A stretch of 64,000 nt of DNA from Flammeovirgaceae bacterium (GTDB lineage Bacteria; Bacteroidota; Bacteroidia; Cytophagales; Cyclobacteriaceae). Shown piece by piece: positions 1 to 64,000 of the stretch. The notes under the pieces were generated by a model. The model was not told the DNA's origin, searched no databases, and was given only the letters and a program-made list of their open reading frames with translations. Both the position numbers and the translations under genes were made by a program. The stretch spans positions 1 to 64,000 of the forward strand of contig JABMNK010000092.1 in assembly GCA_013204595.1 (NCBI GenBank), given 5' to 3'. Positions within the stretch are counted from its first letter, which is position 1. Each line of letters begins with the position of its first letter.

Positions 1-1
1 C

Positions 2-688
2 GCATTAAACGCCGTATATGCTTACGAAGCTGAGGCTGGCCCTGCTATTTGGAATGCTGAAATATTATATCCTGATGCCGTAACCAATGTCAATGGTATG
101 GTACATGTACTTTATGGTTATTTATCTCCATATCCTCCTGAGCCTGATGATATGTGTGTAATGAGTGAACTCCCATCTGCAGAGACTGGTTTTTGGAATG
201 CTATTATAGACAGTATTTATTCTGTTAATAACGTTATTCATCAAGTAATCAGCGATGTGTGTGATGAAGGAGATGGATATGAATATAGCTACATTATTGT
301 AATCTTCACAAATGGTAATCAAGAATTAATGTATCTAGAATTTGATGCTATAGAAGAAGAACTTGTGATTTACGAAGATGACGAGTTCTACACAGAAACC
401 TTTACTGATCAAGATAACGATTTAGGTATATGGTATAATGACATCACCGCGATGTATCCAAACAAAACGCTTGAGCAAGTTATTTTATGGAAAGGCGCAT
501 GGGCTGATCCCAATAATCCAAGTGAGGACGAAGAGTATAGTGAATTATTAGTGTTCTTTGAAGATGACTGTTTCATTCTATTAGATAATGATGCTACTAG
601 CCTTGAGGTTTACGTGGATACTTGTGATGATGGGAGCGGTAGAAAAGATTCTTCCAACAGGAGAGCAAGGCTCAACCGTAAAAGATAA
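2..688 (+). CDS. Hypothetical acidic protein, 5' truncated by window edge
   Basis: The reading frame is open from base 2, so the ATG at 98 is most likely an internal Met and the gene begins outside the window. The visible 228 residues are strongly acidic (many Asp/Glu runs such as YEDDEF and SEDEEYSE) and rich in aromatic residues, with alternating hydrophobic stretches that look like beta strands. Cysteines occur at the CDEGDG, DDC and DTCDDG segments. The tail turns basic (RRARLNRKR) in the last 15 residues. I see no type IX secretion C-terminal domain and no family I recognise; an extracytoplasmic location is only inferred from composition. It converges on the potassium channel gene and ends just before a strong terminator at 711-741. 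Confidence 0.55.
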   Translation, partial: ALNAVYAYEAEAGPAIWNAEILYPDAVTNVNGMVHVLYGYLSPYPPEPDDMCVMSELPSAETGFWNAIIDSIYSVNNVIHQVISDVCDEGDGYEYSYIIVIFTNGNQELMYLEFDAIEEELVIYEDDEFYTETFTDQDNDLGIWYNDITAMYPNKTLEQVILWKGAWADPNNPSEDEEYSELLVFFEDDCFILLDNDATSLEVYVDTCDDGSGRKDSSNRRARLNRKR

Positions 689-710
689 TTATTTGAATTA
701 TCAAGTAAAA

Positions 711-741
711 AAAGCCATCGATAATCGATGGCTTTTTTTTT
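711..741. terminator. Bidirectional rho-independent terminator
   Basis: A 10-bp perfect stem (AAAGCCATCG / CGATGGCTTT) with a 5-nt loop is preceded by an A run and followed by a T run, so it can terminate both the plus-strand gene ending at 688 and the minus-strand channel gene ending at 799. Confidence 0.8.
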
Positions 742-798
742 CTACAAAACAGATTTAAAAATTAGATTCAAAACATTTATCAATATCGAAGTGATTGG

Positions 799-1635
799 CT
801 AAAGATCTAGGACTGTACCACAATTGAAACAATAACGAGCATTGTTGAAATGCCTTCTTTTTCCACATGAACACAAAACATTAATCTCCTCACTCATTTT
901 TTTCGAAGCCTTGTTTATTTCTGAACTTACGATCCCAGTGGGAACTGCAATAATGGCATAGCCCATAAGCATCAAAAGGGCTGCTATTGACTGCCCAAAA
1001 ACAGTTCCTGGAGTAATGTCTCCATAGCCTACTGTAGTAATGGTAACTATTGCCCAATAGATACTTCTAGGTATATTATCAAATCCATTTTCACCCCCTT
1101 CAATCATATACATAAGGGTTCCCATAATAACAGCTAGGGTCAATACGGCCCCCAAGAATACAATGATCTTGTGTCGACTTGCCACTAGCGCGGTAACAAT
1201 CACCCGAGATTCTGAAATTTGTCGACTCAATTTCAAAATCCTAAATACCCTAAGTAACCTGACTGCTCTGACGACAACTAAATAGCTACCCCCAACATAG
1301 AATAAAGTCAAATAAGTAGGTATTACCGCAATTAGATCAATAATACCGAAAAAGCTAAAGACATAGTTAAGCGGCTTACGAGAAATCCAAAGCCTAGTAA
1401 TGTATTCAAATGTAAAAAATAATGTAAAAAACCACTCAAATATATTGAAAAAATCACCGTACGCAAGATTATAAGACTGCACACTCTCCAACATGACTAG
1501 TACAATACTTACCAAAATCACATAAAGGAGTATTACATCAAATAAACGCCCCATGCGGGTATCTGTACCAAAAATGACTACGTCTAATTTTACTCGAAAA
1601 TTATTAAGGTATTTAAACTTTTCAGATTCTTTCAT
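799..1635 (-). CDS. Voltage-gated potassium channel with C-terminal zinc ribbon
   Basis: A 278-residue six-helix ion channel of the plasma membrane. The potassium selectivity filter TVGYGD is at residues 201-206 between the pore helix and S6. The S4 voltage sensor is clear: Arg123, Arg126, Arg129, Arg132 and Lys135 recur every third residue. Segments S1-S3 lie at about 32-50, 66-82 and 96-112. After S6 (about 216-234) comes a short cytoplasmic tail ending in a Cys cluster (Cys255, Cys257, Cys269, Cys272) that looks like a small zinc ribbon, which is uncommon on a bacterial Kv-type channel. The family conducts K+ across the inner membrane; its physiological role here is unknown. It is a single gene between terminators at both ends. 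Confidence 0.9.
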   Translation of the reverse strand: MKESEKFKYLNNFRVKLDVVIFGTDTRMGRLFDVILLYVILVSIVLVMLESVQSYNLAYGDFFNIFEWFFTLFFTFEYITRLWISRKPLNYVFSFFGIIDLIAVIPTYLTLFYVGGSYLVVVRAVRLLRVFRILKLSRQISESRVIVTALVASRHKIIVFLGAVLTLAVIMGTLMYMIEGGENGFDNIPRSIYWAIVTITTVGYGDITPGTVFGQSIAALLMLMGYAIIAVPTGIVSSEINKASKKMSEEINVLCSCGKRRHFNNARYCFNCGTVLDL

Positions 1636-1657
1636 CGGATCAAATTAATAAAACAAT

Positions 1658-1685
1658 AAAAAACCCTACATAAGTAAGGTTTTTT
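1658..1685 (-). terminator. Terminator after the TonB receptor gene
   Basis: The stem is AAAAAACC..TAC / GTA..GGTTTTTT with one C-A mismatch and an ATAA loop. A and T runs flank both sides. It lies 31 nt past the receptor stop codon and upstream of the channel start, so its main job is to end the receptor transcript. Confidence 0.65.
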
Positions 1686-1715
1686 ATTTTTGGAAAGCAA
1701 TTATTTAAAAAAATC

Positions 1716-4628
1716 TTATCTCATCAACTCATCAAAGGTGATAGAGAGATAATAAATAGCCCCAATATTAGGACCTCCCAAGCTTTGAATGTAATACTTA
1801 TTTGACAGATTAGATGCTCCCAATTTAACAATAGACTGAAGGCTCTCAAGTTTATAAGAAACTTGGGCATCGATGGTATTATATGCGGGTACCAGACCTT
1901 GTGCAAATGAAGATTCCCATCTAAACTCAGTTTGATGACGATAAGTCACATTAAAACCAAAATTATCAAAGACATTCCTATTCCCAAAATTGACATTTAT
2001 CTTATGTTCAGGCGTATTAAAATCCATTAGATTATTCCCTTGATCATAATCTTCACCCTTGATAAACTTATTCCAAGAATAATTTGCACCTAAGGCATAG
2101 CCCTTGGCTAAGGAATAATTTAAACCGGCAACTGCTCCTTGGGTATAGACCGGTTTTGTACTATTGGTATACATCGAAAAATTATTATCCGAATTACTAT
2201 TTAATTCACCCCCTGGAAGTATAATGCCGATTTGAGTGATGAAATTATCATAGATATTATAAAAATACGCCAAATCTATAAGCAGCTTATTGTTAACAAT
2301 CCCTTTATAGCCCACCTCAAAGGCCTGAATTTTTTCAGGCTTCACAGGATTGAATTCAGTGTATCTTTCCAATGAACTTGCGGCATCCCCCAAAGATTCA
2401 CCCCCAAAGACGCGATTCCTATAAGCCAAAACAGATGCTTGCTTATAATAGATATTATTTTCAGGATCTGGCACATAATAATCATAATATTGCGGTAATC
2501 CACCTAGCAATCTAGAGCTAATAATATCTAGGTTAATATATTGACCTTGGGTTGATGGAATTCTAAATCCCGTTTGATAAGAAAACCTGAAAAAATTATT
2601 TTTATTTGGGTTCAGAACTGCTGAAAGTCTAGGATTTATTTGTCCCTTAAAGTTTTCATTTTTATCATATCGTAGCGATCCTGAAAGTTTCATCCAATCA
2701 CTCATACGCTTACCCGCTTGAGCATACAAACCGTATTCTTTTATAGTTATCTCATTTCCTACCGTATCCGGAAAAATAGTCCCATTTGAACCTAAATCAA
2801 ACATTCTAAAACTGGCACCTACCTGAAGGTCTATAAAATTAAAATCATTTTTAAAATCATATTGTCCCTCCGCTTGATACATTGCCGATTTATCATTAAA
2901 TAATGGACCATCCGGAACAACACCTGTCATAACCCTGCTTTTCAGGTCTTCTAAAGTAAAAGTTCCTTTTTTTCCGGTAATGGTTGCTCCATTTCCAGCA
3001 TAATATTTGCCATCAACAACTTGTCTCGCAAAATCATGGGCCGCACTTTGTGCCTCAAGTAGGGCCGTACCTGTTAAATTATTTATCTCTCCGGGAAGCA
3101 ATCCCTGATTAGCTATTCCTCTTAAGTATTCAATGCCATATTCCACCAAATATCCAGATAAATCAGTAAAAGCCACCGGATTGCCTTCTGTTGCAATAGT
3201 AACTGCCTCATCGTTGACCCTTTTACCTAGAAACTCGGTAATATACGAATCTCCAGAATTTTCAGTGGTTGTATAGGCTCTAACATAAAAATTATCCCCT
3301 TCAAGCTGTAAACGATGCTGGATGATACCGAAATTGGCCAATGAATAACGCTGTGCACCCGTGTAGATACTGGTACCAAATCCCGAATTAAACATATAAC
3401 TCAACTCTAACTTGTCGTTCAATCGATAATGTAGCGCAGTGTTGATTTTGTAATTTTTTGCACCATAGTCAATAAGTTCTGTCTCTCTATAGGGAGTTAA
3501 AGTGACCACATGATTGGGCAGATCACCCGCGTCCATATAGTTCTTTGGATACTGGCCATTCGAAAATATATTACTTGGAAAACGAGCTAACGCACCAAAT
3601 TTAGTAGAAAAAGGGAAAATCGCCAAATTAATGCCAGCTTCGTCACCCTGAAAATGAGCCAGATCAGCACCCGGATTCACACCGCCAATACTCGCAAAAG
3701 GATTATTAGCAGCATTCCGATCCAACGCCGAAGTACCATGCCAATCCTCAGCGCCTGAGTAAGAATAATTCACCTTAAAGGCAAATTTGTTATTAAACGC
3801 TTTGGCATAGCGTATCGAACCTTCATACATAGGTTGTGTAGTCAAGTCGGCTTGGGTGTCATTCATATGATTAATACCCATTTTGGCAAAGGCACTTAAT
3901 CCTTGATACTCAAATGGATTCTTGCTATTAATCAATAACACTCCGCTAAAGGCATTAGGGCCGTAAAGTGCAGAAGAAGCACCTGGTATCAATTCTACAG
4001 ATTCTACATCCAATTCTGACGGACCATTCAGATTCCCTACAGGGAAGTTCAACGCCGGGGCCTGCGTGTCCATACCATCAATCAATTGTACAAATCGCGT
4101 ATTTCCGGTATTGGCAAATCCCCGGGTATTGATGATTTGAAAGTTAATACTACTTGAAGCTACGTCTACACCTTTAAGATTGGCAATCGCCTTGTAGTAA
4201 TTGTCTGCTGAGGTATTTTGAATATCCAAAATATTCATTTTTTCAATAGAAACCGGAGATTCTAAAATTCTTTCCTCAACTTTAGACGCTGAAACAACTA
4301 CTTCTTGACCTAATTCTACTGCCTCCTCCATGATCACAGCAAGATCCATCACATTGTTATCGGTAATCTTAATTTCCTGACGCATGTAACCAATACTAGA
4401 AATAACCAATACGATGGGTGGTGCAGCATTGATTTTCAAATCAAATTTTCCATTGAAATCGGTAACCGTACCTACCACAGACCCTTTGACAACTATATTA
4501 ACCCCAATCAAGGCTTCATTATCTTCCTTTTCAGTGATAACACCTGAGATATGCGTCTGAGAAACCGCATTAAATGATATCAGCGTTATGGCGCTGAATA
4601 GTACGAAATTTAAAAAAAACTTAGTCAT
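1716..4628 (-). CDS. TonB-dependent outer membrane receptor, CarboxypepD-plug type
   Basis: This 970-residue outer membrane transporter has the usual Bacteroidota order: signal peptide at about 1-23 (ending NAVSQ), a carboxypeptidase-regulatory-like beta domain (ISGVITEKEDNEALIGVN...GTVTDFNGKFDL) at about 27-110, a plug domain at about 120-240 (NTRGFANTGNTRFVQLIDG; VELIPGASSALYGPNAFSG), then a beta barrel to the C-terminus. Proteins of this type import siderophores, glycans or other large ligands using TonB/ExbB/ExbD energy. No SusD-like lipoprotein lies beside it, so a polysaccharide-utilisation SusC role is less likely; the substrate cannot be predicted. It is monocistronic, with a terminator at 1658-1685. 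Five residues (DELMR) follow the final barrel strand, so the C-terminal Phe is not the last residue. Confidence 0.92.
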   Translation of the reverse strand: MTKFFLNFVLFSAITLISFNAVSQTHISGVITEKEDNEALIGVNIVVKGSVVGTVTDFNGKFDLKINAAPPIVLVISSIGYMRQEIKITDNNVMDLAVIMEEAVELGQEVVVSASKVEERILESPVSIEKMNILDIQNTSADNYYKAIANLKGVDVASSSINFQIINTRGFANTGNTRFVQLIDGMDTQAPALNFPVGNLNGPSELDVESVELIPGASSALYGPNAFSGVLLINSKNPFEYQGLSAFAKMGINHMNDTQADLTTQPMYEGSIRYAKAFNNKFAFKVNYSYSGAEDWHGTSALDRNAANNPFASIGGVNPGADLAHFQGDEAGINLAIFPFSTKFGALARFPSNIFSNGQYPKNYMDAGDLPNHVVTLTPYRETELIDYGAKNYKINTALHYRLNDKLELSYMFNSGFGTSIYTGAQRYSLANFGIIQHRLQLEGDNFYVRAYTTTENSGDSYITEFLGKRVNDEAVTIATEGNPVAFTDLSGYLVEYGIEYLRGIANQGLLPGEINNLTGTALLEAQSAAHDFARQVVDGKYYAGNGATITGKKGTFTLEDLKSRVMTGVVPDGPLFNDKSAMYQAEGQYDFKNDFNFIDLQVGASFRMFDLGSNGTIFPDTVGNEITIKEYGLYAQAGKRMSDWMKLSGSLRYDKNENFKGQINPRLSAVLNPNKNNFFRFSYQTGFRIPSTQGQYINLDIISSRLLGGLPQYYDYYVPDPENNIYYKQASVLAYRNRVFGGESLGDAASSLERYTEFNPVKPEKIQAFEVGYKGIVNNKLLIDLAYFYNIYDNFITQIGIILPGGELNSNSDNNFSMYTNSTKPVYTQGAVAGLNYSLAKGYALGANYSWNKFIKGEDYDQGNNLMDFNTPEHKINVNFGNRNVFDNFGFNVTYRHQTEFRWESSFAQGLVPAYNTIDAQVSYKLESLQSIVKLGASNLSNKYYIQSLGGPNIGAIYYLSITFDELMR

Positions 4629-4647
4629 AAATAGCTTATTAAAATTA

Positions 4648-4678
4648 CAATGTTAATTATAGTTAATTTTTTTAACAT
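4648..4678 (-). promoter_or_regulatory. Possible promoter/operator of the TonB receptor
   Basis: Reading on the minus strand, TAACATTG (4655-4648) differs by one base from the Bacteroidota -7 box TAnnTTTG, about 20 nt before the ATG. It overlaps one arm of a 7-bp inverted repeat, ATGTTAA (4650-4656) with TTAACAT (4672-4678). The position suits a repressor site, but no regulator is identified. Confidence 0.3.
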
Positions 4679-4742
4679 ATTAATTATTTTTATTCAAATC
4701 ACAACAATTAAAGTTGATAATTAATATTGGATACACATAGCA

Positions 4743-5075
4743 CTATTTGGTTTCCAACTTTACATGAGCAACAAGCTTATCACACAACGTATTTATTTCA
4801 GTGGACATAAACTCGTCACCTGTCGCATTCAACAATGTTTGACTGATTCCCCCAAGACAATCGATATAAAATCGTTTCATTTCATCAACTGGCATATCTT
4901 TTGTCCAGAGATCTATTCGCAAGGTATTTTTCTGATCATTGTCCCAAAGTGCTATACTTATTGATTTGGTTTCTGATAGCCCTACATCTTCTTTTTCATC
5001 AGCATCCCACTCTATTTTCTCAGGTATGTTGGCTGAATCTAGCGATATCTTAAATTTAATTTCTGATTGCTTCAT
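4743..5075 (-). CDS. gldC: Gliding motility protein GldC
   Basis: A 110-residue soluble protein matching the GldC family along its length. The conserved core is LRIDLWTKDMPVDEMKRFY at residues 52-70, followed by the usual C-terminal helix. GldC is required for full gliding in Flavobacterium; its biochemical role is not established. It is the last gene of the ftsX-DUF3098-uppP-truB-ribF-gldC operon: its ATG overlaps the ribF TGA as ATGA (5075-5072), indicating translational coupling. Confidence 0.88.
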   Translation of the reverse strand: MKQSEIKFKISLDSANIPEKIEWDADEKEDVGLSETKSISIALWDNDQKNTLRIDLWTKDMPVDEMKRFYIDCLGGISQTLLNATGDEFMSTEINTLCDKLVAHVKLETK

Positions 5076-6019
5076 TTTACACTTAATCTATTGATTCCTA
5101 ATATTTTTTTGGCTTCACTTTTATCAATGGCCAATTGTATTTTCAAGTCATTCAAATGATTGAATTTTATCTCATGCCGAATATAACCGACAAATTCAAT
5201 GGAAAGATGATTCCCATAAATGTCTTCATTAAAATCAAAGATATTTACCTCGATCGTACGTAGGTTCCCGTTAAGTGTCGGTCGAACGCCTATATTGAGC
5301 ATTCCCTCAAAATGACGTAGTTCTAAAGACACAAAAACGGCATAAACCCCATCAGCGGGAATAAGTTTATAAATCTCTGGAATAAAAATATTGGCCGTAG
5401 GGAATCCTAATTTCCGACCTATTTGAGCTCCCTTGGTGACAATCCCAGAAAGACTAAAATACCTCCCTAAATAATGTTTTGCCGTGACTACATCTCCGCT
5501 AAACAGTGCCGACCTTATTTTTGTTGAGCTTACCCCTATCTGATCGATATCAAGTCGAGAAATTTCAGCTACATCAAAACCAAAACGATCTTTATTGGCC
5601 GTTAAAAATTGTATATCTCCCAATTGATTTTTACCAAATCGATGATCATACCCAATAAGAAATTTCCTTATCCTCAATCCACTTATCAATACCTTCTGGA
5701 CAAATGCTTCAGGCGTTAATTCCGAAAACTCCTTTGAGAACCTTACCTTAAGTAAATAATCAACTCCTATTTTATCCATTAAAGCTACTTTTTCATCAAA
5801 AGTGCTCAGTAATTTCAAAGTACTCGTTCCTTTGCCTAAGATAAATTTGGGATGAGGCCAATAGGTAATAACAACACTTTCACCCCCATTTAATTTCGCT
5901 TGACTGACTAAGCCCTCCAATATTTTTAAGTGCCCTGAGTGTACCCCATCAAAGGTCCCACTCGTGACGACCGGCCATTTAAGTTCACCTAATTCCTCAA
6001 AATGATCAATTACCTTCAT
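5072..6019 (-). CDS. ribF: Bifunctional riboflavin kinase / FAD synthetase
   Basis: RibF makes FMN from riboflavin plus ATP and then adenylates it to FAD. The N-terminal adenylyltransferase half carries the nucleotidyl-transferase motif GTFDGVHSGH at residues 21-30 and a later VSSTKIRSAL motif. The C-terminal flavokinase half begins around residue 185 with SGIVTKGAQIGRKLGFPTAN. At 315 residues the length is normal for the family. Its ATG lies inside the 3' end of truB (14-nt overlap) and its stop overlaps gldC, so it is translated within a tightly coupled operon. Confidence 0.95.
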   Translation of the reverse strand: MKVIDHFEELGELKWPVVTSGTFDGVHSGHLKILEGLVSQAKLNGGESVVITYWPHPKFILGKGTSTLKLLSTFDEKVALMDKIGVDYLLKVRFSKEFSELTPEAFVQKVLISGLRIRKFLIGYDHRFGKNQLGDIQFLTANKDRFGFDVAEISRLDIDQIGVSSTKIRSALFSGDVVTAKHYLGRYFSLSGIVTKGAQIGRKLGFPTANIFIPEIYKLIPADGVYAVFVSLELRHFEGMLNIGVRPTLNGNLRTIEVNIFDFNEDIYGNHLSIEFVGYIRHEIKFNHLNDLKIQLAIDKSEAKKILGINRLSVK

Positions 6020-6686
6020 GGGCTAACTTAATTTGATCAATTAATGTTTCAAGTTGCTGCGCATGTTGGAGTGAATAATCGCCGATTTTCGTTCTATTGA
6101 GCTGTTTTAAATAACCTCCTACTCCCAATATTTCGCCAAAATCCTTTGCCAAGCTTCTGATGTAAGTGCCCTTTGAACAAGTAACTCTAAAATAAATCTC
6201 TGGCAAGGAAATTTTGATAATCTCAAATTCAAAGATATGTATCCTTCTTGATTTCAACTCCAAAGGTTCATTTTTACGTGCGCTCTTATACGCCCGTTCC
6301 CCATTGACACGAATGGCTGAATAAATAGGCGGCATCTGATCCAATTTACCCGTCAACTGCTGAGCCGCTTCCAAGACTTGCGCTGAAGTAATATGCAGAT
6401 AGTCACTAGAGGAGTCAAACGCCGTTTCTAGATCAAAAGATGGAGTTGTTTTACCAATCTCTATAACTCCTTCATATTCTTTATTTAACCCCTGTAAAAG
6501 TTCTAGTTTTTTGGTGAATTTCCCAACACCTATTAAGAGCAATCCTTGCGCCAATGGATCAAGTGTTCCCGCATGACCTATTTTCTTGATTTTAAACGCA
6601 TACCGAAGCTTATTGACCACATCAAAAGAAGTCCAATGCTTGGGCTTATCAACCAATAAGAGCATGCCTTCGTCCGGTACTGTCAT
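6006..6686 (-). CDS. truB: tRNA pseudouridine(55) synthase
   Basis: TruB isomerises U55 to pseudouridine in the T-loop of tRNAs. From the chosen ATG the protein has 226 residues and carries the family signature GHAGTLDPLAQGLL at 37-50, with Asp43 as catalytic nucleophile, plus MPPIYSAIRVNGERAY and CSKGTYIRSLAKDFG further on. The frame is open to 6782, but the start at 6686 is preferred because its ATG overlaps the uppP TGA (ATGA) and the protein then begins MTVPDEGMLLLVDKP, as TruB proteins usually do. The C-terminal PUA-like extension seen in E. coli TruB is short or absent. Confidence 0.94.
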   Translation of the reverse strand: MTVPDEGMLLLVDKPKHWTSFDVVNKLRYAFKIKKIGHAGTLDPLAQGLLLIGVGKFTKKLELLQGLNKEYEGVIEIGKTTPSFDLETAFDSSSDYLHITSAQVLEAAQQLTGKLDQMPPIYSAIRVNGERAYKSARKNEPLELKSRRIHIFEFEIIKISLPEIYFRVTCSKGTYIRSLAKDFGEILGVGGYLKQLNRTKIGDYSLQHAQQLETLIDQIKLAHEGN

Positions 6687-7480
6687 AGAATAAAACTTGA
6701 TAGCACAGCTATAAAGCCTACTAAAAAGCAATAAATAGAAAAATAAATTAATTTTCCCTTTTTTACAATTCGAACCATCCAATTACAAGCTATATAACCA
6801 GACACAAAAGCTGCAGTAAAACCTAAAACGAGAACCCCTGAATCTATCTTATCATAGATGGCGGGTGCTTCAAAATAATTCTTTGCTTTTAATAAACTTG
6901 CCCCTATAATAGGTAAGAGAACCATCAGAAACGAAAATTTAGCCGCCTTATCTCTTTCAATACCCAATATCAAGGCAGTCGCAATCGTCGATCCAGACCG
7001 TGAAATACCAGGGACGATGGCGACAGCTTGGGCTATTCCAATCAACAATGATTTCATGAAAGTTACCGATCCCTCACCTTCTCTAAAAAATCTTGGTATA
7101 AAAAGCAACGCAGAGGTAAAAATTAACATTCCTCCAGTAAGTAACAAATTACCTGTAAAGAAAGTCTCTATTTCACTTTCAAAAAGAAGTCCCACAATTC
7201 CAACAGGAATCATTGATATGACAATTTGTGAAGCAAATTTGGTAGAATCATTCCATTTGAATTTAAAAAGATCAACAATGATGACCACTATTTCCTTTCT
7301 GAAAACAACCAAAGTACTTAGAGACGTCGCTAAATGAACAATCAATGCAAACAACAAATGATTACTTGATTTGACACCTAATAACACACTTCCTATCTCC
7401 AAATGACCACTACTGCTCACTGGTAAAAATTCAGTCAATCCCTGAATAATACCCAATAAAAGTGCATCAATCCACGTCAT
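6683..7480 (-). CDS. uppP: Undecaprenyl-diphosphatase UppP/BacA
   Basis: This inner-membrane enzyme recycles undecaprenyl pyrophosphate to the monophosphate carrier used in peptidoglycan and O-antigen synthesis, and confers bacitracin tolerance when abundant. It shows the two catalytic loops of the BacA family: EFLPVSSSGH near the N-terminus and PGISRSGST in the second half, among about eight hydrophobic helices. The ATG at 7480 (MTWIDALLLGIIQGLTEF) gives 265 residues, the usual length. An upstream Met at 7531 would overlap the DUF3098 gene and add residues not seen in the family. The truB start overlaps its stop. Confidence 0.94.
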   Translation of the reverse strand: MTWIDALLLGIIQGLTEFLPVSSSGHLEIGSVLLGVKSSNHLLFALIVHLATSLSTLVVFRKEIVVIIVDLFKFKWNDSTKFASQIVISMIPVGIVGLLFESEIETFFTGNLLLTGGMLIFTSALLFIPRFFREGEGSVTFMKSLLIGIAQAVAIVPGISRSGSTIATALILGIERDKAAKFSFLMVLLPIIGASLLKAKNYFEAPAIYDKIDSGVLVLGFTAAFVSGYIACNWMVRIVKKGKLIYFSIYCFLVGFIAVLSSFIL

Positions 7481-7502
7481 TAGCTTAACTATTATGGAAT
7501 AA

Positions 7503-7712
7503 TTACTTTTTAGACTTATAAAAAATAGCAAAAAATTGAATCATAAATCCTAGTATGACAATGATCGGCCCAAGGGTAAGTCCGAGAAAACCAAACCCGT
7601 AAGTTTCTTTATCCAAAGACATCACAATAAAACCCAAGAGAATAAATATTATTCCCGATGTCATGATGACATAATTAATTTTTTCAAATGCAAACTTAGT
7701 TTTTATAGACAT
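7503..7712 (-). CDS. DUF3098 small membrane protein
   Basis: A 69-residue protein with two predicted transmembrane helices separated by a short loop (LDKETYGFGFLGLTLGP), typical of the Bacteroidota-specific DUF3098 family, which is regularly encoded between ftsX and uppP. No function is known; the context points to the cell envelope or division. The ATG at 7712 (MSIKTKFAFEKINYVIM) matches the usual family N-terminus and follows the ftsX stop by 10 nt. A second in-frame ATG at 7736 would overlap ftsX by 14 nt and cannot be excluded. Confidence 0.82.
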   Translation of the reverse strand: MSIKTKFAFEKINYVIMTSGIIFILLGFIVMSLDKETYGFGFLGLTLGPIIVILGFMIQFFAIFYKSKK

Positions 7713-7722
7713 TTCTTTAAGT

Positions 7723-8613
7723 TTAATAGAGTTCATCTAATGATATTTTGAAATTACGATTCATTGATAATGACGTACTAAAATAAGCCAATAGCATACC
7801 CCCCATTACCAAGCAGGCGCACAACATAGTTACCTGATCATTATTATAAAGCGAATTCAAATCTGCAAATTGAGCATTTGCCAATCGAATGATCGCGTAC
7901 AAAACAGCAGACGCCAACAATCCAGATATAAGTCCATATAACAACGCTCTTTTTAAAAAAGGCCATTTAATAAACCCTTTTGTCGCGCCGACAAGTTGCA
8001 TACTCCTAATTAAAAATCGTTGCGAAAATAGCGCTATTTTTATAGTGTTATTAATCAGAATAACCACCGCTATCAATAATATAATCGTAAGACCTAAAAA
8101 CAACGAACCAAGAATTCTTGTATTCTTATTGATACTATTCACCAAAGACTCCTGAACAACCACCTCAAAAACGCCCACCAATTGATTGATATCTGTTCTT
8201 ATTTTTTCAAGACTATCCAACGAATGATATTGGGAATTTACCTTTACAATCAATACATCTCTCAAGGGATTGTCCCCCAGGAATTCCATAAAATCTTCAC
8301 CTGTATCTTTTATAAAGTCTTCAGCAGCCTCTTGCTTACTGATAAACTTAATACTTCCATTTTGATTTTCCTTTGGTAAGTAAGATTTAGACGCTATAAT
8401 CTTTTGCAATCGGAGTATTTCTGAATCATTGACTGATTTATCTAAATAGACTTGCACCTCCACATTTGACTGAACAATGACCGTAAGTGCATTTAAATAG
8501 ATGAATAAGATGCCGAAAATACCTGCTACTATCAAAGAAAGAGTAATACTGAAGATTACACTTATGAACGGGAAACTTCCCAACTTTCTTTTGCGCCTTT
8601 TTTGATTAGTCAT
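7723..8613 (-). CDS. ftsX: Cell division protein FtsX
   Basis: FtsX is the permease-like partner of the ATPase FtsE; together they activate peptidoglycan hydrolases at the division septum. The 296-residue protein has the expected topology: cytoplasmic basic N-terminus (TNQKRRKRKLG), TM1 at about 17-38, a large periplasmic domain, then three C-terminal helices of the FtsX domain (about 170-290). ftsE is not adjacent, as is common in Bacteroidota. The ATG at 8613 is favoured over an open extension to 8646 because a promoter-like TAGATTTG box sits at 8627-8620, inside that extension. It is the first gene of a six-gene operon. Confidence 0.9.
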   Translation of the reverse strand: MTNQKRRKRKLGSFPFISVIFSITLSLIVAGIFGILFIYLNALTVIVQSNVEVQVYLDKSVNDSEILRLQKIIASKSYLPKENQNGSIKFISKQEAAEDFIKDTGEDFMEFLGDNPLRDVLIVKVNSQYHSLDSLEKIRTDINQLVGVFEVVVQESLVNSINKNTRILGSLFLGLTIILLIAVVILINNTIKIALFSQRFLIRSMQLVGATKGFIKWPFLKRALLYGLISGLLASAVLYAIIRLANAQFADLNSLYNNDQVTMLCACLVMGGMLLAYFSTSLSMNRNFKISLDELY

Positions 8614-8619
8614 TGGCAA

Positions 8620-8627
8620 CAAATCTA
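8620..8627 (-). promoter_or_regulatory. Promoter -7 box for the ftsX operon
   Basis: TAGATTTG on the minus strand is an exact match to TAnnTTTG. It would place the transcript start within a few bases of the ftsX ATG. A second near match (TTATTTTG, 8635-8628) is adjacent, so the 5' leader is very short either way. Confidence 0.4.
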
Positions 8628-8659
8628 CAAAATAACAACATGACAAGTTGAAATATTGG

Positions 8660-8821
8660 CTATTTATTGTTTCTGAATTCCATTAAATAATTTATCAACT
8701 TAAGGTCCTCCATAGGAAATAATTCTAATGTCAACTCAGTAAAAGGAAGCGAATAATAATTACCCATATAATAGAGATATATGTTTTTTCCGACACTTGA
8801 ATTAATTTCTAAAATCTCGTA
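8660..8821 (-). pseudogene. In-frame 3' continuation of the anti-sigma gene past a TAG stop
   Basis: Directly after the TAG at 8824-8822 the same frame stays open for 53 codons and ends at a second TAG (8662-8660). The translation begins YEILEINSSVGKNIYLYY and has protein-like character: alternating hydrophobic strand (NIYLYYMGNYYSLPF), then an amphipathic helix (PMEDLKLINYLMEF). It fits as the natural C-terminus of the protein encoded at 8825-9649, giving about 329 residues. The TAG could have arisen from TTG, TCG or CAG by one change. A real nonsense mutation, stop readthrough or a sequencing error would all look the same here. Confidence 0.55.
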
Positions 8822-9649
8822 CTAAGATTTTTCAAAATTCTTCATTAGCACAACTTCTTTGTTTTGATAAGTGTATTGAAGTTTTTTAGACTTTTTATCA
8901 ACAAACTTGACGGATAAAGGTTGCTCAGTGTCCTCAGTTAGAAATCTTGACCTTGTTGCCTTATTGTTAAAACCTATATCATCTGATTGCTCTTTTTTCG
9001 CCACCTTTCTAGCGATTACAGGCTCGAATTTTTCAAGTTCTGGGAAGGATTTTACAACAGCTACCGATGAAGCTGAATCTACTATTTTAACTTCTTCTTT
9101 TAATTTCAATTGTCCCATATGCTCATGAGTGTTTTCAGAATCAACATAGTCTATCGTAGGGCTTTCTTCCTGTAATTCCGATTTAGTCACTTCGTCAAAG
9201 ACATTAGTAGTAACATCATTTAAAAGAACTTCTTGATCAATACTCGATATATCTTTCAAATCATCCTGCTGCGCCATAGTGTCACCTAACAAGAAACCTT
9301 CCTCATTCAACTGCTCCTGTACGGGCTCGACAGGATTTATGAAGTAATAACCAACTCCAATCATTACCACGCCAGCCGCTACGTATAAAACTTTACTTAA
9401 GCCACTGGAAACTAACCCAGAAGCGTCAAATACAACATTACTGGGGATATCTATAGCACTCAATTTGGCTTTTAATGAAATCCTTTTAAATTCATTAATG
9501 CCCTCCATGATTTGCTCCTCATTCTTAACTTGACTATTCAAATCAGGATTTTCTTTCATCCTAGCTTCTAAAAGAACCTTATCCGCATCTGAGAGCCTAC
9601 CCGTCAAGTATTCTCCTATAATAATATCATTATTATCTTCTAAAGCCAT
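8822..9649 (-). CDS. Membrane anti-sigma-like protein, probably truncated by TAG
   Basis: The 275-residue product has a cytoplasmic N-terminal region (1-85) with EYLTGRLSDADKVLLEARMKEN, the helical pattern of zinc-free anti-sigma domains, one transmembrane helix at about 86-104 (YVAAGVVMIGVGYYF), and a long acidic, low-complexity periplasmic region. Its ATG directly follows the stop of an ECF sigma gene with no spacer, which is the normal sigma/anti-sigma arrangement, so I infer that it holds that sigma factor at the membrane. The stop TAG at 8824-8822 interrupts a frame that continues 53 codons; the lost part would be the C-terminal periplasmic domain, not the sigma-binding end. Confidence 0.65.
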   Translation of the reverse strand: MALEDNNDIIIGEYLTGRLSDADKVLLEARMKENPDLNSQVKNEEQIMEGINEFKRISLKAKLSAIDIPSNVVFDASGLVSSGLSKVLYVAAGVVMIGVGYYFINPVEPVQEQLNEEGFLLGDTMAQQDDLKDISSIDQEVLLNDVTTNVFDEVTKSELQEESPTIDYVDSENTHEHMGQLKLKEEVKIVDSASSVAVVKSFPELEKFEPVIARKVAKKEQSDDIGFNNKATRSRFLTEDTEQPLSVKFVDKKSKKLQYTYQNKEVVLMKNFEKS

Positions 9650-10201
9650 TTATTCAAAAAAATAAGCATGATTATAACTCTTCTTGATCAAAGTATCCAA
9701 TCTTTGTTTACACTTATATTTTTTAGTCTTAGCAGTATCTGCATTGGAAAAACCCAATCTTTGAGCAATTTCTGACATCGATAACTGCTCGAAATAATAG
9801 AATGTCAATAAACTTTGACAAGGCTCTCCTAATTGCTGCATACTCTTAAGTACAATGTCCAAATTTTGATTCTCGCGTGGCGCCTGAAAACTCTGTCCAT
9901 CCATCTCTTCACGGCTAAATCTCTTTTTTCGATCCAACTCCTTTCGCCATTGATTCTGGCAAACGCTATAGAAATAAGTGCTTATCTTGGATGTGATAAT
10001 CAACTTACCACTGATCACCTTTTGCCAAAAAACGATCAACGACTCTTGAAAAACATCTTGAGCTTCTTCTCTAGAACCACTGTTATTAATTACCATTTGG
10101 GTCATCATTGGATAGAACTTTTTATACAAATAGTCTAGAGCCCTTTCATCTTTTTTTGTAAAAAAGTCTAGAATTTCCGAGTCTTTCATAGCCTTATACA
10201 T
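9650..10201 (-). CDS. RNA polymerase ECF-type sigma factor
   Basis: A 183-residue sigma-70 family factor of the ECF group. Region 2 is at about 15-85 (DERALDYLYKKFYPMM; SREEAQDVFQESLIVFWQKV) and region 4 at about 115-175 (LGEPCQSLLTFYYFEQLSMSEIAQRLG), joined by a short linker, with no regions 1 or 3. It redirects RNA polymerase to a small regulon, probably for an envelope signal given the membrane partner encoded immediately downstream. An alternative start at 10189 (MKDSEILDFF) is equally plausible. A small perfect inverted repeat lies just upstream at 10216-10227. Confidence 0.88.
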   Translation of the reverse strand: MYKAMKDSEILDFFTKKDERALDYLYKKFYPMMTQMVINNSGSREEAQDVFQESLIVFWQKVISGKLIITSKISTYFYSVCQNQWRKELDRKKRFSREEMDGQSFQAPRENQNLDIVLKSMQQLGEPCQSLLTFYYFEQLSMSEIAQRLGFSNADTAKTKKYKCKQRLDTLIKKSYNHAYFFE

Positions 10202-10724
10202 ACTCTTTTCTTGATACCTATGTAGGTGTAATAGTAACCCCTCACGAAGTTTTTGTTTTTTTATAAATTAAATATCATTCATATTTTTTTATAAAATAAT
10301 GAATTACAAAAATAGCAGTAAAAGATTGCGATTTTAATTTTATTTTTAGTGAATTAACTTAAATACACCGATATAATAAAGATAATTCGTTTAAATTATA
10401 AGTACCATCTTTTGTTTTTATGAAATATTTCTCTTTTAATACTACTACGACGTTATTAGCAATATACACCTCCCCTTATTACTATTCATTTCAGGAATTT
10501 TAGTTAAAATAGCATCATTACTTTTGAGGTTGTGCCCATCCTAATTAGGTTATTAACCTAAAGAAAAACTAGAAATTTCGATTTAATCAATAATCTGAGC
10601 AGTGTAAAAAGATCATTAAAATTAACATTCTAAGCTCAAGTTGGTACAGAAGATAGTTTGTATCACAAATCCTTGTGCTTAAATATTTTGATTATAGCCT
10701 TGAATAATCTAACAACTTTTTTTT
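10202..10724. other. 523-nt AT-rich intergenic region with palindromes
   Basis: There is no convincing gene between the sigma factor and the DUF2147 gene. Three items stand out. ACCTA-TG-TAGGT (10216-10227) is a perfect inverted repeat 15 nt before the sigma start. A plus-strand TACTTTTG box lies at 10519-10526 with no recognisable coding sequence after it. Overlapping palindromes lie at 10540-10560: CCTAATTAGG followed by TAGGTTA-T-TAACCTA. A 27-codon ORF at 10420-10503 starts MKYFSFNTTTT but has no supporting evidence. A small RNA starting near 10533 is conceivable but unproven. Confidence 0.4.
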
Positions 10725-11156
10725 TCAAAAAGGCAACCACGTTTGGGTTCGATATAGAAATGAAATATAACCCCTCACTTTTAGAGTACCCTCATCTGAA
10801 ACCCATATTTTACATTCGTAGACGCTACCATTCGCTGGATCTAAAATGGTACCATCAACGTATTCTGAATCTGAATCATCAAAAATCATGTCCTTGATGA
10901 TTTCCATGCCAATTATTTTTTGCTTGTACCTTGGATCACTTATGTCGCATTCGTTACATATAGGGTCTTTGGGTTCTTCTGGATCCAATAATAATGCTGT
11001 TATTTTTCCGTAAAATTTCCCGTGTTCCTCATATATCTCAACGATAGACCTTGTTTTACCCGTCTCATCGTCAATGGTTTTCCATTTCCCAACTGCTTCT
11101 TGTCCATATAGCTCAAGGTTCAAAAATAGAAATAATAACATCATCAAATGTCTCAT
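10725..11156 (-). CDS. DUF2147 family secreted protein
   Basis: A 143-residue exported protein. A signal peptide (MRHLMMLLFLFLNLELYG) is followed by the DUF2147 core: GKWKTIDDETGKTRSIVEIYE, GKFYGKITALLLDP, then a Cys pair (CNEC) and the closing strands up to RTQTWLPF. DUF2147 folds as a small lipocalin-like beta barrel; its ligand is unknown. The frame is open to 11237, but those 27 residues are not signal-like and the ATG at 11156 puts the signal peptide at the N-terminus. It is a single gene on the minus strand. Confidence 0.85.
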   Translation of the reverse strand: MRHLMMLLFLFLNLELYGQEAVGKWKTIDDETGKTRSIVEIYEEHGKFYGKITALLLDPEEPKDPICNECDISDPRYKQKIIGMEIIKDMIFDDSDSEYVDGTILDPANGSVYECKIWVSDEGTLKVRGYISFLYRTQTWLPF

Positions 11157-11246
11157 AAATAGCTGTTTATTTAAAAAAATATATTGAAAAAGAACTTTAA
11201 ATTTTATGAATTTACCCGATGAAAGAACATTCAACAACCCATAAAT

Positions 11247-11277
11247 AAAAAAATCCTGACAAATTTAATCATCAGGA
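11247..11277 (-). terminator. Terminator after the pyrophosphatase gene
   Basis: On the minus strand TCCTGA (11277-11272) pairs with TCAGGA (11259-11254) around a 12-nt loop and is followed by a run of seven Ts (11253-11247), 26 nt after the hppA stop. Confidence 0.7.
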
Positions 11278-11302
11278 CTTTCTTTATCACAAAGTGATTT
11301 AA

Positions 11303-13660
11303 CTATTTGAATTCCTTGATTTTTTCTTCCACTTCCGCTTTTGTACCCGTAATCGTCTCTATCGTCTCCTTACCGCCTTCTGAGATGGTAATAGTACCTG
11401 TAAATTGGTCATTTTCTAATGACTTCATTTCAACTCGTATCTCTTTGGAATGATTAGTGGCATCTGAATGATCATTGTTCATTCCTATTACAATTGTCTT
11501 TTGATCCACATTCATATCTCCACTGAAATTGGTTACAGGTAGTGCTATACTTGGGGCAATCACCAACGCAACCACGGACATTAATTTCAATAAAATATTC
11601 AAGGATGGTCCTGAAGTATCTTTAAATGGATCTCCCACAGTATCCCCTACCACAGCCGCTTTATGAGCATCTGAACCTTTTCTACCATCTGCTTCAATCA
11701 TTTTCTTGGCATTATCCCAAGCACCTCCAGCATTAGACTGAAAAATGGCCATCAATACACCACAAGTAGTAACCCCTGCCAAAAGTCCTCCGAGCATCTC
11801 TGCTCCTCCAATAAACCCAACAGCTACAGGCACTGCAATAGCCAACAAACCTGGTAAAACCATTTCTTTAATAGACGCCTTTGTAGAGATGTCTACACAT
11901 TTGGCGTAATCAGCGTATCCATCTGCTGCGTCAAAAATAGCGCGGTCCTCAATGGTCGCTTTGGACATATCTGAATCGTACTTTCTCATTACGGCAAGAG
12001 CCGCTTTTAATTGCGGAATATCTTTGAACTGCCTACGAACTTCTTCGATCATGGCCATGGCCGCACGGCCCACTGCGTTCATTGATAGTGCAGAGAATAC
12101 AAAAGGAAGCATACCGCCTACCAATAGCCCTGCCATAATTTCCGGTTTAGCTACATCTATCGCAGATACATGGGCTACTTGCATAAACGCTGCAAATAGT
12201 GCCAATGCGGTCAATGCTGCAGAGGCGATGGCAAAACCTTTACCAATCGCAGCTGTCGTATTTCCTACTGCATCTAGTTTGTCTGTACGCTCACGAACCT
12301 CATGAGGCAATTCTGCCATCTCCGCAATTCCGCCGGCATTATCAGAAATTGGACCATATGCGTCCACAGCCAATTGAATCCCGGTGTTTGCCAGCATTCC
12401 AACCGCAGCAATGGCGATTCCATAAAGTCCTGCAAAGTGGTGAGAGACCAAAATGGCCGCTGCAATCAATAAAATCGGAATCATGGTGGACATCATTCCC
12501 ACACCTAAACCTGCAATGATATTGGTGGCCGCACCTGTTTCAGATTGACGCACAATCGAATTTACAGGCTTTGAACCAGTACCCGTATAGTATTCGGTGA
12601 TTTTACCAACCCCTAACCCAGCAACTAACCCGGCAATCGTAGCCCAAAAAATACCCATCGCACCATAAGGCAAGCCCTCTTGGGTTTCAGGTATTAATGC
12701 ATGAATAATGAAATAAGAAGCGATCACCATAAGACCTGCAGATCCAAATTCCCCAACATTAAGGGCTGTTTGAGGATTTCCCCCTTCTTTAACTTTAACA
12801 AAAAAAGTGCCTATGATCGACATCACAATTCCTACTGCAGCCAAGACCAACGGTAAATAAACTGCACCAAGACCTTCAAATTCAGGGGTGATGATAAAAG
12901 CTCCCAAAACCATGGTGCCTATAATTGAGCCTACATATGATTCAAATAAATCAGCACCCATACCGGCTACATCTCCGACATTATCTCCGACATTATCAGC
13001 AATGGTCGCTGGATTCAAAGGATGATCCTCAGGTATCCCCGCTTCCACTTTACCTACCAAATCAGCTCCGACATCAGCAGCCTTAGTGTAAATACCTCCA
13101 CCTACTCGAGCAAATAAGGCAATTGATGATGCTCCCATGGAAAATCCAGTGAGTACATTTAAAACCATAGGCAAGTTTTCTGCCCCTGGCCAAATTCCTT
13201 GATAAGCAGCAAATAAACTACTCAAACCCAAAACACCTAAACCGACTACACCCAAGCCCATCACAGCCCCGCCTGAAAACGCCACTTCTAAGGCCTTACC
13301 TATGGAAGTTCTAGCTGCTTGAGTAGTCCTTACATTCGCTTTGGTTGCCACTTTCATCCCGATAAAACCAGCCAACGCTGAAGAAACAGCACCTACAACA
13401 AAGGAAACAGCCACCATACCATGGGAACCAACCTCGTTACTGCCTTTAAAGTATAGCAGTACCGCAACTGAAACGACGAAAATCGAAAGGATTTTGTATT
13501 CTGCCTTAAGAAAAGACATTGCACCATCTGCAATGCTTTTGGCAATACGCGCCATTTTTTCATTACCTTCTTCTTGCTTTGAAACCCAAGAATTTTTTAT
13601 TACGACAAAAATTAGGCCCAAAAGGCCAAAGGCTGGCAAAAATTTTATGATGTAATCCAT
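11303..13660 (-). CDS. hppA: Membrane-bound ion-pumping pyrophosphatase, K+-dependent type
   Basis: This 785-residue, roughly 16-helix inner-membrane enzyme couples hydrolysis of pyrophosphate to export of H+ and/or Na+. Substrate motifs are intact: [16 protein letters not shown] at 191-206 and NVGDNVGD at 223-230, plus [13 protein letters not shown] near 440-452 and [15 protein letters not shown] near the C-terminus. The [11 protein letters not shown] motif (466-476) has Ala and Gly at the two positions that are Lys and Thr in K+-independent enzymes, so K+ activation is predicted. Na+ versus H+ transport cannot be settled by eye. The last ~60 residues are a soluble acidic tail (after NFSGDMNVD), beyond the transmembrane core. 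Gene is monocistronic with its own terminator. Confidence 0.95.
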
Positions 13661-13819
13661 TATTTAAGTTATTAGTTAAAATGGGCACAATTATAGCAAA
13701 ACCATTCAGAATAAAAAAGTAATATTAGCTATAAACCTAGCTTATACAGGGAGAAGTCGCACAATATACTCGGATGAAAAGTCTCTAGGCGAGAGTAGTG
13801 CCCGTTAATATGATAAAAA

Positions 13820-14503
13820 TCACATCACAGTGCTCGAATTGATGTAATTTAAAAACTCAGCCCTAATGGCTGGATCATTAAATTTACCGGAAAAATTTGC
13901 AGTCCCAGTCTGACTATTGGTGTCATTCACGCCTCTAGACGAAACACACATATGTTTAGCATCCATCACGACCGCAACATCTTCGGTTTTCAATGCTTTT
14001 TTTAATTCTTCTGCAATCTGCACCGTAAGTCTTTCCTGAACTTGAGGCCTCTTGGAGAAGTATTGAACAATACGATTGATTTTGGACAATCCAATGACCT
14101 TACCACTTGAAAAATAAGCCACATGTGCTTTACCAAAAATAGGCACAAAATGATGCTCACAATGAGAATAAAAGGTAATGTTTTTCTCAACTAACATTTG
14201 ATCATAATTGTATTTGTTGTCAAATAGTTTAGTGACTGGTTTACTTGCAGGATTTAAACCTGAAAAAACCTCCTTAACATACATCTTTGCAACTCTTCTC
14301 GGTGTCCCCTTTAGACTATCATCGCTAAGGTCCATACCCAGAATGTGCATGATTTCCTTGAAATGTTTTTCAATCAGTTCTATTTTCAGATCATCGTCTT
14401 TTTCAAAAGCATCCGGTCTCAAGGGAGTTTCATATGAGAAGACATCATGATCTTCGTCTTGGTTGTTAAATGGGATATTCGACAAAATTTCTTTCTGTTT
14501 CAT
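13820..14503 (-). CDS. folE: GTP cyclohydrolase I
   Basis: FolE converts GTP to 7,8-dihydroneopterin triphosphate, the first step of folate and also of queuosine and tetrahydropterin synthesis. The 227-residue protein has the zinc-binding Cys and His of SHCEHHFVPIFG, the second zinc Cys in HMCVSSRGV, and the long RIVQYFSKRPQVQERLT helix. The N-terminal 45 residues are acidic and variable, as in other family members. The start overlaps the queD 3' end by 38 nt, so the two pterin genes are co-transcribed with queD first. Confidence 0.95.
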   Translation of the reverse strand: MKQKEILSNIPFNNQDEDHDVFSYETPLRPDAFEKDDDLKIELIEKHFKEIMHILGMDLSDDSLKGTPRRVAKMYVKEVFSGLNPASKPVTKLFDNKYNYDQMLVEKNITFYSHCEHHFVPIFGKAHVAYFSSGKVIGLSKINRIVQYFSKRPQVQERLTVQIAEELKKALKTEDVAVVMDAKHMCVSSRGVNDTNSQTGTANFSGKFNDPAIRAEFLNYINSSTVM

Positions 14504-14876
14504 GTAACAATACTTTTAGTTCAAATCTAGCGTCTATTTTAGCTCTTAAAATATCATAAATAGTGATCACAATATTTTCTGCCGTCGGATTAAGTGTTTT
14601 GAACTCCTCAACATCTAAGTTGAGGTTTTTATGATCAAATCGATCTAATATGTGTTCCTTAATCAAATCACTAAGAACTTTCATATCAAAAACATAACCG
14701 GTCTTTGGATCTACTTCACCTACTAATCGAATGGTAAGGTCATAATTATGACCATGGCCATTGGCATTATTGCACTTTCCAAATATTTTAACATTTTCGG
14801 AAGATGATATGTTCGGATTATGCAGCCTATGAGCTGCATTAAAATGCTCTTTTCTTAGTACCGCTACTTTTCTCAC
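14466..14876 (-). CDS. queD: 6-carboxytetrahydropterin synthase / PTPS family
   Basis: The 136-residue enzyme belongs to the 6-pyruvoyl-tetrahydropterin synthase fold. Zinc ligands are His16 (FNAAHRLH), His41 and His43 (NGHGHNYDL); Cys35 in FGKCNN is the expected catalytic Cys. The Glu of LLHETERN binds the pterin. It uses the product of FolE, encoded in the same transcript with a 38-nt overlap, so the pair converts GTP to 6-carboxytetrahydropterin on the queuosine route. No queC or queE is nearby, and a role in other pterin synthesis is possible. Confidence 0.88.
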   Translation of the reverse strand: MRKVAVLRKEHFNAAHRLHNPNISSSENVKIFGKCNNANGHGHNYDLTIRLVGEVDPKTGYVFDMKVLSDLIKEHILDRFDHKNLNLDVEEFKTLNPTAENIVITIYDILRAKIDARFELKVLLHETERNFVEYPI

Positions 14877-15037
14877 GATCTCATACCTAATTTCTGTAAA
14901 GTTTGATTAATCTGATCATAGAATCAAAAAGTTCATTAAAAAGTTCAGCAAATAAGGAAAAATTTGTTACTGATGGAATAAAAAAGGATCGGCCCTTTTC
15001 TTTAAGGACAATAACCTATTGCTTTGTATTTAAGGTT

Positions 15038-15703
15038 ATGAAAATTGAAATTAAAGAAATTCAATCAAAAATACAAGGCTATCGTGCCGAGGGGAAAAGG
15101 TTATTCACCACCTCTTCCTTTCAAACCCATAGTTTGGTAATGCTTCACATCTTGAGTGAAATCGATGCAACCATACCCGTATATTTCATCAATACAGGCT
15201 ATTTATTTCCTGAAACTTTGGCGTTTCGAGATCAAATTGCCCAACTCTTCAAATTAAACGTCATTGACTTAAAACCCAATACCCCAAAATATCTTCAACG
15301 AGAGCCTAATGGGAAACTACTTTTCGCATCAGATCCGGATCATTGCTGCTATTTAAATAAAACCCAACCAATGGAGGCCGTTATGGCCGTATTTGATGTC
15401 TGGATTAATGGCGTCCGGGCAGATCAAAGTGCCACAAGAAAGGCAATGATGGTAGAGCAATCTGCGCCATTTAATACACTCAGATACCACCCAATACTGG
15501 ACTGGAATCAAAAGAAAATATATGCGTACATCAAAGAGCATAACCTGCCCAGGCATCCTTTAGATGCCCAGGGTTATGTCAGCATTGGTTGCGAACCTTG
15601 TACCCGAAAGATGGATTTAGAGATGCAAGTACGAGAGACTCGATGGTTTGGAATGAATAAAGTGGAATGCGGCTTGCACACAGATTTAATTATTAACAAA
15701 TGA
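15038..15703 (+). CDS. cysH: [4Fe-4S] adenylylsulfate (APS) reductase, CysH family
   Basis: This cytoplasmic enzyme reduces activated sulfate to sulfite using thioredoxin. From the ATG at 15038 it has 221 residues. It carries all four cluster cysteines, Cys103-Cys104 (DHCCYLNK) and Cys185/Cys188 (GCEPC), which define the APS-using [4Fe-4S] branch rather than the PAPS-using enterobacterial branch. The catalytic Cys211 lies in the C-terminal ECGLH motif. The frame is open to 14903, but the extension is basic and unlike CysH. The stop overlaps the ATG of the SDR gene by 4 nt. No ATP sulfurylase or sulfite reductase gene is in the window. Confidence 0.9.
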   Translation: MKIEIKEIQSKIQGYRAEGKRLFTTSSFQTHSLVMLHILSEIDATIPVYFINTGYLFPETLAFRDQIAQLFKLNVIDLKPNTPKYLQREPNGKLLFASDPDHCCYLNKTQPMEAVMAVFDVWINGVRADQSATRKAMMVEQSAPFNTLRYHPILDWNQKKIYAYIKEHNLPRHPLDAQGYVSIGCEPCTRKMDLEMQVRETRWFGMNKVECGLHTDLIINK

Positions 15704-16620
15704 ACGTATTAATTACAGGAGGCGCCGGTTATGTAGGCACTGAGCTGGTGATTGCGCTAGCCCATTTTGAAGAAATAAGCAAAATAATCGTTTATGACAA
15801 TCTCAGCAAAGGGCATCATAACTTGTTATTAGGAAGTCGTTTTAATCATAGCGATAAAATAGTCCTAGTAACTGGTGAAATATTGGATACTCGACAATTA
15901 AAAAAATTATTCCATGAGGTTGATGTAGTGGTACACTTAGCTGCTGTGGTAACCACTCCTTTTGCCAATACTGATCCTCATTTTTATGAGCAGGTGAATC
16001 ATTGGGGTACCGCGGAAGTAGTGTATGCCGCGGAAGAAAGTAATGTTGAGAAATTTATTTACTTAAGTAGCACTTCAGTTTATGGTACGGAAGCAACTTT
16101 AGCGAATGAATCAACCCTTCCCTCGCCTCAAACTTTCTACGGGATTTCAAAATTACGAGGAGAAGAACATGTAAATCGCTTAATGTCAAAAAAAAATGCA
16201 TTGATCATTCGAGGGGGTAATGTATATGGATATAGCCGCAGTATGCGTTTTGACGCGGTGATCAATAGATTCATGTTCGATGCCAATTTTTCTAATAGGG
16301 TTCAAATTTCGGGCAATGGTAAACAGACCCGATCTTTTATTCATGTACAATATTTGGTAGATGCTCTTGTTCAATGCATTCTTAAATCTGTACCTTCCGG
16401 AAGCTACAATCTTGTTGATAAAAATTTACAAATCTTAGATATCTTGGATGTTTTAAAGGAAATCTATCCAACTGTTGAATTTCTCTATTCCAACCAGCAC
16501 ATGAAGCTTCGACAACTAAACGTAAGCCCGCAGAGTAGTCTTTTTAATTTTATTGATCGTTTCAAACAAGGCAAACTAAAAGATGAATTGATTGAATTTA
16601 AAAAACGATTTTCCTTCTGA
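15700..16620 (+). CDS. NAD-dependent epimerase/dehydratase (extended SDR)
   Basis: A 306-residue extended short-chain dehydrogenase. The NAD-binding glycine motif is TGGAGYVG at residues 6-13, the catalytic Ser-Tyr-Lys set is visible as LSSTSVYG and YGISK, and a family-typical GNGKQTRSFIHV follows. Proteins of this kind act on nucleotide sugars, for example UDP-glucose 4-epimerase; the substrate is not predictable from the sequence. ATGA overlap with cysH shows co-transcription, although no metabolic link to sulfate reduction is evident. Confidence 0.85.
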   Translation: MNVLITGGAGYVGTELVIALAHFEEISKIIVYDNLSKGHHNLLLGSRFNHSDKIVLVTGEILDTRQLKKLFHEVDVVVHLAAVVTTPFANTDPHFYEQVNHWGTAEVVYAAEESNVEKFIYLSSTSVYGTEATLANESTLPSPQTFYGISKLRGEEHVNRLMSKKNALIIRGGNVYGYSRSMRFDAVINRFMFDANFSNRVQISGNGKQTRSFIHVQYLVDALVQCILKSVPSGSYNLVDKNLQILDILDVLKEIYPTVEFLYSNQHMKLRQLNVSPQSSLFNFIDRFKQGKLKDELIEFKKRFSF

Positions 16621-16764
16621 ATTGATTGGATAGCTGAAGGTAGCGTTCATTGATTGTGCATACTGATTATGTTCGAATAATAATCTTTTTCCATTCCCGT
16701 GCGGCATCCGATACATAAAGCGCTTAATTATCAATATTTAGATGTTCGTTTATTTGAGTTCAAC

Positions 16765-16772
16765 TACTTTTG
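16765..16772 (+). promoter_or_regulatory. Promoter -7 box for valS
   Basis: TACTTTTG is an exact TAnnTTTG match 28 nt before the valS ATG, which would leave a leader of about 20 nt. Confidence 0.45.
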
Positions 16773-16799
16773 TCAATTAGTAAAAAAAAGAAATTAAAA

Positions 16800-19475
16800 A
16801 TGGCCCTTTCCACCAAATATGATCCATCAGAAGTAGAAGATAAATGGTACAAGCATTGGATGGAACATGGACAATTTAAAGCCCGTGTAAATCCAAACAA
16901 AGAGCCATATAGTATCGTAATACCCCCTCCTAATGTTACAGGTGTTCTTCATATGGGGCATATGCTTAACAATACGATACAGGATATTCTGATTCGAAAA
17001 GCAAGAATGCAGGGGAAAGAAGCTTGCTGGGTACCTGGTACTGATCACGCTTCAATAGCCACAGAGGCCAAGGTAGTCGGAATGCTTCGTGAAAAGGGGA
17101 TAAAAAAGAGTGATCTGACTCGGGAAGAATTTCTAGCACATGCTTGGGAATGGAAAGAGAAATATGGAGGCATTATTCTAGAACAATTAAAAAAACTTGG
17201 GGCCTCATGCGACTGGGAAAGAACTGCTTTTACCATGGATAAGGGCTATTACCAGGCAGTGATTAAAGTTTTCATAGATCTTTATAACAAAGGGTACATC
17301 TATAGAGGATTGCGCATGGTCAATTGGGATGTGGAAGCGCAAACAGCCGTTTCAAATGAAGAAGTACTTTACCTCGAAGGGGGCGAAACGTCCAAATTAT
17401 ACCAAATAAAATATCAGATTCAGGACAGTGATGAATATCTTGTCATTGCCACTCAAAGGCCTGAAACGATCATGGGAGATACAGGGATCGCCGTAAATCC
17501 CAACGATGATCGCTATAAGCATCTCATTGGCAAGATGGCCATTGTGCCCTTTGTGCAAAGAGCGGTACCTATCATCGCAGATGAGTATGTAACTATGGAC
17601 TTTGGTACTGGATGCTTGAAGGTTACCCCAGCACATGATCCAAATGATTATGAAATAGGACAGCGTCATGGATTGGAAGTAATAGATACCATTGGGTTGG
17701 ATGGTAAGCTTACCGAAACTTGTCAAGTCACTGCATACATCGGTAAGGATCGATTTACCGTGAGGAAACAAATCATTAAAGATTTAAACACCCTAGGAAT
17801 TCTTGTTGGCGAAGAGGATTTCAATACTCGGATCGGACGGTCCGAACGCACCAATACAGTGATTGAACCCAAACTTTCACTTCAATGGTTCATTAAAATG
17901 AAAGATATTTCACAGACGGCACACCAAGCGGTCATGAATGATGATATTTTGCTCTTTCCTGCTAAGTTTAAAAATACATATCACCACTGGATGGAACATG
18001 TACGTGACTGGTGCATCTCGCGTCAACTGTGGTGGGGCCAACGAATACCTGCATATCATTTTGGGGCGGGAGAAGACGATTTCGTGGTCGCCCATGACCC
18101 TGCAGAAGCATTACTACTTGCTATCAAGAAATCGGGTAATGAACAATTGATCCTATCCGATCTCCGTCAGGACGAAGATGTTTTAGATACTTGGGCCTCT
18201 TCATGGCTATTCCCCTTAGCGGTATTTGACGGCTTTAATGAGGATAGTTTTGATCCCCAATCAGGAAAAATCATCAAAGGTAAAAATGCTGAACTAGATT
18301 ATTTTTATCCTACAGATACCCTGGTAACGGCCCCCGAAATTTTATTCTTTTGGGTTGCACGGATGATTATTGCAGGTTATGAATATACAGGAGAAAAACC
18401 CTTTAAAAATGTTTATCTAACGGGTATCGTGAGAGATAAACAAAGGAGAAAAATGTCGAAGTCTTTAGGAAACTCTCCGGATCCACTGGATCTTATCAAG
18501 AAATATGGAGCGGATGGTGTCAGAATTGGCATGCTGTTCAGTTCACCCGCAGGCAACGACCTTCTTTTTGATGAAAAATTAGTGGTGCAAGGTCAGAAAT
18601 TTTCCAATAAAATCTGGAATGCTTTCAGACTTGTTCAAGGTTGGGAGGTCAAAGAGCTAGCGCAACCATCAGAGAATATCCTGGCCATAGAATGGTTTGA
18701 CGCTAATTTTCAGCGAGCATTGACCGAACTAGAGAATCACTTCTCAAAATTCAGGATGTCAGATGCTCTCATGACTGTATACAAACTTATTTGGGATGAT
18801 TTTTGTAGTTCGTATTTGGAGTGGGTTAAGCCTTCATATGAAGCCCCTATTGATCGTGATACATTTAATCAAACGGTAAGGTTTCTTGAACAATTAATGA
18901 AAATTACCCACCCTTTCATGCCCTTCATTTCAGAAGAAATCTGGCATCTTTTAGGAAAACGGTCAAGTGGAGAAGAGTTAATAGTGACCGCATGGCCAAT
19001 GGCACAGTCATTTGATCAAAATATTATTTCTGAAACCGAATTCTTATTTGAAATAATTGCTCAGATTCGAAATCTTCGAAATAGTCATCAAATCTCACCC
19101 AAAGAAAAACTACAATTGATGATAAATAGTGACCCTAGCTTCTTCAGTAGGATAAATGCTTCACTGTGCAAAATAGCCAATTTAGAGCAAATCATTTTCG
19201 AAAAAGAAAAACCAGATCAAAGCTATGCTTTTGTTGTGCAGTCAAAAGAATTCTGTATTCTGACAAACAAAAAAGTAGACCAGGAAAATGAGCGTGAAAA
19301 TCTTCAAAAAGAATTGGATTATACCAAAGGATTTTTAGCTACTGTAAACAAAAAGCTCAGTAATGAACGCTTCGTCAATAATGCTCCCGAACAGGTTCTT
19401 ATTACCGAAAGGAAAAAGAAAACCGATGCTGAAGCAAAAATAGAAGCCCTGGTAGAAAGTCTCCGCAAACGCTAA
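16800..19475 (+). CDS. valS: Valyl-tRNA synthetase
   Basis: This class I synthetase charges tRNA-Val. The 891-residue protein has the HIGH motif as HMGH at 51-54 (PPPNVTGVLHMGHMLNNT), the editing CP1 insert at about 190-350, a tryptophan-rich WCISRQLWWGQRIPAYH block and the KMSKS motif at about 551-555. The last 70 residues form the C-terminal coiled coil that binds tRNA. The ATG at 16800 (MALSTKYDPSEVE) is chosen over a TTG at 16770, which would lie inside the promoter box. Its stop codon overlaps the stop of the convergent ald gene by three bases. Confidence 0.97.
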   Translation: MALSTKYDPSEVEDKWYKHWMEHGQFKARVNPNKEPYSIVIPPPNVTGVLHMGHMLNNTIQDILIRKARMQGKEACWVPGTDHASIATEAKVVGMLREKGIKKSDLTREEFLAHAWEWKEKYGGIILEQLKKLGASCDWERTAFTMDKGYYQAVIKVFIDLYNKGYIYRGLRMVNWDVEAQTAVSNEEVLYLEGGETSKLYQIKYQIQDSDEYLVIATQRPETIMGDTGIAVNPNDDRYKHLIGKMAIVPFVQRAVPIIADEYVTMDFGTGCLKVTPAHDPNDYEIGQRHGLEVIDTIGLDGKLTETCQVTAYIGKDRFTVRKQIIKDLNTLGILVGEEDFNTRIGRSERTNTVIEPKLSLQWFIKMKDISQTAHQAVMNDDILLFPAKFKNTYHHWMEHVRDWCISRQLWWGQRIPAYHFGAGEDDFVVAHDPAEALLLAIKKSGNEQLILSDLRQDEDVLDTWASSWLFPLAVFDGFNEDSFDPQSGKIIKGKNAELDYFYPTDTLVTAPEILFFWVARMIIAGYEYTGEKPFKNVYLTGIVRDKQRRKMSKSLGNSPDPLDLIKKYGADGVRIGMLFSSPAGNDLLFDEKLVVQGQKFSNKIWNAFRLVQGWEVKELAQPSENILAIEWFDANFQRALTELENHFSKFRMSDALMTVYKLIWDDFCSSYLEWVKPSYEAPIDRDTFNQTVRFLEQLMKITHPFMPFISEEIWHLLGKRSSGEELIVTAWPMAQSFDQNIISETEFLFEIIAQIRNLRNSHQISPKEKLQLMINSDPSFFSRINASLCKIANLEQIIFEKEKPDQSYAFVVQSKEFCILTNKKVDQENERENLQKELDYTKGFLATVNKKLSNERFVNNAPEQVLITERKKKTDAEAKIEALVESLRKR

Positions 19476-20698
19476 AATCGCGCGGCCATTAATAGCCTTA
19501 AGTCTTTAAAATTAAGCTGGTACTTATTGGCCAAATGTCTATTGGTAGTACTTCCTTTATAGCTATAAACTCCTTTCATAAACCAACGATTCATGAAAAT
19601 CATCTCGTCTATGCCTCCCACTTCACCAATTTGAATTAGGATTGGTGTAAGAATATTAGAAATAGCAATCGATGCCGTTCTTGGTACTCTAGAAGCTATA
19701 TTAGGCACACAATAATGAACGACATCATATTTTCGGAAGGTAGGATTACTTAGGGTCGTGGGGTGAGAACTTTCGATACATCCTCCTTGATCAATACTGA
19801 CATCAATTACCAAAGAATTGGGTTTCATTTTAGCAATCATTTCTTCACTGACTACTACACTGTTCATCCCATTTTCAATACGCATTGCACCAATGAGCAC
19901 ATCTGCAGATTCCAAAGCCTTGCCCAATGCCGGATTATCAAACGTCGAAGTATGGACCTGCCAGCCCACGGCATGTTTGAGCCTTCGTAGTTTATAAATA
20001 CGATTATCAAAAATCTGAAGATCAACACCTAATCCAAGAGCTGCACGTGTGGCGTATTCTGCAACCGTACCAGCACCTATGATGACTACCTTTGTTGGAG
20101 CTACGCCTGTAACACCTCCTAATATGACACCTTGTCCGCTATTAGCATTACTCAAAAGCTCGGCCGCAATCAACATAAGCGAGCTTCCCGCTATCTCACT
20201 CATTGATCTCACAAGGGGTAAACCGCCTACTTTATCCTCAATAAACTCATACGCCAATCCAATGATTTTTTTTCGCTGAATGGCCTGCATATATTCCGCC
20301 GTTTGTGTGCCCGGCTGCAAGGCGCTAATTAACGCGGCGCCTGACCTCATTAAACTAATTTCTTCCAAACTCGGAGGTTCTACCTTAAGAATTACATCTG
20401 ATTGAAAAATTTCTTTTCGATCATAAACAATTCTAGCCCCAACTTCACTATAATCATTATCGGTAAAATTAGCAGAATTGCCTGCAGAAGCCTCAACGAA
20501 CACTTGATGACCATTTTGAACCAAAATCTCAACAGATTCAGGTTTCAGTGAAACCCTATTTTCTTCCATCGCTGTCTCCAGCGGAACACTAATGCTAAGC
20601 GAGGCAGTACTTTTGTCTTTTTTTAGTGGTTTTTCTTGAGGGTAAAGTGCTACCGCTCTACCCATTTCTTTAAATCCCGATTTACTACCTAGCGCCAT
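19472..20698 (-). CDS. ald: Alanine dehydrogenase family protein
   Basis: The 408-residue protein belongs to the alanine dehydrogenase/PNT family, which interconverts alanine and pyruvate plus ammonium with NAD(H). The N-terminal catalytic domain contains ENRVSLKPESVEILVQNGH and the Rossmann domain has VVIIGAGTVAEYATRAALGLG followed by IFDNR. The conserved ASRVPRTAS segment near 345 belongs to the family C-terminal region. It is the last gene of a porX-tsaE-ald operon; its start overlaps tsaE by 14 nt. The first ~40 residues are not well conserved in the family, so a slightly later start cannot be ruled out. Confidence 0.9.
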   Translation of the reverse strand: MALGSKSGFKEMGRAVALYPQEKPLKKDKSTASLSISVPLETAMEENRVSLKPESVEILVQNGHQVFVEASAGNSANFTDNDYSEVGARIVYDRKEIFQSDVILKVEPPSLEEISLMRSGAALISALQPGTQTAEYMQAIQRKKIIGLAYEFIEDKVGGLPLVRSMSEIAGSSLMLIAAELLSNANSGQGVILGGVTGVAPTKVVIIGAGTVAEYATRAALGLGVDLQIFDNRIYKLRRLKHAVGWQVHTSTFDNPALGKALESADVLIGAMRIENGMNSVVVSEEMIAKMKPNSLVIDVSIDQGGCIESSHPTTLSNPTFRKYDVVHYCVPNIASRVPRTASIAISNILTPILIQIGEVGGIDEMIFMNRWFMKGVYSYKGSTTNRHLANKYQLNFKDLRLLMAARF

Positions 20699-21107
20699 GA
20701 TGTTTATAATTGAGCTCCCGTTGATTGTTCGCCACTAATTTAATATTAATTTCCAGGTATTGTTCTGGCAGTATCGTGGCAATATTTTCTGCCCATTCGA
20801 TCAAACATAAATGACCAGAATAAAAATACTCTTCAACGCCAATCTCATTGGCATCTCTCATATTTCTTATTCGATAAAAATCAAAATGATAGATGGGTAG
20901 ATCTTCTAAATCACGATACTCATTAATGATCGCAAATGTAGGTGAATTCATGGGCTCATTTACCCCTAAACGTCTGCATACTTCTTTGATCAAAGTGGTT
21001 TTGCCTGAACCCATCTCTCCATTAAAACAAATGATCTTTTGACCATTCATCTTTTGATAAATTAGCTCGACAGCCAAGGCGATCTGATCCAAGGAATACA
21101 TCATCAT
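20685..21107 (-). CDS. tsaE: tRNA threonylcarbamoyladenosine ATPase TsaE
   Basis: TsaE is the small ATPase that cycles the TsaB-TsaD complex during synthesis of the t6A37 modification of ANN-decoding tRNAs. The 140-residue protein has the Walker A motif NGEMGSGKTTLI, the NSPTFAIINEY segment containing the switch Thr, and HFDFYR. Three Met codons in a row (21107, 21104, 21101) make the exact start ambiguous; the first overlaps the porX stop as ATGA. Confidence 0.95.
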   Translation of the reverse strand: MMMYSLDQIALAVELIYQKMNGQKIICFNGEMGSGKTTLIKEVCRRLGVNEPMNSPTFAIINEYRDLEDLPIYHFDFYRIRNMRDANEIGVEEYFYSGHLCLIEWAENIATILPEQYLEINIKLVANNQRELNYKHHGAR

Positions 21108-22648
21108 TTTTGCTTAAGGGTTATAAAAGGTATGATCATTTCTTCCATACTAATCCCGCCATGTTGAAATGTATCTGAATAAAGATTAACATATTGATTA
21201 TAGTTATTCGGATAAGCAAAAAAAGATTCTTCTAAGGCAAAAATATAAGAAGATGTCAGATTTAATTTAGGTAATTTAAATTCCTCAGGCTTGGCCATAT
21301 GAAAAACCGTCTTAGCATTGAAATTTAAATTTTTTCCAACTTTAAACCTCAAATTGGTATTGGTATCTCTATCTCCGATTATCTTTTCCGGCTTTTTGAC
21401 TCTGATGGTACCGTGATCCGTGGTGATCATTACTTTCACCTTTTTATCTGCCAATTTCTTCAATACCTCAAATAAAGAAGAATGATTGAACCAGGTCTTG
21501 GTCAGTTCTCGATAAGCAGATTCATCTGGTGCTAATTCTCGAATCATTGGCATATCTGTTCTGGCATGTGAGAGCATGTCAACAAAATTATAAACCAACA
21601 CATTGAGGGGCGCACTCATTAAATCATCGAGCTTTTGAGCAATCTTTTGACCTTCCTTGACCTTAAGGATTTTATGATAATTAAACTTTTTTAGAATTCC
21701 TGATCGATCCAAATTAGCCGCTAGTAGCGCTGATTCAAATTTATTTTTTGAGCCCTCATCGCTTTCGCTAGTCCAAAGTTCTTTATAGTTATTTTCAATT
21801 TCTGCAGGCATCAAGCCAGCAAAAAGAGCATTTCGAGCATAATTGGTGGCCGTTGGCAAAATAGAATAGTAGGTCTCTTTTTTATCAATTTCGAACAGCT
21901 TGGAGATTTCTGGTTCCAATATTTCCCACTGATCAAATCGCAAGTTGTCTATTACGATGAGAAATAAGTTTTCTTGCTCCAAAACAGGAAATACTTTTTC
22001 TTTTAGTACTCGATGAGAAAGTAGCGGATGCGCTTGGCCATTGATCCATCCTTGGTAATTAGATTTCACATAATTGGCAAATTTTTGGTTAGCTTCTGCC
22101 TTTTGCATCTGGAGGATTTCAGACATGCTTTTTTCATTGGTTTGATCTATGAGCAACTCCCATCGGACCAACTTGCGATAGATTTCGCTCCATCCATCGT
22201 AATCTAAATCCTCACCCATTTGGTAACTCAAATTAGCAAAATCCTGCTGATAATTTAGGTTGGTTTTCTCAGTAACCAGTCTGTTTTTATCTAGCAACCG
22301 CTTTACGGAAAGCAAAATCTGATTGGGATTTAAAGGTTTGATTAAATAATCAGCGATTTGTGAACCAATAGCATCCTCCATAATATGCTCTTCCTCGCTT
22401 TTGGTAATCATCACCACAGGAATATTGGGGTAAATCAATTTGATCTCCTTTAAAGTCTCTATACCAGATAATCCGGGCATATTTTCATCTAAAAATACGA
22501 TATCAAAAAATTGTTTGGCCATCTCTTCTATTGCATCGTTTCCGCTATTGAGTGGGACCACCTCGTAACCCTTATTTTCTAAAAACAGAATATGAGGTTT
22601 TAGAAGATCTATCTCGTCATCGGCCCATAAAATCTTATAATGCTGCAT
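21104..22648 (-). CDS. porX: PorX-type response regulator with PglZ phosphatase domain
   Basis: PorX is the cytoplasmic response regulator of the PorXY system that controls type IX secretion genes in Porphyromonas and relatives. Residues 1-120 form a receiver domain with the acidic pair Asp10-Asp11, phospho-acceptor Asp54 (VFLDENMPG) and Lys104 (LIKPLNP). The rest is an alkaline-phosphatase-like PglZ domain with NLRFDQWEILEPE and metal-binding TTDHGTIRVKKP, an arrangement specific to Bacteroidota. Known PorX proteins hydrolyse cyclic and linear oligonucleotides. No PorY histidine kinase gene is in the window. The stop overlaps tsaE. Divergent from the HD gene with only about 55 nt between starts. 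Confidence 0.9.
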   Translation of the reverse strand: MQHYKILWADDEIDLLKPHILFLENKGYEVVPLNSGNDAIEEMAKQFFDIVFLDENMPGLSGIETLKEIKLIYPNIPVVMITKSEEEHIMEDAIGSQIADYLIKPLNPNQILLSVKRLLDKNRLVTEKTNLNYQQDFANLSYQMGEDLDYDGWSEIYRKLVRWELLIDQTNEKSMSEILQMQKAEANQKFANYVKSNYQGWINGQAHPLLSHRVLKEKVFPVLEQENLFLIVIDNLRFDQWEILEPEISKLFEIDKKETYYSILPTATNYARNALFAGLMPAEIENNYKELWTSESDEGSKNKFESALLAANLDRSGILKKFNYHKILKVKEGQKIAQKLDDLMSAPLNVLVYNFVDMLSHARTDMPMIRELAPDESAYRELTKTWFNHSSLFEVLKKLADKKVKVMITTDHGTIRVKKPEKIIGDRDTNTNLRFKVGKNLNFNAKTVFHMAKPEEFKLPKLNLTSSYIFALEESFFAYPNNYNQYVNLYSDTFQHGGISMEEMIIPFITLKQK

Positions 22649-22703
22649 AAATTAAAAAATCCTTTTGTATGTTCACTCATCAATAATCATTCCCAAAATT
22701 ACC

Positions 22704-23954
22704 TTGAATAAAAAAAAAATTTTTAACGATCCCGTTTATGGTTTTATAAACATACCTAATGACCTGATCTATGATCTCATTGAGCACCCCTATTTTCAAA
22801 GATTAAGAAGAATAAAACAGCTAGGATTATCAGATTACGTCTACCCTGGTGCACTTCATACAAGATTTAATCATGCCCTAGGTGCGATGCATCTTATGAA
22901 AAAAGCATTGGATAATCTCAAAGAAAAAGGTCACATGATTTTTGACTCTGAATATGAAGGCGCCCTAATTGCTATTTTACTGCACGACATAGGGCATGGG
23001 CCCTTTTCACATAGTCTTGAATTCAGCTTATTTAAAAAAATCAACCACGAACAAATTACCACATGGGTATTAAGCAAATTGAATCAAGAATTTAAAGGCA
23101 GATTAAGTTTGGCAATAGAAATTTTTCAAGGTCGTTATCCTAGGAAATTCCTTACCCAACTTGTCTCTAGTCAATTAGATATAGACCGACTGGATTACCT
23201 GAAAAGAGACTGCTTTTTTACAGGTGTTCAAGAAGGAAGCATCGGAGCTGAGCGCATTATTAAAATGCTCAATGTAATTGATGACGAATTAGTCGTAGAA
23301 GAAAAAGGAATTTATAGTATTGAAAGTTTTATCAGCGCCAGAAGGATTATGTATTGGCAAGTTTATTTGCATAAAACAGCTGTTTCCGCAGAAAAAATGC
23401 TCATTGAGTTAATCAAGCGGGTGAAAATTTGTAAGAGGTCAGGAATGAATCTGATTTCTACACCAGCGCTAAGTCTTTTCTTAAATACTAAAATTTCTAA
23501 AGAGGATTTTGAAACTAATCCCAACGTATTACAAACCTACATGGAATTAGACGATACCGACATCTGGGGAAGTATCAAATTTTGGATCAAAAGTGAAGAT
23601 CCGATAATCCACTTGCTTAGTAATGCGCTTTTAAACCGGGATCTATTTAAAATTCAGTTCCTCAACACCCCAGAAAAACAAACTAATATTTTGAAAATCA
23701 AAAAGACCGTCTCCAAAAAGTATGACATACCCCAAAAACTCACCTCTAGTTTGGTGATTCTTGGAAGAATCAGTAACGCGGCCTACACCCCTAAAAATCA
23801 GATTATCAAAATTTTAAGAAAAAACGGTAAAGTGGAAGACATTAGCGCTGCTGTCGACTTACCCAACATTAAAGCTATGAGTAAAATAGTTGAAAAAAAT
23901 TACCTTTGCTATCCCAAAAATGTATCTTTGGAGGATTATAGCTCATTAAAATAA
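22704..23954 (+). CDS. HD-domain phosphohydrolase, probable TTG start
   Basis: An HD-superfamily metal-dependent phosphohydrolase of 416 residues. The signature helices are present: YFQRLRRIKQLG, YPGALHTRFNHALGAMHLM, and the metal-binding LLHDIGHGPFSHSLE, followed by SQLDIDRLDYLKRD. Relatives include dNTP triphosphohydrolase-like proteins; the substrate here is unknown. The frame holds no ATG upstream of the conserved region. The TTG at 22704 gives MNKKKIFNDPVYGF, which matches how these proteins usually begin, while a TTG at 22665 would sit in a promoter-like box. It is the first gene of a plus-strand run leading 18 nt later into lpxD. Confidence 0.88.
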   Translation: MNKKKIFNDPVYGFINIPNDLIYDLIEHPYFQRLRRIKQLGLSDYVYPGALHTRFNHALGAMHLMKKALDNLKEKGHMIFDSEYEGALIAILLHDIGHGPFSHSLEFSLFKKINHEQITTWVLSKLNQEFKGRLSLAIEIFQGRYPRKFLTQLVSSQLDIDRLDYLKRDCFFTGVQEGSIGAERIIKMLNVIDDELVVEEKGIYSIESFISARRIMYWQVYLHKTAVSAEKMLIELIKRVKICKRSGMNLISTPALSLFLNTKISKEDFETNPNVLQTYMELDDTDIWGSIKFWIKSEDPIIHLLSNALLNRDLFKIQFLNTPEKQTNILKIKKTVSKKYDIPQKLTSSLVILGRISNAAYTPKNQIIKILRKNGKVEDISAAVDLPNIKAMSKIVEKNYLCYPKNVSLEDYSSLK

Positions 23955-23972
23955 TTTTCTTTCAGTCAAAAA

Positions 23973-25001
23973 ATGGATTTTACCATAAATCAGATTGCCC
24001 TACTAATGGGGGGACTAGTCGAAGGAGATGGGGATACTTTGGTAAACACCATTGGTGCAATTGAAACTGCGAATAAGGGTAGTATTACGTTCTACTCCAA
24101 TAAGAAATATGAATCTTATCTCTACACCACGAAAGCTTCTGGAATCATTATTAATAAAAATTTAAAGTTAAATAAAGTAGTAAAGTCCGTACTCATTCGA
24201 GTTGACGATCCCTATTTGGGCTTTACCACCCTATTAGAAACCTATGAGAAATTATTAAGTTTTAAGAAAGTCGGTATCGAAACACCAACATTTATAGATA
24301 AAACCGCTGTCTACGGTAACGATCTGTATTTGGGTGCTTTCGCTTATTTAGGTGAAAATGTCAAAATAGGTGAAAATGTGAAGATCTATCCCAATGTTTA
24401 CATTGGTGATGGATCCATTGTAGGTGATAATTGTATTCTTCATCCAGGTGTTAAAATTTATGCCAATACCCAAATAGGAAATTATTGTACGCTGCATGCG
24501 GGATGTATCATTGGTAGTGATGGATTTGGTTATGCGCTTCAAGAAGATGGCTCTTATAAAAAAATCCCTCAACTTGGCAAAGTCATACTTGAAGATCATG
24601 TTGATATTGGAGCTAATACTGTGGTTGACTGTGCTACTTTTGATGCAACCATTATCAGAAAAGGTGTGAAGTTGGATAACATGGTTCAAATTGGTCATAA
24701 TGTTGAAATTGGTGAACATACCGTGATTGCTGCTCAAACTGGCATCGCCGGTTCTACGAAAATTGGAAATAACTGTATTATCGGGGGGCAAGTAGGTATC
24801 GCTGGACACCTACATATTGGCAATAAAACACAAATACAAGCGCAATCAGGCGTTTCAAAGAATACAGAAGAAGGTCACATTATTTATGGCACTCCTGCAA
24901 TAGACTACAGAAATTACCTGCGATCATATACTATTTACAGAAAACTACCTGAAGTAATGAAGCAAATCGAAATTCTAGAACAAAAACTTTTAAATTTGTA
25001 G
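23973..25001 (+). CDS. lpxD: UDP-3-O-acylglucosamine N-acyltransferase
   Basis: LpxD adds the N-linked hydroxyacyl chain to UDP-3-O-acylglucosamine in lipid A synthesis. The 342-residue protein has the uridine-binding N-terminal domain (1-100), a left-handed beta helix of hexapeptide repeats (about 105-300) and a short C-terminal helix. His242 in QIGHNVEIGEH is the expected catalytic base. It stands in the order HD, lpxD, lpxC-fabZ, lpxA with spacings of 18, 16 and -4 nt, so these are very likely one operon for outer-membrane lipid A. Confidence 0.96.
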   Translation: MDFTINQIALLMGGLVEGDGDTLVNTIGAIETANKGSITFYSNKKYESYLYTTKASGIIINKNLKLNKVVKSVLIRVDDPYLGFTTLLETYEKLLSFKKVGIETPTFIDKTAVYGNDLYLGAFAYLGENVKIGENVKIYPNVYIGDGSIVGDNCILHPGVKIYANTQIGNYCTLHAGCIIGSDGFGYALQEDGSYKKIPQLGKVILEDHVDIGANTVVDCATFDATIIRKGVKLDNMVQIGHNVEIGEHTVIAAQTGIAGSTKIGNNCIIGGQVGIAGHLHIGNKTQIQAQSGVSKNTEEGHIIYGTPAIDYRNYLRSYTIYRKLPEVMKQIEILEQKLLNL

Positions 25002-25017
25002 TCCAATAATAAGATTA

Positions 25018-26412
25018 ATGAAGTTCAATCAGCATACAATTAAAAGTGAAAGCACGGTATCCGGGGTAGGACTGCACACCGGTGTGGTTAGCAATATGAC
25101 TTTTTCACCCGCCCCGATAAATCATGGCATAATATTTCAAAGAATCGATCTAGAGGGTGCACCTTTTGTAAAGGCCGATGTCGATAATGTAGTCGACTTA
25201 TCTAGAGGTACAAGTATTGAAGAAAATGGCGCGCGTATTAATACAATAGAACATGTATTAGCCGCACTTGTCGCATTAGAGATCGATAATATAATAATTA
25301 AACTTGATGGCCCTGAACCACCCATTATGGACGGCAGTTCTAGGCAATTCATGGATTCTATCATGTCAGTAGGACTCCTTGATCAAAATATTCAAAGAAA
25401 CTTCTTTGAATTACCAGAGAGCGTTTTTTATGAAGAAAAAGAGCGAAATGTAGAAATGGCAGCATTGCCATTAGATGATTATAGAGTGACCGTTATGGTT
25501 GATTATAATTCTCCTGTTTTGGGCAGCCAGCATGCTTCTTTGAACAAAATATCAGATTTCTACGAACATATAAGTGATGCTAGGACCTTTTGTTTTTTGC
25601 ATGAAATTGAGGCCTTGTACAAGCAAGATTTAATAAAAGGAGGTGATATTTCCAATGCCATAGTAGTCGTAGATAGAATGATTAAAAAAGGGGAACTAGA
25701 TCATCTCTCACGTCTATTAAATAAACCAAAAGTTGAAGTCAAAAAGGAAGGAATTTTAAATAATGTCGACCTGCGTTATAAAAACGAACCGGCTAGGCAT
25801 AAATTGTTGGATATTGTAGGTGATCTTGCCTTAGTCGGGAGACCTATAAAAGCACAAATACTTGCCGCACGACCTGGTCATGCGGCAAACATAGCTTTTG
25901 CAAGAAAGCTTAAAAAATTAATGCTAAAAACCTATCAAAGTTCCATCCCACAGTATGATCCCAAAATACCACCTGTGATGGATATTAATAAAATCGCCAA
26001 AATTTTACCTCATCGATATCCTTTTTTACTCATCGATAAAATATTCCATATTGATGCAACTTCAGTTTCTGGTATAAAAAATGTAACATTCAACGAACCT
26101 TTTTTTCAAGGTCACTTTCCTGGAAATCCCGTAATGCCTGGCGTTTTACAAGTTGAGGCAATGGCTCAGATTGGAGGTATTTTGGCACTTAATTCAGTTC
26201 CAGATCCTGAGAATTATTGGACCTATTTTTTAGGGATTGAAAATTTTAAATTTAAAAAAATGGTATTTCCAGGTGATACTTTAGTTTTCAAGTGCGAACT
26301 TGTAGAACCCATTAGGCGAGGATTTGTTAAAATGAAAGGAGTTGCCTACGTTGGAACGCAATTAGTTTGCGAAGGTGCAATGACTGCAGTACTTGTAAAA
26401 AAAGAAGAATGA
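25018..26412 (+). CDS. lpxC-fabZ: Fused LpxC deacetylase / FabZ dehydratase
   Basis: One 464-residue polypeptide combines two enzymes. Residues 1 to about 300 are LpxC, the zinc deacetylase that commits UDP-GlcNAc to lipid A, with the metal motif IEHVLAALVALE, PEPPIMDGSS-type active-site segment (GPEPPIMDGSS) and HKLLDIVGDLAL. Residues from about 320 are FabZ, the 3-hydroxyacyl-ACP dehydratase of fatty acid synthesis, with LPHRYPFLLIDK, catalytic His near 365 in QGHFPGNPVMPG and Glu near 379 in QVEAMAQ. The fusion is characteristic of Bacteroidota and related phyla. It may balance fatty acid and lipid A flux. The lpxA ATG overlaps its stop. Confidence 0.97.
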   Translation: MKFNQHTIKSESTVSGVGLHTGVVSNMTFSPAPINHGIIFQRIDLEGAPFVKADVDNVVDLSRGTSIEENGARINTIEHVLAALVALEIDNIIIKLDGPEPPIMDGSSRQFMDSIMSVGLLDQNIQRNFFELPESVFYEEKERNVEMAALPLDDYRVTVMVDYNSPVLGSQHASLNKISDFYEHISDARTFCFLHEIEALYKQDLIKGGDISNAIVVVDRMIKKGELDHLSRLLNKPKVEVKKEGILNNVDLRYKNEPARHKLLDIVGDLALVGRPIKAQILAARPGHAANIAFARKLKKLMLKTYQSSIPQYDPKIPPVMDINKIAKILPHRYPFLLIDKIFHIDATSVSGIKNVTFNEPFFQGHFPGNPVMPGVLQVEAMAQIGGILALNSVPDPENYWTYFLGIENFKFKKMVFPGDTLVFKCELVEPIRRGFVKMKGVAYVGTQLVCEGAMTAVLVKKEE

Positions 26413-27185
26413 AAAATCCATTGGCCTTTGTCCATCCCAATGCTAAAGTTGGCGAAAATGTAACTATTGAACCATTTGCTTACATCGATGCCGACACTGA
26501 AATTGGAGATGGCTGTTGGATTGGCCCAAATGCATGTATATGGGAAGGGGCTAGGATTGGTTCAGATTGTAAAATTTATCCAGGGGCACAAATCTCGTGT
26601 AAACCCCAAGACCTTAAATATGATGGTGAAAAAACACTAACTATCATTGGGAATAATACAACCGTAAGGGAATTTGTAACCATTTCAAGGGGCACCAATC
26701 ATAGAAATCAAACAGTCATCGGTAATAATAATTTGCTAATGTCTTATGTCCATATCGCCCATGATTGTGTCCTTGGAGATGATTGCATTATTTCCAATTC
26801 CGTACAAGTGGCGGGACACGTATCTATAGGAGATTTCGCGATTATAGGAGGAACTGCAGCCATTAGACAATTTGTCAAAATAGGTGCACATGTAATGATC
26901 GCAGGGGGCTCTCTCGTCCGAAAGGATGTTCCTCCTTATGTTTCTGCGGCAAGAGAACCATTGAGTTATAGCGGCATCAATGCTATCGGATTGCGGCGAC
27001 GACAATTTTCAACTCAAGAACTAAATAATATTCAAGAAATGTACCGTATCATTTATCTCAGTGATTTAAACATAAGTAATGCAGTTGAAAAAATTCAAAA
27101 TGACTTCGAAGCAAGTATCGAAAAAGATACAATTATTCAATTCATATTGGAATCCGAAAGAGGGATAATGAAAGGCATAGAATGA
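26409..27185 (+). CDS. lpxA: UDP-N-acetylglucosamine acyltransferase
   Basis: LpxA catalyses the first acyl transfer of lipid A synthesis, from hydroxyacyl-ACP to UDP-GlcNAc. The 258-residue protein is a left-handed beta helix of hexapeptide repeats followed by a helical C-terminal domain (from about 190), with the catalytic His in SYVHIAHDC and the FVTISRGT signature. The start at 26409 overlaps the lpxC-fabZ TGA (ATGA) and gives the family N-terminus NPLAFVHPNAKVG. An open extension to 26367 is read out of frame through fabZ and is not used. Confidence 0.96.
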   Translation: MKNPLAFVHPNAKVGENVTIEPFAYIDADTEIGDGCWIGPNACIWEGARIGSDCKIYPGAQISCKPQDLKYDGEKTLTIIGNNTTVREFVTISRGTNHRNQTVIGNNNLLMSYVHIAHDCVLGDDCIISNSVQVAGHVSIGDFAIIGGTAAIRQFVKIGAHVMIAGGSLVRKDVPPYVSAAREPLSYSGINAIGLRRRQFSTQELNNIQEMYRIIYLSDLNISNAVEKIQNDFEASIEKDTIIQFILESERGIMKGIE

Positions 27186-27188
27186 GCC

Positions 27189-27803
27189 ATGCAAGTTCAT
27201 CTCAAAAACGTAGGAAAACGTTTCAATAAACAATGGATTTTTAGAAAATTAAATTTAGACATAGCATCCCAATCTTCACTCATTGTTCTAGGAGCCAATG
27301 GCAGTGGTAAGAGCACCCTCATCAAGCTAATCGGTGCTTATCTTGAACCAACTGAGGGCCATATAGAATATCTAAATAACCAACGAAAACTTATCAATCA
27401 AAGTAGTCTACAAAAGATTGCATTAGTTGCACCTTATGTCAACGTAGTGGAGGAATTCAGTTTAAAAGAACATTTAACTTTTCATTTTAAATTCAAAAAG
27501 GCGACTATCACCATTGAAGAAATGGCAAGACGGTCTGGTCTTGAATTTGCCTGGAACAAGCAAGTCAAAGATTTTTCATCTGGCATGAAACAAAGATTAA
27601 AATTATGCTTTGCCTTCTTCACTGACGATGAATTGATATTACTTGATGAACCAACCAATAACATGGATATAAAAGGAATCGATTGGTACCAAGAAGAAAT
27701 ATTGAATATAATAGGGAAGCGTACCCTGATCATTGCCAGTAATCAAAAGAACGAACATGAAATAATCATGAATCCAACGTATTTAGATTTAGATATTATT
27801 TAA
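27189..27803 (+). CDS. Orphan ABC-type ATPase
   Basis: A 204-residue single ABC ATPase domain without a permease gene beside it. Walker A is GANGSGKST, the Q loop lies in ALVAPYVNV, the signature is FSSGMKQRLKL and Walker B is ELILLDEPTNNMD. The switch position normally holding His reads IASNQ, so the H loop is replaced by Asn/Gln, which would be expected to slow or alter hydrolysis. It starts 3 nt after lpxA and so shares the lipid A operon. Such small ATPases recur after lpxA in Bacteroidota as far as I recall. Its partner and cargo are unknown. Confidence 0.82.
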   Translation: MQVHLKNVGKRFNKQWIFRKLNLDIASQSSLIVLGANGSGKSTLIKLIGAYLEPTEGHIEYLNNQRKLINQSSLQKIALVAPYVNVVEEFSLKEHLTFHFKFKKATITIEEMARRSGLEFAWNKQVKDFSSGMKQRLKLCFAFFTDDELILLDEPTNNMDIKGIDWYQEEILNIIGKRTLIIASNQKNEHEIIMNPTYLDLDII

Positions 27804-27832
27804 CAAAAATTACTTTTTTAAAAAATAATGTC

Positions 27833-27840
27833 TAATTTTG
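27833..27840 (+). promoter_or_regulatory. Promoter -7 box for the lipoprotein gene
   Basis: TAATTTTG matches TAnnTTTG exactly, 26 nt before the ATG at 27866 and 30 nt after the ABC ATPase stop, which marks a new transcription unit. Confidence 0.45.
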
Positions 27841-27865
27841 GTTGGCTACATAAAAAAAATAAACC

Positions 27866-28342
27866 ATGAAATTACTAACCAAACTGAGCTATTTACTTGC
27901 TTGTACTTTCCTCTTGATCTTTATTAATTGCGGCGGCGGGTCCGAAGGTGATCCTATAGCGGAAGATCCTTTGACAAAACAAGTATCTGACCTGTTAGCA
28001 GCTCAGACATGGAGGGTTTCTTCAGTGACAAATGATGGAAATGTGAGAGACGAATGGTCAGATTTCACAATAAAATTTACTAGTAATAGCACCTATACGG
28101 GGGGTACTTATGCCACTACGGGTATTCCGTCAGAAGATAGTGATAAATTGGTATGGAAAACTTCAGGCTCATGGACATTTGGTAGCGATGGAACTAGTCC
28201 CAGCTCAATAGTAAGAAATGATGGCGTCGAATGTGCATTAACCGCTACTGCTACTGCTGCAAATATAGCAATGACAATTGCGGATCCTGCGGGTCGTGCT
28301 GATGGTTTTTATGGCAACTGGGTATTCAAACTGGTTCCTTAA
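27866..28342 (+). CDS. Hypothetical lipoprotein
   Basis: A 158-residue exported lipoprotein. A basic N-terminus and hydrophobic stretch lead to a lipobox-like INC (Cys22) followed by GGGSEGDP, a flexible Gly/Ser/acidic tether typical of surface-exposed Bacteroidota lipoproteins. The mature part is rich in Thr, Ser and Gly with predicted beta strands (TWRVSSVTNDG; SDFTIKFTSNSTYTGG; GNWVFKLVP), resembling small beta-sandwich or lipocalin-like domains often described as lipocalin-like or DUF5004-type proteins; I cannot assign it to one. It has its own promoter box and a terminator at 28357-28387. Confidence 0.75.
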   Translation: MKLLTKLSYLLACTFLLIFINCGGGSEGDPIAEDPLTKQVSDLLAAQTWRVSSVTNDGNVRDEWSDFTIKFTSNSTYTGGTYATTGIPSEDSDKLVWKTSGSWTFGSDGTSPSSIVRNDGVECALTATATAANIAMTIADPAGRADGFYGNWVFKLVP

Positions 28343-28356
28343 TAAATAGCTAAAAT

Positions 28357-28387
28357 AAAAGGATGACGCCAAATGTCTCCTTTTTTT
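28357..28387 (+). terminator. Terminator after the lipoprotein gene
   Basis: GGA-T-GAC (28361-28367) pairs with GTC-TCC (28375-28380) with a single bulged T, flanked by AAAA and followed by seven Ts. An ATG at 28363 lies inside the stem, which argues against its use as a start codon. Confidence 0.65.
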
Positions 28388-28389
28388 AT

Positions 28390-28887
28390 ATGTATCTAAA
28401 AGCTTTTCAAAAAGACAGAAATTACATCCTTAGAAACGTTCAGTACGAACGAAGAGAATCTTTATCAAGATTAATAATCACTCAATCAATAGAAAATTAC
28501 CTCTGTGTTGAGAACCCACTTGGCATAGAGGATAGTTTTATTAAGCAGCTTAAAAAAATCCGCCATTATAATATTGAATTTGTTTATGATTTTTATAAGC
28601 TAGCGTCAAATATTTATCGCTATTCGGTTAATATCAATCAATTAGAATTCATTTGGGATGGCTCGTCACATGATCAAAAATATGAACAAGAATGGCGCTA
28701 TTTCCTAATTAGATTAATAGCTGATTTGGCCCATCATAAATCATTCAACCGAATCATCATTAAAGGTGCTGTTGTTTATGGGGATCAAGAAAACTCAATT
28801 TTAAAGACCACTCTTTTAAAAATATTATCGGCTAAATTTCCAAGAATTTATACTGAATTGCACGCCCAGTTAAGATTAACTGCCTGA
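28390..28887 (+). CDS. Hypothetical protein, unknown family
   Basis: A 165-residue, probably cytoplasmic protein with no signal peptide or transmembrane helix. It is rich in aromatic and basic residues and looks largely alpha-helical at first (KAFQKDRNYILRNVQYERRESL; IKQLKKIRHYNIEFVYDFYKLA), with a middle strand (NINQLEFIWDG) and a C-terminal helical part. I recognise no domain. The start at 28390 (MYLKAFQKD) is preferred because the ATG at 28363 lies within a terminator hairpin. No promoter box is obvious, so expression may depend on readthrough from the lipoprotein gene. The gene points toward the convergent basic protein gene, 42 nt away. Confidence 0.6.
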   Translation: MYLKAFQKDRNYILRNVQYERRESLSRLIITQSIENYLCVENPLGIEDSFIKQLKKIRHYNIEFVYDFYKLASNIYRYSVNINQLEFIWDGSSHDQKYEQEWRYFLIRLIADLAHHKSFNRIIIKGAVVYGDQENSILKTTLLKILSAKFPRIYTELHAQLRLTA

Positions 28888-28929
28888 CAAATCTTATATT
28901 GATCAATCGGAATATTAAGGATTGAGTAT

Positions 28930-29283
28930 TTAATGCACTATACCACAAACTTTACAGAATTTCCTTTTTGATAATGACCTTCTTTTTGGCGGTCGCTTGT
29001 GTCCAAAATAAGAGCGATCTGAGTATTGTGGCTTAGATAATTTTTTATTCATTTTCGCTTTCTCTTTTAATACTTTCTGGATTTTTCGCCTTGAATCTTC
29101 GACGATTTCCTGAGTCGTAACATAATTGGATTTACTTTTTCTTTTTGTGACTTTTTTGGTCGATTTTTTAGGTTTAAGTTCTAGAGATTTTGATTGCTTG
29201 ACCTCAACATCCCTAGATGTTTGAGCTTTTAGCGTAACCAAAGACAAGACGGAAAGCAACACCATGAGGTGAATTTTGAACAT
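28930..29283 (-). CDS. Hypothetical secreted basic protein with C-terminal CxxC
   Basis: A 117-residue protein with a clear signal peptide (about 1-20, ending LKAQ) and an unusually Lys/Arg/Ser-rich mature part: LKPKKSTKKVTKRKSK, KVLKEKAKMNKKLSK and KRPPKRRSLSKRK. It ends KFCKVCGIVH, a CxxC plus terminal His that could bind a metal or form a disulfide. Short length, extreme basicity and periplasmic targeting suggest binding to an anionic polymer (nucleic acid, LPS or peptidoglycan), but this is inference. No family is recognised. It is divergent from the gene at 29419. Confidence 0.6.
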   Translation of the reverse strand: MFKIHLMVLLSVLSLVTLKAQTSRDVEVKQSKSLELKPKKSTKKVTKRKSKSNYVTTQEIVEDSRRKIQKVLKEKAKMNKKLSKPQYSDRSYFGHKRPPKRRSLSKRKFCKVCGIVH

Positions 29284-29418
29284 AAAAAAGCGTTATCACT
29301 AAAGGAACGTAAAGTTACATGACGATATTTTAAATAAATCTAAATTAAATGTCTCATTGAATGAAATCCCCTAGAGAATCTAGAAGATCAATCTGATTAA
29401 TTGAATTAATTTAGCATC

Positions 29419-30006
29419 ATGAAGTTTATTTATTCATTTATTGTCTGCTTTAATGTCTGCTGCGCCTTTGGCCAAATAACCCCTGAAAGTGAGTATTATC
29501 GCAGAATGGATTTAGGGCAGGAACTTATGTATGAGGGTAAATATGACGCTGCCCAATCAGAATTTCTGTTCGTCTTGGAAAACATGGCTGTAATACCAAC
29601 AGAGCTCGCCTATTTTTTTGGTCGAAATAGTTTCCATTTAGACGCTTATAAGCAAAGTATCAACTGGCTTAATAAATACCTACAATTGAAAGGGGCTAAG
29701 GGTCAATATTATGACGATGCTATACAATATCTCCAATTTTCGGAGGATAAGTATATGGAATTGCAGAGAAATAAAACAAGTGTATTATCAGCGTACGACT
29801 TAGCTTCTTTGCAATATGATTGTGAAGGTCTTGATAAAATGATCTGTCCTGTATGCAAAGGATCGGGTGTTATTTTTAGGCACGGTATTTTTGATACCCA
29901 TTATCAAACGTGTCCCTATTCAAACGGAGAAGGTTATCTAAGTTGCAAGAACTATAATCTCTTTATGATGGGTATTCTCACACCTCATGACAGTCTGTCT
30001 CGATAA
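29419..30006 (+). CDS. Secreted TPR-like protein with degenerate DnaJ-type zinc finger
   Basis: A 195-residue protein with a signal peptide (to about residue 19, CCAFGQ), helical repeats resembling TPRs at about 30-110 (GQELMYEGKYDAAQSEFLFVL; YKQSINWLNKYLQL), and a C-terminal Cys region. That region has CPVCKGSGV, then CPYSNGEGY and SC. Compared with DnaJ CxxCxGxG motifs, the second pair has Ser where Cys is expected, so the finger appears incomplete. The family function is unknown; it may be an extracytoplasmic protein-binding factor. Its last 22 nt overlap the 3' end of the convergent nspC gene. Confidence 0.68.
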   Translation: MKFIYSFIVCFNVCCAFGQITPESEYYRRMDLGQELMYEGKYDAAQSEFLFVLENMAVIPTELAYFFGRNSFHLDAYKQSINWLNKYLQLKGAKGQYYDDAIQYLQFSEDKYMELQRNKTSVLSAYDLASLQYDCEGLDKMICPVCKGSGVIFRHGIFDTHYQTCPYSNGEGYLSCKNYNLFMMGILTPHDSLSR

Positions 30007-31133
30007 TCTTCATAAGTAAACTCTCTTAAAAGCTGATAGCTATCGTCTGCCTTTAGCAATACAATTGAAGGGTGTTTTACCCCATTAAACATGCTTGTTT
30101 TTACCATTGTATAGTGCATCATATCACAAAAAGTAATACTATCTCCCACTTTAAGTGTATTCTGAAAACTATATGCCTCTAAATAGTCCCCTGCCAAACA
30201 ACTAACTCCTCCTAACCTATAAGGAAACTCGTGTGTATGTTCGTCTCTTGAGCCCTCCACTATAAAAGGTCGATAGGGCATTTCCAGACAATCTGGCATA
30301 TGACAAGTAAAGGAGGCGTCAATGATTGCTGTACTTATTCCCTCATTGGAAATAATATCTATAACGCTGGTTTTTAAAAACCCTGTTTGCCAAGCAACCG
30401 CGCTCCCGGGTTCAAGAATAATCGCTATTTGATACTTTTCTTTGAATTTCTTAAGTGTGGATATCAGTAATTCAATATTATATCCTTCACTCGTCATTAA
30501 ATGACCTCCTCCCATATTGATCCATTTAATTTGATGAAAATATTTACTGAATTTCTTTTCAAAATGATCCAGAACGGTCACTAATGATTCTGCGGAAGAC
30601 TCACAAAGAACATGAAAATGTAACCCTTCAATTTTATCAGGTAGGATTTCTGGCAAACTAGAAACTACCAAGCCTAGTCTAGAATTACTATGTGCAGGAT
30701 TATAAAGATCTGTTGTAACGTCTGACCATTCTGGATTCACTCTTAATCCAACGGAAAGATGTGCGGGAATTTTAGTTGAAAATCTATCGAACTGAGCTAA
30801 TGAATTAAATGTCAAATGAGAAGACAAATGGGCCAATTCTTCAAATTCATTGTCGGTATAGGCAACCGCATAAGTATGCGCCTTTTTTCCGAATTTTTCA
30901 GTACATAATTTAGCTTCATTCAAAGAGCTCGCAGTTGCGCTTTTCAAATATCCTCGAATCATATCGAAACATGACCACATAGCAAATCCCTTTAAGGCAA
31001 GAATGATAGATACCGCTGCGCTTTTTTGGACATGATCAATTAACTCAAGGTTTTTTATGAGCTTCTTCTCCTCTAACACAAAGGAAGGTGAGGGTATTGA
31101 TTTATAAGTACTTTGATTTAATGATTCTGACAT
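29985..31133 (-). CDS. nspC: Carboxynorspermidine decarboxylase
   Basis: NspC is a PLP-dependent, alanine-racemase-fold enzyme that decarboxylates carboxyspermidine or carboxynorspermidine to make spermidine or norspermidine. In the 382-residue protein Lys48 (ILALKGFAMW) is the expected PLP Schiff-base lysine. Phosphate-binding and substrate residues are in MGGGHLMTSEGYN, EPGSAVAWQTG, and the conserved active-site Cys/Asp region HMPDCLEMPYRP. The matching synthase lies two genes upstream on the same strand, giving a complete alternative polyamine route. The start overlaps the DinB-like gene by 32 nt. Confidence 0.94.
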   Translation of the reverse strand: MSESLNQSTYKSIPSPSFVLEEKKLIKNLELIDHVQKSAAVSIILALKGFAMWSCFDMIRGYLKSATASSLNEAKLCTEKFGKKAHTYAVAYTDNEFEELAHLSSHLTFNSLAQFDRFSTKIPAHLSVGLRVNPEWSDVTTDLYNPAHSNSRLGLVVSSLPEILPDKIEGLHFHVLCESSAESLVTVLDHFEKKFSKYFHQIKWINMGGGHLMTSEGYNIELLISTLKKFKEKYQIAIILEPGSAVAWQTGFLKTSVIDIISNEGISTAIIDASFTCHMPDCLEMPYRPFIVEGSRDEHTHEFPYRLGGVSCLAGDYLEAYSFQNTLKVGDSITFCDMMHYTMVKTSMFNGVKHPSIVLLKADDSYQLLREFTYEDYRDRLS

Positions 31134-31608
31134 GATGATTTTGATGTCCTAAAAGAATATAACCTAAGGTATTTACCGAAAACTCAAATTCAGCTACCCT
31201 ACCTTTCATTAATAATTGTTCATTTGAGAAGTTTTCAAAAAGATCAATAGTACTTTCCCTTAAGCGCTGATACTCTTTTAGTAAGGACGGAACAGTTCTG
31301 TTGACCGCATTGCTATTTATGACATATTTGTCTTGATCAAAACTAATGAGGTTTTGAACTTCTCCCCTTGCAAAGCTTAAGGCACGGTAGGCAAATATTC
31401 GTTCACAGTCCATAATATGGAGAACGACTTCTCGACATGACCATTTGTCTAAGTTGTATCGATAAGCTGCCTGATCTTCAGTCATCATTTCAAGAATTTC
31501 TATTAATTCATTCTTAGTGAGATCTAGCTGCTTAATCAATGAGCTATCTTCTGTACTATTAATATACCCTCGATAATATTCTGGCACTATATGCAAATCA
31601 GGTTTCAT
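31102..31608 (-). CDS. DinB superfamily protein
   Basis: A 168-residue four-helix-bundle protein of the DinB/YfiT type. The metal-binding His pattern is seen as VVLHIMDCERIFAYRAL in the second helix and GHQNHHVRIIK near the C-terminus. Members include thiol-transferases and stress-induced proteins of unknown activity. It is sandwiched between the two polyamine genes, 3 nt after the synthase and overlapping nspC by 32 nt, so it is co-transcribed; whether it acts in polyamine metabolism is not known. Confidence 0.88.
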   Translation of the reverse strand: MKPDLHIVPEYYRGYINSTEDSSLIKQLDLTKNELIEILEMMTEDQAAYRYNLDKWSCREVVLHIMDCERIFAYRALSFARGEVQNLISFDQDKYVINSNAVNRTVPSLLKEYQRLRESTIDLFENFSNEQLLMKGRVAEFEFSVNTLGYILLGHQNHHVRIIKSKYL

Positions 31609-31611
31609 AGA

Positions 31612-32820
31612 TTAGATCATTTCAAGATCTATATCCTTAACCTCATGCCAAACCAAACCATTTAAGCCCAAATCTTTTAAAAATGGATCAGGATTAAACT
31701 CTTCAACATTAAATACTCCTGCGCCGGTCCATAGACCGGAAATCAACATTTTAGCACCTATAGCAGCTGGTACCCCTGTGGTATAGGAAACACCTTGGGC
31801 TCCTGTATCTCGATACGCATCTTGATGCTTGCAATTATTATAAATGTAATAAGTCTGAAAAACTCCATTCTTAATTCCCCTAATACGACATCCAATGGAC
31901 GTTTCACCATCATAGTTTTCACCGAGCTCTCCCGGATCTGGAAGTACCGCCTTTAAAAATTGTAACGGCACAATTTGCTTTCCTTCAAAATTAATAGGTT
32001 CGATTCCAGCCATTCCAATATTTTGAATCACCCTGAGGTGGGTTAAATACTCATCTCCAAAGGTCATCCAAAACCTTGCCCTACGAAGCGTCGGGAAATT
32101 CTTGACCAATGACTCTAACTCCTCATGATAGATCAGATAAGATTTTTTAAGTCCAATATTTGGGTAATTAATCATCTGACTAATTTGATGTGGCTCTGTT
32201 ATTTTCCAGATACCATCCTCAAAATACTTCCCTTTCTGGGTAACTTCTCTAATATTAATTTCCGGATTGAAATTGGTAGCAAATGCTTTGCCATGATCTC
32301 CGGCATTACAATCAATAATATCTAGGTAATGAATTTCATCAAAATAGTGCTTAGCTGCGTATGCAGTGAAAATACTCGTGACCCCAGGATCAAAGCCACA
32401 TCCCAAAATCGCGGTGAGACCGGCTTTTTTAAAACGATCTTGATAGGCCCATTGCCAGCTATATTCAAATTTAGCTTCCTCTAAAGGCTCATAATTGGCC
32501 GTATCTAAATAATGTACCCCAACTTTTAAGCAAGCGTCCATGATCGTCAAATCTTGGTATGGCAAGGCTACATTAATGACCATAAAAGGCCTATGCTTTT
32601 CAAATAAAGCGATGACTTCACCCACTTGGTCGGCATCAACACGATCGGATTCGATTCGAGTACTTGGAAACTTCAATTTGATATCAGACACAATTACATC
32701 GCATTTGCGTTGGGTCCTACTCGCTAATATGATTTCTGTGAAAAACTCACTTAATTGTGCGCATTTGTGCGCCACCACCCTACCAACACCTCCTGCTCCA
32801 ATTATTACAACTTTGGCCAT
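31612..32820 (-). CDS. Carboxynorspermidine synthase (saccharopine dehydrogenase family)
   Basis: The enzyme condenses aspartate semialdehyde with putrescine or diaminopropane and reduces the Schiff base with NADPH to carboxy(nor)spermidine, the substrate of NspC. The 402-residue protein has an N-terminal Rossmann fold (VVIIGAGGVGRVVAHKCAQ; ASRTQRKCD), the saccharopine-dehydrogenase-like GCGFDPGVTSIFTAYA segment and a C-terminal DTGAQGVSYTTGVPA block. Co-location with nspC is what separates it from saccharopine dehydrogenase proper. It is the first gene of the three-gene polyamine operon. Confidence 0.9.
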   Translation of the reverse strand: MAKVVIIGAGGVGRVVAHKCAQLSEFFTEIILASRTQRKCDVIVSDIKLKFPSTRIESDRVDADQVGEVIALFEKHRPFMVINVALPYQDLTIMDACLKVGVHYLDTANYEPLEEAKFEYSWQWAYQDRFKKAGLTAILGCGFDPGVTSIFTAYAAKHYFDEIHYLDIIDCNAGDHGKAFATNFNPEINIREVTQKGKYFEDGIWKITEPHQISQMINYPNIGLKKSYLIYHEELESLVKNFPTLRRARFWMTFGDEYLTHLRVIQNIGMAGIEPINFEGKQIVPLQFLKAVLPDPGELGENYDGETSIGCRIRGIKNGVFQTYYIYNNCKHQDAYRDTGAQGVSYTTGVPAAIGAKMLISGLWTGAGVFNVEEFNPDPFLKDLGLNGLVWHEVKDIDLEMI

Positions 32821-32904
32821 ATAGTTACATTTAAAAACGCTCTAAGTTAATGGGATAATGCGGTTCTAAGAAACAAGTTCTATGAAAGAATTGGAGTTGT
32901 ATAC

Positions 32905-34245
32905 TTATTTAAAGTTATAACGTACTCCAGCCATAACACCAAATCCATTTGGACTAGCAGAAAAATTGGAAAAATCTCTAGTAATGGATTGAAAAGACTG
33001 TGTATAATTAGGTTCCAACGTGAAATCAACTTTTTCCAAAACTCTGTACCCCAAACTAAATCCTGTTTGCCCTGAAAATGAAATGTCTTTATAAATAATG
33101 TTGTCACCGGATTTATAAGAATAAAATGTTTGATCATCTAATACGTCAGTTTTAACGTTTCCTAAATAAAAATTAGTAACAACTCCAGCATTAACACGAA
33201 CAGTCAGTTTTTGATCTATTATTAAATAACCCGCCCGAATAGGAATTGTCGCAAAATCAATCTTATTTTGAAAGGCTAAATTTTCTTCCGAATAAGAAAT
33301 ATATTGGGATTGATTGGCTGACGATTTAGACTTATTTTGATTGGATATGTCGGAAAACTGATTACTACCGATAGGCATGGAAGTAGGGAAATAAAACTCT
33401 TGAATAAGCAAATTCGAATGCTGAATCAGCTCGGCTTGACTATATTGAACACCCCCTTCTATTGTGAATCGATTCTTAACAACCATTCCTAGATTAAACT
33501 CGATTTTTCTAGTGACACCAGCCGTCATAGTTTCATTTAATGATGCGACAGATCCTCCTAATCCATTCATGAATTCCGGATTCATACTTATTCCAGTTCC
33601 AGGTAAGGAGCTCTGATTCATCTGAAAATTAGGATCGTAAGTTGATCCACCAACGTTAATACCCGCCCACAAACGGGTAGTTGATTTATCAATAATATTT
33701 GTGTTGAAGATAACAAAGTTAAAATTAGGAATGATTTCCATTTCTTTATCTAAATCAATTGCGGCAACTTCCTCTAAATCCTTCTTTACTAAAAAATCAG
33801 ACAATATCATTTTTGAAGAATTATCCAATCTATTTTCAAGAGCACTAATTTCCGTAATAACCGATTTTGAAGTCTGCTCGCTACCAATGGATTGTACCAC
33901 TAGAGGTGTGTCTTTAAATCCAAAATCATCGTCTATTAAAACTGCTCTGAAGTCATTATTTTTTGAGTCCTTTGAAAAATTAATTATTGAGCTCCATGAG
34001 AGTTGATCGGCTCCTAGATAATCTCTCCATTGAGATGGTAGCGAAACACTTATGGAAACTATAACAGCAATGACAGCCGTCCACTTATATATTGTATTCT
34101 TTAGCTGATAGCGAGAGATAAAAAAGGCATCCATACGCCCCCTAATCGCAGACCAAGTTCTGTCTGACGGCTGAATCTCTGCCGAGGCCAACGCATCTCT
34201 CCAGCTCTTGGCAAAATCATCTATATTTTGTGAAGGCCTATCCAT
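32905..34245 (-). CDS. Inner-membrane-anchored anti-sigma-like protein with beta-barrel-like domain
   Basis: A 446-residue protein with an unusual layout. Residues 1-50 are cytoplasmic and helical (DDFAKSWRDALASAEIQPS; WSAIRGRMDAFF), like the N-terminal part of anti-sigma factors. Residues about 52-70 form one transmembrane helix. After an acidic linker (75-170), residues about 190-446 look like an outer-membrane beta barrel of the PorT/OmpW size, with alternating strands (TRLWAGINVGGSTYD; RFTIEGGVQYSQAEL; LTVRVNAGVVTNFYL) and the ending FGVMAGVRYNFK. The start overlaps the ECF sigma stop by 8 nt, supporting a sigma-control role. How a helix-anchored protein places a barrel domain is unclear; the barrel may fold in the periplasm or be released by proteolysis. 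Confidence 0.7.
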   Translation of the reverse strand: MDRPSQNIDDFAKSWRDALASAEIQPSDRTWSAIRGRMDAFFISRYQLKNTIYKWTAVIAVIVSISVSLPSQWRDYLGADQLSWSSIINFSKDSKNNDFRAVLIDDDFGFKDTPLVVQSIGSEQTSKSVITEISALENRLDNSSKMILSDFLVKKDLEEVAAIDLDKEMEIIPNFNFVIFNTNIIDKSTTRLWAGINVGGSTYDPNFQMNQSSLPGTGISMNPEFMNGLGGSVASLNETMTAGVTRKIEFNLGMVVKNRFTIEGGVQYSQAELIQHSNLLIQEFYFPTSMPIGSNQFSDISNQNKSKSSANQSQYISYSEENLAFQNKIDFATIPIRAGYLIIDQKLTVRVNAGVVTNFYLGNVKTDVLDDQTFYSYKSGDNIIYKDISFSGQTGFSLGYRVLEKVDFTLEPNYTQSFQSITRDFSNFSASPNGFGVMAGVRYNFK

Positions 34246-34783
34246 AATTAATATTATTTCTGGTCTCCATTTTTTGGATTAATAATTTTTTGGCTCTAGC
34301 ATATTGGGATTTGGAGGTACCCTCACTAATCTGTAATTGCTCAGCAATCTCATGATGTTTATAACCCTCAATAGCGTGCAAATTAAAAATGATCCTACAC
34401 CCATCAGGCAATTCCATGATCATCATAATTAATTCTTCATATCCAAAATCAGACATGACTTTCTCATCTATCGAAGTATCGGTCATATCAGTAACGTCCA
34501 TCATAGGATATAAATACAATTTACTTCTTTGATGATTCAATGAAGTATTCACTACGATGCGCTTTATCCAATAAGGTAAAGACGAATCCCCTCTGAATTT
34601 GCTGATATTTTTAAAAACCTTAACAAATGATTCCTGTAAAATATCTTCTGCTTCTTGCACAACTTTAACATACCTTAAGGCAACCGCGAACATAGATTTT
34701 GAATACTTAGCATAAAGTGCCTCTTGAGCACTTGATTTATTTTTTCTACAACCTTTGATTAAAACCTTATCGGAATCATACAT
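34238..34783 (-). CDS. RNA polymerase ECF-type sigma factor
   Basis: A 181-residue ECF sigma factor. Region 2 spans about 10-75 (AQEALYAKYSKSMFAVALRYV; EAEDILQESFVKVFKNI; LPYWIKRIVVNTSLNHQR) and region 4 about 115-175 (LPDGCRIIFNLHAIEGYKHHEIAEQL; SEGTSKSQYARAKKLL). It overlaps by 8 nt the gene for its probable membrane-bound regulator. It is divergent from the Plug gene, with about 70 nt between the starts, so the type IX secretion gene could be part of its regulon; this is inference. Confidence 0.9.
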   Translation of the reverse strand: MYDSDKVLIKGCRKNKSSAQEALYAKYSKSMFAVALRYVKVVQEAEDILQESFVKVFKNISKFRGDSSLPYWIKRIVVNTSLNHQRSKLYLYPMMDVTDMTDTSIDEKVMSDFGYEELIMMIMELPDGCRIIFNLHAIEGYKHHEIAEQLQISEGTSKSQYARAKKLLIQKMETRNNINYG

Positions 34784-34856
34784 GAAGGTAAATTAAACTA
34801 AAGACAACATAAACTGAAATTTCGTTGTAAACTTGTTCATCATCAATGAATTAAGC

Positions 34857-36131
34857 ATGAAAATAAATATTTATTTATTACTGACAGTAGTCAACAGCGC
34901 ATGTGTGCCCATCAGCACTTCTAACTCTACAATCGCCTCTAGGAGCCTAGAAATTGAATATACTGATAAAGAGTATTCTCAAAATATTGGAAATGTACGC
35001 ATATCGCAAGCCAATACTGGCTTGACTTTTTATGAAAATATTTTTAATCTCAGCCAAGAGCTTGCTTATGAACTCACTTTCGATCTCCTAGAAAAAGATT
35101 TTAAATACCTACATATGAAGATTTTTAATTGTACTTGGGACTGGAAAAAGTCCCAACTTAACAATTTAGAATACTTATCTGACTACAATGAATTTCCCAT
35201 CAATAACTATGAATTTTCCCAAAGTCGAATTTCTGAATATGTCAGCTATTCAACTAAATTACCTTCGGTTAGGAAATCTGGTAATTATATTTTAGCGGTA
35301 TACGCAGATGGAACCCCCGAAATTCCTCTTTTTACCAGAAAATTTATGGTTCATGAGAATTCAGTTTTTATCGACGCTAATGTCTCTGTAAGTAATGGTT
35401 CTCAGTATCGGACACATCAGCAAATAAATCTTTCAATTAGTTATGGCACCCTCCAAACATCAAATCCCAATCAAGACTTTAAAACTGTCATTATTCAAAA
35501 TAAAGATTGGAGAAATGCGATCAAAGGATTGCCACCCACAAATATATTACCTAATGAAAAACGAATACTATTCAATTATTTCAACCAAGAGATAAACTTT
35601 CCTGGATTACATAATTTTCGATTTTTTGATGCGCGATCTTTAAGTTTTAGAGGTCAAAATATTTTTAATATTCAACAAAGCCAAAGAGGAATTGAGCTAA
35701 TTATAGAAGAAGAAAAGCCACTAAAAGAATTGGCCTTTGGGCGCCCATTACAGGACAATCTTCATGGAGAATATTATACTCGCATCATTGATCCCAATTC
35801 CAAAGATTTAAATTCAGAATATGTATGGGTCAATTTTAAATTAATAACAGAAAAAATAAATGGTACTGTTTTTATTCATGGAGGATTTAATAATTGGCAA
35901 CTCAATGATCTTAATCAAATGACCTATGATGAAGTTAGCGCAGCTTATAAGGGTAGTATCAAAGTAAAACAAGGATTCTATAGTTATCAATATTATATCC
36001 ATAGCGATGAATACCCATATTATTGGATTGATGGTACTCATTTTGAAACTAAAAATTCCTATGAAATACTTGTCTATTATCGGGAACCAGGCGCTTTATC
36101 GGAACGTCTTGTGGGCTATCGAGAGTTGTGA
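34857..36131 (+). CDS. DUF5103 protein, type IX secretion Plug component
   Basis: This 424-residue periplasmic protein matches the DUF5103 family, whose Flavobacterium member (Plug) closes the periplasmic side of the SprA translocon of the type IX secretion system. The N-terminal beta-sandwich domain has LEIEYTDKEYSQNIGNVRI and FNCTWDWKKSQLNNLEYLSDYNEF; the C-terminal domain resembles an early-set fold (FIHGGFNNWQLND; YQYYIHSDEYPYYWIDG). The ATG at 34857 starts a signal peptide ending VNSAC, possibly a lipoprotein. A TTG at 34833 is open but adds nothing signal-like. It ends before a small hairpin at 36152-36168. Confidence 0.85.
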   Translation: MKINIYLLLTVVNSACVPISTSNSTIASRSLEIEYTDKEYSQNIGNVRISQANTGLTFYENIFNLSQELAYELTFDLLEKDFKYLHMKIFNCTWDWKKSQLNNLEYLSDYNEFPINNYEFSQSRISEYVSYSTKLPSVRKSGNYILAVYADGTPEIPLFTRKFMVHENSVFIDANVSVSNGSQYRTHQQINLSISYGTLQTSNPNQDFKTVIIQNKDWRNAIKGLPPTNILPNEKRILFNYFNQEINFPGLHNFRFFDARSLSFRGQNIFNIQQSQRGIELIIEEEKPLKELAFGRPLQDNLHGEYYTRIIDPNSKDLNSEYVWVNFKLITEKINGTVFIHGGFNNWQLNDLNQMTYDEVSAAYKGSIKVKQGFYSYQYYIHSDEYPYYWIDGTHFETKNSYEILVYYREPGALSERLVGYREL

Positions 36132-36151
36132 GTTAAGTCTATTCCACCAGT

Positions 36152-36168
36152 CTCTCTTTAAAAGAGAG
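36152..36168. terminator. Possible terminator between Plug gene and ychF
   Basis: A near-perfect palindrome CTCTCTTT-A-AAAGAGAG lies between two convergent genes. It lacks a proper T run, so termination is only plausible. Confidence 0.35.
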
Positions 36169-36200
36169 CATTCATTTTAAAAAATGGACTCTGACCGAGG

Positions 36201-37298
36201 TTATACATTGAATCTAAAATGCATTACATCACCATCTTTGACAACATATTCTTTTCCTTCGATGGCCAACTTACCTGCCTCTTTACAGCCCTGTTCGGTC
36301 TTATAAGTCTGATAATCTGCTAGTTTTATAACCTCGGCCTTGATAAATCCTTTTTCAAAATCTGTATGAATCACCCCTGCCGCCTGAGGCGCCTTCCAGC
36401 CCCTAGTTATCGTCCAAGCCCTCACCTCTTGAACACCCGCCGTGAAATAAGTAATAAGCTCGAGTAATCTATAAGAGGCCTTTATCAGTCTATTTAAACC
36501 TGACTCGCTTAGACCATATTCTTGTAAGAAGAGATTTTTATCCTCTAACTCTTCGAATTCAGCAATTTGAGCTTCTAACGAAGCGGAAACCAATACCACT
36601 TCGGCATTTTCATTCTTAACATGTGCTTCTAAAAGTTTACTCCAGCTGTTGCCATTAATCACATTTTCCTCCTCCACATTGGCAACATAAATAATTGGCT
36701 TATCTGTCAATAAATTCAATGATTTTATGATCTCTAAATCATCGGATGTTCTTTCCATTGATCGAGCATTCAAACCCGCCTCTAAATGTGCCTTGAATTT
36801 GCCTAGCACTTCATATTCACGCTTAGATGCCTGATCTCCAGATTTTGCTTGTTTTTCTACTCTTGTCCGTCTTTTATCTACAGAATCAAGGTCTTTGATC
36901 TGTAGCTCAGTATCAATTATTTCTTTGTCAGAAACAGGATTAACCCGACCCTCTACATGAATAATATTGTCATTATCAAAGCATCTTACTACATGGATAA
37001 TCGCATCCACTTCCCTGATGTTGGCCAAAAATTGATTACCCAAACCCTCTCCTTTACTGGCGCCCTTTACTAAACCGGCAATATCAACAAACTCCATGGC
37101 TGTTGGTATTATCTTTTGAGGATTCACTAGTCCCTTTAATATAGCGAGTCTTTCATCAGGTACCGTAATTACCCCAATATTGGGCTCTATCGTGCAAAAA
37201 GGAAAATTTGCAGCTTCCGCTTTGGCATTAGATAAAGCATTAAATAAGGTAGATTTACCCACGTTAGGTAATCCGACGATTCCACATTGTAATCCCAT
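36201..37298 (-). CDS. ychF: Redox-regulated ATPase YchF (Obg-family Ola1)
   Basis: A 365-residue P-loop NTPase of the Obg family that prefers ATP and associates with ribosomes. G1 is [14 protein letters not shown] at about residues 8-21, G3 lies in [20 protein letters not shown], a helical coiled-coil insert occupies about 130-200, and the C-terminal TGS-like domain carries [19 protein letters not shown]. The specificity motif that reads NKxD in GTPases appears as YVANVEEEN, as in YchF. It is a single gene. Confidence 0.95.
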
Positions 37299-37463
37299 TG
37301 ATAATTTATTGCTTAAGTATTATTAAATTAGACATAAAAAAAACGGCACCTTACGACCTCTCAATTTAATTCGATCATTTCTCAGAAATAATGAATTGAG
37401 AACAAGCAGTTCTACCCATTTCAGATCCCTTGGGAATTTTTCAAAAACGAAAAAAGTAATTAA

Positions 37464-37802
37464 TTAATCCCAACGATTTCCTGATTCACTCCTATTATCG
37501 CGAGATTCCTCGTCATCTCGCTCAATTTTATCAAAATCCACTTCAGGCATCAATTCATTTTTCACATGATCGATGGATGTATTTAGGGCTTTAATAAATT
37601 TGTGAAAATCTTCTTTATATAAAAAAATCTTATGCTTTTCAAATACAAACTCATCGTCCTTAAGCCGACGTTTGCTCTCAGTGATCGTTAAATAGTAATC
37701 GTTGGATCTGGTCGCCTTAACATCAAAAAAATAGGTTCTTTTTCCAGCAAGAACTCTCTCTGAGTAAATTTCTTCCCTTCTATTTTCGTTATTGTCATCC
37801 AC
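37464..37802 (-). CDS. DUF3276 / PUR-family nucleic-acid-binding protein
   Basis: A 112-residue protein with one PUR-type repeat: YSERVLAGKRTYFFDVKATRSNDYY.. split as SERVLAGKRTYFFDVKATR, then YLTITESKRRL and the helix HKIFLYKEDFHKFIKALNT. The tail from residue 85 is acidic and unstructured (DDEESRDNRSES). PUR proteins bind single-stranded purine-rich DNA or RNA; in Bacteroidota the DUF3276 members are small and widespread, with unknown targets. An exact -7 box lies upstream at 37833-37826. Confidence 0.88.
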   Translation of the reverse strand: MDDNNENRREEIYSERVLAGKRTYFFDVKATRSNDYYLTITESKRRLKDDEFVFEKHKIFLYKEDFHKFIKALNTSIDHVKNELMPEVDFDKIERDDEESRDNRSESGNRWD

Positions 37803-37825
37803 AGTCGTAATATTTTAAAATGCCC

Positions 37826-37833
37826 CAAAAATA
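37826..37833 (-). promoter_or_regulatory. Promoter -7 box for the DUF3276 gene
   Basis: TATTTTTG on the minus strand matches TAnnTTTG exactly, 24 nt before the ATG. Confidence 0.4.
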
Positions 37834-37922
37834 TAAAGCAAGTTTATGTAAAAAATGAACAAAAAATACAATCTTCACTCACTATTCATCGATAACTATT
37901 AATTACTGCCTACTTTCAATGG

Positions 37923-37930
37923 TATCTTTG
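37923..37930 (+). promoter_or_regulatory. Promoter -7 box for the DUF58 gene
   Basis: TATCTTTG matches TAnnTTTG exactly. It lies between two in-frame ATGs (37919 and 37943), so only the second would be within the transcript. Confidence 0.4.
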
Positions 37931-37942
37931 GTACTCAAAATT

Positions 37943-38851
37943 ATGAGCATAGATTTATCCAGTATTAAAAAATTTGAAAACCTCGAACTTCTTGCCAAGG
38001 AATTAGTAGAAGGTTTTATCACCGGATTGCACCGATCACCCTACCACGGATTCTCAGTAGAATTTGCCGATCATAAACACTATAATTTCGGTGAAAGCAC
38101 TCGCAATATTGATTGGAAAGTATTTGCGAAGACGGATCAGCTCTATATCAAACAATACGAAGAAGAAACCAATTTAAGATGTACCATTGTTTTGGATATT
38201 TCAAAAAGCATGTATTATCCAAAACCAAACTTTGACAAAATAAAATTTAGTATTTGTGCCGCTGCGGCAATTTCTTATCTAATGATCTCTCAACGCGACG
38301 CTGTAGGATTAATTGGATTTGCAGAAAAAATATCATTGATAACGCCGCAGAAATCAACAAAATCCCATCTCAACCAACTACTCATTCAATTAAGTAAATG
38401 GATGGATGAGCAACTAACTCATGACTTGGGCTCTGACATTTCCCAAAGTCTGCATTTGATCGCTGATAAAATCAATAAGCGATCTTTAGTAATGATTTTT
38501 ACAGATATGTTTCAGGGTAATGAATCTATGGAATCTATTTTCACAGCCCTCCAACATCTCAAACACAATAAACATGAAGTACTATTGTTCCATGTTTCGG
38601 ATCAACATACCGAGAGGGATTTTAATTTTGACGATCGACCTTACGTTTTTAAAGATTCAGAAACAGGAAAAAAAATCAAAGTCAGTCCTTCTTTTATGAA
38701 AGCAAGTTATCGTCAAAAAATGAATGATTTTTACACCAACATGAGGTTAGCTTGCGGTCAACTTAAAATAGATTTCATTGAAGTAAATACCACTGACCCT
38801 TTTGATAAGGTTTTAAGTAGTTACTTGGTAAAAAGAAAAAAGATGAACTAA
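37943..38851 (+). CDS. DUF58 domain protein (vWA-like)
   Basis: A 302-residue cytoplasmic protein of the DUF58 family, which carries a von Willebrand A-type fold. The conserved N-terminal segment has YHGFSVEFADHKHYN and STRNIDWKVFAKTDQLYIK; the metal-site-like motif is LDISKSM, and a second acidic motif is FTDMFQG. DUF58 proteins usually work with a MoxR AAA+ ATPase and BatA-type proteins; none of those genes is in the window, so it stands alone here. The start at 37943 is chosen because the promoter box at 37923-37930 would exclude the ATG at 37919. Confidence 0.85.
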   Translation: MSIDLSSIKKFENLELLAKELVEGFITGLHRSPYHGFSVEFADHKHYNFGESTRNIDWKVFAKTDQLYIKQYEEETNLRCTIVLDISKSMYYPKPNFDKIKFSICAAAAISYLMISQRDAVGLIGFAEKISLITPQKSTKSHLNQLLIQLSKWMDEQLTHDLGSDISQSLHLIADKINKRSLVMIFTDMFQGNESMESIFTALQHLKHNKHEVLLFHVSDQHTERDFNFDDRPYVFKDSETGKKIKVSPSFMKASYRQKMNDFYTNMRLACGQLKIDFIEVNTTDPFDKVLSSYLVKRKKMN

Positions 38852-38872
38852 CGCTCGAAAAGACTAATCTAT

Positions 38873-39220
38873 TTAAGCAAGATGCAACCAATCTTTTTTG
38901 GCCATCAATTCTTCCTTTGTCTCCACACAATCAGGATCATCTACACAACAATCAACCGGACAAACTGCCGCGCATTGAGGTTCCTCATGGAATCCAGTGC
39001 ATTCAGTGCACTTTCCAGGAACTATATAATAAAACTCTTCTGAGACTGGCTCCTGATTCTTAGAAGCCTCTAGTACGATGCCTCCCTCCAGTTCTACTTG
39101 CTTAAGTCCAGTTCCATCCGACCATTTCCACTCAGCACCACCTTCATAAATGGCAGTATTGGGACATTCCGGCTCACAAGCTCCGCAGTTGATACATTCG
39201 TCAGTTATAATAATTGCCAT
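38873..39220 (-). CDS. 4Fe-4S dicluster ferredoxin
   Basis: A 115-residue ferredoxin with two cluster motifs. The first is Cys9, Cys12, Cys15, Cys19 ([12 protein letters not shown]); the second uses KCTECTG and [10 protein letters not shown] near residues 70-95. An insert of about 40 residues separates the halves, as in the Bacteroidota proteins found beside LuxC-type acyl-CoA reductases. It transfers low-potential electrons in the cytoplasm; its redox partner is not shown by the sequence. The acyl-CoA reductase gene is 1.7 kb away on the other strand, with a ThuA gene between. Confidence 0.92.
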
Positions 39221-39581
39221 ATCAATGTTTTTTATTCAAACAAGAAATTAATTGATTAAGTTTAATCTCGTGATAATTTCTGCCTATTAGAAAGTTTGAC
39301 CCGTCATTATTTTGGCCATCCCATTTAAATTTTATGCAAATTTAGAGGATTACTTTTTTTTTACATAGTCAAATTTTAAAAAATGACTAAAGTCAATCAA
39401 ATAGTGACTGATAACAGCATGTAATGGGACGTTTATTTAAAATTTATTGACCGCATATAGATTTAAATGATCACTATGGCCATTTAAATAAGTGATAAAA
39501 AGCCGATTCTTTATAATTTTAGTATCTTTCTCTTATGATTAATGATCGAAATAATTGAATTTGATTCTTATTTAAAAAACC
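39221..39581. other. 361-nt divergent intergenic region with interleaved inverted repeats
   Basis: No gene is seen between the ferredoxin and ThuA starts. A minus-strand TAAATTTG box (39344-39337) could serve the ferredoxin gene with a leader of about 110 nt. At 39461-39496 two inverted repeats are interleaved: ATTTAAATG (39461-39469) with CATTTAAAT (39481-39489), and ATCACT (39470-39475) with AGTGAT (39491-39496). As RNA this could form a pseudoknot; as DNA it could be an operator about 90-120 nt before ThuA. Confidence 0.35.
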
Positions 39582-40712
39582 ATGAAAAATATCATCTTGT
39601 TATTGATCACCCTCTTTTTTTATCCACCACTTGTCGCTAGTGCAACTAATATTTTTGAGGCATTTGAACCCTCTAATCAATGGTTAACTTACCAAGGAAA
39701 AAATAATATGCCCAATATTGTGCTCATTGCCGGTGATGAAGAATATAGATCTGAGGAAGCAATGCCGCAACTTGCTAAAATTTTAAATGAACGTTTTGGG
39801 TTTAATTGTACAGTTTTATTTGCGCAAGACCCTAGTAATCCTGGTTTTGTAAATCCCAATTATCAAAATAACATTCCAGGATTAGCATTTTTAAAAACTG
39901 CTGATCTAGTGATCATGCTCATCCGATTCCGAGCCCTCCCAGATGCTCAAATGACTTTTGTTGATGATTATTTAAAAAGCGGTAAACCCATTGTAGCACT
40001 GCGCACTTCAACGCATGCCTTCAGATTTGACCAAACCAATTTCAAAAGTAGTTTTAGCTATTATGATTGTTTCAACCAATTAGATAATACTTGGAATGGT
40101 GGATTCGGCAGATTGGTATTAGGAGAAACTTGGATTTCTCATCATGGATCCCATGGTAATCAAAGTACCAAAGGAGTAATTGCCTCTGGACGCGAGGATC
40201 ATCCTATATTGACCGGCTTGACATCTGGGGACATCTGGGGGGCTACCGACGTATATACCGTCCGAACACCATTACCGAAAGATGGTCAAACCTTAATATA
40301 CGGACAAGTTATCGAACGAGAAGGACCAGAGAATAAGGCAGACCCGCTACTCGGAATGAGTCCATTCGATTTCAGAGCCGCCGGGATTGTGGAGCGTAAA
40401 AATGAAAAAGGAGAAAATGTGGAAATCGATCTAAACAACCCTATGATGCCTGTGGCATGGACGAAATCCTACATGATTCCTGGAGGGAAAGAAGGGAAAA
40501 CTTTCACCACAACCTTAGGTGCCTCTGTAGATATACTCTCAGAAGGTGTCAGGAAAATGATCATTAATGCTGCGTTTTGGTGTTTAGATCTACCCATCAC
40601 TGAAAACGCTAATGTTGACCTAGTGGGTGCCTACAATCCTACTGGATTTGCTTTCCATGAAGATGCCTATTGGATTGAACTTAAAACTGAGATATCCAAG
40701 TTGAAAGATTAA
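39582..40712 (+). CDS. ThuA-like domain protein, secreted
   Basis: A 376-residue protein with a signal peptide (about 1-21, ending LVASA) and a ThuA-like glutamine-amidotransferase fold (NIVLIAGDEEYRSEEAMPQLAKIL; ADLVIMLIRFRALPDAQM; SGKPIVALRTSTHAF). ThuA proteins are linked to trehalose and other sugar utilisation; many secreted members in Bacteroidota and Planctomycetes have unknown substrates, and no sugar genes lie nearby. It separates the ferredoxin and acyl-CoA reductase genes, which are adjacent in many relatives as I recall, so it may be a later insertion. Confidence 0.85.
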   Translation: MKNIILLLITLFFYPPLVASATNIFEAFEPSNQWLTYQGKNNMPNIVLIAGDEEYRSEEAMPQLAKILNERFGFNCTVLFAQDPSNPGFVNPNYQNNIPGLAFLKTADLVIMLIRFRALPDAQMTFVDDYLKSGKPIVALRTSTHAFRFDQTNFKSSFSYYDCFNQLDNTWNGGFGRLVLGETWISHHGSHGNQSTKGVIASGREDHPILTGLTSGDIWGATDVYTVRTPLPKDGQTLIYGQVIEREGPENKADPLLGMSPFDFRAAGIVERKNEKGENVEIDLNNPMMPVAWTKSYMIPGGKEGKTFTTTLGASVDILSEGVRKMIINAAFWCLDLPITENANVDLVGAYNPTGFAFHEDAYWIELKTEISKLKD

Positions 40713-40881
40713 TTTATAAAATCATCTTATTGGCTACCTTTCATCCGCTTATTTTAAAAAAAATAAATAAAGGAATTTAATTCCGATCAGCTCACTGCAG
40801 TACTTTGAGAAGCCTTTATTTATATAAAATGTGATTTAATCAAAATATTCGAGAGAACGCTTATTCAATCAATTGAAGTGA

Positions 40882-40889
40882 TAGCTTTG
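40882..40889 (+). promoter_or_regulatory. Promoter -7 box for the acyl-CoA reductase gene
   Basis: TAGCTTTG matches TAnnTTTG exactly, 26 nt before the ATG at 40915. Confidence 0.45.
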
Positions 40890-40914
40890 CAGCACATTTT
40901 TAAGTTGTTGATAA

Positions 40915-41925
40915 ATGAACCTAGCGGAAAGAACGGAGGTATTTGCTAAACTTCGAATCATTTTAATGAATTTGTCTTTAGACGAATTGGACGATATGGC
41001 TTATCTAGCAGCTAGTGATAATCGCTGGTTTGTTAAAAAAAATATTGAACAGGCAATCACAGGAATTATTCATTTACTCGACCCAGAAAAAATGACCTTA
41101 TGGCTGCGTGATTACTCCTTCCAATCGCCCATAATCAGTAAAACTGTAGGGCTCATCCTGGCGGGTAACGTTCCTTTTGTAGGATTCCATGACCTTATGT
41201 GCACCCTCATTTCTGGTCATAAGGCGGCGGTAAAATTAAGTTCACAGGATACCTATTTAATGACCTGGATGATCCATCAACTTTACGAAATAGAACCCCG
41301 GCTAAAATCCCGAATTCAGGTTAGAGAACAGCTTAAAAACATTGATGCTATCATCGCTACAGGAAGTGACAATACCTCTCGGTATTTTGAGTTTTATTTT
41401 GGAAAATACCCTCATATAATTAGGAAAAATAGAACATCCGTAGCTATTTTGAATGGAGATGAAACGAGCGAACAACTTCACCAACTAGGTCATGATATTT
41501 TTAGTTATTTCGGCTTAGGATGCAGGAATGTCTCCAAATTATTGGTGACAAGAGATGTCAATTTATCAAGACTATTGGATCATTGGCAACCTTTCGACTA
41601 TCTTCAGGACAACTTCAAATACAATAATAATTATGACTATAACAAATCTATTTTATTGGTTAATGGAGTAGCTCATCTTGATAATGGTTTCTTACTCCTT
41701 CGTGAATCAGAGGAATTGATCTCTCCGATCTCCGTTCTTTACCATCAGCAGTTCATAAATCAACAAGCACTCGCACATTATTTAGAAATTCATTCTGAAA
41801 AAATTCAATGTGTCGTTTCGAGTTCGATCAATAATAATGTCGTGAATTTTGGTAACGCACAACTTCCTGAAATCTGGGATTATGCAGATCACATTGACAC
41901 CTTACTTTTTCTTAATGAACTTTAA
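40915..41925 (+). CDS. LuxC-type acyl-CoA reductase
   Basis: The 336-residue protein belongs to the LuxC/acyl-CoA reductase branch of the aldehyde dehydrogenase superfamily, reducing fatty acyl-CoA or acyl esters to aldehydes with NADPH. Family features are GLILAGNVPFVGFHDL (nucleotide-binding region), ATGSDNTSRYFEFYFG, RKNRTSVAIL and FGLGCRNVSK, whose Cys is the expected acyl-binding nucleophile. It is shorter than LuxC of luminous bacteria, and no luxAB genes are present, so bioluminescence is not implied. The product pathway in Bacteroidota is unknown. Confidence 0.88.
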   Translation: MNLAERTEVFAKLRIILMNLSLDELDDMAYLAASDNRWFVKKNIEQAITGIIHLLDPEKMTLWLRDYSFQSPIISKTVGLILAGNVPFVGFHDLMCTLISGHKAAVKLSSQDTYLMTWMIHQLYEIEPRLKSRIQVREQLKNIDAIIATGSDNTSRYFEFYFGKYPHIIRKNRTSVAILNGDETSEQLHQLGHDIFSYFGLGCRNVSKLLVTRDVNLSRLLDHWQPFDYLQDNFKYNNNYDYNKSILLVNGVAHLDNGFLLLRESEELISPISVLYHQQFINQQALAHYLEIHSEKIQCVVSSSINNNVVNFGNAQLPEIWDYADHIDTLLFLNEL

Positions 41926-42110
41926 TGAAAATTGAGCTGCATCTAGGCCTGATGATCACTAGATTAAATAACAACTTCTTGAGCGTGGCGATGACCATAC
42001 CCCCTTGTTTCGTTTAGACAAAAAACAGCCTTTACAATAAAAAATTATTTTTTCCGCTTATTTTTAATAAAAATCATTGGCCTTTTATTTTAAATCCTAC
42101 AATCAATTAA

Positions 42111-42118
42111 TAAGTTTG
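42111..42118 (+). promoter_or_regulatory. Promoter -7 box for the M16 protease gene
   Basis: TAAGTTTG matches TAnnTTTG exactly and would give a leader of about 70 nt containing the hairpin at 42139-42170. Confidence 0.45.
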
Positions 42119-42138
42119 AGTTTCAAAAACAAATATCA

Positions 42139-42170
42139 GCTTATGCACCTTTTGTAAAAGGTGCGTAAGC
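42139..42170 (+). promoter_or_regulatory. Strong 5'-leader hairpin before the M16 protease gene
   Basis: GCTTATGCACCTTTT (42139-42153) pairs with AAAAGGTGCGTAAGC (42156-42170): 15 bp with a single G-T wobble around a 2-nt loop (in practice a larger loop). It ends 23 nt before the ATG and is not followed by a T run, so it is not a simple terminator. A role in mRNA stability or translational control is inferred. Confidence 0.55.
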
Positions 42171-42193
42171 ATCAATAACTTTCTTAAAACACA

Positions 42194-45145
42194 ATGAAAA
42201 ACTCCGCATTCTTTATATTGACATTCATTCTGATCTCTTGTACCACTGATCCGTCTTTAAAGACTTTAACATCAACCGAAGATGGATATACCTATGAACA
42301 CGTAATGGGAGATCCAATGAAAACAAGGATTTACACCTTGAATAACGGTTTAAAAGTCTATATGAGCCAATATAAGAATGAACCTAGGATTCAAATAGAT
42401 ATTGCCGTAAAAGCTGGAGGTAAGAATGACCCCGCTAGTCACACCGGACTTGCCCATTATTTGGAGCACATCATGTTCAAAGGCACTGACGTTTTTGGGA
42501 GCCTCAACTTTAAAGAAGAAGCGCCAAAATTGGACAGTATAGAGGCGATGTTTAATTATTATTCTACCATTACAGATTCCTTGGAAAGGGTTAATTATTA
42601 TAAACTAATTGATCAATTTTCAAACGATGCTGCCAAATTGGCCATACCCAATGAATATAATAAAATGATTGCTGAAATTGGAGGCCAAGGCACTAATGCC
42701 TATACGACCGAAGACCGCACTGTTTATATCACAGATGTCCCTGCGAATGAACTTTCTAAGTTCTTGAAAATACAAGGCGCTAGGTTCAATAAAATAGTCC
42801 CACGACTTTTTCATACTGAATTAGAGGCCGTCTATGAAGAAAAAAACAGAAGTTTAGATAATGATTACTGGAAGGTCTCTGATGCCCTAAAATCTGAATT
42901 ATTTAAAAATCACCCCTACGGAACTCAAAGTGTGATAGGCACAATTGACCATCTAAAAAAACCATCAATCACTGAAATTAAAAAGTATTTTGCCACCTAT
43001 TATCGACCTAATAATATAGCCATTTGTATGAGCGGTGACCTTGAATTCACTCCTACCATTAAAATGATCGAAGATTATTTTGGTGATTGGACACCAAATA
43101 ATGATCTCTCTAAATGGAACAAGATTCTAGAGGAGCCAATCACAGCACCCATAGAAAAGGAAATCTGGGGTCCCGAGGCAGAATTTCTACAAATCGGGTA
43201 TCGATTTAATGGCTTAAATTCAGAAGACTATCTTAAAACAAGATTAATAGATATGATCTTGAGTAATTCAGAAGTAGGCCTTATTGATTTAAACCTTACA
43301 CAAAAGCAAGAGGTACTGAGTGCTGGTTCTTACATTTCAAAATATAATGATTACTGCCTGCACATACTACGAGGTACAGCCAAACAAAATCAATCCTTGC
43401 AAGAAGTTAAAGAACTTCTTTTAGAACAAGTAAACTTATTGAAAAATGGTGCCTTTGACGACTGGTTGATTCAAGCTATTGTCAATAACTTAAAAACCCA
43501 ATATCTCAATGGGCTGGAAAGTAATAGATTCAGAACTACTGAAATGACATTGGCATTTACCAATGACATTCCATGGGGGGATCATATCCAGCAAATAGAA
43601 AGATTAGAAAAAACAAGTAAAGATGAACTCATCGCTTTTGCTCAGGAAAATTATAAAGAGAACTACGTGGTCGTTTACAAAAAAAACGGTGAGGATGTAA
43701 ATAAAACTCAGGTGAGCAAGCCTGAGATAACCAAGCTAAATATAGAAAGGGAAAATAGTTCTGATTTCCATAAGGAACTTCTTTCAATGGATGTCCCAAA
43801 GCTCCAACCAGTTTTCATTAACTTCAAAGATGATATAGAGCGATCCAATGTCCAAAATGTTGAGATACTGAGTAAAGTGAATTCGGAGAATGACCTCTTT
43901 CAGCTCATCTATTTGTTGGATATCGGGAAAAACACCAACCCCAAATTAGGGATGGCAATGAGTTATCTAGAATACCTTGGCTCAGAAAAATATACCTCAG
44001 AGGAGATAAAAAAAGAATTATTCAAACTGGGGTGCTCCTTTTATGTGTCTGTTGGCGAAGAAAGAAGCTATGTGGTGATTTATGGACTTAACAAAAACAT
44101 GGAATCCGCAACGAAAATCATTGAAGAACTATTAGCCACTGCTCAACCAGATCATGAGGCTCTTGAACTTCTCGTCGATCGAATTCAGCAGGCGAGAGCT
44201 GATGATAAAAAAGACAAGAGTACTATTTTGTGGGGCGGTTTGAGATATTATGCCCAATACGGGGCGAATAATCCTTTTTCCAATGTTCTTGATAATTACG
44301 AATTGGAGCAACTTGATCCATCCGAATTGATTCAAATCATTCAAAAGATCACATCATATCCCCACAAAATACTCTATTATGGGCCAAAAACATCAAAGGA
44401 AGTTTCAGCATTCGTTGCGAAAAATCATCCGGTTCCATCCGCATTTGAACCAATCCCTGAAAACAAAATTTACGAGGAGTTAGCCATAGATACTGGAAAG
44501 GTTTATTGGATAGATTATGATATGGTTCAAACTGAAGTGGTATTTCTATCCAAGGGCGCCCACTATGACCCCATTAACATACCCACCGCCACGCTCTTCA
44601 ATGAATACATAGATGGTAGCAGCAGTGTGATTTTTGAAGAAATAAGAGAAGCTCAAGGCTTGGCTTATGCTGTTTTCTCCACTTATCAAACGCCATCTAA
44701 GGTAAATAAATCCCACTATTTATTTACCTATATCGGCACTCAAGCAGATAAACAAAGCGTTGCAATAGATGCCATAACCAATTTGATTAATAATATTCCT
44801 GCCTCGGAAGAAGCATTTCTAACTGCAAAATCTGCAGTTTTAAGCAAGTTGGAAAGTGAAAGGATTACCAAGTCCGCTGTTATTTGGAGCTATTTGGATG
44901 CGCAAGACAAGGGTATCGATTATGACATACGAAAAAATATCTACGAAAAGATTCGGACTATGACGTTATCAGATTTGATGGATTTTCATGAGAAATATAT
45001 CAAAAACAATAATTTCACTACCGTTTTGATTGGTTCCAAAGATAAAATTGACTTTCAGAAATTAGCAAAATACGGAGAAATAAAACAGCTCAGCTTGACT
45101 GAATTATTTGGCTATGGTGAAAATGCACCCGTAGAATTGAAATAA
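42194..45145 (+). CDS. M16 family metalloprotease, lipoprotein
   Basis: A 983-residue pitrilysin-type zinc protease that appears to be exported as a lipoprotein: hydrophobic N-terminus followed by the lipobox ILISC with Cys16. The inverted zinc motif HxxEH is in HTGLAHYLEHIMFKGTD at about residues 85-90, with the downstream Glu in HTELEAVYEEKNRS. The C-terminal half is the second, non-catalytic M16 repeat (about 540-980), giving the full clamshell in one chain. Such enzymes degrade peptides in the periplasm. The gene has its own promoter box and leader hairpin and is likely monocistronic. Confidence 0.93.
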   Translation: MKNSAFFILTFILISCTTDPSLKTLTSTEDGYTYEHVMGDPMKTRIYTLNNGLKVYMSQYKNEPRIQIDIAVKAGGKNDPASHTGLAHYLEHIMFKGTDVFGSLNFKEEAPKLDSIEAMFNYYSTITDSLERVNYYKLIDQFSNDAAKLAIPNEYNKMIAEIGGQGTNAYTTEDRTVYITDVPANELSKFLKIQGARFNKIVPRLFHTELEAVYEEKNRSLDNDYWKVSDALKSELFKNHPYGTQSVIGTIDHLKKPSITEIKKYFATYYRPNNIAICMSGDLEFTPTIKMIEDYFGDWTPNNDLSKWNKILEEPITAPIEKEIWGPEAEFLQIGYRFNGLNSEDYLKTRLIDMILSNSEVGLIDLNLTQKQEVLSAGSYISKYNDYCLHILRGTAKQNQSLQEVKELLLEQVNLLKNGAFDDWLIQAIVNNLKTQYLNGLESNRFRTTEMTLAFTNDIPWGDHIQQIERLEKTSKDELIAFAQENYKENYVVVYKKNGEDVNKTQVSKPEITKLNIERENSSDFHKELLSMDVPKLQPVFINFKDDIERSNVQNVEILSKVNSENDLFQLIYLLDIGKNTNPKLGMAMSYLEYLGSEKYTSEEIKKELFKLGCSFYVSVGEERSYVVIYGLNKNMESATKIIEELLATAQPDHEALELLVDRIQQARADDKKDKSTILWGGLRYYAQYGANNPFSNVLDNYELEQLDPSELIQIIQKITSYPHKILYYGPKTSKEVSAFVAKNHPVPSAFEPIPENKIYEELAIDTGKVYWIDYDMVQTEVVFLSKGAHYDPINIPTATLFNEYIDGSSSVIFEEIREAQGLAYAVFSTYQTPSKVNKSHYLFTYIGTQADKQSVAIDAITNLINNIPASEEAFLTAKSAVLSKLESERITKSAVIWSYLDAQDKGIDYDIRKNIYEKIRTMTLSDLMDFHEKYIKNNNFTTVLIGSKDKIDFQKLAKYGEIKQLSLTELFGYGENAPVELK

Positions 45146-45232
45146 AAACATATCCTTTTAAACTATGAATTTACGCTTATTCAGGAAGCAAAATTTTATC
45201 TCGAGTTTTTTAAGGGGCAGTTGAAAATTGTG

Positions 45233-45240
45233 TACTTTTG
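45233..45240 (+). promoter_or_regulatory. Promoter -7 box for the gene at 45282
   Basis: TACTTTTG matches TAnnTTTG exactly, 42 nt before the ATG. Confidence 0.42.
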
Positions 45241-45281
45241 ATTTGATCTATTGATAATTTTCTATAAACCTCTTGGCCCGA

Positions 45282-46055
45282 ATGAAAAACCTAATTCTCA
45301 TATCCGTTATTGCTTCAGTTACTTTATTTTGTACCCCAAAGAAGGCGCCCAATGAAACTGCAGAAAATGAAATATCAGAAGTAATACAATTGATCAAAGC
45401 GCCCCTATCCCCTGAATTTAAGGATGCTAAACTCAATGCTACCAATATCGATATTAATGCTAACGACAGCGCTTATCTGATCGATTTTGCTTTTGAAGTA
45501 ACTAATTATGCCCTAGGTCGTCAAACAGAAGACGCAGCGACACGAGGCATAGCAAATTCTGACAAGGGACAACATATTCACCTCATTATTAATAATGAAC
45601 CTTATTCTGCGCATTATGAGCCTGCGGCTCATAAAAATCTCCCTGAAGGTAATTATGTAGCATTGGCCTTTCTATCTCGTTCGTACCATGAAAGTGTAAA
45701 AAACGGTCAATCCTTTGTGCTAGCAAATATCAATGCAGGTAATAACAATGCACCATTTGACGAAACCAGTCAGCATCTCTTCTATAGTCGACCAAAAGGG
45801 AGCTATAAAGGACCTGAAATAAAGAATCTACTTCTCGACTTTTTTTTAATAAACACCGAACTTTCTGCAGACGGGAATAAAATTCGCGCTACTATAAATG
45901 GAGAAATATTTATGATAGATGAATGGGTTCCTTATTATATAAAAGGACTTTCTCCTGGAGAACTTACCGTTAAACTTGAATTGTTAGATGTCGATGGAAA
46001 TGCCATCGAAGGTCCATACAATGTAGTCGAAAGGAAGGTCACACTTACGGATTAA
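45282..46055 (+). CDS. Conserved lipoprotein of the 'phosphopeptide-binding protein' family
   Basis: A 257-residue probable lipoprotein (hydrophobic N-terminus, then TLFC with Cys18). The mature part has blocks found in a Bacteroidota family that databases label phosphopeptide-binding protein: GIANSDKGQHIHLIINNEPYS.. (seen as KGQHIHLIINNEPYSAHYE), YVALAFLSRSYHES, FYSRPKGSYKG and DGNKIRATINGEIF. The label is from memory and no activity is established; two beta-sandwich domains seem likely. The ATG at 45282 is preferred to a TTG at 45273 because it puts the signal sequence first. It sits alone between the M16 protease and dnaE. Confidence 0.72.
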   Translation: MKNLILISVIASVTLFCTPKKAPNETAENEISEVIQLIKAPLSPEFKDAKLNATNIDINANDSAYLIDFAFEVTNYALGRQTEDAATRGIANSDKGQHIHLIINNEPYSAHYEPAAHKNLPEGNYVALAFLSRSYHESVKNGQSFVLANINAGNNNAPFDETSQHLFYSRPKGSYKGPEIKNLLLDFFLINTELSADGNKIRATINGEIFMIDEWVPYYIKGLSPGELTVKLELLDVDGNAIEGPYNVVERKVTLTD

Positions 46056-46110
46056 AATAGCTCATGTTATCCGCAAGTTTTGTCAAATACATCCATTTAC
46101 TGTAAAAGGA

Positions 46111-46129
46111 GGGCAGAAATTAACTGCCC
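46111..46129 (+). promoter_or_regulatory. Hairpin between lipoprotein gene and dnaE
   Basis: GGGCAG (46111-46116) pairs perfectly with CTGCCC (46124-46129) around AAATTAA. There is no T run. It is GC-rich compared with its surroundings and lies 75 nt before the dnaE ATG; its function is unknown. Confidence 0.35.
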
Positions 46130-46204
46130 AAGAACAACAGCTTGCTTAAAACTTAATAAGATCGCTCAAAGTGACGATTATTATTTGAATCAAAAAAATA
46201 ACCA

Positions 46205-49200
46205 ATGTACCTGATTTTTGATACAGAGACTACTGGACTACCTCAAAATAAATCAGCACCTGCCGAGGATCTAGATAATTGGCCGCGACTTGTACAAATT
46301 GCTTGGCAATTGCACGATCTACAAGGGAATTTAAAATCACAGGGTAATAAAATCATCAAACCACAGGGGTTTACTATTCCATTTAACGCCCAACGTATTC
46401 ATGGGATCTCCACCGAACGCGCACTATCAGAAGGGCATGATCTTATAAGCGTTCTAGATGAATTCACTCAGGATCTTGATAAAGCAAAAGTCTTAGTTGG
46501 TCATAATATAGGATTTGACAACAAAATAATTGCGGCAGAATATCTTCGATCTGGCTCAAAAAATTTATTATCCGACTTTCCAGGTATTGATACCTGTCTA
46601 CTCACCAAGGAATTCACGCAACTTAAAGGAGGAATCGCAGGGCGATTGAAGCCACCTAAACTCTCCGAGCTGTATGAAAAACTTTTTGGCTACGTCTTCA
46701 AGGATGCTCATGATGCTGCCTATGATGTCGATGCAACGGCTAAATCATTCTTTGAATGCCTAAAAAGAGGAATCATTCCTCCATTTGAACCTACGCCTCT
46801 TGATGAAATTATCTATCAAGCTCCCAAATTAGCAGCTGCGAATTTTGTAGTGCCTAAAAGTGTAAAAAATAAGATCAAGGATCAAGAAACGGCAACTAAA
46901 ATATCAGGAGAATTTGTGCATTTACATGTACATTCACAATATTCGGTGCTGCAAGCCACTCCCGAACTCGATAAACTTCTCGATAGAGCCAAAGCTTGTC
47001 AAATGTCGGCAGTAGCCCTAACAGATCTGGGGAATTTATTTGGTGCTTTCAAATTTGTTCGTCTCGCAAAAAAGGTAGGCATAAAACCCATTATTGGCTG
47101 TGAATTTTATATCTCTGAGGATCGAAAAAAAACACAATTCACCAAAGACAACCCAGACCAGCGTTTTCAGCAAATATTGTTGGCAAAAACAAAGAAAGGT
47201 TACCATAATTTAGTGAAACTAAGTTCTTTGGCCTATATAGAAGGCAACTATGGCCTCTATCCACGGATTGATAAGGACCTTGTCGAAAAATACAGTGAAG
47301 ATCTTATTGCTATTAGTGGCGGTTTACGAGGTGAACTACCAAATCTGATTTTAAATGTGGGTGAAACACAAGCCGAAGAAGCCCTTCTCTGGTGGAAAAA
47401 AATCTTTAAAGATGATTTTTATCTTGAATTGAATCGCCATGGATTACCAGAAGAGGAACACCTTAATCAAGTATTACTACGACTAGCGGAAACCCATCAG
47501 ATTAAAACGGTGGCTGCTAATGAATTGTTTTATTTGGAACAAAAAGATTCCAAGGCACATGACGTGCTGATATGTATCAAAGAAAACGAAAAACAAAGCA
47601 CACCTATCGGTAGAGGACGAGGTTTCCGCCCGGGTATGCTCAACGATCAATACTATTTTAAAACGCAGGAAGAGATGAAAACACTCTTCGCAGACATTCC
47701 TGATGCCATCGAAAATATAGCAGAGATTGTCTCAAAAATAGAACATTATGATTTGGAAAGAGCGGTACTGCTACCGGACTTTGACATCCCTGTAGAATTC
47801 ATCAATGAAACAGACAAAACGAACGGTGGAAAAAGAGGAGAAAATGCCTATTTGAAGCATTTAACCTATCTTGGAGCTAAGCGAAGATATCCCGAAATAG
47901 ACGATTCCCTGAAGGAACGAATAGAATTTGAATTAGAAACCATTCAAAAAACAGGTTACCCTGGTTATTTCTTGATTGTACAAGATTTCACCTCTATGGC
48001 TAGAGAAATGGGCGTAGCCGTAGGTCCAGGGAGAGGTTCTGCAGCGGGTAGCGTCGTCGCCTATTGCGTAGGTATCACCAACGTAGATCCCATAGCTTAT
48101 AACCTCCTTTTTGAGCGTTTTTTAATTCCTGATAGGGTATCATTACCCGATATAGATATTGACTTTGACAACGAAGGGAGAGAAAAAGTCATCAACTACG
48201 TAGTCAATAAGTATGGATTCAATCAAGTAGCACAAATCATCACTTATGGAACCATGGCTCCCAAGTCAGCCATAAGAGATGCTGGTAGGGTAATGGAATT
48301 GCCATTGTCTGAGACCGATAGTATTGCTAAATTAATTCCAGAGCGACCTGGTACCAATTTTGAACAGGCATTCAACGAAATAGCTGCACTTAAAGTAATG
48401 CGCAATGGCAAAGACTTGCCTGCGCAGGTTTTGAATCAAGCAGTAATTCTCGAAGGTTCTTTACGTAACACGGGCATTCATGCTTGCGGTGTGATCATTA
48501 CCCCTGAAGACATGTCTAACTTCATTCCAATGGCGCGCGCCAAGGATTCTGAACTGTTGATCACCCAGTTTGACAATAGCGTCGTCGAAGCTGCAGGTAT
48601 GCTTAAAATGGATTTTTTAGGCCTAAAAACGCTATCTATAATAAAAACAGCCGTAGAGAATATTGAAAAAAGAAATGGCATCAAAATAGCTATTGACACG
48701 ATACCCCTAAATGATCAAAAAACCTATGAGTTGTACCAAAAAGGAACCACCAATGGGACGTTTCAGTTTGAATCGCCCGGTATGCAAAAACATCTTAAGG
48801 CCTTAAAGCCAGATAAATTTGAAGATTTAATTGCTATGAATGCGCTGTATCGCCCGGGACCAATGGAATATATTCCCAATTTCATAAGTCGAAAACATGG
48901 CGCGGAAGTCATTAACTATGACTTACCAGAAATGGAAGAATACCTTTCAGAAACCTATGGAATAACCGTTTATCAAGAGCAAGTAATGCTGCTTTCTCAG
49001 AAAATAGCCGGTTTCACAAAAGGTGAAGCTGATGTTCTGCGCAAAGCAATGGGTAAGAAAATATTTAAATTACTTGAAGAACTGAAACCGAAATTCATCA
49101 ACCAAGCCAAGGAAAAAGGTCATGATGAGAAGAAACTAGAGAAGATATGGAAAGATTGGGAAGCATTTGCTGCATATGCCTTCAATAAATCTCACAGTAC

Positions 49201-50425
49201 TTGTTATTCTGTGGTCGCCTATCAAACAGGCTATCTCAAAGCTAATTACCCAGCCGAATACATGGCAGCGGTACTGACACATAATCAAAATAACATAGAT
49301 AAGGTAACCTTTTTTATGGAAGAATGTCGTAACCAAAACATTACCGTATTGGGACCAGACATCAATGAATCAGATCAATATTTCACAGTTAATGACGCAG
49401 GAGAAATTAGATTTGGCTTAGGTGCTATCAAAGGAACAGGAGAAGCAGCTGTACAAGCCATTGTCCAAGAAAGAGCAGCATCTGGTCATTTTGAAGATTT
49501 ATTTAATTTTTCTGAACGCGTAAACCTTCGAGCAGTTAATAAAAAGTCTTTTGAGGCTTTGGCCAAGGCCGGAGGGTTTGACTGCTTTACAGAATATCAT
49601 CGCCGACAATACGTCGAATCCGGCGACGATGGAAATTCCCTAATTGAAAAAGCAATTTCTTATGCCAATAAAGTGCGACAAGAAGCATTAAGTGCCCAAG
49701 TATCCCTCTTTGAAGGAGGTCAAGGTCGTGAATTGGCGAAGCCGAAAGCTAGTCAAATAGAACCTTATGGAGAAATAGAAAAGCTGAATATTGAAAAAGA
49801 AATGATCGGCCTATACATCTCTGGACACCCCTTAGATCAATTCAAATTCGAGATGAAATTTCTCACCAAAGGTAACTTGGGTGATTTAAAGGAGTTAGAA
49901 GTGGTTAGAGGTAGGGAATTTAGAATTGGTGGTATCGTCTCTAGCGTACAACACCGAATGACTAAAAAAGGAAGTCCCTTTGGTCAATTCACGTTTGAAG
50001 ATTATGGAGATAATTATACCTTCGTGCTGTTTGCAGATACTTATTTAAAATTCAAAACATATCTGGAACAAGGTTGGTTTTTATACTTAACGGGTTCTGT
50101 TCAAAATAGATGGAAAAGTGAGGAACTGGAATTTAAAATAACGAACATAGAATATTTGGGAGACATAAGGGAAAAAGTAATTAAAGGTCTTGAGTTGCAA
50201 ATCCATCTCAATGATATTAATGATTTATTGATCAATGACCTTGAAAGATTAGGAAAGCAATTTCCAGGAAATAACATTCTGAAATTTAATATTTTAAACG
50301 CCCATGAAGATCGAATGATCAATATCGAATTATTAAGTAGAAAATTGACCGTAGAGGTAAACCACGAATTGATTAAAGCGATAGAATCAGAACTTGATGT
50401 TAGCTATAAAGTACTGACATCTTAA
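46205..50425 (+). CDS. dnaE: DNA polymerase III alpha subunit with N-terminal proofreading exonuclease
   Basis: The 1406-residue replicative polymerase carries its own DEDDh 3'-5' exonuclease at residues 1-190: FDTETTG (Asp6, Glu8), LVGHNIGFDNK and the HDAAYDVDATA box. Next is the PHP domain, from about 236 (VHLHVHSQYS). The polymerase core has the catalytic aspartates in PDIDIDFDNEGRE at about 648-660 and AYAFNKSHSTCYSVVAYQ near 993-1010. A helix-hairpin-helix region and an OB fold (FRIGGIVSSVQHRMTKKG) follow. In E. coli proofreading is by a separate DnaQ; here it is in cis, which explains the length against about 1160 residues for E. coli DnaE. Confidence 0.96.
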   Translation: MYLIFDTETTGLPQNKSAPAEDLDNWPRLVQIAWQLHDLQGNLKSQGNKIIKPQGFTIPFNAQRIHGISTERALSEGHDLISVLDEFTQDLDKAKVLVGHNIGFDNKIIAAEYLRSGSKNLLSDFPGIDTCLLTKEFTQLKGGIAGRLKPPKLSELYEKLFGYVFKDAHDAAYDVDATAKSFFECLKRGIIPPFEPTPLDEIIYQAPKLAAANFVVPKSVKNKIKDQETATKISGEFVHLHVHSQYSVLQATPELDKLLDRAKACQMSAVALTDLGNLFGAFKFVRLAKKVGIKPIIGCEFYISEDRKKTQFTKDNPDQRFQQILLAKTKKGYHNLVKLSSLAYIEGNYGLYPRIDKDLVEKYSEDLIAISGGLRGELPNLILNVGETQAEEALLWWKKIFKDDFYLELNRHGLPEEEHLNQVLLRLAETHQIKTVAANELFYLEQKDSKAHDVLICIKENEKQSTPIGRGRGFRPGMLNDQYYFKTQEEMKTLFADIPDAIENIAEIVSKIEHYDLERAVLLPDFDIPVEFINETDKTNGGKRGENAYLKHLTYLGAKRRYPEIDDSLKERIEFELETIQKTGYPGYFLIVQDFTSMAREMGVAVGPGRGSAAGSVVAYCVGITNVDPIAYNLLFERFLIPDRVSLPDIDIDFDNEGREKVINYVVNKYGFNQVAQIITYGTMAPKSAIRDAGRVMELPLSETDSIAKLIPERPGTNFEQAFNEIAALKVMRNGKDLPAQVLNQAVILEGSLRNTGIHACGVIITPEDMSNFIPMARAKDSELLITQFDNSVVEAAGMLKMDFLGLKTLSIIKTAVENIEKRNGIKIAIDTIPLNDQKTYELYQKGTTNGTFQFESPGMQKHLKALKPDKFEDLIAMNALYRPGPMEYIPNFISRKHGAEVINYDLPEMEEYLSETYGITVYQEQVMLLSQKIAGFTKGEADVLRKAMGKKIFKLLEELKPKFINQAKEKGHDEKKLEKIWKDWEAFAAYAFNKSHSTCYSVVAYQTGYLKANYPAEYMAAVLTHNQNNIDKVTFFMEECRNQNITVLGPDINESDQYFTVNDAGEIRFGLGAIKGTGEAAVQAIVQERAASGHFEDLFNFSERVNLRAVNKKSFEALAKAGGFDCFTEYHRRQYVESGDDGNSLIEKAISYANKVRQEALSAQVSLFEGGQGRELAKPKASQIEPYGEIEKLNIEKEMIGLYISGHPLDQFKFEMKFLTKGNLGDLKELEVVRGREFRIGGIVSSVQHRMTKKGSPFGQFTFEDYGDNYTFVLFADTYLKFKTYLEQGWFLYLTGSVQNRWKSEELEFKITNIEYLGDIREKVIKGLELQIHLNDINDLLINDLERLGKQFPGNNILKFNILNAHEDRMINIELLSRKLTVEVNHELIKAIESELDVSYKVLTS

Positions 50426-50479
50426 AACTTTTTGGCGTTAAAGTAGGAGGTTACATTTAAAATGCAAAAACAAATTACT

Positions 50480-50487
50480 TACATTTG
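50480..50487 (+). promoter_or_regulatory. Promoter -7 box for trxA
   Basis: TACATTTG matches TAnnTTTG exactly, 35 nt before the thioredoxin ATG. Confidence 0.45.
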
Positions 50488-50521
50488 CTTCTTGGAATAA
50501 TCATTATATAAAATTAATATC

Positions 50522-50845
50522 ATGTCAAAACCTTTAGAAATTACAGATGCCAACTTTTCGGAAGTGATTAATACTGATAAGCCCGTTTTGGTTGACTTTT
50601 GGGCTGAATGGTGTGGTCCGTGCAAAATGATCGGCCCCATCGTTGAAGAATTGGCTAATGATTTTGAAGGAAAGGCTGTCATAGGTAAAGTAGACGTTGA
50701 TACCAATCCTGAAATTTCTGCTAAATATGGTATCCGCTCAATTCCAACCTTATTGGTATTCAAAAATGGGGAAATCGTTGACAAGCAGATTGGAGCGGTT
50801 TCAAAATCTATTTTGAGTCAGAAAATTGAAGCACAACTGGTTTAA
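50522..50845 (+). CDS. trxA: Thioredoxin
   Basis: A 107-residue cytoplasmic thioredoxin with the standard redox site WCGPC (Cys31, Cys34) in DFWAEWCGPCKM, the cis-Pro motif RSIPTLLVF and the closing GxxSKSIL helix. It supplies electrons to ribonucleotide reductase, MsrA and APS reductase; genes for the last two are in this window (15038 and 53108). It has its own promoter box and no operon partner. Confidence 0.96.
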   Translation: MSKPLEITDANFSEVINTDKPVLVDFWAEWCGPCKMIGPIVEELANDFEGKAVIGKVDVDTNPEISAKYGIRSIPTLLVFKNGEIVDKQIGAVSKSILSQKIEAQLV

Positions 50846-50957
50846 ATGATTTTACAAACTCTGTCTTTAAAGGTTTTATAAAAATAGGCAAATGATTTTT
50901 AAATTAATGGGCATTAAATTGGCCATTGATAGAATCATCGACATCTTTTTGGTTTAA

Positions 50958-50983
50958 AATCACTCCAAGTGAAATCAGTGATT
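50958..50983 (-). terminator. Possible weak terminator after the thioesterase gene
   Basis: AATCACT (50958-50964) pairs with AGTGATT (50977-50983) around a 12-nt loop; on the minus strand it touches the thioesterase stop codon and is followed by a short TTTT. Low GC makes it weak. Confidence 0.3.
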
Positions 50984-51527
50984 ACTGAAACCCAACAATG
51001 CAACGCTCTTGCTTCAATTGGGTCATACTCGCTCTTGAAAAAGCAGATTTAACATCTTGCATCCTATTTCTAAATACAGTACTTAATTCCTTACGCTTTA
51101 GCGCTTCTAGAAATCTTCGTACCTCTGTATCGTTTTCCAATATTAATTCTGGGACTAGGGTAACTTTATTATCGTCTCCTTTTGCCACCATAGTGAAATA
51201 GGAAGAATTGGTGTGTCGAGCGGTTCCAAGTTTTACATTTTCAGCAATCACTTTTATACCTACTACCAAAGACGACTTGCCTACATAATTAACCGAAGCA
51301 TAAAATGACAACAAGTCACCCACTTCGACCGGCTGAAGAAACTCAACATTTTCAATCGATACTGTGACACAATAATTGCCCGCATGTTTACTCGCACATG
51401 CATAGGCCGTTTTATCCATAATTGATAACAATATTCCTCCATGAATTTTGCCGCCGAAATTTGCGTAAGAGGGAATCATCAATTCAGTAATGGTTGTTTG
51501 AGAATTTTTTACTGTTTTTGCTTCCAT
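50982..51527 (-). CDS. Acyl-CoA thioesterase (hotdog fold)
   Basis: A 181-residue hotdog-fold acyl-CoA hydrolase of the YciA/BFIT type. The core motif is ANFGGKIHGGILLSIMDKTAY, with the expected catalytic acidic residue in MDKTAYACA, and a second conserved block VSIENVEFLQPVEVGDLLSFYA. The final ~45 residues form a basic helical tail after the hotdog domain. It hydrolyses acyl-CoA to free acid and CoA in the cytoplasm; chain-length preference is unknown. Confidence 0.88.
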   Translation of the reverse strand: MEAKTVKNSQTTITELMIPSYANFGGKIHGGILLSIMDKTAYACASKHAGNYCVTVSIENVEFLQPVEVGDLLSFYASVNYVGKSSLVVGIKVIAENVKLGTARHTNSSYFTMVAKGDDNKVTLVPELILENDTEVRRFLEALKRKELSTVFRNRMQDVKSAFSRASMTQLKQERCIVGFQ

Positions 51528-51714
51528 AATGGATCGATTGTTTTCTTAAAGGTAAATATTTAGATCACTTACATCACTATTTGACCAATAAAAGAAATTT
51601 TATTCACATATATCAACATTTTAAATCACATTTTTAATGTTCTTTAACATACCTATTAACAAGATATCTACATTTTATCAACCAATTACTTATACTATTT
51701 TAATTAATGACCTA

Positions 51715-51731
51715 CATTGTCATTCACAATG
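51715..51731. promoter_or_regulatory. Inverted repeat upstream of the DEAD-box helicase
   Basis: CATTGT-CATTC-ACAATG is a perfect 6-bp inverted repeat 44 nt before the helicase start codon, in an AT-rich 247-nt leader/promoter region. It may bind a regulator or form a leader hairpin. Confidence 0.28.
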
Positions 51732-51774
51732 CGAAAGTATTTGACTAAATTCACACGTTTTTAAGATTGATCAA

Positions 51775-52974
51775 TTGAAGTTTAGTGAACTAGGATTCCA
51801 TCCAGATTTGTTGCAAGGTATCGATGCCATAGGCTTTGAGTCTGCAACGCCCATTCAAGAAAAAGCAATACCTGTCATTATGGAGGGCAAAGACCTAATA
51901 GGCTCTGCCCAAACCGGTACAGGTAAAACGGCCGCTTTTTTACTGCCGATTATTAACGCAATCCTTCTCAAAGGAAACCCTGAAGAGACCAAATGCCTTA
52001 TTGTGGTCCCTACAAGAGAGTTGGCCATACAAATTGACCAACAAATGCAGGGACTCTCCTATTTTACCCGAGTAAACTCGATAGCAGTTTATGGTGGTGG
52101 GGATGGTGATGTATTCTCACAAGAGAAAAGAGCACTTACCGAAGGCGCCTCTGTAATTACCGCAACACCCGGTAGATTGATAGCCCATCTTCAAATGGGC
52201 TATGCAAATATGAAAAATTTGGAATTCTTGGTACTTGATGAGGCCGATCGAATGTTGGATATGGGGTTTTATCAAGATATTCAAAAAATCATCTCCTACC
52301 TCCCTGCGAAACGTCAAAATTTGATGTTTTCAGCTACAATGCCACCGAAAATAAGGACGTTGGCAAAAGAGGTACTTAATAATCCTGTAGAAATCAATGT
52401 TGCCGTTTCCATCCCTGCTGATAAAATCATTCAAGTTGGGTTTGTTGTGCATGATACCCAAAAAATCCCAATGATCGAGCACATCTTGGGCGCCAAGAAT
52501 TTCTTAAGTGTGATTATTTTTTGCTCGACCAAAGACAGCACCAAACAACTAACAAAATCTCTTAAAAAATTAAAATTTTCCGTCGCAGAAATACACTCCG
52601 ATTTAGATCAAAAAGAGAGAGGAGAAGTATTGAATCAATTCAAGGCAAAACAATTAGCTATTTTAGTAGCCACTGACATCCTTTCTAGAGGTATAGATAT
52701 AGAGGACATAGAATTGGTCATCAATTACGACGTACCACACGATGCTGAAGACTACATACATCGAATAGGAAGAACAGCCCGTGCGGCCGCAAAAGGGGCT
52801 GCATTTACTTTTATCAGCGAAAGAGAACAAGGCCTTTTTGGACAAATTGAGAAGTTTATTAGTAGAGTCATTCCAAAAGCAGAAATACCAGCTCATCTCG
52901 GAGATGCTCCTGAATACAATCCAGAAAAAAACCGAACCAGTCCTCGGTCTTTTCATGGAAAGAAGCGCAAATAG
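51775..52974 (+). CDS. DEAD-box ATP-dependent RNA helicase, TTG start
   Basis: A 399-residue RNA helicase close to the RhlE group. It has the Q motif (FESATPIQEKAIP), Walker A AQTGTGKT, Ia PTRELA, DEAD box VLDEADRMLDMGF, SAT motif, and C-terminal motifs IFCSTKDSTK, VATDILSRGIDIE and HRIGRTARA. A short basic C-terminal tail ends HGKKRK. It unwinds RNA duplexes during ribosome assembly or cold adaptation. There is no ATG near the conserved N-terminus; the TTG at 51775 yields MKFSELGFHPDLL, which matches family N-termini, so TTG initiation is likely. Confidence 0.93.
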   Translation: MKFSELGFHPDLLQGIDAIGFESATPIQEKAIPVIMEGKDLIGSAQTGTGKTAAFLLPIINAILLKGNPEETKCLIVVPTRELAIQIDQQMQGLSYFTRVNSIAVYGGGDGDVFSQEKRALTEGASVITATPGRLIAHLQMGYANMKNLEFLVLDEADRMLDMGFYQDIQKIISYLPAKRQNLMFSATMPPKIRTLAKEVLNNPVEINVAVSIPADKIIQVGFVVHDTQKIPMIEHILGAKNFLSVIIFCSTKDSTKQLTKSLKKLKFSVAEIHSDLDQKERGEVLNQFKAKQLAILVATDILSRGIDIEDIELVINYDVPHDAEDYIHRIGRTARAAAKGAAFTFISEREQGLFGQIEKFISRVIPKAEIPAHLGDAPEYNPEKNRTSPRSFHGKKRK

Positions 52975-53016
52975 GGAGTTTAGTCACCCTGTTTTCTGAG
53001 TTTAGCATAAGCCGTA

Positions 53017-53035
53017 CTTTATTTTCAAAATAAAG
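53017..53035. repeat. AT-rich perfect palindrome
   Basis: CTTTATTTT-C-AAAATAAAG, perfect over 9 bp per arm, lies between the helicase and msrA genes. A related sequence, TTTATTCAAAATAAA, occurs about 45 nt downstream. The lack of a GC stem and T run argues against a terminator; an operator is possible. Confidence 0.4.
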
Positions 53036-53107
53036 CACAATAATGGGCACTATAACTATGTTTATTTTGTTATGTATTTATTCAAAATAAAAAACTCATT
53101 TCTCAAG

Positions 53108-53776
53108 ATGAAGTTCAACAAACGATCCCTCCTATTTATCGCCTGTGGGCTAATGGTAAGTGTTTCTTGTGTCTCCAAAGCCGAAAAACCAGCTATTACT
53201 TCATTCTCAGCAAGCATCAGTCAAATGCCACAAAGCAGCAAGGTAGATACTGCCACGTTTGCAGGAGGTTGTTTTTGGTGTATTGAAGCTTCTTTTGAGC
53301 AAATAAATGGAATATACGAAGCAATTTCTGGCTATGCCGGTGGAAACGCCACGGACGCTGACTACAGCAAAGTATCTAATGGTCAAACTAATCATGCTGA
53401 AACCGTTCAAATCATCTTCAATCCGGATCAAATCAATTACGAAACGTTGTTGGATATATTCTTCACCGCCCATGATCCAACCCAACTCAACCGACAGGGA
53501 CCTGATGTGGGCAAACAATACCGATCCGTTATTTTTTATCATTCTGAAGAACAAAAAATGAACGCAGAAATCAAAATTAAACAATTAACACCTCAATTCG
53601 GTAGAAAGATTGTTACTTTAATCGATCCACTCGAAGCCTTCTATCCTGCGGAGGCCTATCATCAAGATTATGAAAGAAGAAATCCTTATCAACCCTATGT
53701 ATTGAACGTATCTAGACCTAAAATTGATTTAGTGGCAGCTAAATTTAAAAATATTCTTAAACCGACCAATAAATAG
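53108..53776 (+). CDS. msrA: Peptide methionine sulfoxide reductase MsrA, lipoprotein form
   Basis: MsrA reduces the S-epimer of methionine sulfoxide in oxidised proteins. The catalytic motif GGCFWC is at residues 53-58 with Cys55 as nucleophile, followed by GYAGG, SNGQTNHAETVQI and GKQYRSVIFYH. Unlike cytosolic MsrA it begins with a signal sequence and lipobox (VSVSC, Cys21), so it should act outside the cytoplasm, attached to a membrane, on envelope proteins. The ATG at 53108 is preferred because the signal sequence starts there; the frame is open to 53072. No msrB gene is adjacent. The resolving cysteines common near the C-terminus are absent from the last 40 residues. Confidence 0.93.
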   Translation: MKFNKRSLLFIACGLMVSVSCVSKAEKPAITSFSASISQMPQSSKVDTATFAGGCFWCIEASFEQINGIYEAISGYAGGNATDADYSKVSNGQTNHAETVQIIFNPDQINYETLLDIFFTAHDPTQLNRQGPDVGKQYRSVIFYHSEEQKMNAEIKIKQLTPQFGRKIVTLIDPLEAFYPAEAYHQDYERRNPYQPYVLNVSRPKIDLVAAKFKNILKPTNK

Positions 53777-53817
53777 GCCCAAGCTTAATAAATTCAATTT
53801 CTGATTTTAACAACAAC

Positions 53818-54147
53818 ATGAACGAAGCATCGAAAACAAATACAAGCCATTTCATTCATATGGTATTTTTCTGGCTTAAAGATACCTCAGCTGAAGAAAT
53901 ACTTTCTTTTAAGAGGCGGGTAACAGACTTTCTAGATGAAATAGCAGAAATAGATCGATATCATGTCGGAACACCTGCCGATACTAGCAGACCCGTGATC
54001 GAAAGAGGCTATTCTGTTTCGTTGGTTGTTGAATTTAATAATAAAGCAGCACATGACATTTATCAAGTCCATGAATCACATCAAAATTTTGTAGCGGATT
54101 CCAGTCATCGATGGGAAAAAGTATTAATATTTGATGCCGATCACTAA
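53818..54147 (+). CDS. Dabb domain (stress-responsive alpha-beta barrel) protein
   Basis: A 109-residue ferredoxin-like fold protein of the Dabb family: HFIHMVFFWLKD opens the first strand, then a helix (SAEEILSFKRRVTDFL), GTPADTSRPVIERGYSVSLVVEF, and the HDIYQVHESHQNFV segment with conserved His. The family forms dimeric barrels and is stress-responsive in plants; bacterial members have no agreed function. It lies 41 nt after msrA and could share its transcript. Confidence 0.85.
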   Translation: MNEASKTNTSHFIHMVFFWLKDTSAEEILSFKRRVTDFLDEIAEIDRYHVGTPADTSRPVIERGYSVSLVVEFNNKAAHDIYQVHESHQNFVADSSHRWEKVLIFDADH

Positions 54148-54174
54148 GTTAAAGAACGCGGTAGATGGTCGATA

Positions 54175-57054
54175 CTAATTACGCGTACAAATACCATTAT
54201 AGGGACAATAACCGCATTTTTTGACGTCAGATATTTGATCAAATGGAATCTCTGTATTCCATATCTCAACGAGCAACTCATTCAAGATTGCTTCAAACTC
54301 TGGTAAATAGCGTTGAAATGAAAAAACCGGCACTTCCGCCTGTCTTCCCTGCTTTTCTGTCAATTTCCAATCAAAATTTTGATCAAAAAGATTTTTGCTA
54401 TTAAATAGACCAGGCTGAATACTGTCATAAGGCTCTCTATAGCCATTCATGACCATATAACTATAAAAGAATATCTGAAATGCTGCTTTATTTCTTTTGG
54501 GATTTTCGGCATCTATTAAGGATGGAATATTCACAAATGTCTTTTCATCCTTACCTGTTTTATAATCCAATACCCGCAATACGCCCCCCTTTAAATCAAT
54601 TCTGTCAATTTTACCCTTAAGGGCAATGAGGTGTTTTTTGCCCTTGACCTCAATAGGGAAGTCTAATGAATACCCTTCCTTGGTACTAGATTCTAAACCA
54701 ACTATTTTGAATGGCGCGTACTCTTGATCATAATCTAAAATCTTATTGATTATTTTTTTAATGATATCAGCAGCAATAATACTTCGGCCTTCCAAAACGA
54801 TCTTTTTCTTATTATTCTTAGTTTGATGATGCTTATTAAAGGCTTCATTAATAGCTCCATTTACACCCTCCCTAATCCAAAAAAAATCTGTCTCATTAAT
54901 AATGCCCGTCTTCTTTCGAGTAATAAATTGCCCATAAAGAAGCTCCATGGCATCATGCAAGATGTTTCCAAAGATCATCGCATCCAATTCTTCTTGGATC
55001 TGATCCTCTTCATACAACTGCTCAACATATTTAAAATAAAAACGCAACTTGCAATAGAGATAAGTATCCAATGCTGAAGGAGTCAGCCTACTCATGTATT
55101 TGGAGCTAAAATCTGAAGTGAATCTGTCCATTTTTCGCATTACCAGATCATCCTTTATTACGGAAATTGGTTTTTTCGCACCTAATGAGATTGGATTCGC
55201 CATGATTTGCTGCTTGATAACATGCCCTGACTCCAACGCTAACTGTTTCACTAATCTGCTCAATTCGCCATTAATATTAAATTCAGAAACCGTATTGTAA
55301 TAGAAAATAACTTTGGAGGATCTCTGTAATAATCTATAGAATAAGTAGGCATAAATCGAATCTTGATGCTCATGCACTGGTAAATTAAAAGCCCTCCTAA
55401 TATTATAAGGTATAAATGATCCTTTATTTGGCGCTGCGGGCCAAGCATTTTCATTCATACTTAAAACAAAAACATGCTCAAAATCGAGATTTCTAGTTTC
55501 GAGAATTCCCATTATTTGAATCCCTTTTAGCGGTTCCCCTGAAAAAGGAACTTTTAGACTTTTCGAAATTTTCTGAAATAACTTAATCAAAAATTCGTAG
55601 GTAATACCCTCTCCCTGTTCAGCAATCATGATTTTTAATTGATGAACATGCTCATAATACTTGCCAATGAACTCTAATTCAAGATTGCGGTCACCCTTTT
55701 TTAGGGTATCATGAAGACTTTTAAGAACTGCAATCAGATAGTCAATAGGCGTTTGTGGAATTGAAAATATTAAGGTAAGTAAGTCTGAATTAACAGGTAT
55801 TTCTTCAAGATCAATATAAACCAAATTATACTTTTTGATCTTCTTTACAATATCCTGATGCCCTTCTATATTGAGATTAACAATCAATGGGTGTTCTAAT
55901 ATTTCTATGACTGGCTTGTAATAAAAAGACGCCTTATTTTTGAGCGTAGGTTTGTTACTGTTTTGAAGCATTAACATGCTTATCAGCAAAGAGTATACAG
56001 GTGTGTCCTTTAGAGGAAACCCCATCGTAATATTGACGTGCTCAAGTGACAATGGCAAAGAATGTAATACAGGGAAGAGCATATATTCATGAGGCAACAC
56101 AATAACAGTTTTTTCCGAAATAAAATCTGCCTTATTCATTAATTGAACCAAATCTGCTCCAAGCGCCTTGGCTTGGCCAACTTCCAATGAAACGCCAACC
56201 GTCTGAAAGGATTTTGGCAATGCGAAATTGGACGGTAGCTCCTTTTCAAAAGTGGCTCCTAAAACCGAATCCCCTCTATACAGCCTATGAAAATACCCTG
56301 CTTCTTGATTAACGTCATTGACATAATAGCTGTCTGTGTCCCAGCAAACCTCCGCACATCTATTCTCAACATAATATTTGATTATTTTTTCTTCTACATG
56401 AGTCAAGGCATTGAATCCGACAAAAATAATTTGATGCCCGTCTTGATATGCCCCAGCCGTAAGCGCATCTAAAAAAGCCAAATAAATCATTCCGTTATAG
56501 CCCTTTCCTTTGGAAATTAATAATTTTTTATAATCCTGATAGATGACCCTGAGAATTTTCCATGTTTCTAAAAAAGCATCTTGATTTTTAGTGCTATCGG
56601 GAAGGAAAGTTGACCAAAAAGATTCTATGATACTTTTTTCTTCTTCTGAAAGAAAATAAAATTCCTGATCTAGCTCTTTTTGGGATTTAATACTTGTAAA
56701 CAAGTGTTGTGCATTTACCTCATAATGATCAATCTCTTCAAAATCCTTTACGATCATTTCACCCCAAAAGAAAAACTTCTCAAGGCGTTCAGCGTTAATC
56801 TGATGACTATCATAAACTTGATGCAACAAAAAAACAGCCTCTAGCGTATCTATCTTTTCAAGTACCGATTTAGAAAGTACAAAATCCTCAAAACTGATTA
56901 TGGTAGGTAGCCAGATAGGTTTTTTAATATTTTTACCCAACTCCTGTTGTAGAAATAAGCCCGCCCTTCTGTTTGGAAAGACAATGGTATGATTTCTCAA
57001 GTCAGAGAAATCTTTAAGTAAGTGATCCGCAAGATCTCCGATAAAAGTCTTCAT
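54175..57054 (-). CDS. AddB-like PD-(D/E)XK nuclease/helicase-like protein
   Basis: A 959-residue protein resembling AddB of the AddAB double-strand-break processing complex. The N-terminal UvrD-like domain has FPNRRAGLFLQQEL at about 27-40 but no canonical Walker A, as in AddB. The C-terminal nuclease has the active-site order GKIDRIDL...LRVLDYKTGKD. Four cysteines for an iron-sulfur staple are present: one in DTYLYCKLRFYF and three in KKCGYCPYNGIC at the extreme C-terminus. No addA gene lies beside it in the window. The ATG at 57054 (MKTFIGDLA) is preferred to one at 57069. It starts 33 nt downstream of the polyprenyl synthase gene on the same strand. Confidence 0.87.
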   Translation of the reverse strand: MKTFIGDLADHLLKDFSDLRNHTIVFPNRRAGLFLQQELGKNIKKPIWLPTIISFEDFVLSKSVLEKIDTLEAVFLLHQVYDSHQINAERLEKFFFWGEMIVKDFEEIDHYEVNAQHLFTSIKSQKELDQEFYFLSEEEKSIIESFWSTFLPDSTKNQDAFLETWKILRVIYQDYKKLLISKGKGYNGMIYLAFLDALTAGAYQDGHQIIFVGFNALTHVEEKIIKYYVENRCAEVCWDTDSYYVNDVNQEAGYFHRLYRGDSVLGATFEKELPSNFALPKSFQTVGVSLEVGQAKALGADLVQLMNKADFISEKTVIVLPHEYMLFPVLHSLPLSLEHVNITMGFPLKDTPVYSLLISMLMLQNSNKPTLKNKASFYYKPVIEILEHPLIVNLNIEGHQDIVKKIKKYNLVYIDLEEIPVNSDLLTLIFSIPQTPIDYLIAVLKSLHDTLKKGDRNLELEFIGKYYEHVHQLKIMIAEQGEGITYEFLIKLFQKISKSLKVPFSGEPLKGIQIMGILETRNLDFEHVFVLSMNENAWPAAPNKGSFIPYNIRRAFNLPVHEHQDSIYAYLFYRLLQRSSKVIFYYNTVSEFNINGELSRLVKQLALESGHVIKQQIMANPISLGAKKPISVIKDDLVMRKMDRFTSDFSSKYMSRLTPSALDTYLYCKLRFYFKYVEQLYEEDQIQEELDAMIFGNILHDAMELLYGQFITRKKTGIINETDFFWIREGVNGAINEAFNKHHQTKNNKKKIVLEGRSIIAADIIKKIINKILDYDQEYAPFKIVGLESSTKEGYSLDFPIEVKGKKHLIALKGKIDRIDLKGGVLRVLDYKTGKDEKTFVNIPSLIDAENPKRNKAAFQIFFYSYMVMNGYREPYDSIQPGLFNSKNLFDQNFDWKLTEKQGRQAEVPVFSFQRYLPEFEAILNELLVEIWNTEIPFDQISDVKKCGYCPYNGICTRN

Positions 57055-57087
57055 ATCAATAACTTCCAAAAGAGGTAGACAAAAATA

Positions 57088-58062
57088 TTATTTTTTTCGC
57101 ACAATGGTAAATTGAACCAATTGCTCCAATGCTTTTCGATAGGGTGTTTCTGGATAAGTTTCGAGTATTTCAAGTGATTCATAAAGATAGCGATTCATCA
57201 CTTTATAAGCATAGTCGATCCCTCCTTTTTCTTCAACAAAACTCACAACTATTTTAACGTTTTTTGGGTTTTTTTCACTAGAACTAATCAACTTTTTAAT
57301 TCTAGAAACTTCAGATTTTGTGCTTTGCTGAAGGGCAAATATCAAAGGTAAAGTTAATTTTTTCTCTCGAATATCTATTCCTGTAGATTTTCCAATAGCT
57401 GCATTATCGTAGTCAAACAAATCATCTTTTATTTGGAAGGCCATCCCAACTTTGGTTCCAAATTGACCCATTTTATCAACTTCCAATTGGGTTGATCCAG
57501 AAGAACTAGCACCTACCTGACAACAAGAAGAGATTAAACTGGCCGTTTTTTGTCTAATGACTTCATAATACAACTCTTCGGTGATATCTAATTTCCTGGC
57601 CTTTTCCATCTGAAGTAGTTCACCCTCACTCATCTGTTGCACTGCATTGGATACAATCTTGAGTAAATCAAAGTCATTATTTTTAAGCGCAAGTAACAAT
57701 CCACGTGACAATAAAAAGTCACCCACTAGTACCGCAATTTTGTTTTTCCACAACGCATTAATCGAGAAAAAACCCCGTCGATAATGGGCATCGTCAACAA
57801 CATCATCGTGGACCAAACTAGCCGTATGCAACAACTCTATTAAAGCTGCGCCTCTATGGGTAGATTCATTAATTTGTCCAGTCATTCCTGCTGTTAAAAA
57901 AACGAAAAGGGGTCTCATCTGTTTCCCTTTGCGCTTAATTATATAGCTCATAATCTTATCCAGCAACTTTACATTACTGACCATAGACTTGCGAAATGTT
58001 TTTTCGAAGTCCATCATCTCCCGCTGAACCGGAAGTTGGATGTCTTTGAGTTGTATACTCAT
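57088..58062 (-). CDS. Polyprenyl diphosphate synthase
   Basis: A 324-residue trans-isoprenyl diphosphate synthase that elongates farnesyl or geranylgeranyl diphosphate with IPP to make the side chain of menaquinone or a similar product. The first Asp-rich motif is LVHDDVVDDAHYRRG and the second FQIKDDLFDYD, with GKQMRPLFVFL before them and GDFLLSRGLL between. The residues before the first motif (ALIELLHTASL) are small, consistent with a medium or long chain, but the length cannot be set by eye. It heads a short operon with the AddB-like gene. Confidence 0.93.
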   Translation of the reverse strand: MSIQLKDIQLPVQREMMDFEKTFRKSMVSNVKLLDKIMSYIIKRKGKQMRPLFVFLTAGMTGQINESTHRGAALIELLHTASLVHDDVVDDAHYRRGFFSINALWKNKIAVLVGDFLLSRGLLLALKNNDFDLLKIVSNAVQQMSEGELLQMEKARKLDITEELYYEVIRQKTASLISSCCQVGASSSGSTQLEVDKMGQFGTKVGMAFQIKDDLFDYDNAAIGKSTGIDIREKKLTLPLIFALQQSTKSEVSRIKKLISSSEKNPKNVKIVVSFVEEKGGIDYAYKVMNRYLYESLEILETYPETPYRKALEQLVQFTIVRKK

Positions 58063-58122
58063 TTATTATACAATGATAAACTACTTAAGTTGTTTAAAAA
58101 AGGCCAAGAGATACATCGTTGT

Positions 58123-58130
58123 TAGTTTTG
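58123..58130 (+). promoter_or_regulatory. Promoter -7 box for the phzF-like gene
   Basis: TAGTTTTG matches TAnnTTTG exactly, 22 nt before the chosen ATG at 58152. Confidence 0.42.
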
Positions 58131-58151
58131 TATATTAGCATGAAAAATATC

Positions 58152-59036
58152 ATGAAAGAATCCGTTTATCATCTCTTAGATGTCTTTACCAATCAACGCT
58201 TCGGAGGTAATCAGTTGGCGATATTTGAAGATGCAACAGAAATTCCAACTGAATTGTTTCAAAACATAGCAAGAGAACTTAATTTATCTGAAACCGTTTT
58301 CTTATATCCAAAGAATGATCAAGGTCATTACCCTATGAGGATATTTACGCCTGTCAAAGAATTACCAACAGCTGGGCACCCTACCATTGGTACTGCTTAT
58401 TTTTTGGCTCAAAAATATCCACAGCAAATAGGTCAATTAGAGCTAATTATGTCTCAAAAGATAGGTGAAATAACCGTCAAGGTAGACATATCCTCCTCAG
58501 GAGTCACCATGGCTACCATGTATCAAATCGATCCTATTTTCGGAAAAGTATTCGATAATCGGCACCAAATTGCCGATTTATTGAGTTTAAAAGAATCCGA
58601 TTTATTGGCCTATCCAATCCAAGAGGTTTCTTGTGGCGTGCCCTACATTATCATTCCTGTTAAAACCATTAAAAATATTGAAAATATTATTTTCAGAACA
58701 GATATTTGGGAGCAATTGAAACCGCTATTTAATGAAAATAGTGTCTATGTATTTACACCTCATGGAACGTTGCCAAACGGAGATTTGCATGGACGCATGT
58801 TCGCACCAGAACTAGGGGTAAACGAAGACCCAGCCACAGGCTCTGCCAATGGGCCACTTGGGTGTTATTTATTTAAGCATAATATAAAAAAAGGCCCTTT
58901 AATAAGTGAGCAGGGCTTCGAAATGGGTCGACCAAGTATTCTCCATATTCATATTGAAAATGAAGGTGATAAGATCACAGCAGTCAAAATTGGTGGACAA
59001 GCAATTATTGTAGGCCGAGGAACATTCTTCCTTTAA
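58152..59036 (+). CDS. PhzF family isomerase-like protein
   Basis: A 294-residue protein of the PhzF/diaminopimelate epimerase fold. Family features are VFTNQRFGGNQLAIF at the N-terminus, LNLSETVFL with the catalytic-type Glu, MRIFTPVKELPTAGHPTIGTA, and EDPATGSANGPLGCY with the second anion-binding loop. PhzF proper isomerises a phenazine precursor, but most members outside phenazine clusters have unknown substrates, and no phenazine genes are present. Starts at 58119 (TTG) and 58140 (ATG) are in frame; 58152 is preferred because the promoter box lies at 58123-58130 and homologues begin near here. Confidence 0.87.
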   Translation: MKESVYHLLDVFTNQRFGGNQLAIFEDATEIPTELFQNIARELNLSETVFLYPKNDQGHYPMRIFTPVKELPTAGHPTIGTAYFLAQKYPQQIGQLELIMSQKIGEITVKVDISSSGVTMATMYQIDPIFGKVFDNRHQIADLLSLKESDLLAYPIQEVSCGVPYIIIPVKTIKNIENIIFRTDIWEQLKPLFNENSVYVFTPHGTLPNGDLHGRMFAPELGVNEDPATGSANGPLGCYLFKHNIKKGPLISEQGFEMGRPSILHIHIENEGDKITAVKIGGQAIIVGRGTFFL

Positions 59037-59093
59037 GAAACATTTTTCATAAAAATAATCGATTGATTAACTTCGCATCGCTAAAGACACTTA

Positions 59094-60758
59094 ATGAGTA
59101 ATTCAGGACCGATATATAAAGACATCCTTAAACGTAAAAATGATTGGCCAATTGTCAATCTGTCCCAAAATAAAAATGAATTTTTACGGCAAGTTGCTCA
59201 GAGCGCCTTTGATGGTATCATAGAACGAAGCGGTGAAAAAACCATTCGAGAGTTGTTGGAAACAACTATTTACCGTGAGAAACAACGAATCATTAACAAC
59301 CCTTGGCGCGTAGACCCCAAGGATGAATTAGCATTTTGGAAGTATATTCAAACGAAACATCTAAATTGTGATGAAAGAGCTGATGGGGAACAAGAAAGGC
59401 AAAAAATATTGCTTGAAATCATTGATCGCTACTGCAAAGAAATCGTAGGTAATTTCAATAAATCCTCTTACCGATTCGCTAAAAGCTTTACCACTTTTGG
59501 ATTTGCCAGACTGTTAAATGCTACCCGAGTCAAGGGATTTAAATCTATCATCAGCCGGCAATTAGATCTTCACGATCAAATACACGTGGTCGGACACCCG
59601 GAGCAATTAAGAAAATTGGCGCAAATTGGTACGGTGGTACTGGTCCCTACCCACTTTAGTAACTTAGACTCTATACTTATCGGTTGGGTTATTCAATTTC
59701 TGGGACTTCCTCCTTTTATTTATGGCGCAGGGCTGAACTTATTCAATATCAAAATTTTGGCCTATTTCATGAATAGTCTAGGAGCCTATAAATTAGACAG
59801 GAGAAAAAAGAATCCCATTTATCTAGAAACATTAAAAGTATATTCAAATATGGCCCTACAATGGGGTTGCCATAGTTTGTTTTTCCCTGGCGGCACCAGA
59901 AGTCGTTCCGGTCAGATTGAAAGCAGTCTCAAATTGGGCTTATTAAGCACCACTATTGAGGCGCAAAGAGCATTAATTCAGAAAAATAGCGATGATTCAA
60001 AACCCATTTTTATCGTTCCGGTAGTCATCAACTATCAGTTTACACTTGAGGCACCACTATTAATCAATGAACATTTGAAAATCACTGGTCAAGAGCGGTA
60101 TTTCAAAGAATCAGATGCTTATAGTAACTCCAAAAAAATCACCTCTTTTTTGTTTAAATTTTTCACCAAAGGATCAGATATTTCTGTAAGCATAGGACGT
60201 GGACTCGATGTATTGGGAAATTATGTCAATGACGAAGGCAAAAGCATAGATCAAAATGGTAACGAAATAAACATAAAAGATTATTTTGTAAAAGATGGGA
60301 ATATTAACATCGATAAACAAAGAGAACATACGTATGTTCAGATTTTATCAAAGCGAATTGTAGAGGAATATTACAAGAACAATCGCGTTTATTCCAGTCA
60401 TTTGGTAGCCTATACAGCTTTTAAAATGCTTGAACGAAGTAAACCTAAATTAGACCTGTATAATCTATTGAGATTATCTGTTGATGATTTAGAAATTGAT
60501 TATGAAGCATTCAAATCAAATTTCAAAAAACTCCGTAAAGTAATTTTGAAAATTCATGCAGAAGGCAATGTTGGCGTCAATCCGCGTCTTCAAAAGAAAG
60601 CTGAAGACGCCATTAGTTATGGTCTGGCCAATGTTGGCATGTATCATGCCAAACCACCATTAGTCAAAATAAAAGATAAAATTGTGATTCTTAATCCAAG
60701 TACGCTTTATTACTATCATAATAGATTGGAGGGATATGGACTTGAAAAACATATCTAA
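59094..60758 (+). CDS. PlsB-like glycerol-3-phosphate/lysophosphatidate acyltransferase
   Basis: A 554-residue membrane-associated acyltransferase with the PlsC-type domain at about 150-340. The catalytic HX4D motif is PTHFSNLD, followed by GAGLNLFNIKIL, a substrate-binding FFPGGTRSRSG (Gly replaces the usual Glu of FPEGTR) and IFIVPVVINYQF. Long N- and C-terminal helical extensions make it closer to PlsB-like than to short PlsC proteins. It should acylate glycerol-3-phosphate or its derivative for phospholipid synthesis. The next gene, gpsA, makes glycerol-3-phosphate and starts inside this one (23-nt overlap), which strongly supports a shared pathway. Confidence 0.85.
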   Translation: MSNSGPIYKDILKRKNDWPIVNLSQNKNEFLRQVAQSAFDGIIERSGEKTIRELLETTIYREKQRIINNPWRVDPKDELAFWKYIQTKHLNCDERADGEQERQKILLEIIDRYCKEIVGNFNKSSYRFAKSFTTFGFARLLNATRVKGFKSIISRQLDLHDQIHVVGHPEQLRKLAQIGTVVLVPTHFSNLDSILIGWVIQFLGLPPFIYGAGLNLFNIKILAYFMNSLGAYKLDRRKKNPIYLETLKVYSNMALQWGCHSLFFPGGTRSRSGQIESSLKLGLLSTTIEAQRALIQKNSDDSKPIFIVPVVINYQFTLEAPLLINEHLKITGQERYFKESDAYSNSKKITSFLFKFFTKGSDISVSIGRGLDVLGNYVNDEGKSIDQNGNEINIKDYFVKDGNINIDKQREHTYVQILSKRIVEEYYKNNRVYSSHLVAYTAFKMLERSKPKLDLYNLLRLSVDDLEIDYEAFKSNFKKLRKVILKIHAEGNVGVNPRLQKKAEDAISYGLANVGMYHAKPPLVKIKDKIVILNPSTLYYYHNRLEGYGLEKHI

Positions 60759-61812
60759 GCCCGTAGCCGTAATTGGCGCTGGTAATTTTGGTATTGCTAT
60801 TGCCAATATTTTGTCCGAAAAATGCAAATATGTCCTACTGTACGCAAGGACAGAAAAAAAGGCAAAAAAATTACGAGAATTAAGGAAGCACGACTATCAG
60901 CAGCTGGCAGATAATATAGAAATTACCACAGATTTATCTATTATTGGTGCTGAATGTGATGTGATATTTCCCATTGTACCTTCGGCCAATTTCCGGGAAA
61001 TGATGCAGAATTTAGCACCCTTTTTAAAACCCTCTCACATTTTAATCCACGGTACAAAAGGCTTTGACTTTGATATAGAAAAAAAAATAAAACCTAAACT
61101 TTTAATGCCAAGAGGTCAGATTTTCACCATGAGCGAGGTGATCAGACAAGAATCCTCAGTGATAAGAATTGGATGTATTTCCGGGCCTAATCTATCCAAA
61201 GAGATAGCCCTTCTCAAACCAGCCGCTTCTGTCATTGCCAGTGAATTTGATGAGGTCATTCAAGTGGGATACAAATACCTGAAAAGTGACCGCTTTTTAG
61301 TCTTTGGAAGCAATGACCTGATAGGCACTGAACTTTGCGGAATTTTAAAGAATATTATTGCCGTTGGGGCTGGGACGATTGATGGCATGGATCTGGGCGA
61401 AAATGCCAAGGCATTGTTCATCAGTAGGGGACTTGTCGAAATGGTCGAAATAGGCAAATTAATGGGTGGAAATGCTGAACCTTTTTTAGGTTTGGCTGGA
61501 ATTGGGGATTTAATGGCGACATGCTCCGGAAACTTAAGTCGCAACTATAGTGTTGGTAGGCGCCTTGCACAGGGTGAGAAAATTGATGACATCGTTAGCT
61601 CTACCCATGAAATCGCTGAAGGAATCAAGACTATAAAGATCATTTATGAATGGTCAAAAATATCTAAATTAAGAGTTCCAATAACCGAAACTTTGTATAA
61701 AATCATTCATGATGAAATAACCGTTCAGAATGCGCATATTTTTTTAATGAAATTCCCCTTCAGAACAGAAATTGAATTCCTTCGGAAAGAGGTTAATGGA
61801 CAAGATGCTTAA
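60736..61812 (+). CDS. gpsA: Glycerol-3-phosphate dehydrogenase [NAD(P)+]
   Basis: GpsA reduces dihydroxyacetone phosphate to sn-glycerol-3-phosphate, the backbone of phospholipids. The 358-residue cytoplasmic protein has the nucleotide motif VIGAGNFGIAIANILS near the N-terminus, ISGPNLSKEI, the catalytic Lys region LKNIIAVGAGTIDGM, and GLAGIGDLMATCSGNLSRN with the substrate-binding Arg-Asn. It overlaps the upstream acyltransferase gene by 23 nt and, at its 3' end, the convergent M48 protease gene by 20 nt. Confidence 0.95.
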   Translation: MDLKNISKPVAVIGAGNFGIAIANILSEKCKYVLLYARTEKKAKKLRELRKHDYQQLADNIEITTDLSIIGAECDVIFPIVPSANFREMMQNLAPFLKPSHILIHGTKGFDFDIEKKIKPKLLMPRGQIFTMSEVIRQESSVIRIGCISGPNLSKEIALLKPAASVIASEFDEVIQVGYKYLKSDRFLVFGSNDLIGTELCGILKNIIAVGAGTIDGMDLGENAKALFISRGLVEMVEIGKLMGGNAEPFLGLAGIGDLMATCSGNLSRNYSVGRRLAQGEKIDDIVSSTHEIAEGIKTIKIIYEWSKISKLRVPITETLYKIIHDEITVQNAHIFLMKFPFRTEIEFLRKEVNGQDA

Positions 61813-63034
61813 GAGCCTCGATCCTTTGAAGTAATGTGGGGTGTGAATAGTTAACAAACACGTAAGCTGGGTGCGGTGTTAAGTTAGACAAATGATCCTT
61901 GCTCATTTTTTTTAATCCTTCTATAAGGGGTTGCGCTTTAAAATGCGTTGCAGCATAGGCATCTGCCTCGTACTCATTCTTACGACTTATGATGTTCATA
62001 ATGATGCCCAATAGCCTCGAGATAGGGCTATATAAAATCCCAAAAGCAAGGAGATTAAGATGTATTGCAGTCATATTACCTCCTAGCGCATAACTTATTT
62101 GTGTATTCATTATCATCAAAGACAATACAAACAGCATCAATCCAGTCTGAATAATTGTCATGAAAGTGGCCAAATAAATATGTCTTTTTTTATAATGCCC
62201 TACCTCATGCGCAAATACAGCAGTCAATTCATCTACGCTGTGCTGAGACACCAATGTATCATAAAGCACCACCTTCTTCTTCTTTCCTAATCCTGAAAAA
62301 AACGCATTGCCTTTGCTTGATCTTTTGGAGCCATCCATTACAAAAACATTGGTCAATGGAAAGGCGACTTTTTCGGCAAAAGAAGCAATAGCACTCCTTA
62401 AGTCCCCATCTTCAAGTGGTATCAATTTATTGAACAATGGCAATAGCAATGAAGTATAGAGCATGTTTATTCCGAATATAAAAAGCGTTATTACTATCCA
62501 GAAATACCACCAAAAATCTGTTCCTAAAAAGGTCAATAGGACGATAAAAATCAGCAACAGCATTCCTCCCAAAATTATTGTCAAAAAATATCCCTTGATT
62601 TTATCTAAGAAAAAAGTCTTTATGGTCATTTTATTAAAACCAAAACGTGCCTCAATGACAAAATTTTGATAAAGCGAAAAAGGTGTCCCCAATAAATCAG
62701 AGATGATGAAAAGAATTCCAAAAAAAATCAAAGGTGTAACTGGCTCAATCGGGCTAAAATCACGTATCCAACTATCTAATGCTCCAAACCAGCCCAACCA
62801 AATAGCCGATACAATCAAGATAAAAGAAACCATTTCTGACAACCTAGAGAATCCGTGCGTTGCTCGCTGATAACGTTGAGATTGATCATAACTTTCCTGA
62901 TCATAAATGTCAATCAATTCTTCAGGAATCGGCTTTTTGGAACTCCTTTCATTGAGCGCGCTCAACACCCGATCCAATAAGTATTCAAAAATGAGTATCC
63001 CTAATATAAAATTTAAGATAAACTGTTCTTTCAT
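61793..63034 (-). CDS. M48 family metalloprotease (Ste24/CAAX-protease-like)
   Basis: A 413-residue integral membrane zinc protease. The HEXXH motif is HEVGH at residues 276-280 (AVFAHEVGHYKKRH), with the third ligand Glu in SRKNEYEADAYAATHF. Six to seven transmembrane helices and the DGSKRSSKGNAFFSGLGKKKKVVLYDT block match the Ste24 family more closely than HtpX. Eukaryotic Ste24 trims prenylated proteins and clears blocked translocons; the bacterial role is probably membrane-protein quality control. The 3' end overlaps gpsA by 20 nt. Confidence 0.93.
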   Translation of the reverse strand: MKEQFILNFILGILIFEYLLDRVLSALNERSSKKPIPEELIDIYDQESYDQSQRYQRATHGFSRLSEMVSFILIVSAIWLGWFGALDSWIRDFSPIEPVTPLIFFGILFIISDLLGTPFSLYQNFVIEARFGFNKMTIKTFFLDKIKGYFLTIILGGMLLLIFIVLLTFLGTDFWWYFWIVITLFIFGINMLYTSLLLPLFNKLIPLEDGDLRSAIASFAEKVAFPLTNVFVMDGSKRSSKGNAFFSGLGKKKKVVLYDTLVSQHSVDELTAVFAHEVGHYKKRHIYLATFMTIIQTGLMLFVLSLMIMNTQISYALGGNMTAIHLNLLAFGILYSPISRLLGIIMNIISRKNEYEADAYAATHFKAQPLIEGLKKMSKDHLSNLTPHPAYVFVNYSHPTLLQRIEALKHLVH

Positions 63035-63105
63035 AGATAACCCTTGCTAATTACTAACCTTAAAAGCGATCAAAACGACCTAAATTAAAAAACCCTTTGC
63101 ACTAT

Positions 63106-64000
63106 TTAAAAAATAAAAGGTACCGGACATTTTACTTCCCCAGCACCACGCGGCGGCTTACGCGAATCGCGAAGATCAAAAGAATAACTTAACGATAACT
63201 CATGTGCCCCTCCACTATTCAACCCTAGAGCCGATAAAGTAAAATCATAACTATACCCCATTATGGTCGGACCCATTTTTAATCCAAATAAAAGAACCAA
63301 ATCACTAGCGCCAATGCCAGAAAAATTAGTGTCGGGAAAGCCCCGATACCAAAGTCCGACCATGACCGGCTCAAGCATCACTGTTAATCCAAAATCAAGT
63401 TGTTTGAAATCACCCTGATCCTTATAATTGATTGACGGAATCAAGCTCCATTCATTGCCGTTTTTTGACTCTAATCTTCTATTAAGTTGGCTGAAATATA
63501 TTTTATAACCTCCATGTAAGGAGAACTTTTTTCGTAAAGGACTCTCATCTCCTGAAATTGATTGATTAGGCTCCATTACATGATGAAAAGAAGCACCTAA
63601 CCAAGCTTGTTCATTGAAAATAACCCCTCCAAGGGCCATATCAAAAAACTCGACACTTAATCCTGTATTAAATTGTTCTGCCGTTTGGGGTGAAATCAAT
63701 CCCGTATCATCAAATTGATCACCAAAAGTCAGTCGATCATAATTCAAATCTCGCCAAACATACCCTCCTTCGATACCAGGGCGAAATGTCCAGTTATCGT
63801 TCAATCTTACCTGATAGGCATACTGCAAAGCGGCACTTCTTGAATTAAGACCTGCATAACCCTCTCTATCTGAATTGACAATCAATCCCAAACTACTGCT
63901 TACATCTGTAAAATGGTATGAAGTATAGAAAGAATAAGTCTCAAAATTAGCATTGATGGAAGGCCATTGATTCCTGTAATTCAATCCAACACTCCCTTGT
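63106..64000 (-). CDS. PorP/SprF family type IX secretion membrane protein, 5' truncated
   Basis: The gene runs off the right edge of the window; the frame is open through base 64000 and the TTG at 63984 is internal. The 298 visible residues resemble the PorP/SprF family of outer-membrane beta barrels: QGSVGLNYRNQWPSINANFETY at the edge is the usual segment after the first strand (read as SVGLNYRNQWPS), then GYAGLNSRSAALQYAYQV, NTGLSVEFFDMALGG, and LHGGYKIYFS. PorP/SprF proteins bind PorK/PorN or act as anchors for particular secreted adhesins; many genomes hold several paralogues. The tail (RGAGEVKCPVPFIF) ends in Phe as expected for an outer membrane barrel. Confidence 0.85.
   Translation of the reverse strand, partial: QGSVGLNYRNQWPSINANFETYSFYTSYHFTDVSSSLGLIVNSDREGYAGLNSRSAALQYAYQVRLNDNWTFRPGIEGGYVWRDLNYDRLTFGDQFDDTGLISPQTAEQFNTGLSVEFFDMALGGVIFNEQAWLGASFHHVMEPNQSISGDESPLRKKFSLHGGYKIYFSQLNRRLESKNGNEWSLIPSINYKDQGDFKQLDFGLTVMLEPVMVGLWYRGFPDTNFSGIGASDLVLLFGLKMGPTIMGYSYDFTLSALGLNSGGAHELSLSYSFDLRDSRKPPRGAGEVKCPVPFIF

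Follow-up and report, generated by a model that had tools for sequence, protein, structure and literature searches.

The question raised by this locus is whether a TAG codon in the frame of an anti-sigma-like gene ends a naturally short protein or interrupts a longer one and, in the latter case, what the interruption represents. The window, that is, the whole stretch of 64,000 nucleotides that was analyzed, lies on the contig labelled C81 of an assembly (G000) of 3.01 Mb in 137 contigs. On its minus strand, a gene for an ECF sigma factor of 183 aa (9650..10201) was recognized by NCBIfam TIGR02937 sigma70-ECF (E 2.6e-16, 59.7 bits vs. a cut-off of 42.9) and by Pfam Sigma70_ECF (21.7 bits vs. 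21.1), with regions 2 and 4 scoring slightly under their own cut-offs. Its end at 9650 abuts the start of the anti-sigma-like gene (8822..9649, minus strand), which opens with an ATG at 9649-9647 and runs for 275 codons to the TAG at 8824-8822; the same order of the two genes is found in homologous loci, and the pair is kept across many Cytophagales genomes. The next gene downstream is ftsX (7723..8613, minus strand, start codon at 8613), whose product is over the cut-offs of both Pfam FtsX_ECD and FtsX. Elsewhere in the window, a further frame resembling a sigma factor lies at 34783-34238; directly after it comes a frame of 446 aa that, judged by eye, probably contains a membrane helix. Together these two frames, both of them open, span 32905-34783.

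A previous reading, made from the sequence alone, had proposed that the frame stays open beyond the TAG as far as 8660 and that this extension is the coding C-terminus of the protein. The frame does continue: 53 open codons (8663..8821, minus strand) follow, and they end at the stop that naturally closes the frame, again a TAG (8660..8662, minus strand), within a few residues of which the homologues end. Openness after a stop is by itself weak evidence of coding. Indeed, an open run of 53 codons has a chance of 0.025 on base composition, and 7/56 window ORFs, the anti-sigma-like gene among them, are followed by a same-frame open run of at least that length. Codon usage was set aside as a test of the tail, being uninformative: the score is low (3.3 bits in total, or 0.06 per codon vs. 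0.20 per codon before the TAG). It is homology that decides.

The sigma protein served as the query for the relatives' stretches, of which the best 80 of 228 were used; their titles are mostly Cytophagales, Cyclobacteriaceae, Flammeovirgaceae, and similar. The gene following the sigma gene was taken from 110 loci, and 101 distinct sequences were aligned with the read-through frame. The nine loci left out were the window's own (L001), a misjoined one (L016), two whose sigma match was just 30-31% identical and which therefore represent other pairs (L028 and L030), one sharing its genome with L020 (L029), one in which the contig ends inside the gene (L104), and three exact duplicates (L040, L058, and L064). 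L016 (G009, 241 aa, ending in TAG) was considered as another early-stop case within the genus and rejected, its frame entering folE on a contig of 4.1 kb (G009:C67) that looks misjoined.

In the alignment column of the TAG, 100 of the 101 homologues carry a residue (P in 52, L in 31, T in 6, I in 5, K in 3, Q in 2, and V in 1), one has a gap, and none has a stop; in all of them 49-64 residues follow this position, vs. 53 here. The tail is also the best conserved of the five regions measured, with a mean identity to the homologues of 0.36, compared with 0.27 for residues 1-70, 0.19 for 71-105, 0.09 for 106-230, and 0.18 for 231-275, and every tail position with at least 70% conservation is kept (13/13). 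The full frame is present in eight genomes of the same genus (L002-L009), within which pN/pS is 0.22 in the tail, the lowest of four regions (0.32, 0.36, and 0.47 in the others), so that the strongest purifying selection within the genus falls on the tail. Since all 101 aligned homologues run on past the TAG position, the tail is coding, and the 53 codons are the genuine C-terminus of the anti-sigma-like protein. The extension proposed by the sequence-only reading is thereby upheld, both by the homologues, 0/101 of which end at the TAG, and by the strands and end helix predicted for it (see below). The gene is better described as a frame of 329 codons with one internal stop than as a 275-residue protein followed by non-coding DNA.

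To see where the stop falls in the protein, we consider the AlphaFold2 models, in both of which the TAG was read as leucine (our choice). The whole model, built with 72 sequences (pLDDT 70.6, pTM 0.38), comprises confident helices at residues 3-16, 21-33, and 35-65, which presumably form the sigma-binding part (residues 3-65; 9455..9643, minus strand), a membrane helix at residues 85-104 (9338..9397, minus strand) predicted with modest confidence and matched by hydrophobic sequence, a linker of low confidence, and a confidently predicted domain that extends from about residue 245 to the C-terminus. Three strands of this outer domain are predicted before the stop (246-250, 258-262, and 265-269, in the first part of the domain, residues 245-275; 8825..8917, minus strand), and three further strands (277-283, 288-294, and 297-300) and an end helix (316-328) after it; folded alone, the domain gives the same elements with a mean pLDDT of 89.0. 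According to the model, then, the TAG lies between the third and fourth strand and would cut a single outer domain in two rather than trim it at its end. Of the roughly 85 residues of the domain (about 245-329), 53 are lost, and the three remaining strands seem unlikely to fold. It had been suggested that only the periplasmic end is removed, so that sigma binding might be kept: this stands insofar as the N-terminal and membrane helices lie upstream of the TAG and are untouched, an anatomy with which retained sigma binding would fit, and it needs amending insofar as the stop splits one folded domain.

The identity of the two ends of the protein can be described only in part. The N-terminal region finds its best structural match in the anti-sigma factor RslA, with a Foldseek probability of 0.91 but an E of 0.72, and the comparison of the two (Z 6.0, rmsd 5.5, 64 residues aligned) lies below the safe level of the tool, so that the likeness is suggestive only. 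No Pfam or NCBIfam anti-sigma model was over its cut-off for the protein; zf-HC2 appears at E 0.01 in 5/72 aligned members, the protein studied not being among them. For the outer domain, neither a Pfam family at E 0.01 nor a match to solved structures with E <0.001 was found, its best Z being 4.2 with the whole model and 3.0 with the isolated domain. A conserved sigma/anti-sigma pair thus carries an outer domain with neither a Pfam family nor a clear structural match.

Does TAG terminate translation in this genome? Of 26 genes in the first 28 kb of the window, 24 have a syntenic relative in one or both of two related genomes (G003 and G007), and 23/24 end between -3 and +6 codons from the stop of a relative. 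The sole early-ending gene is the anti-sigma-like one, 53 codons short with respect to both relatives. All the other TAG-ended genes of this set (6/6) end 0-4 codons from a relative's stop. TAG closes 11/56 ORFs in the window (the anti-sigma-like gene included) and 10/85 in stretches of other contigs of the same genome, and in the relatives' stretches 6/40 in G003 and 1/16 in G007. The evidence says that TAG acts as an ordinary stop in this genome. In the same comparison we observed that the relative of window gene 5072-6019 in G003 (L167, C1:260000-279999) seems to end about 127 codons early, whereas G007 agrees with the window.

The idea that UAG has been reassigned as a sense codon draws on the gene for release factor RF1 (prfA), which was not found in the window's gapped assembly, prfB being present; RF1 was over the cut-off in 34/39 genomes searched, the window's own being counted in the 39. 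The others are G000, G005, G006, and G031, with only a weaker prfB-type match, and G023, with a partial match at a contig end slightly under the cut-off. Despite the missing RF1, the positions of the relatives' stops, the natural TAG stop of this very gene, and the fact that none of the other genes compared is interrupted by a TAG lead us to reject reassignment, to which we attach next to no probability. We also observed that G031 (L175-L178), a genome of the same order (1.6 Mb, 20 contigs, 93% complete), has no RF1 over the cut-off and yet ends 11/68 sampled ORFs in TAG.

As for the whereabouts of RF1, its gene in G003 adjoins one of more than 2000 codons, and the block there consists of RF1, a 464-aa protein, and the very long gene, the last of which we consider a likely gap site. 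The downstream neighbour of RF1 in G003 was not found in G000 either, an empty result that shows nothing. The next conserved neighbour is present in G000, about 7 kb inside a contig of 64.5 kb and beside a different gene, and the matching place (G000:C108) holds a different 394-aa frame instead of the RF1 block; therefore, the block has moved or is missing in G000. Because TAG still ends genes, we take the RF1 gene to lie, presumably, in an assembly gap. A tRNA with anticodon CTA was likewise not found among the 20 typed tRNAs of the assembly; Ala, Asn, Gly, Ile, and Lys are all absent from this set, which means that the assembly is gapped, and for this reason the missing RF1 and the missing CTA tRNA weigh little.

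The conservation of the tail means that the stop is young, or absent from the DNA of the cell, or read through. In a neutral simulation, the probability that all 13 conserved positions are kept fell from 0.24 at 0.05 changes per site to 0.06 at 0.10 and to 0.017 at 0.15, so that the stop would be young if the tail is untranslated; the same-genus relatives are distant, with pS of 0.75-0.83 by region, that is, saturated. With moderate confidence, we favor the explanation that this genome carries a recent nonsense allele of the anti-sigma factor gene, which is conserved and in other respects intact. This explanation is in agreement with the continuation of 101/101 homologues past the TAG, the conservation of the tail, the termination at the six other TAGs, and a natural stop that, 53 codons on, is the same codon.

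The main rival to the nonsense allele is an error in base calling or assembly, or a mixing of strains, the living cell having a sense codon and a full protein. Such an error yields an identical picture, and without reads the two look alike; we consider it possible, if doubtful. It is in line with the fragmented and gapped state of the assembly (137 contigs, no RF1, five amino acids without a typed tRNA), with the integrity of all the conserved tail positions, and with a single early-ending gene among 24 comparable ones, as one stray error would give. Against it, the 24 genes compared with relatives show no further sign of error. Moreover, substitution errors that create stops are rare in a well-covered consensus sequence.

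A further point bearing on an error is the local sequence, since the TAG codon lies in the 7-nt loop (8818-8824) of an imperfect inverted repeat (8798..8844) whose arms, 8798-8817 and 8825-8844, are complementary at 15/20 positions, a spot where copying may fail. The repeat was found post hoc. Just 63 of the 64,000 bases of the window lie in such loops (loop of 3-10 nt), and at the same codon none of the 101 homologues is above 12/20 complementary. The repeat may mark a place prone to mutation or to error, or may be due to chance, and we give it little weight.

The same hairpin might be invoked for programmed or leaky readthrough, in which ribosomes would at times decode UAG as an amino acid, so that a full-length form is made alongside a short one lacking the sensor. 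The tail appears to be still under selection, an RF1-poor cell would read through more (and the RF1 gene was not found), and the UAG sits in a hairpin loop absent from the homologues; in addition, some stops, TGA foremost, were highly read through in E. coli reporters under stress at certain positions (PMC11126739). The locus also resembles known cases of bacterial readthrough in that a stop is followed by an in-frame, meaningful, and conserved coding extension, a feature not specific to readthrough, because a new mutation or an error predicts it likewise. On the other hand, the stop occurs in 0/101 homologues, so that there is no conserved switch, and the predicted stability of the RNA around the stop and downstream of it does not exceed that of shuffled sequences (z 0.24, -0.61, and 0.12). 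In the E. coli reporters (PMC11126739), readthrough is lower at TAG than at TGA, and termination is favored when, as at this locus, the base following the stop is a T; the locus differs from the readthrough cases described there both in an unconserved stop and in a termination-favoring context. That no CTA-anticodon tRNA was found, in an incomplete tRNA set, points the same way. We therefore regard readthrough as improbable, and as the least supported of mutation, base-call error, and readthrough. In a more specific form, the UAG in the hairpin loop would be a newly acquired translational switch, most ribosomes making a sensor-less anti-sigma factor and a few of them the sensing form; to this we give only a slight chance. 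Were it true, the set point of the sigma factor would depend on the efficiency of termination and hence on RF1, and readthrough, if shown, would be an unusual way of tuning an ECF switch.

The residues just before the stop deserve a separate comment. L266V and G270K (window 8840-8854) affect residues kept in 95% and 97% of the homologues, and 3/6 of the pre-stop positions with at least 70% conservation are lost; the eight same-genus proteins lose none of these, and losses are as many in at least five other homologues. Judged from the alignment, such changes seem odd for a freshly broken gene and tell against a nonsense allele, unless selection had already relaxed. They might suggest instead an established short form, i.e., a truncated anti-sigma factor long kept with a function of its own, the tail being a relic. 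A relic would decay, yet the tail keeps all of its conserved positions and shows no further stop in 53 codons, and we find such a form very hard to credit. Returning to the nonsense allele, selection on the outer domain may have relaxed already before the stop arose.

We also asked whether decay is faster in the window's genome in particular. The sigma protein is 58.8% identical to its same-genus relatives vs. 62.8% for the neighbouring FtsX, and in the comparison with the other homologues it is the better conserved of the two (55.9 vs. 47.0). In the sigma tree, no tip is longer than the window's branch (0.65), and the stem leading to the remaining members of the genus, at 0.74, is long as well. 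The identity of the anti-sigma-like protein to its homologues is low for the identity of ftsX (second lowest mean residual of 84), and relative to sigma identity it ranks 15th lowest of 84, which is not unusual. With long branches on both sides and an ordinary value relative to sigma, we do not read these data as a decay peculiar to this genome.

If, as we infer, the TAG base is real, the nonsense allele would act as follows. The ribosome would halt at the UAG and release a protein of 275 residues in which the linker and both the N-terminal and the membrane helices are retained and the outer domain, presumably periplasmic, is reduced to its first three strands. This truncated protein would no longer sense its signal and would probably be degraded or leaky, leaving the sigma factor partly or wholly free, by analogy with MucA22. 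The phenomenon is most likely an ordinary one, and its importance as it stands is small, since truncating mutations of anti-sigma genes are already known to free sigma factors. A literature search on truncated or nonsense anti-sigma alleles returned no paper matching all the terms.

Concerning known systems, the protein resembles the class I anti-sigma factors (PMC7406223) in lying beside an ECF sigma gene and in having N-terminal helices, one membrane helix, and a C-terminal outer domain. Class I factors have an N-terminal three-helix bundle plus a fourth helix, and here three confident helices lie within residues 3-65; unlike them, the protein is under the cut-off of all the anti-sigma Pfam and NCBIfam models. 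A neighbour of this kind is reported for only 6% of the ECFs of Bacteroidetes (PMC7406223).

For the truncation, the closest parallel comes from Pseudomonas aeruginosa, in which the truncated anti-sigma factor MucA22 lets AlgT(U) act; MucA22 originated by a one-base deletion and its effect was measured (PMC6546240). The allele considered here comes from an environmental genome of Cytophagales type, involves a nonsense codon, and is known from sequence, the likeness being one of layout only. In both cases, an anti-sigma factor that spans the membrane and belongs to an ECF-type sigma factor has its outer part cut off and its cytoplasmic part left (PMC6546240 for MucA22); at the present locus, the stop falls inside the outer part, the cytoplasmic and membrane parts are intact, and the relatives are full-length.
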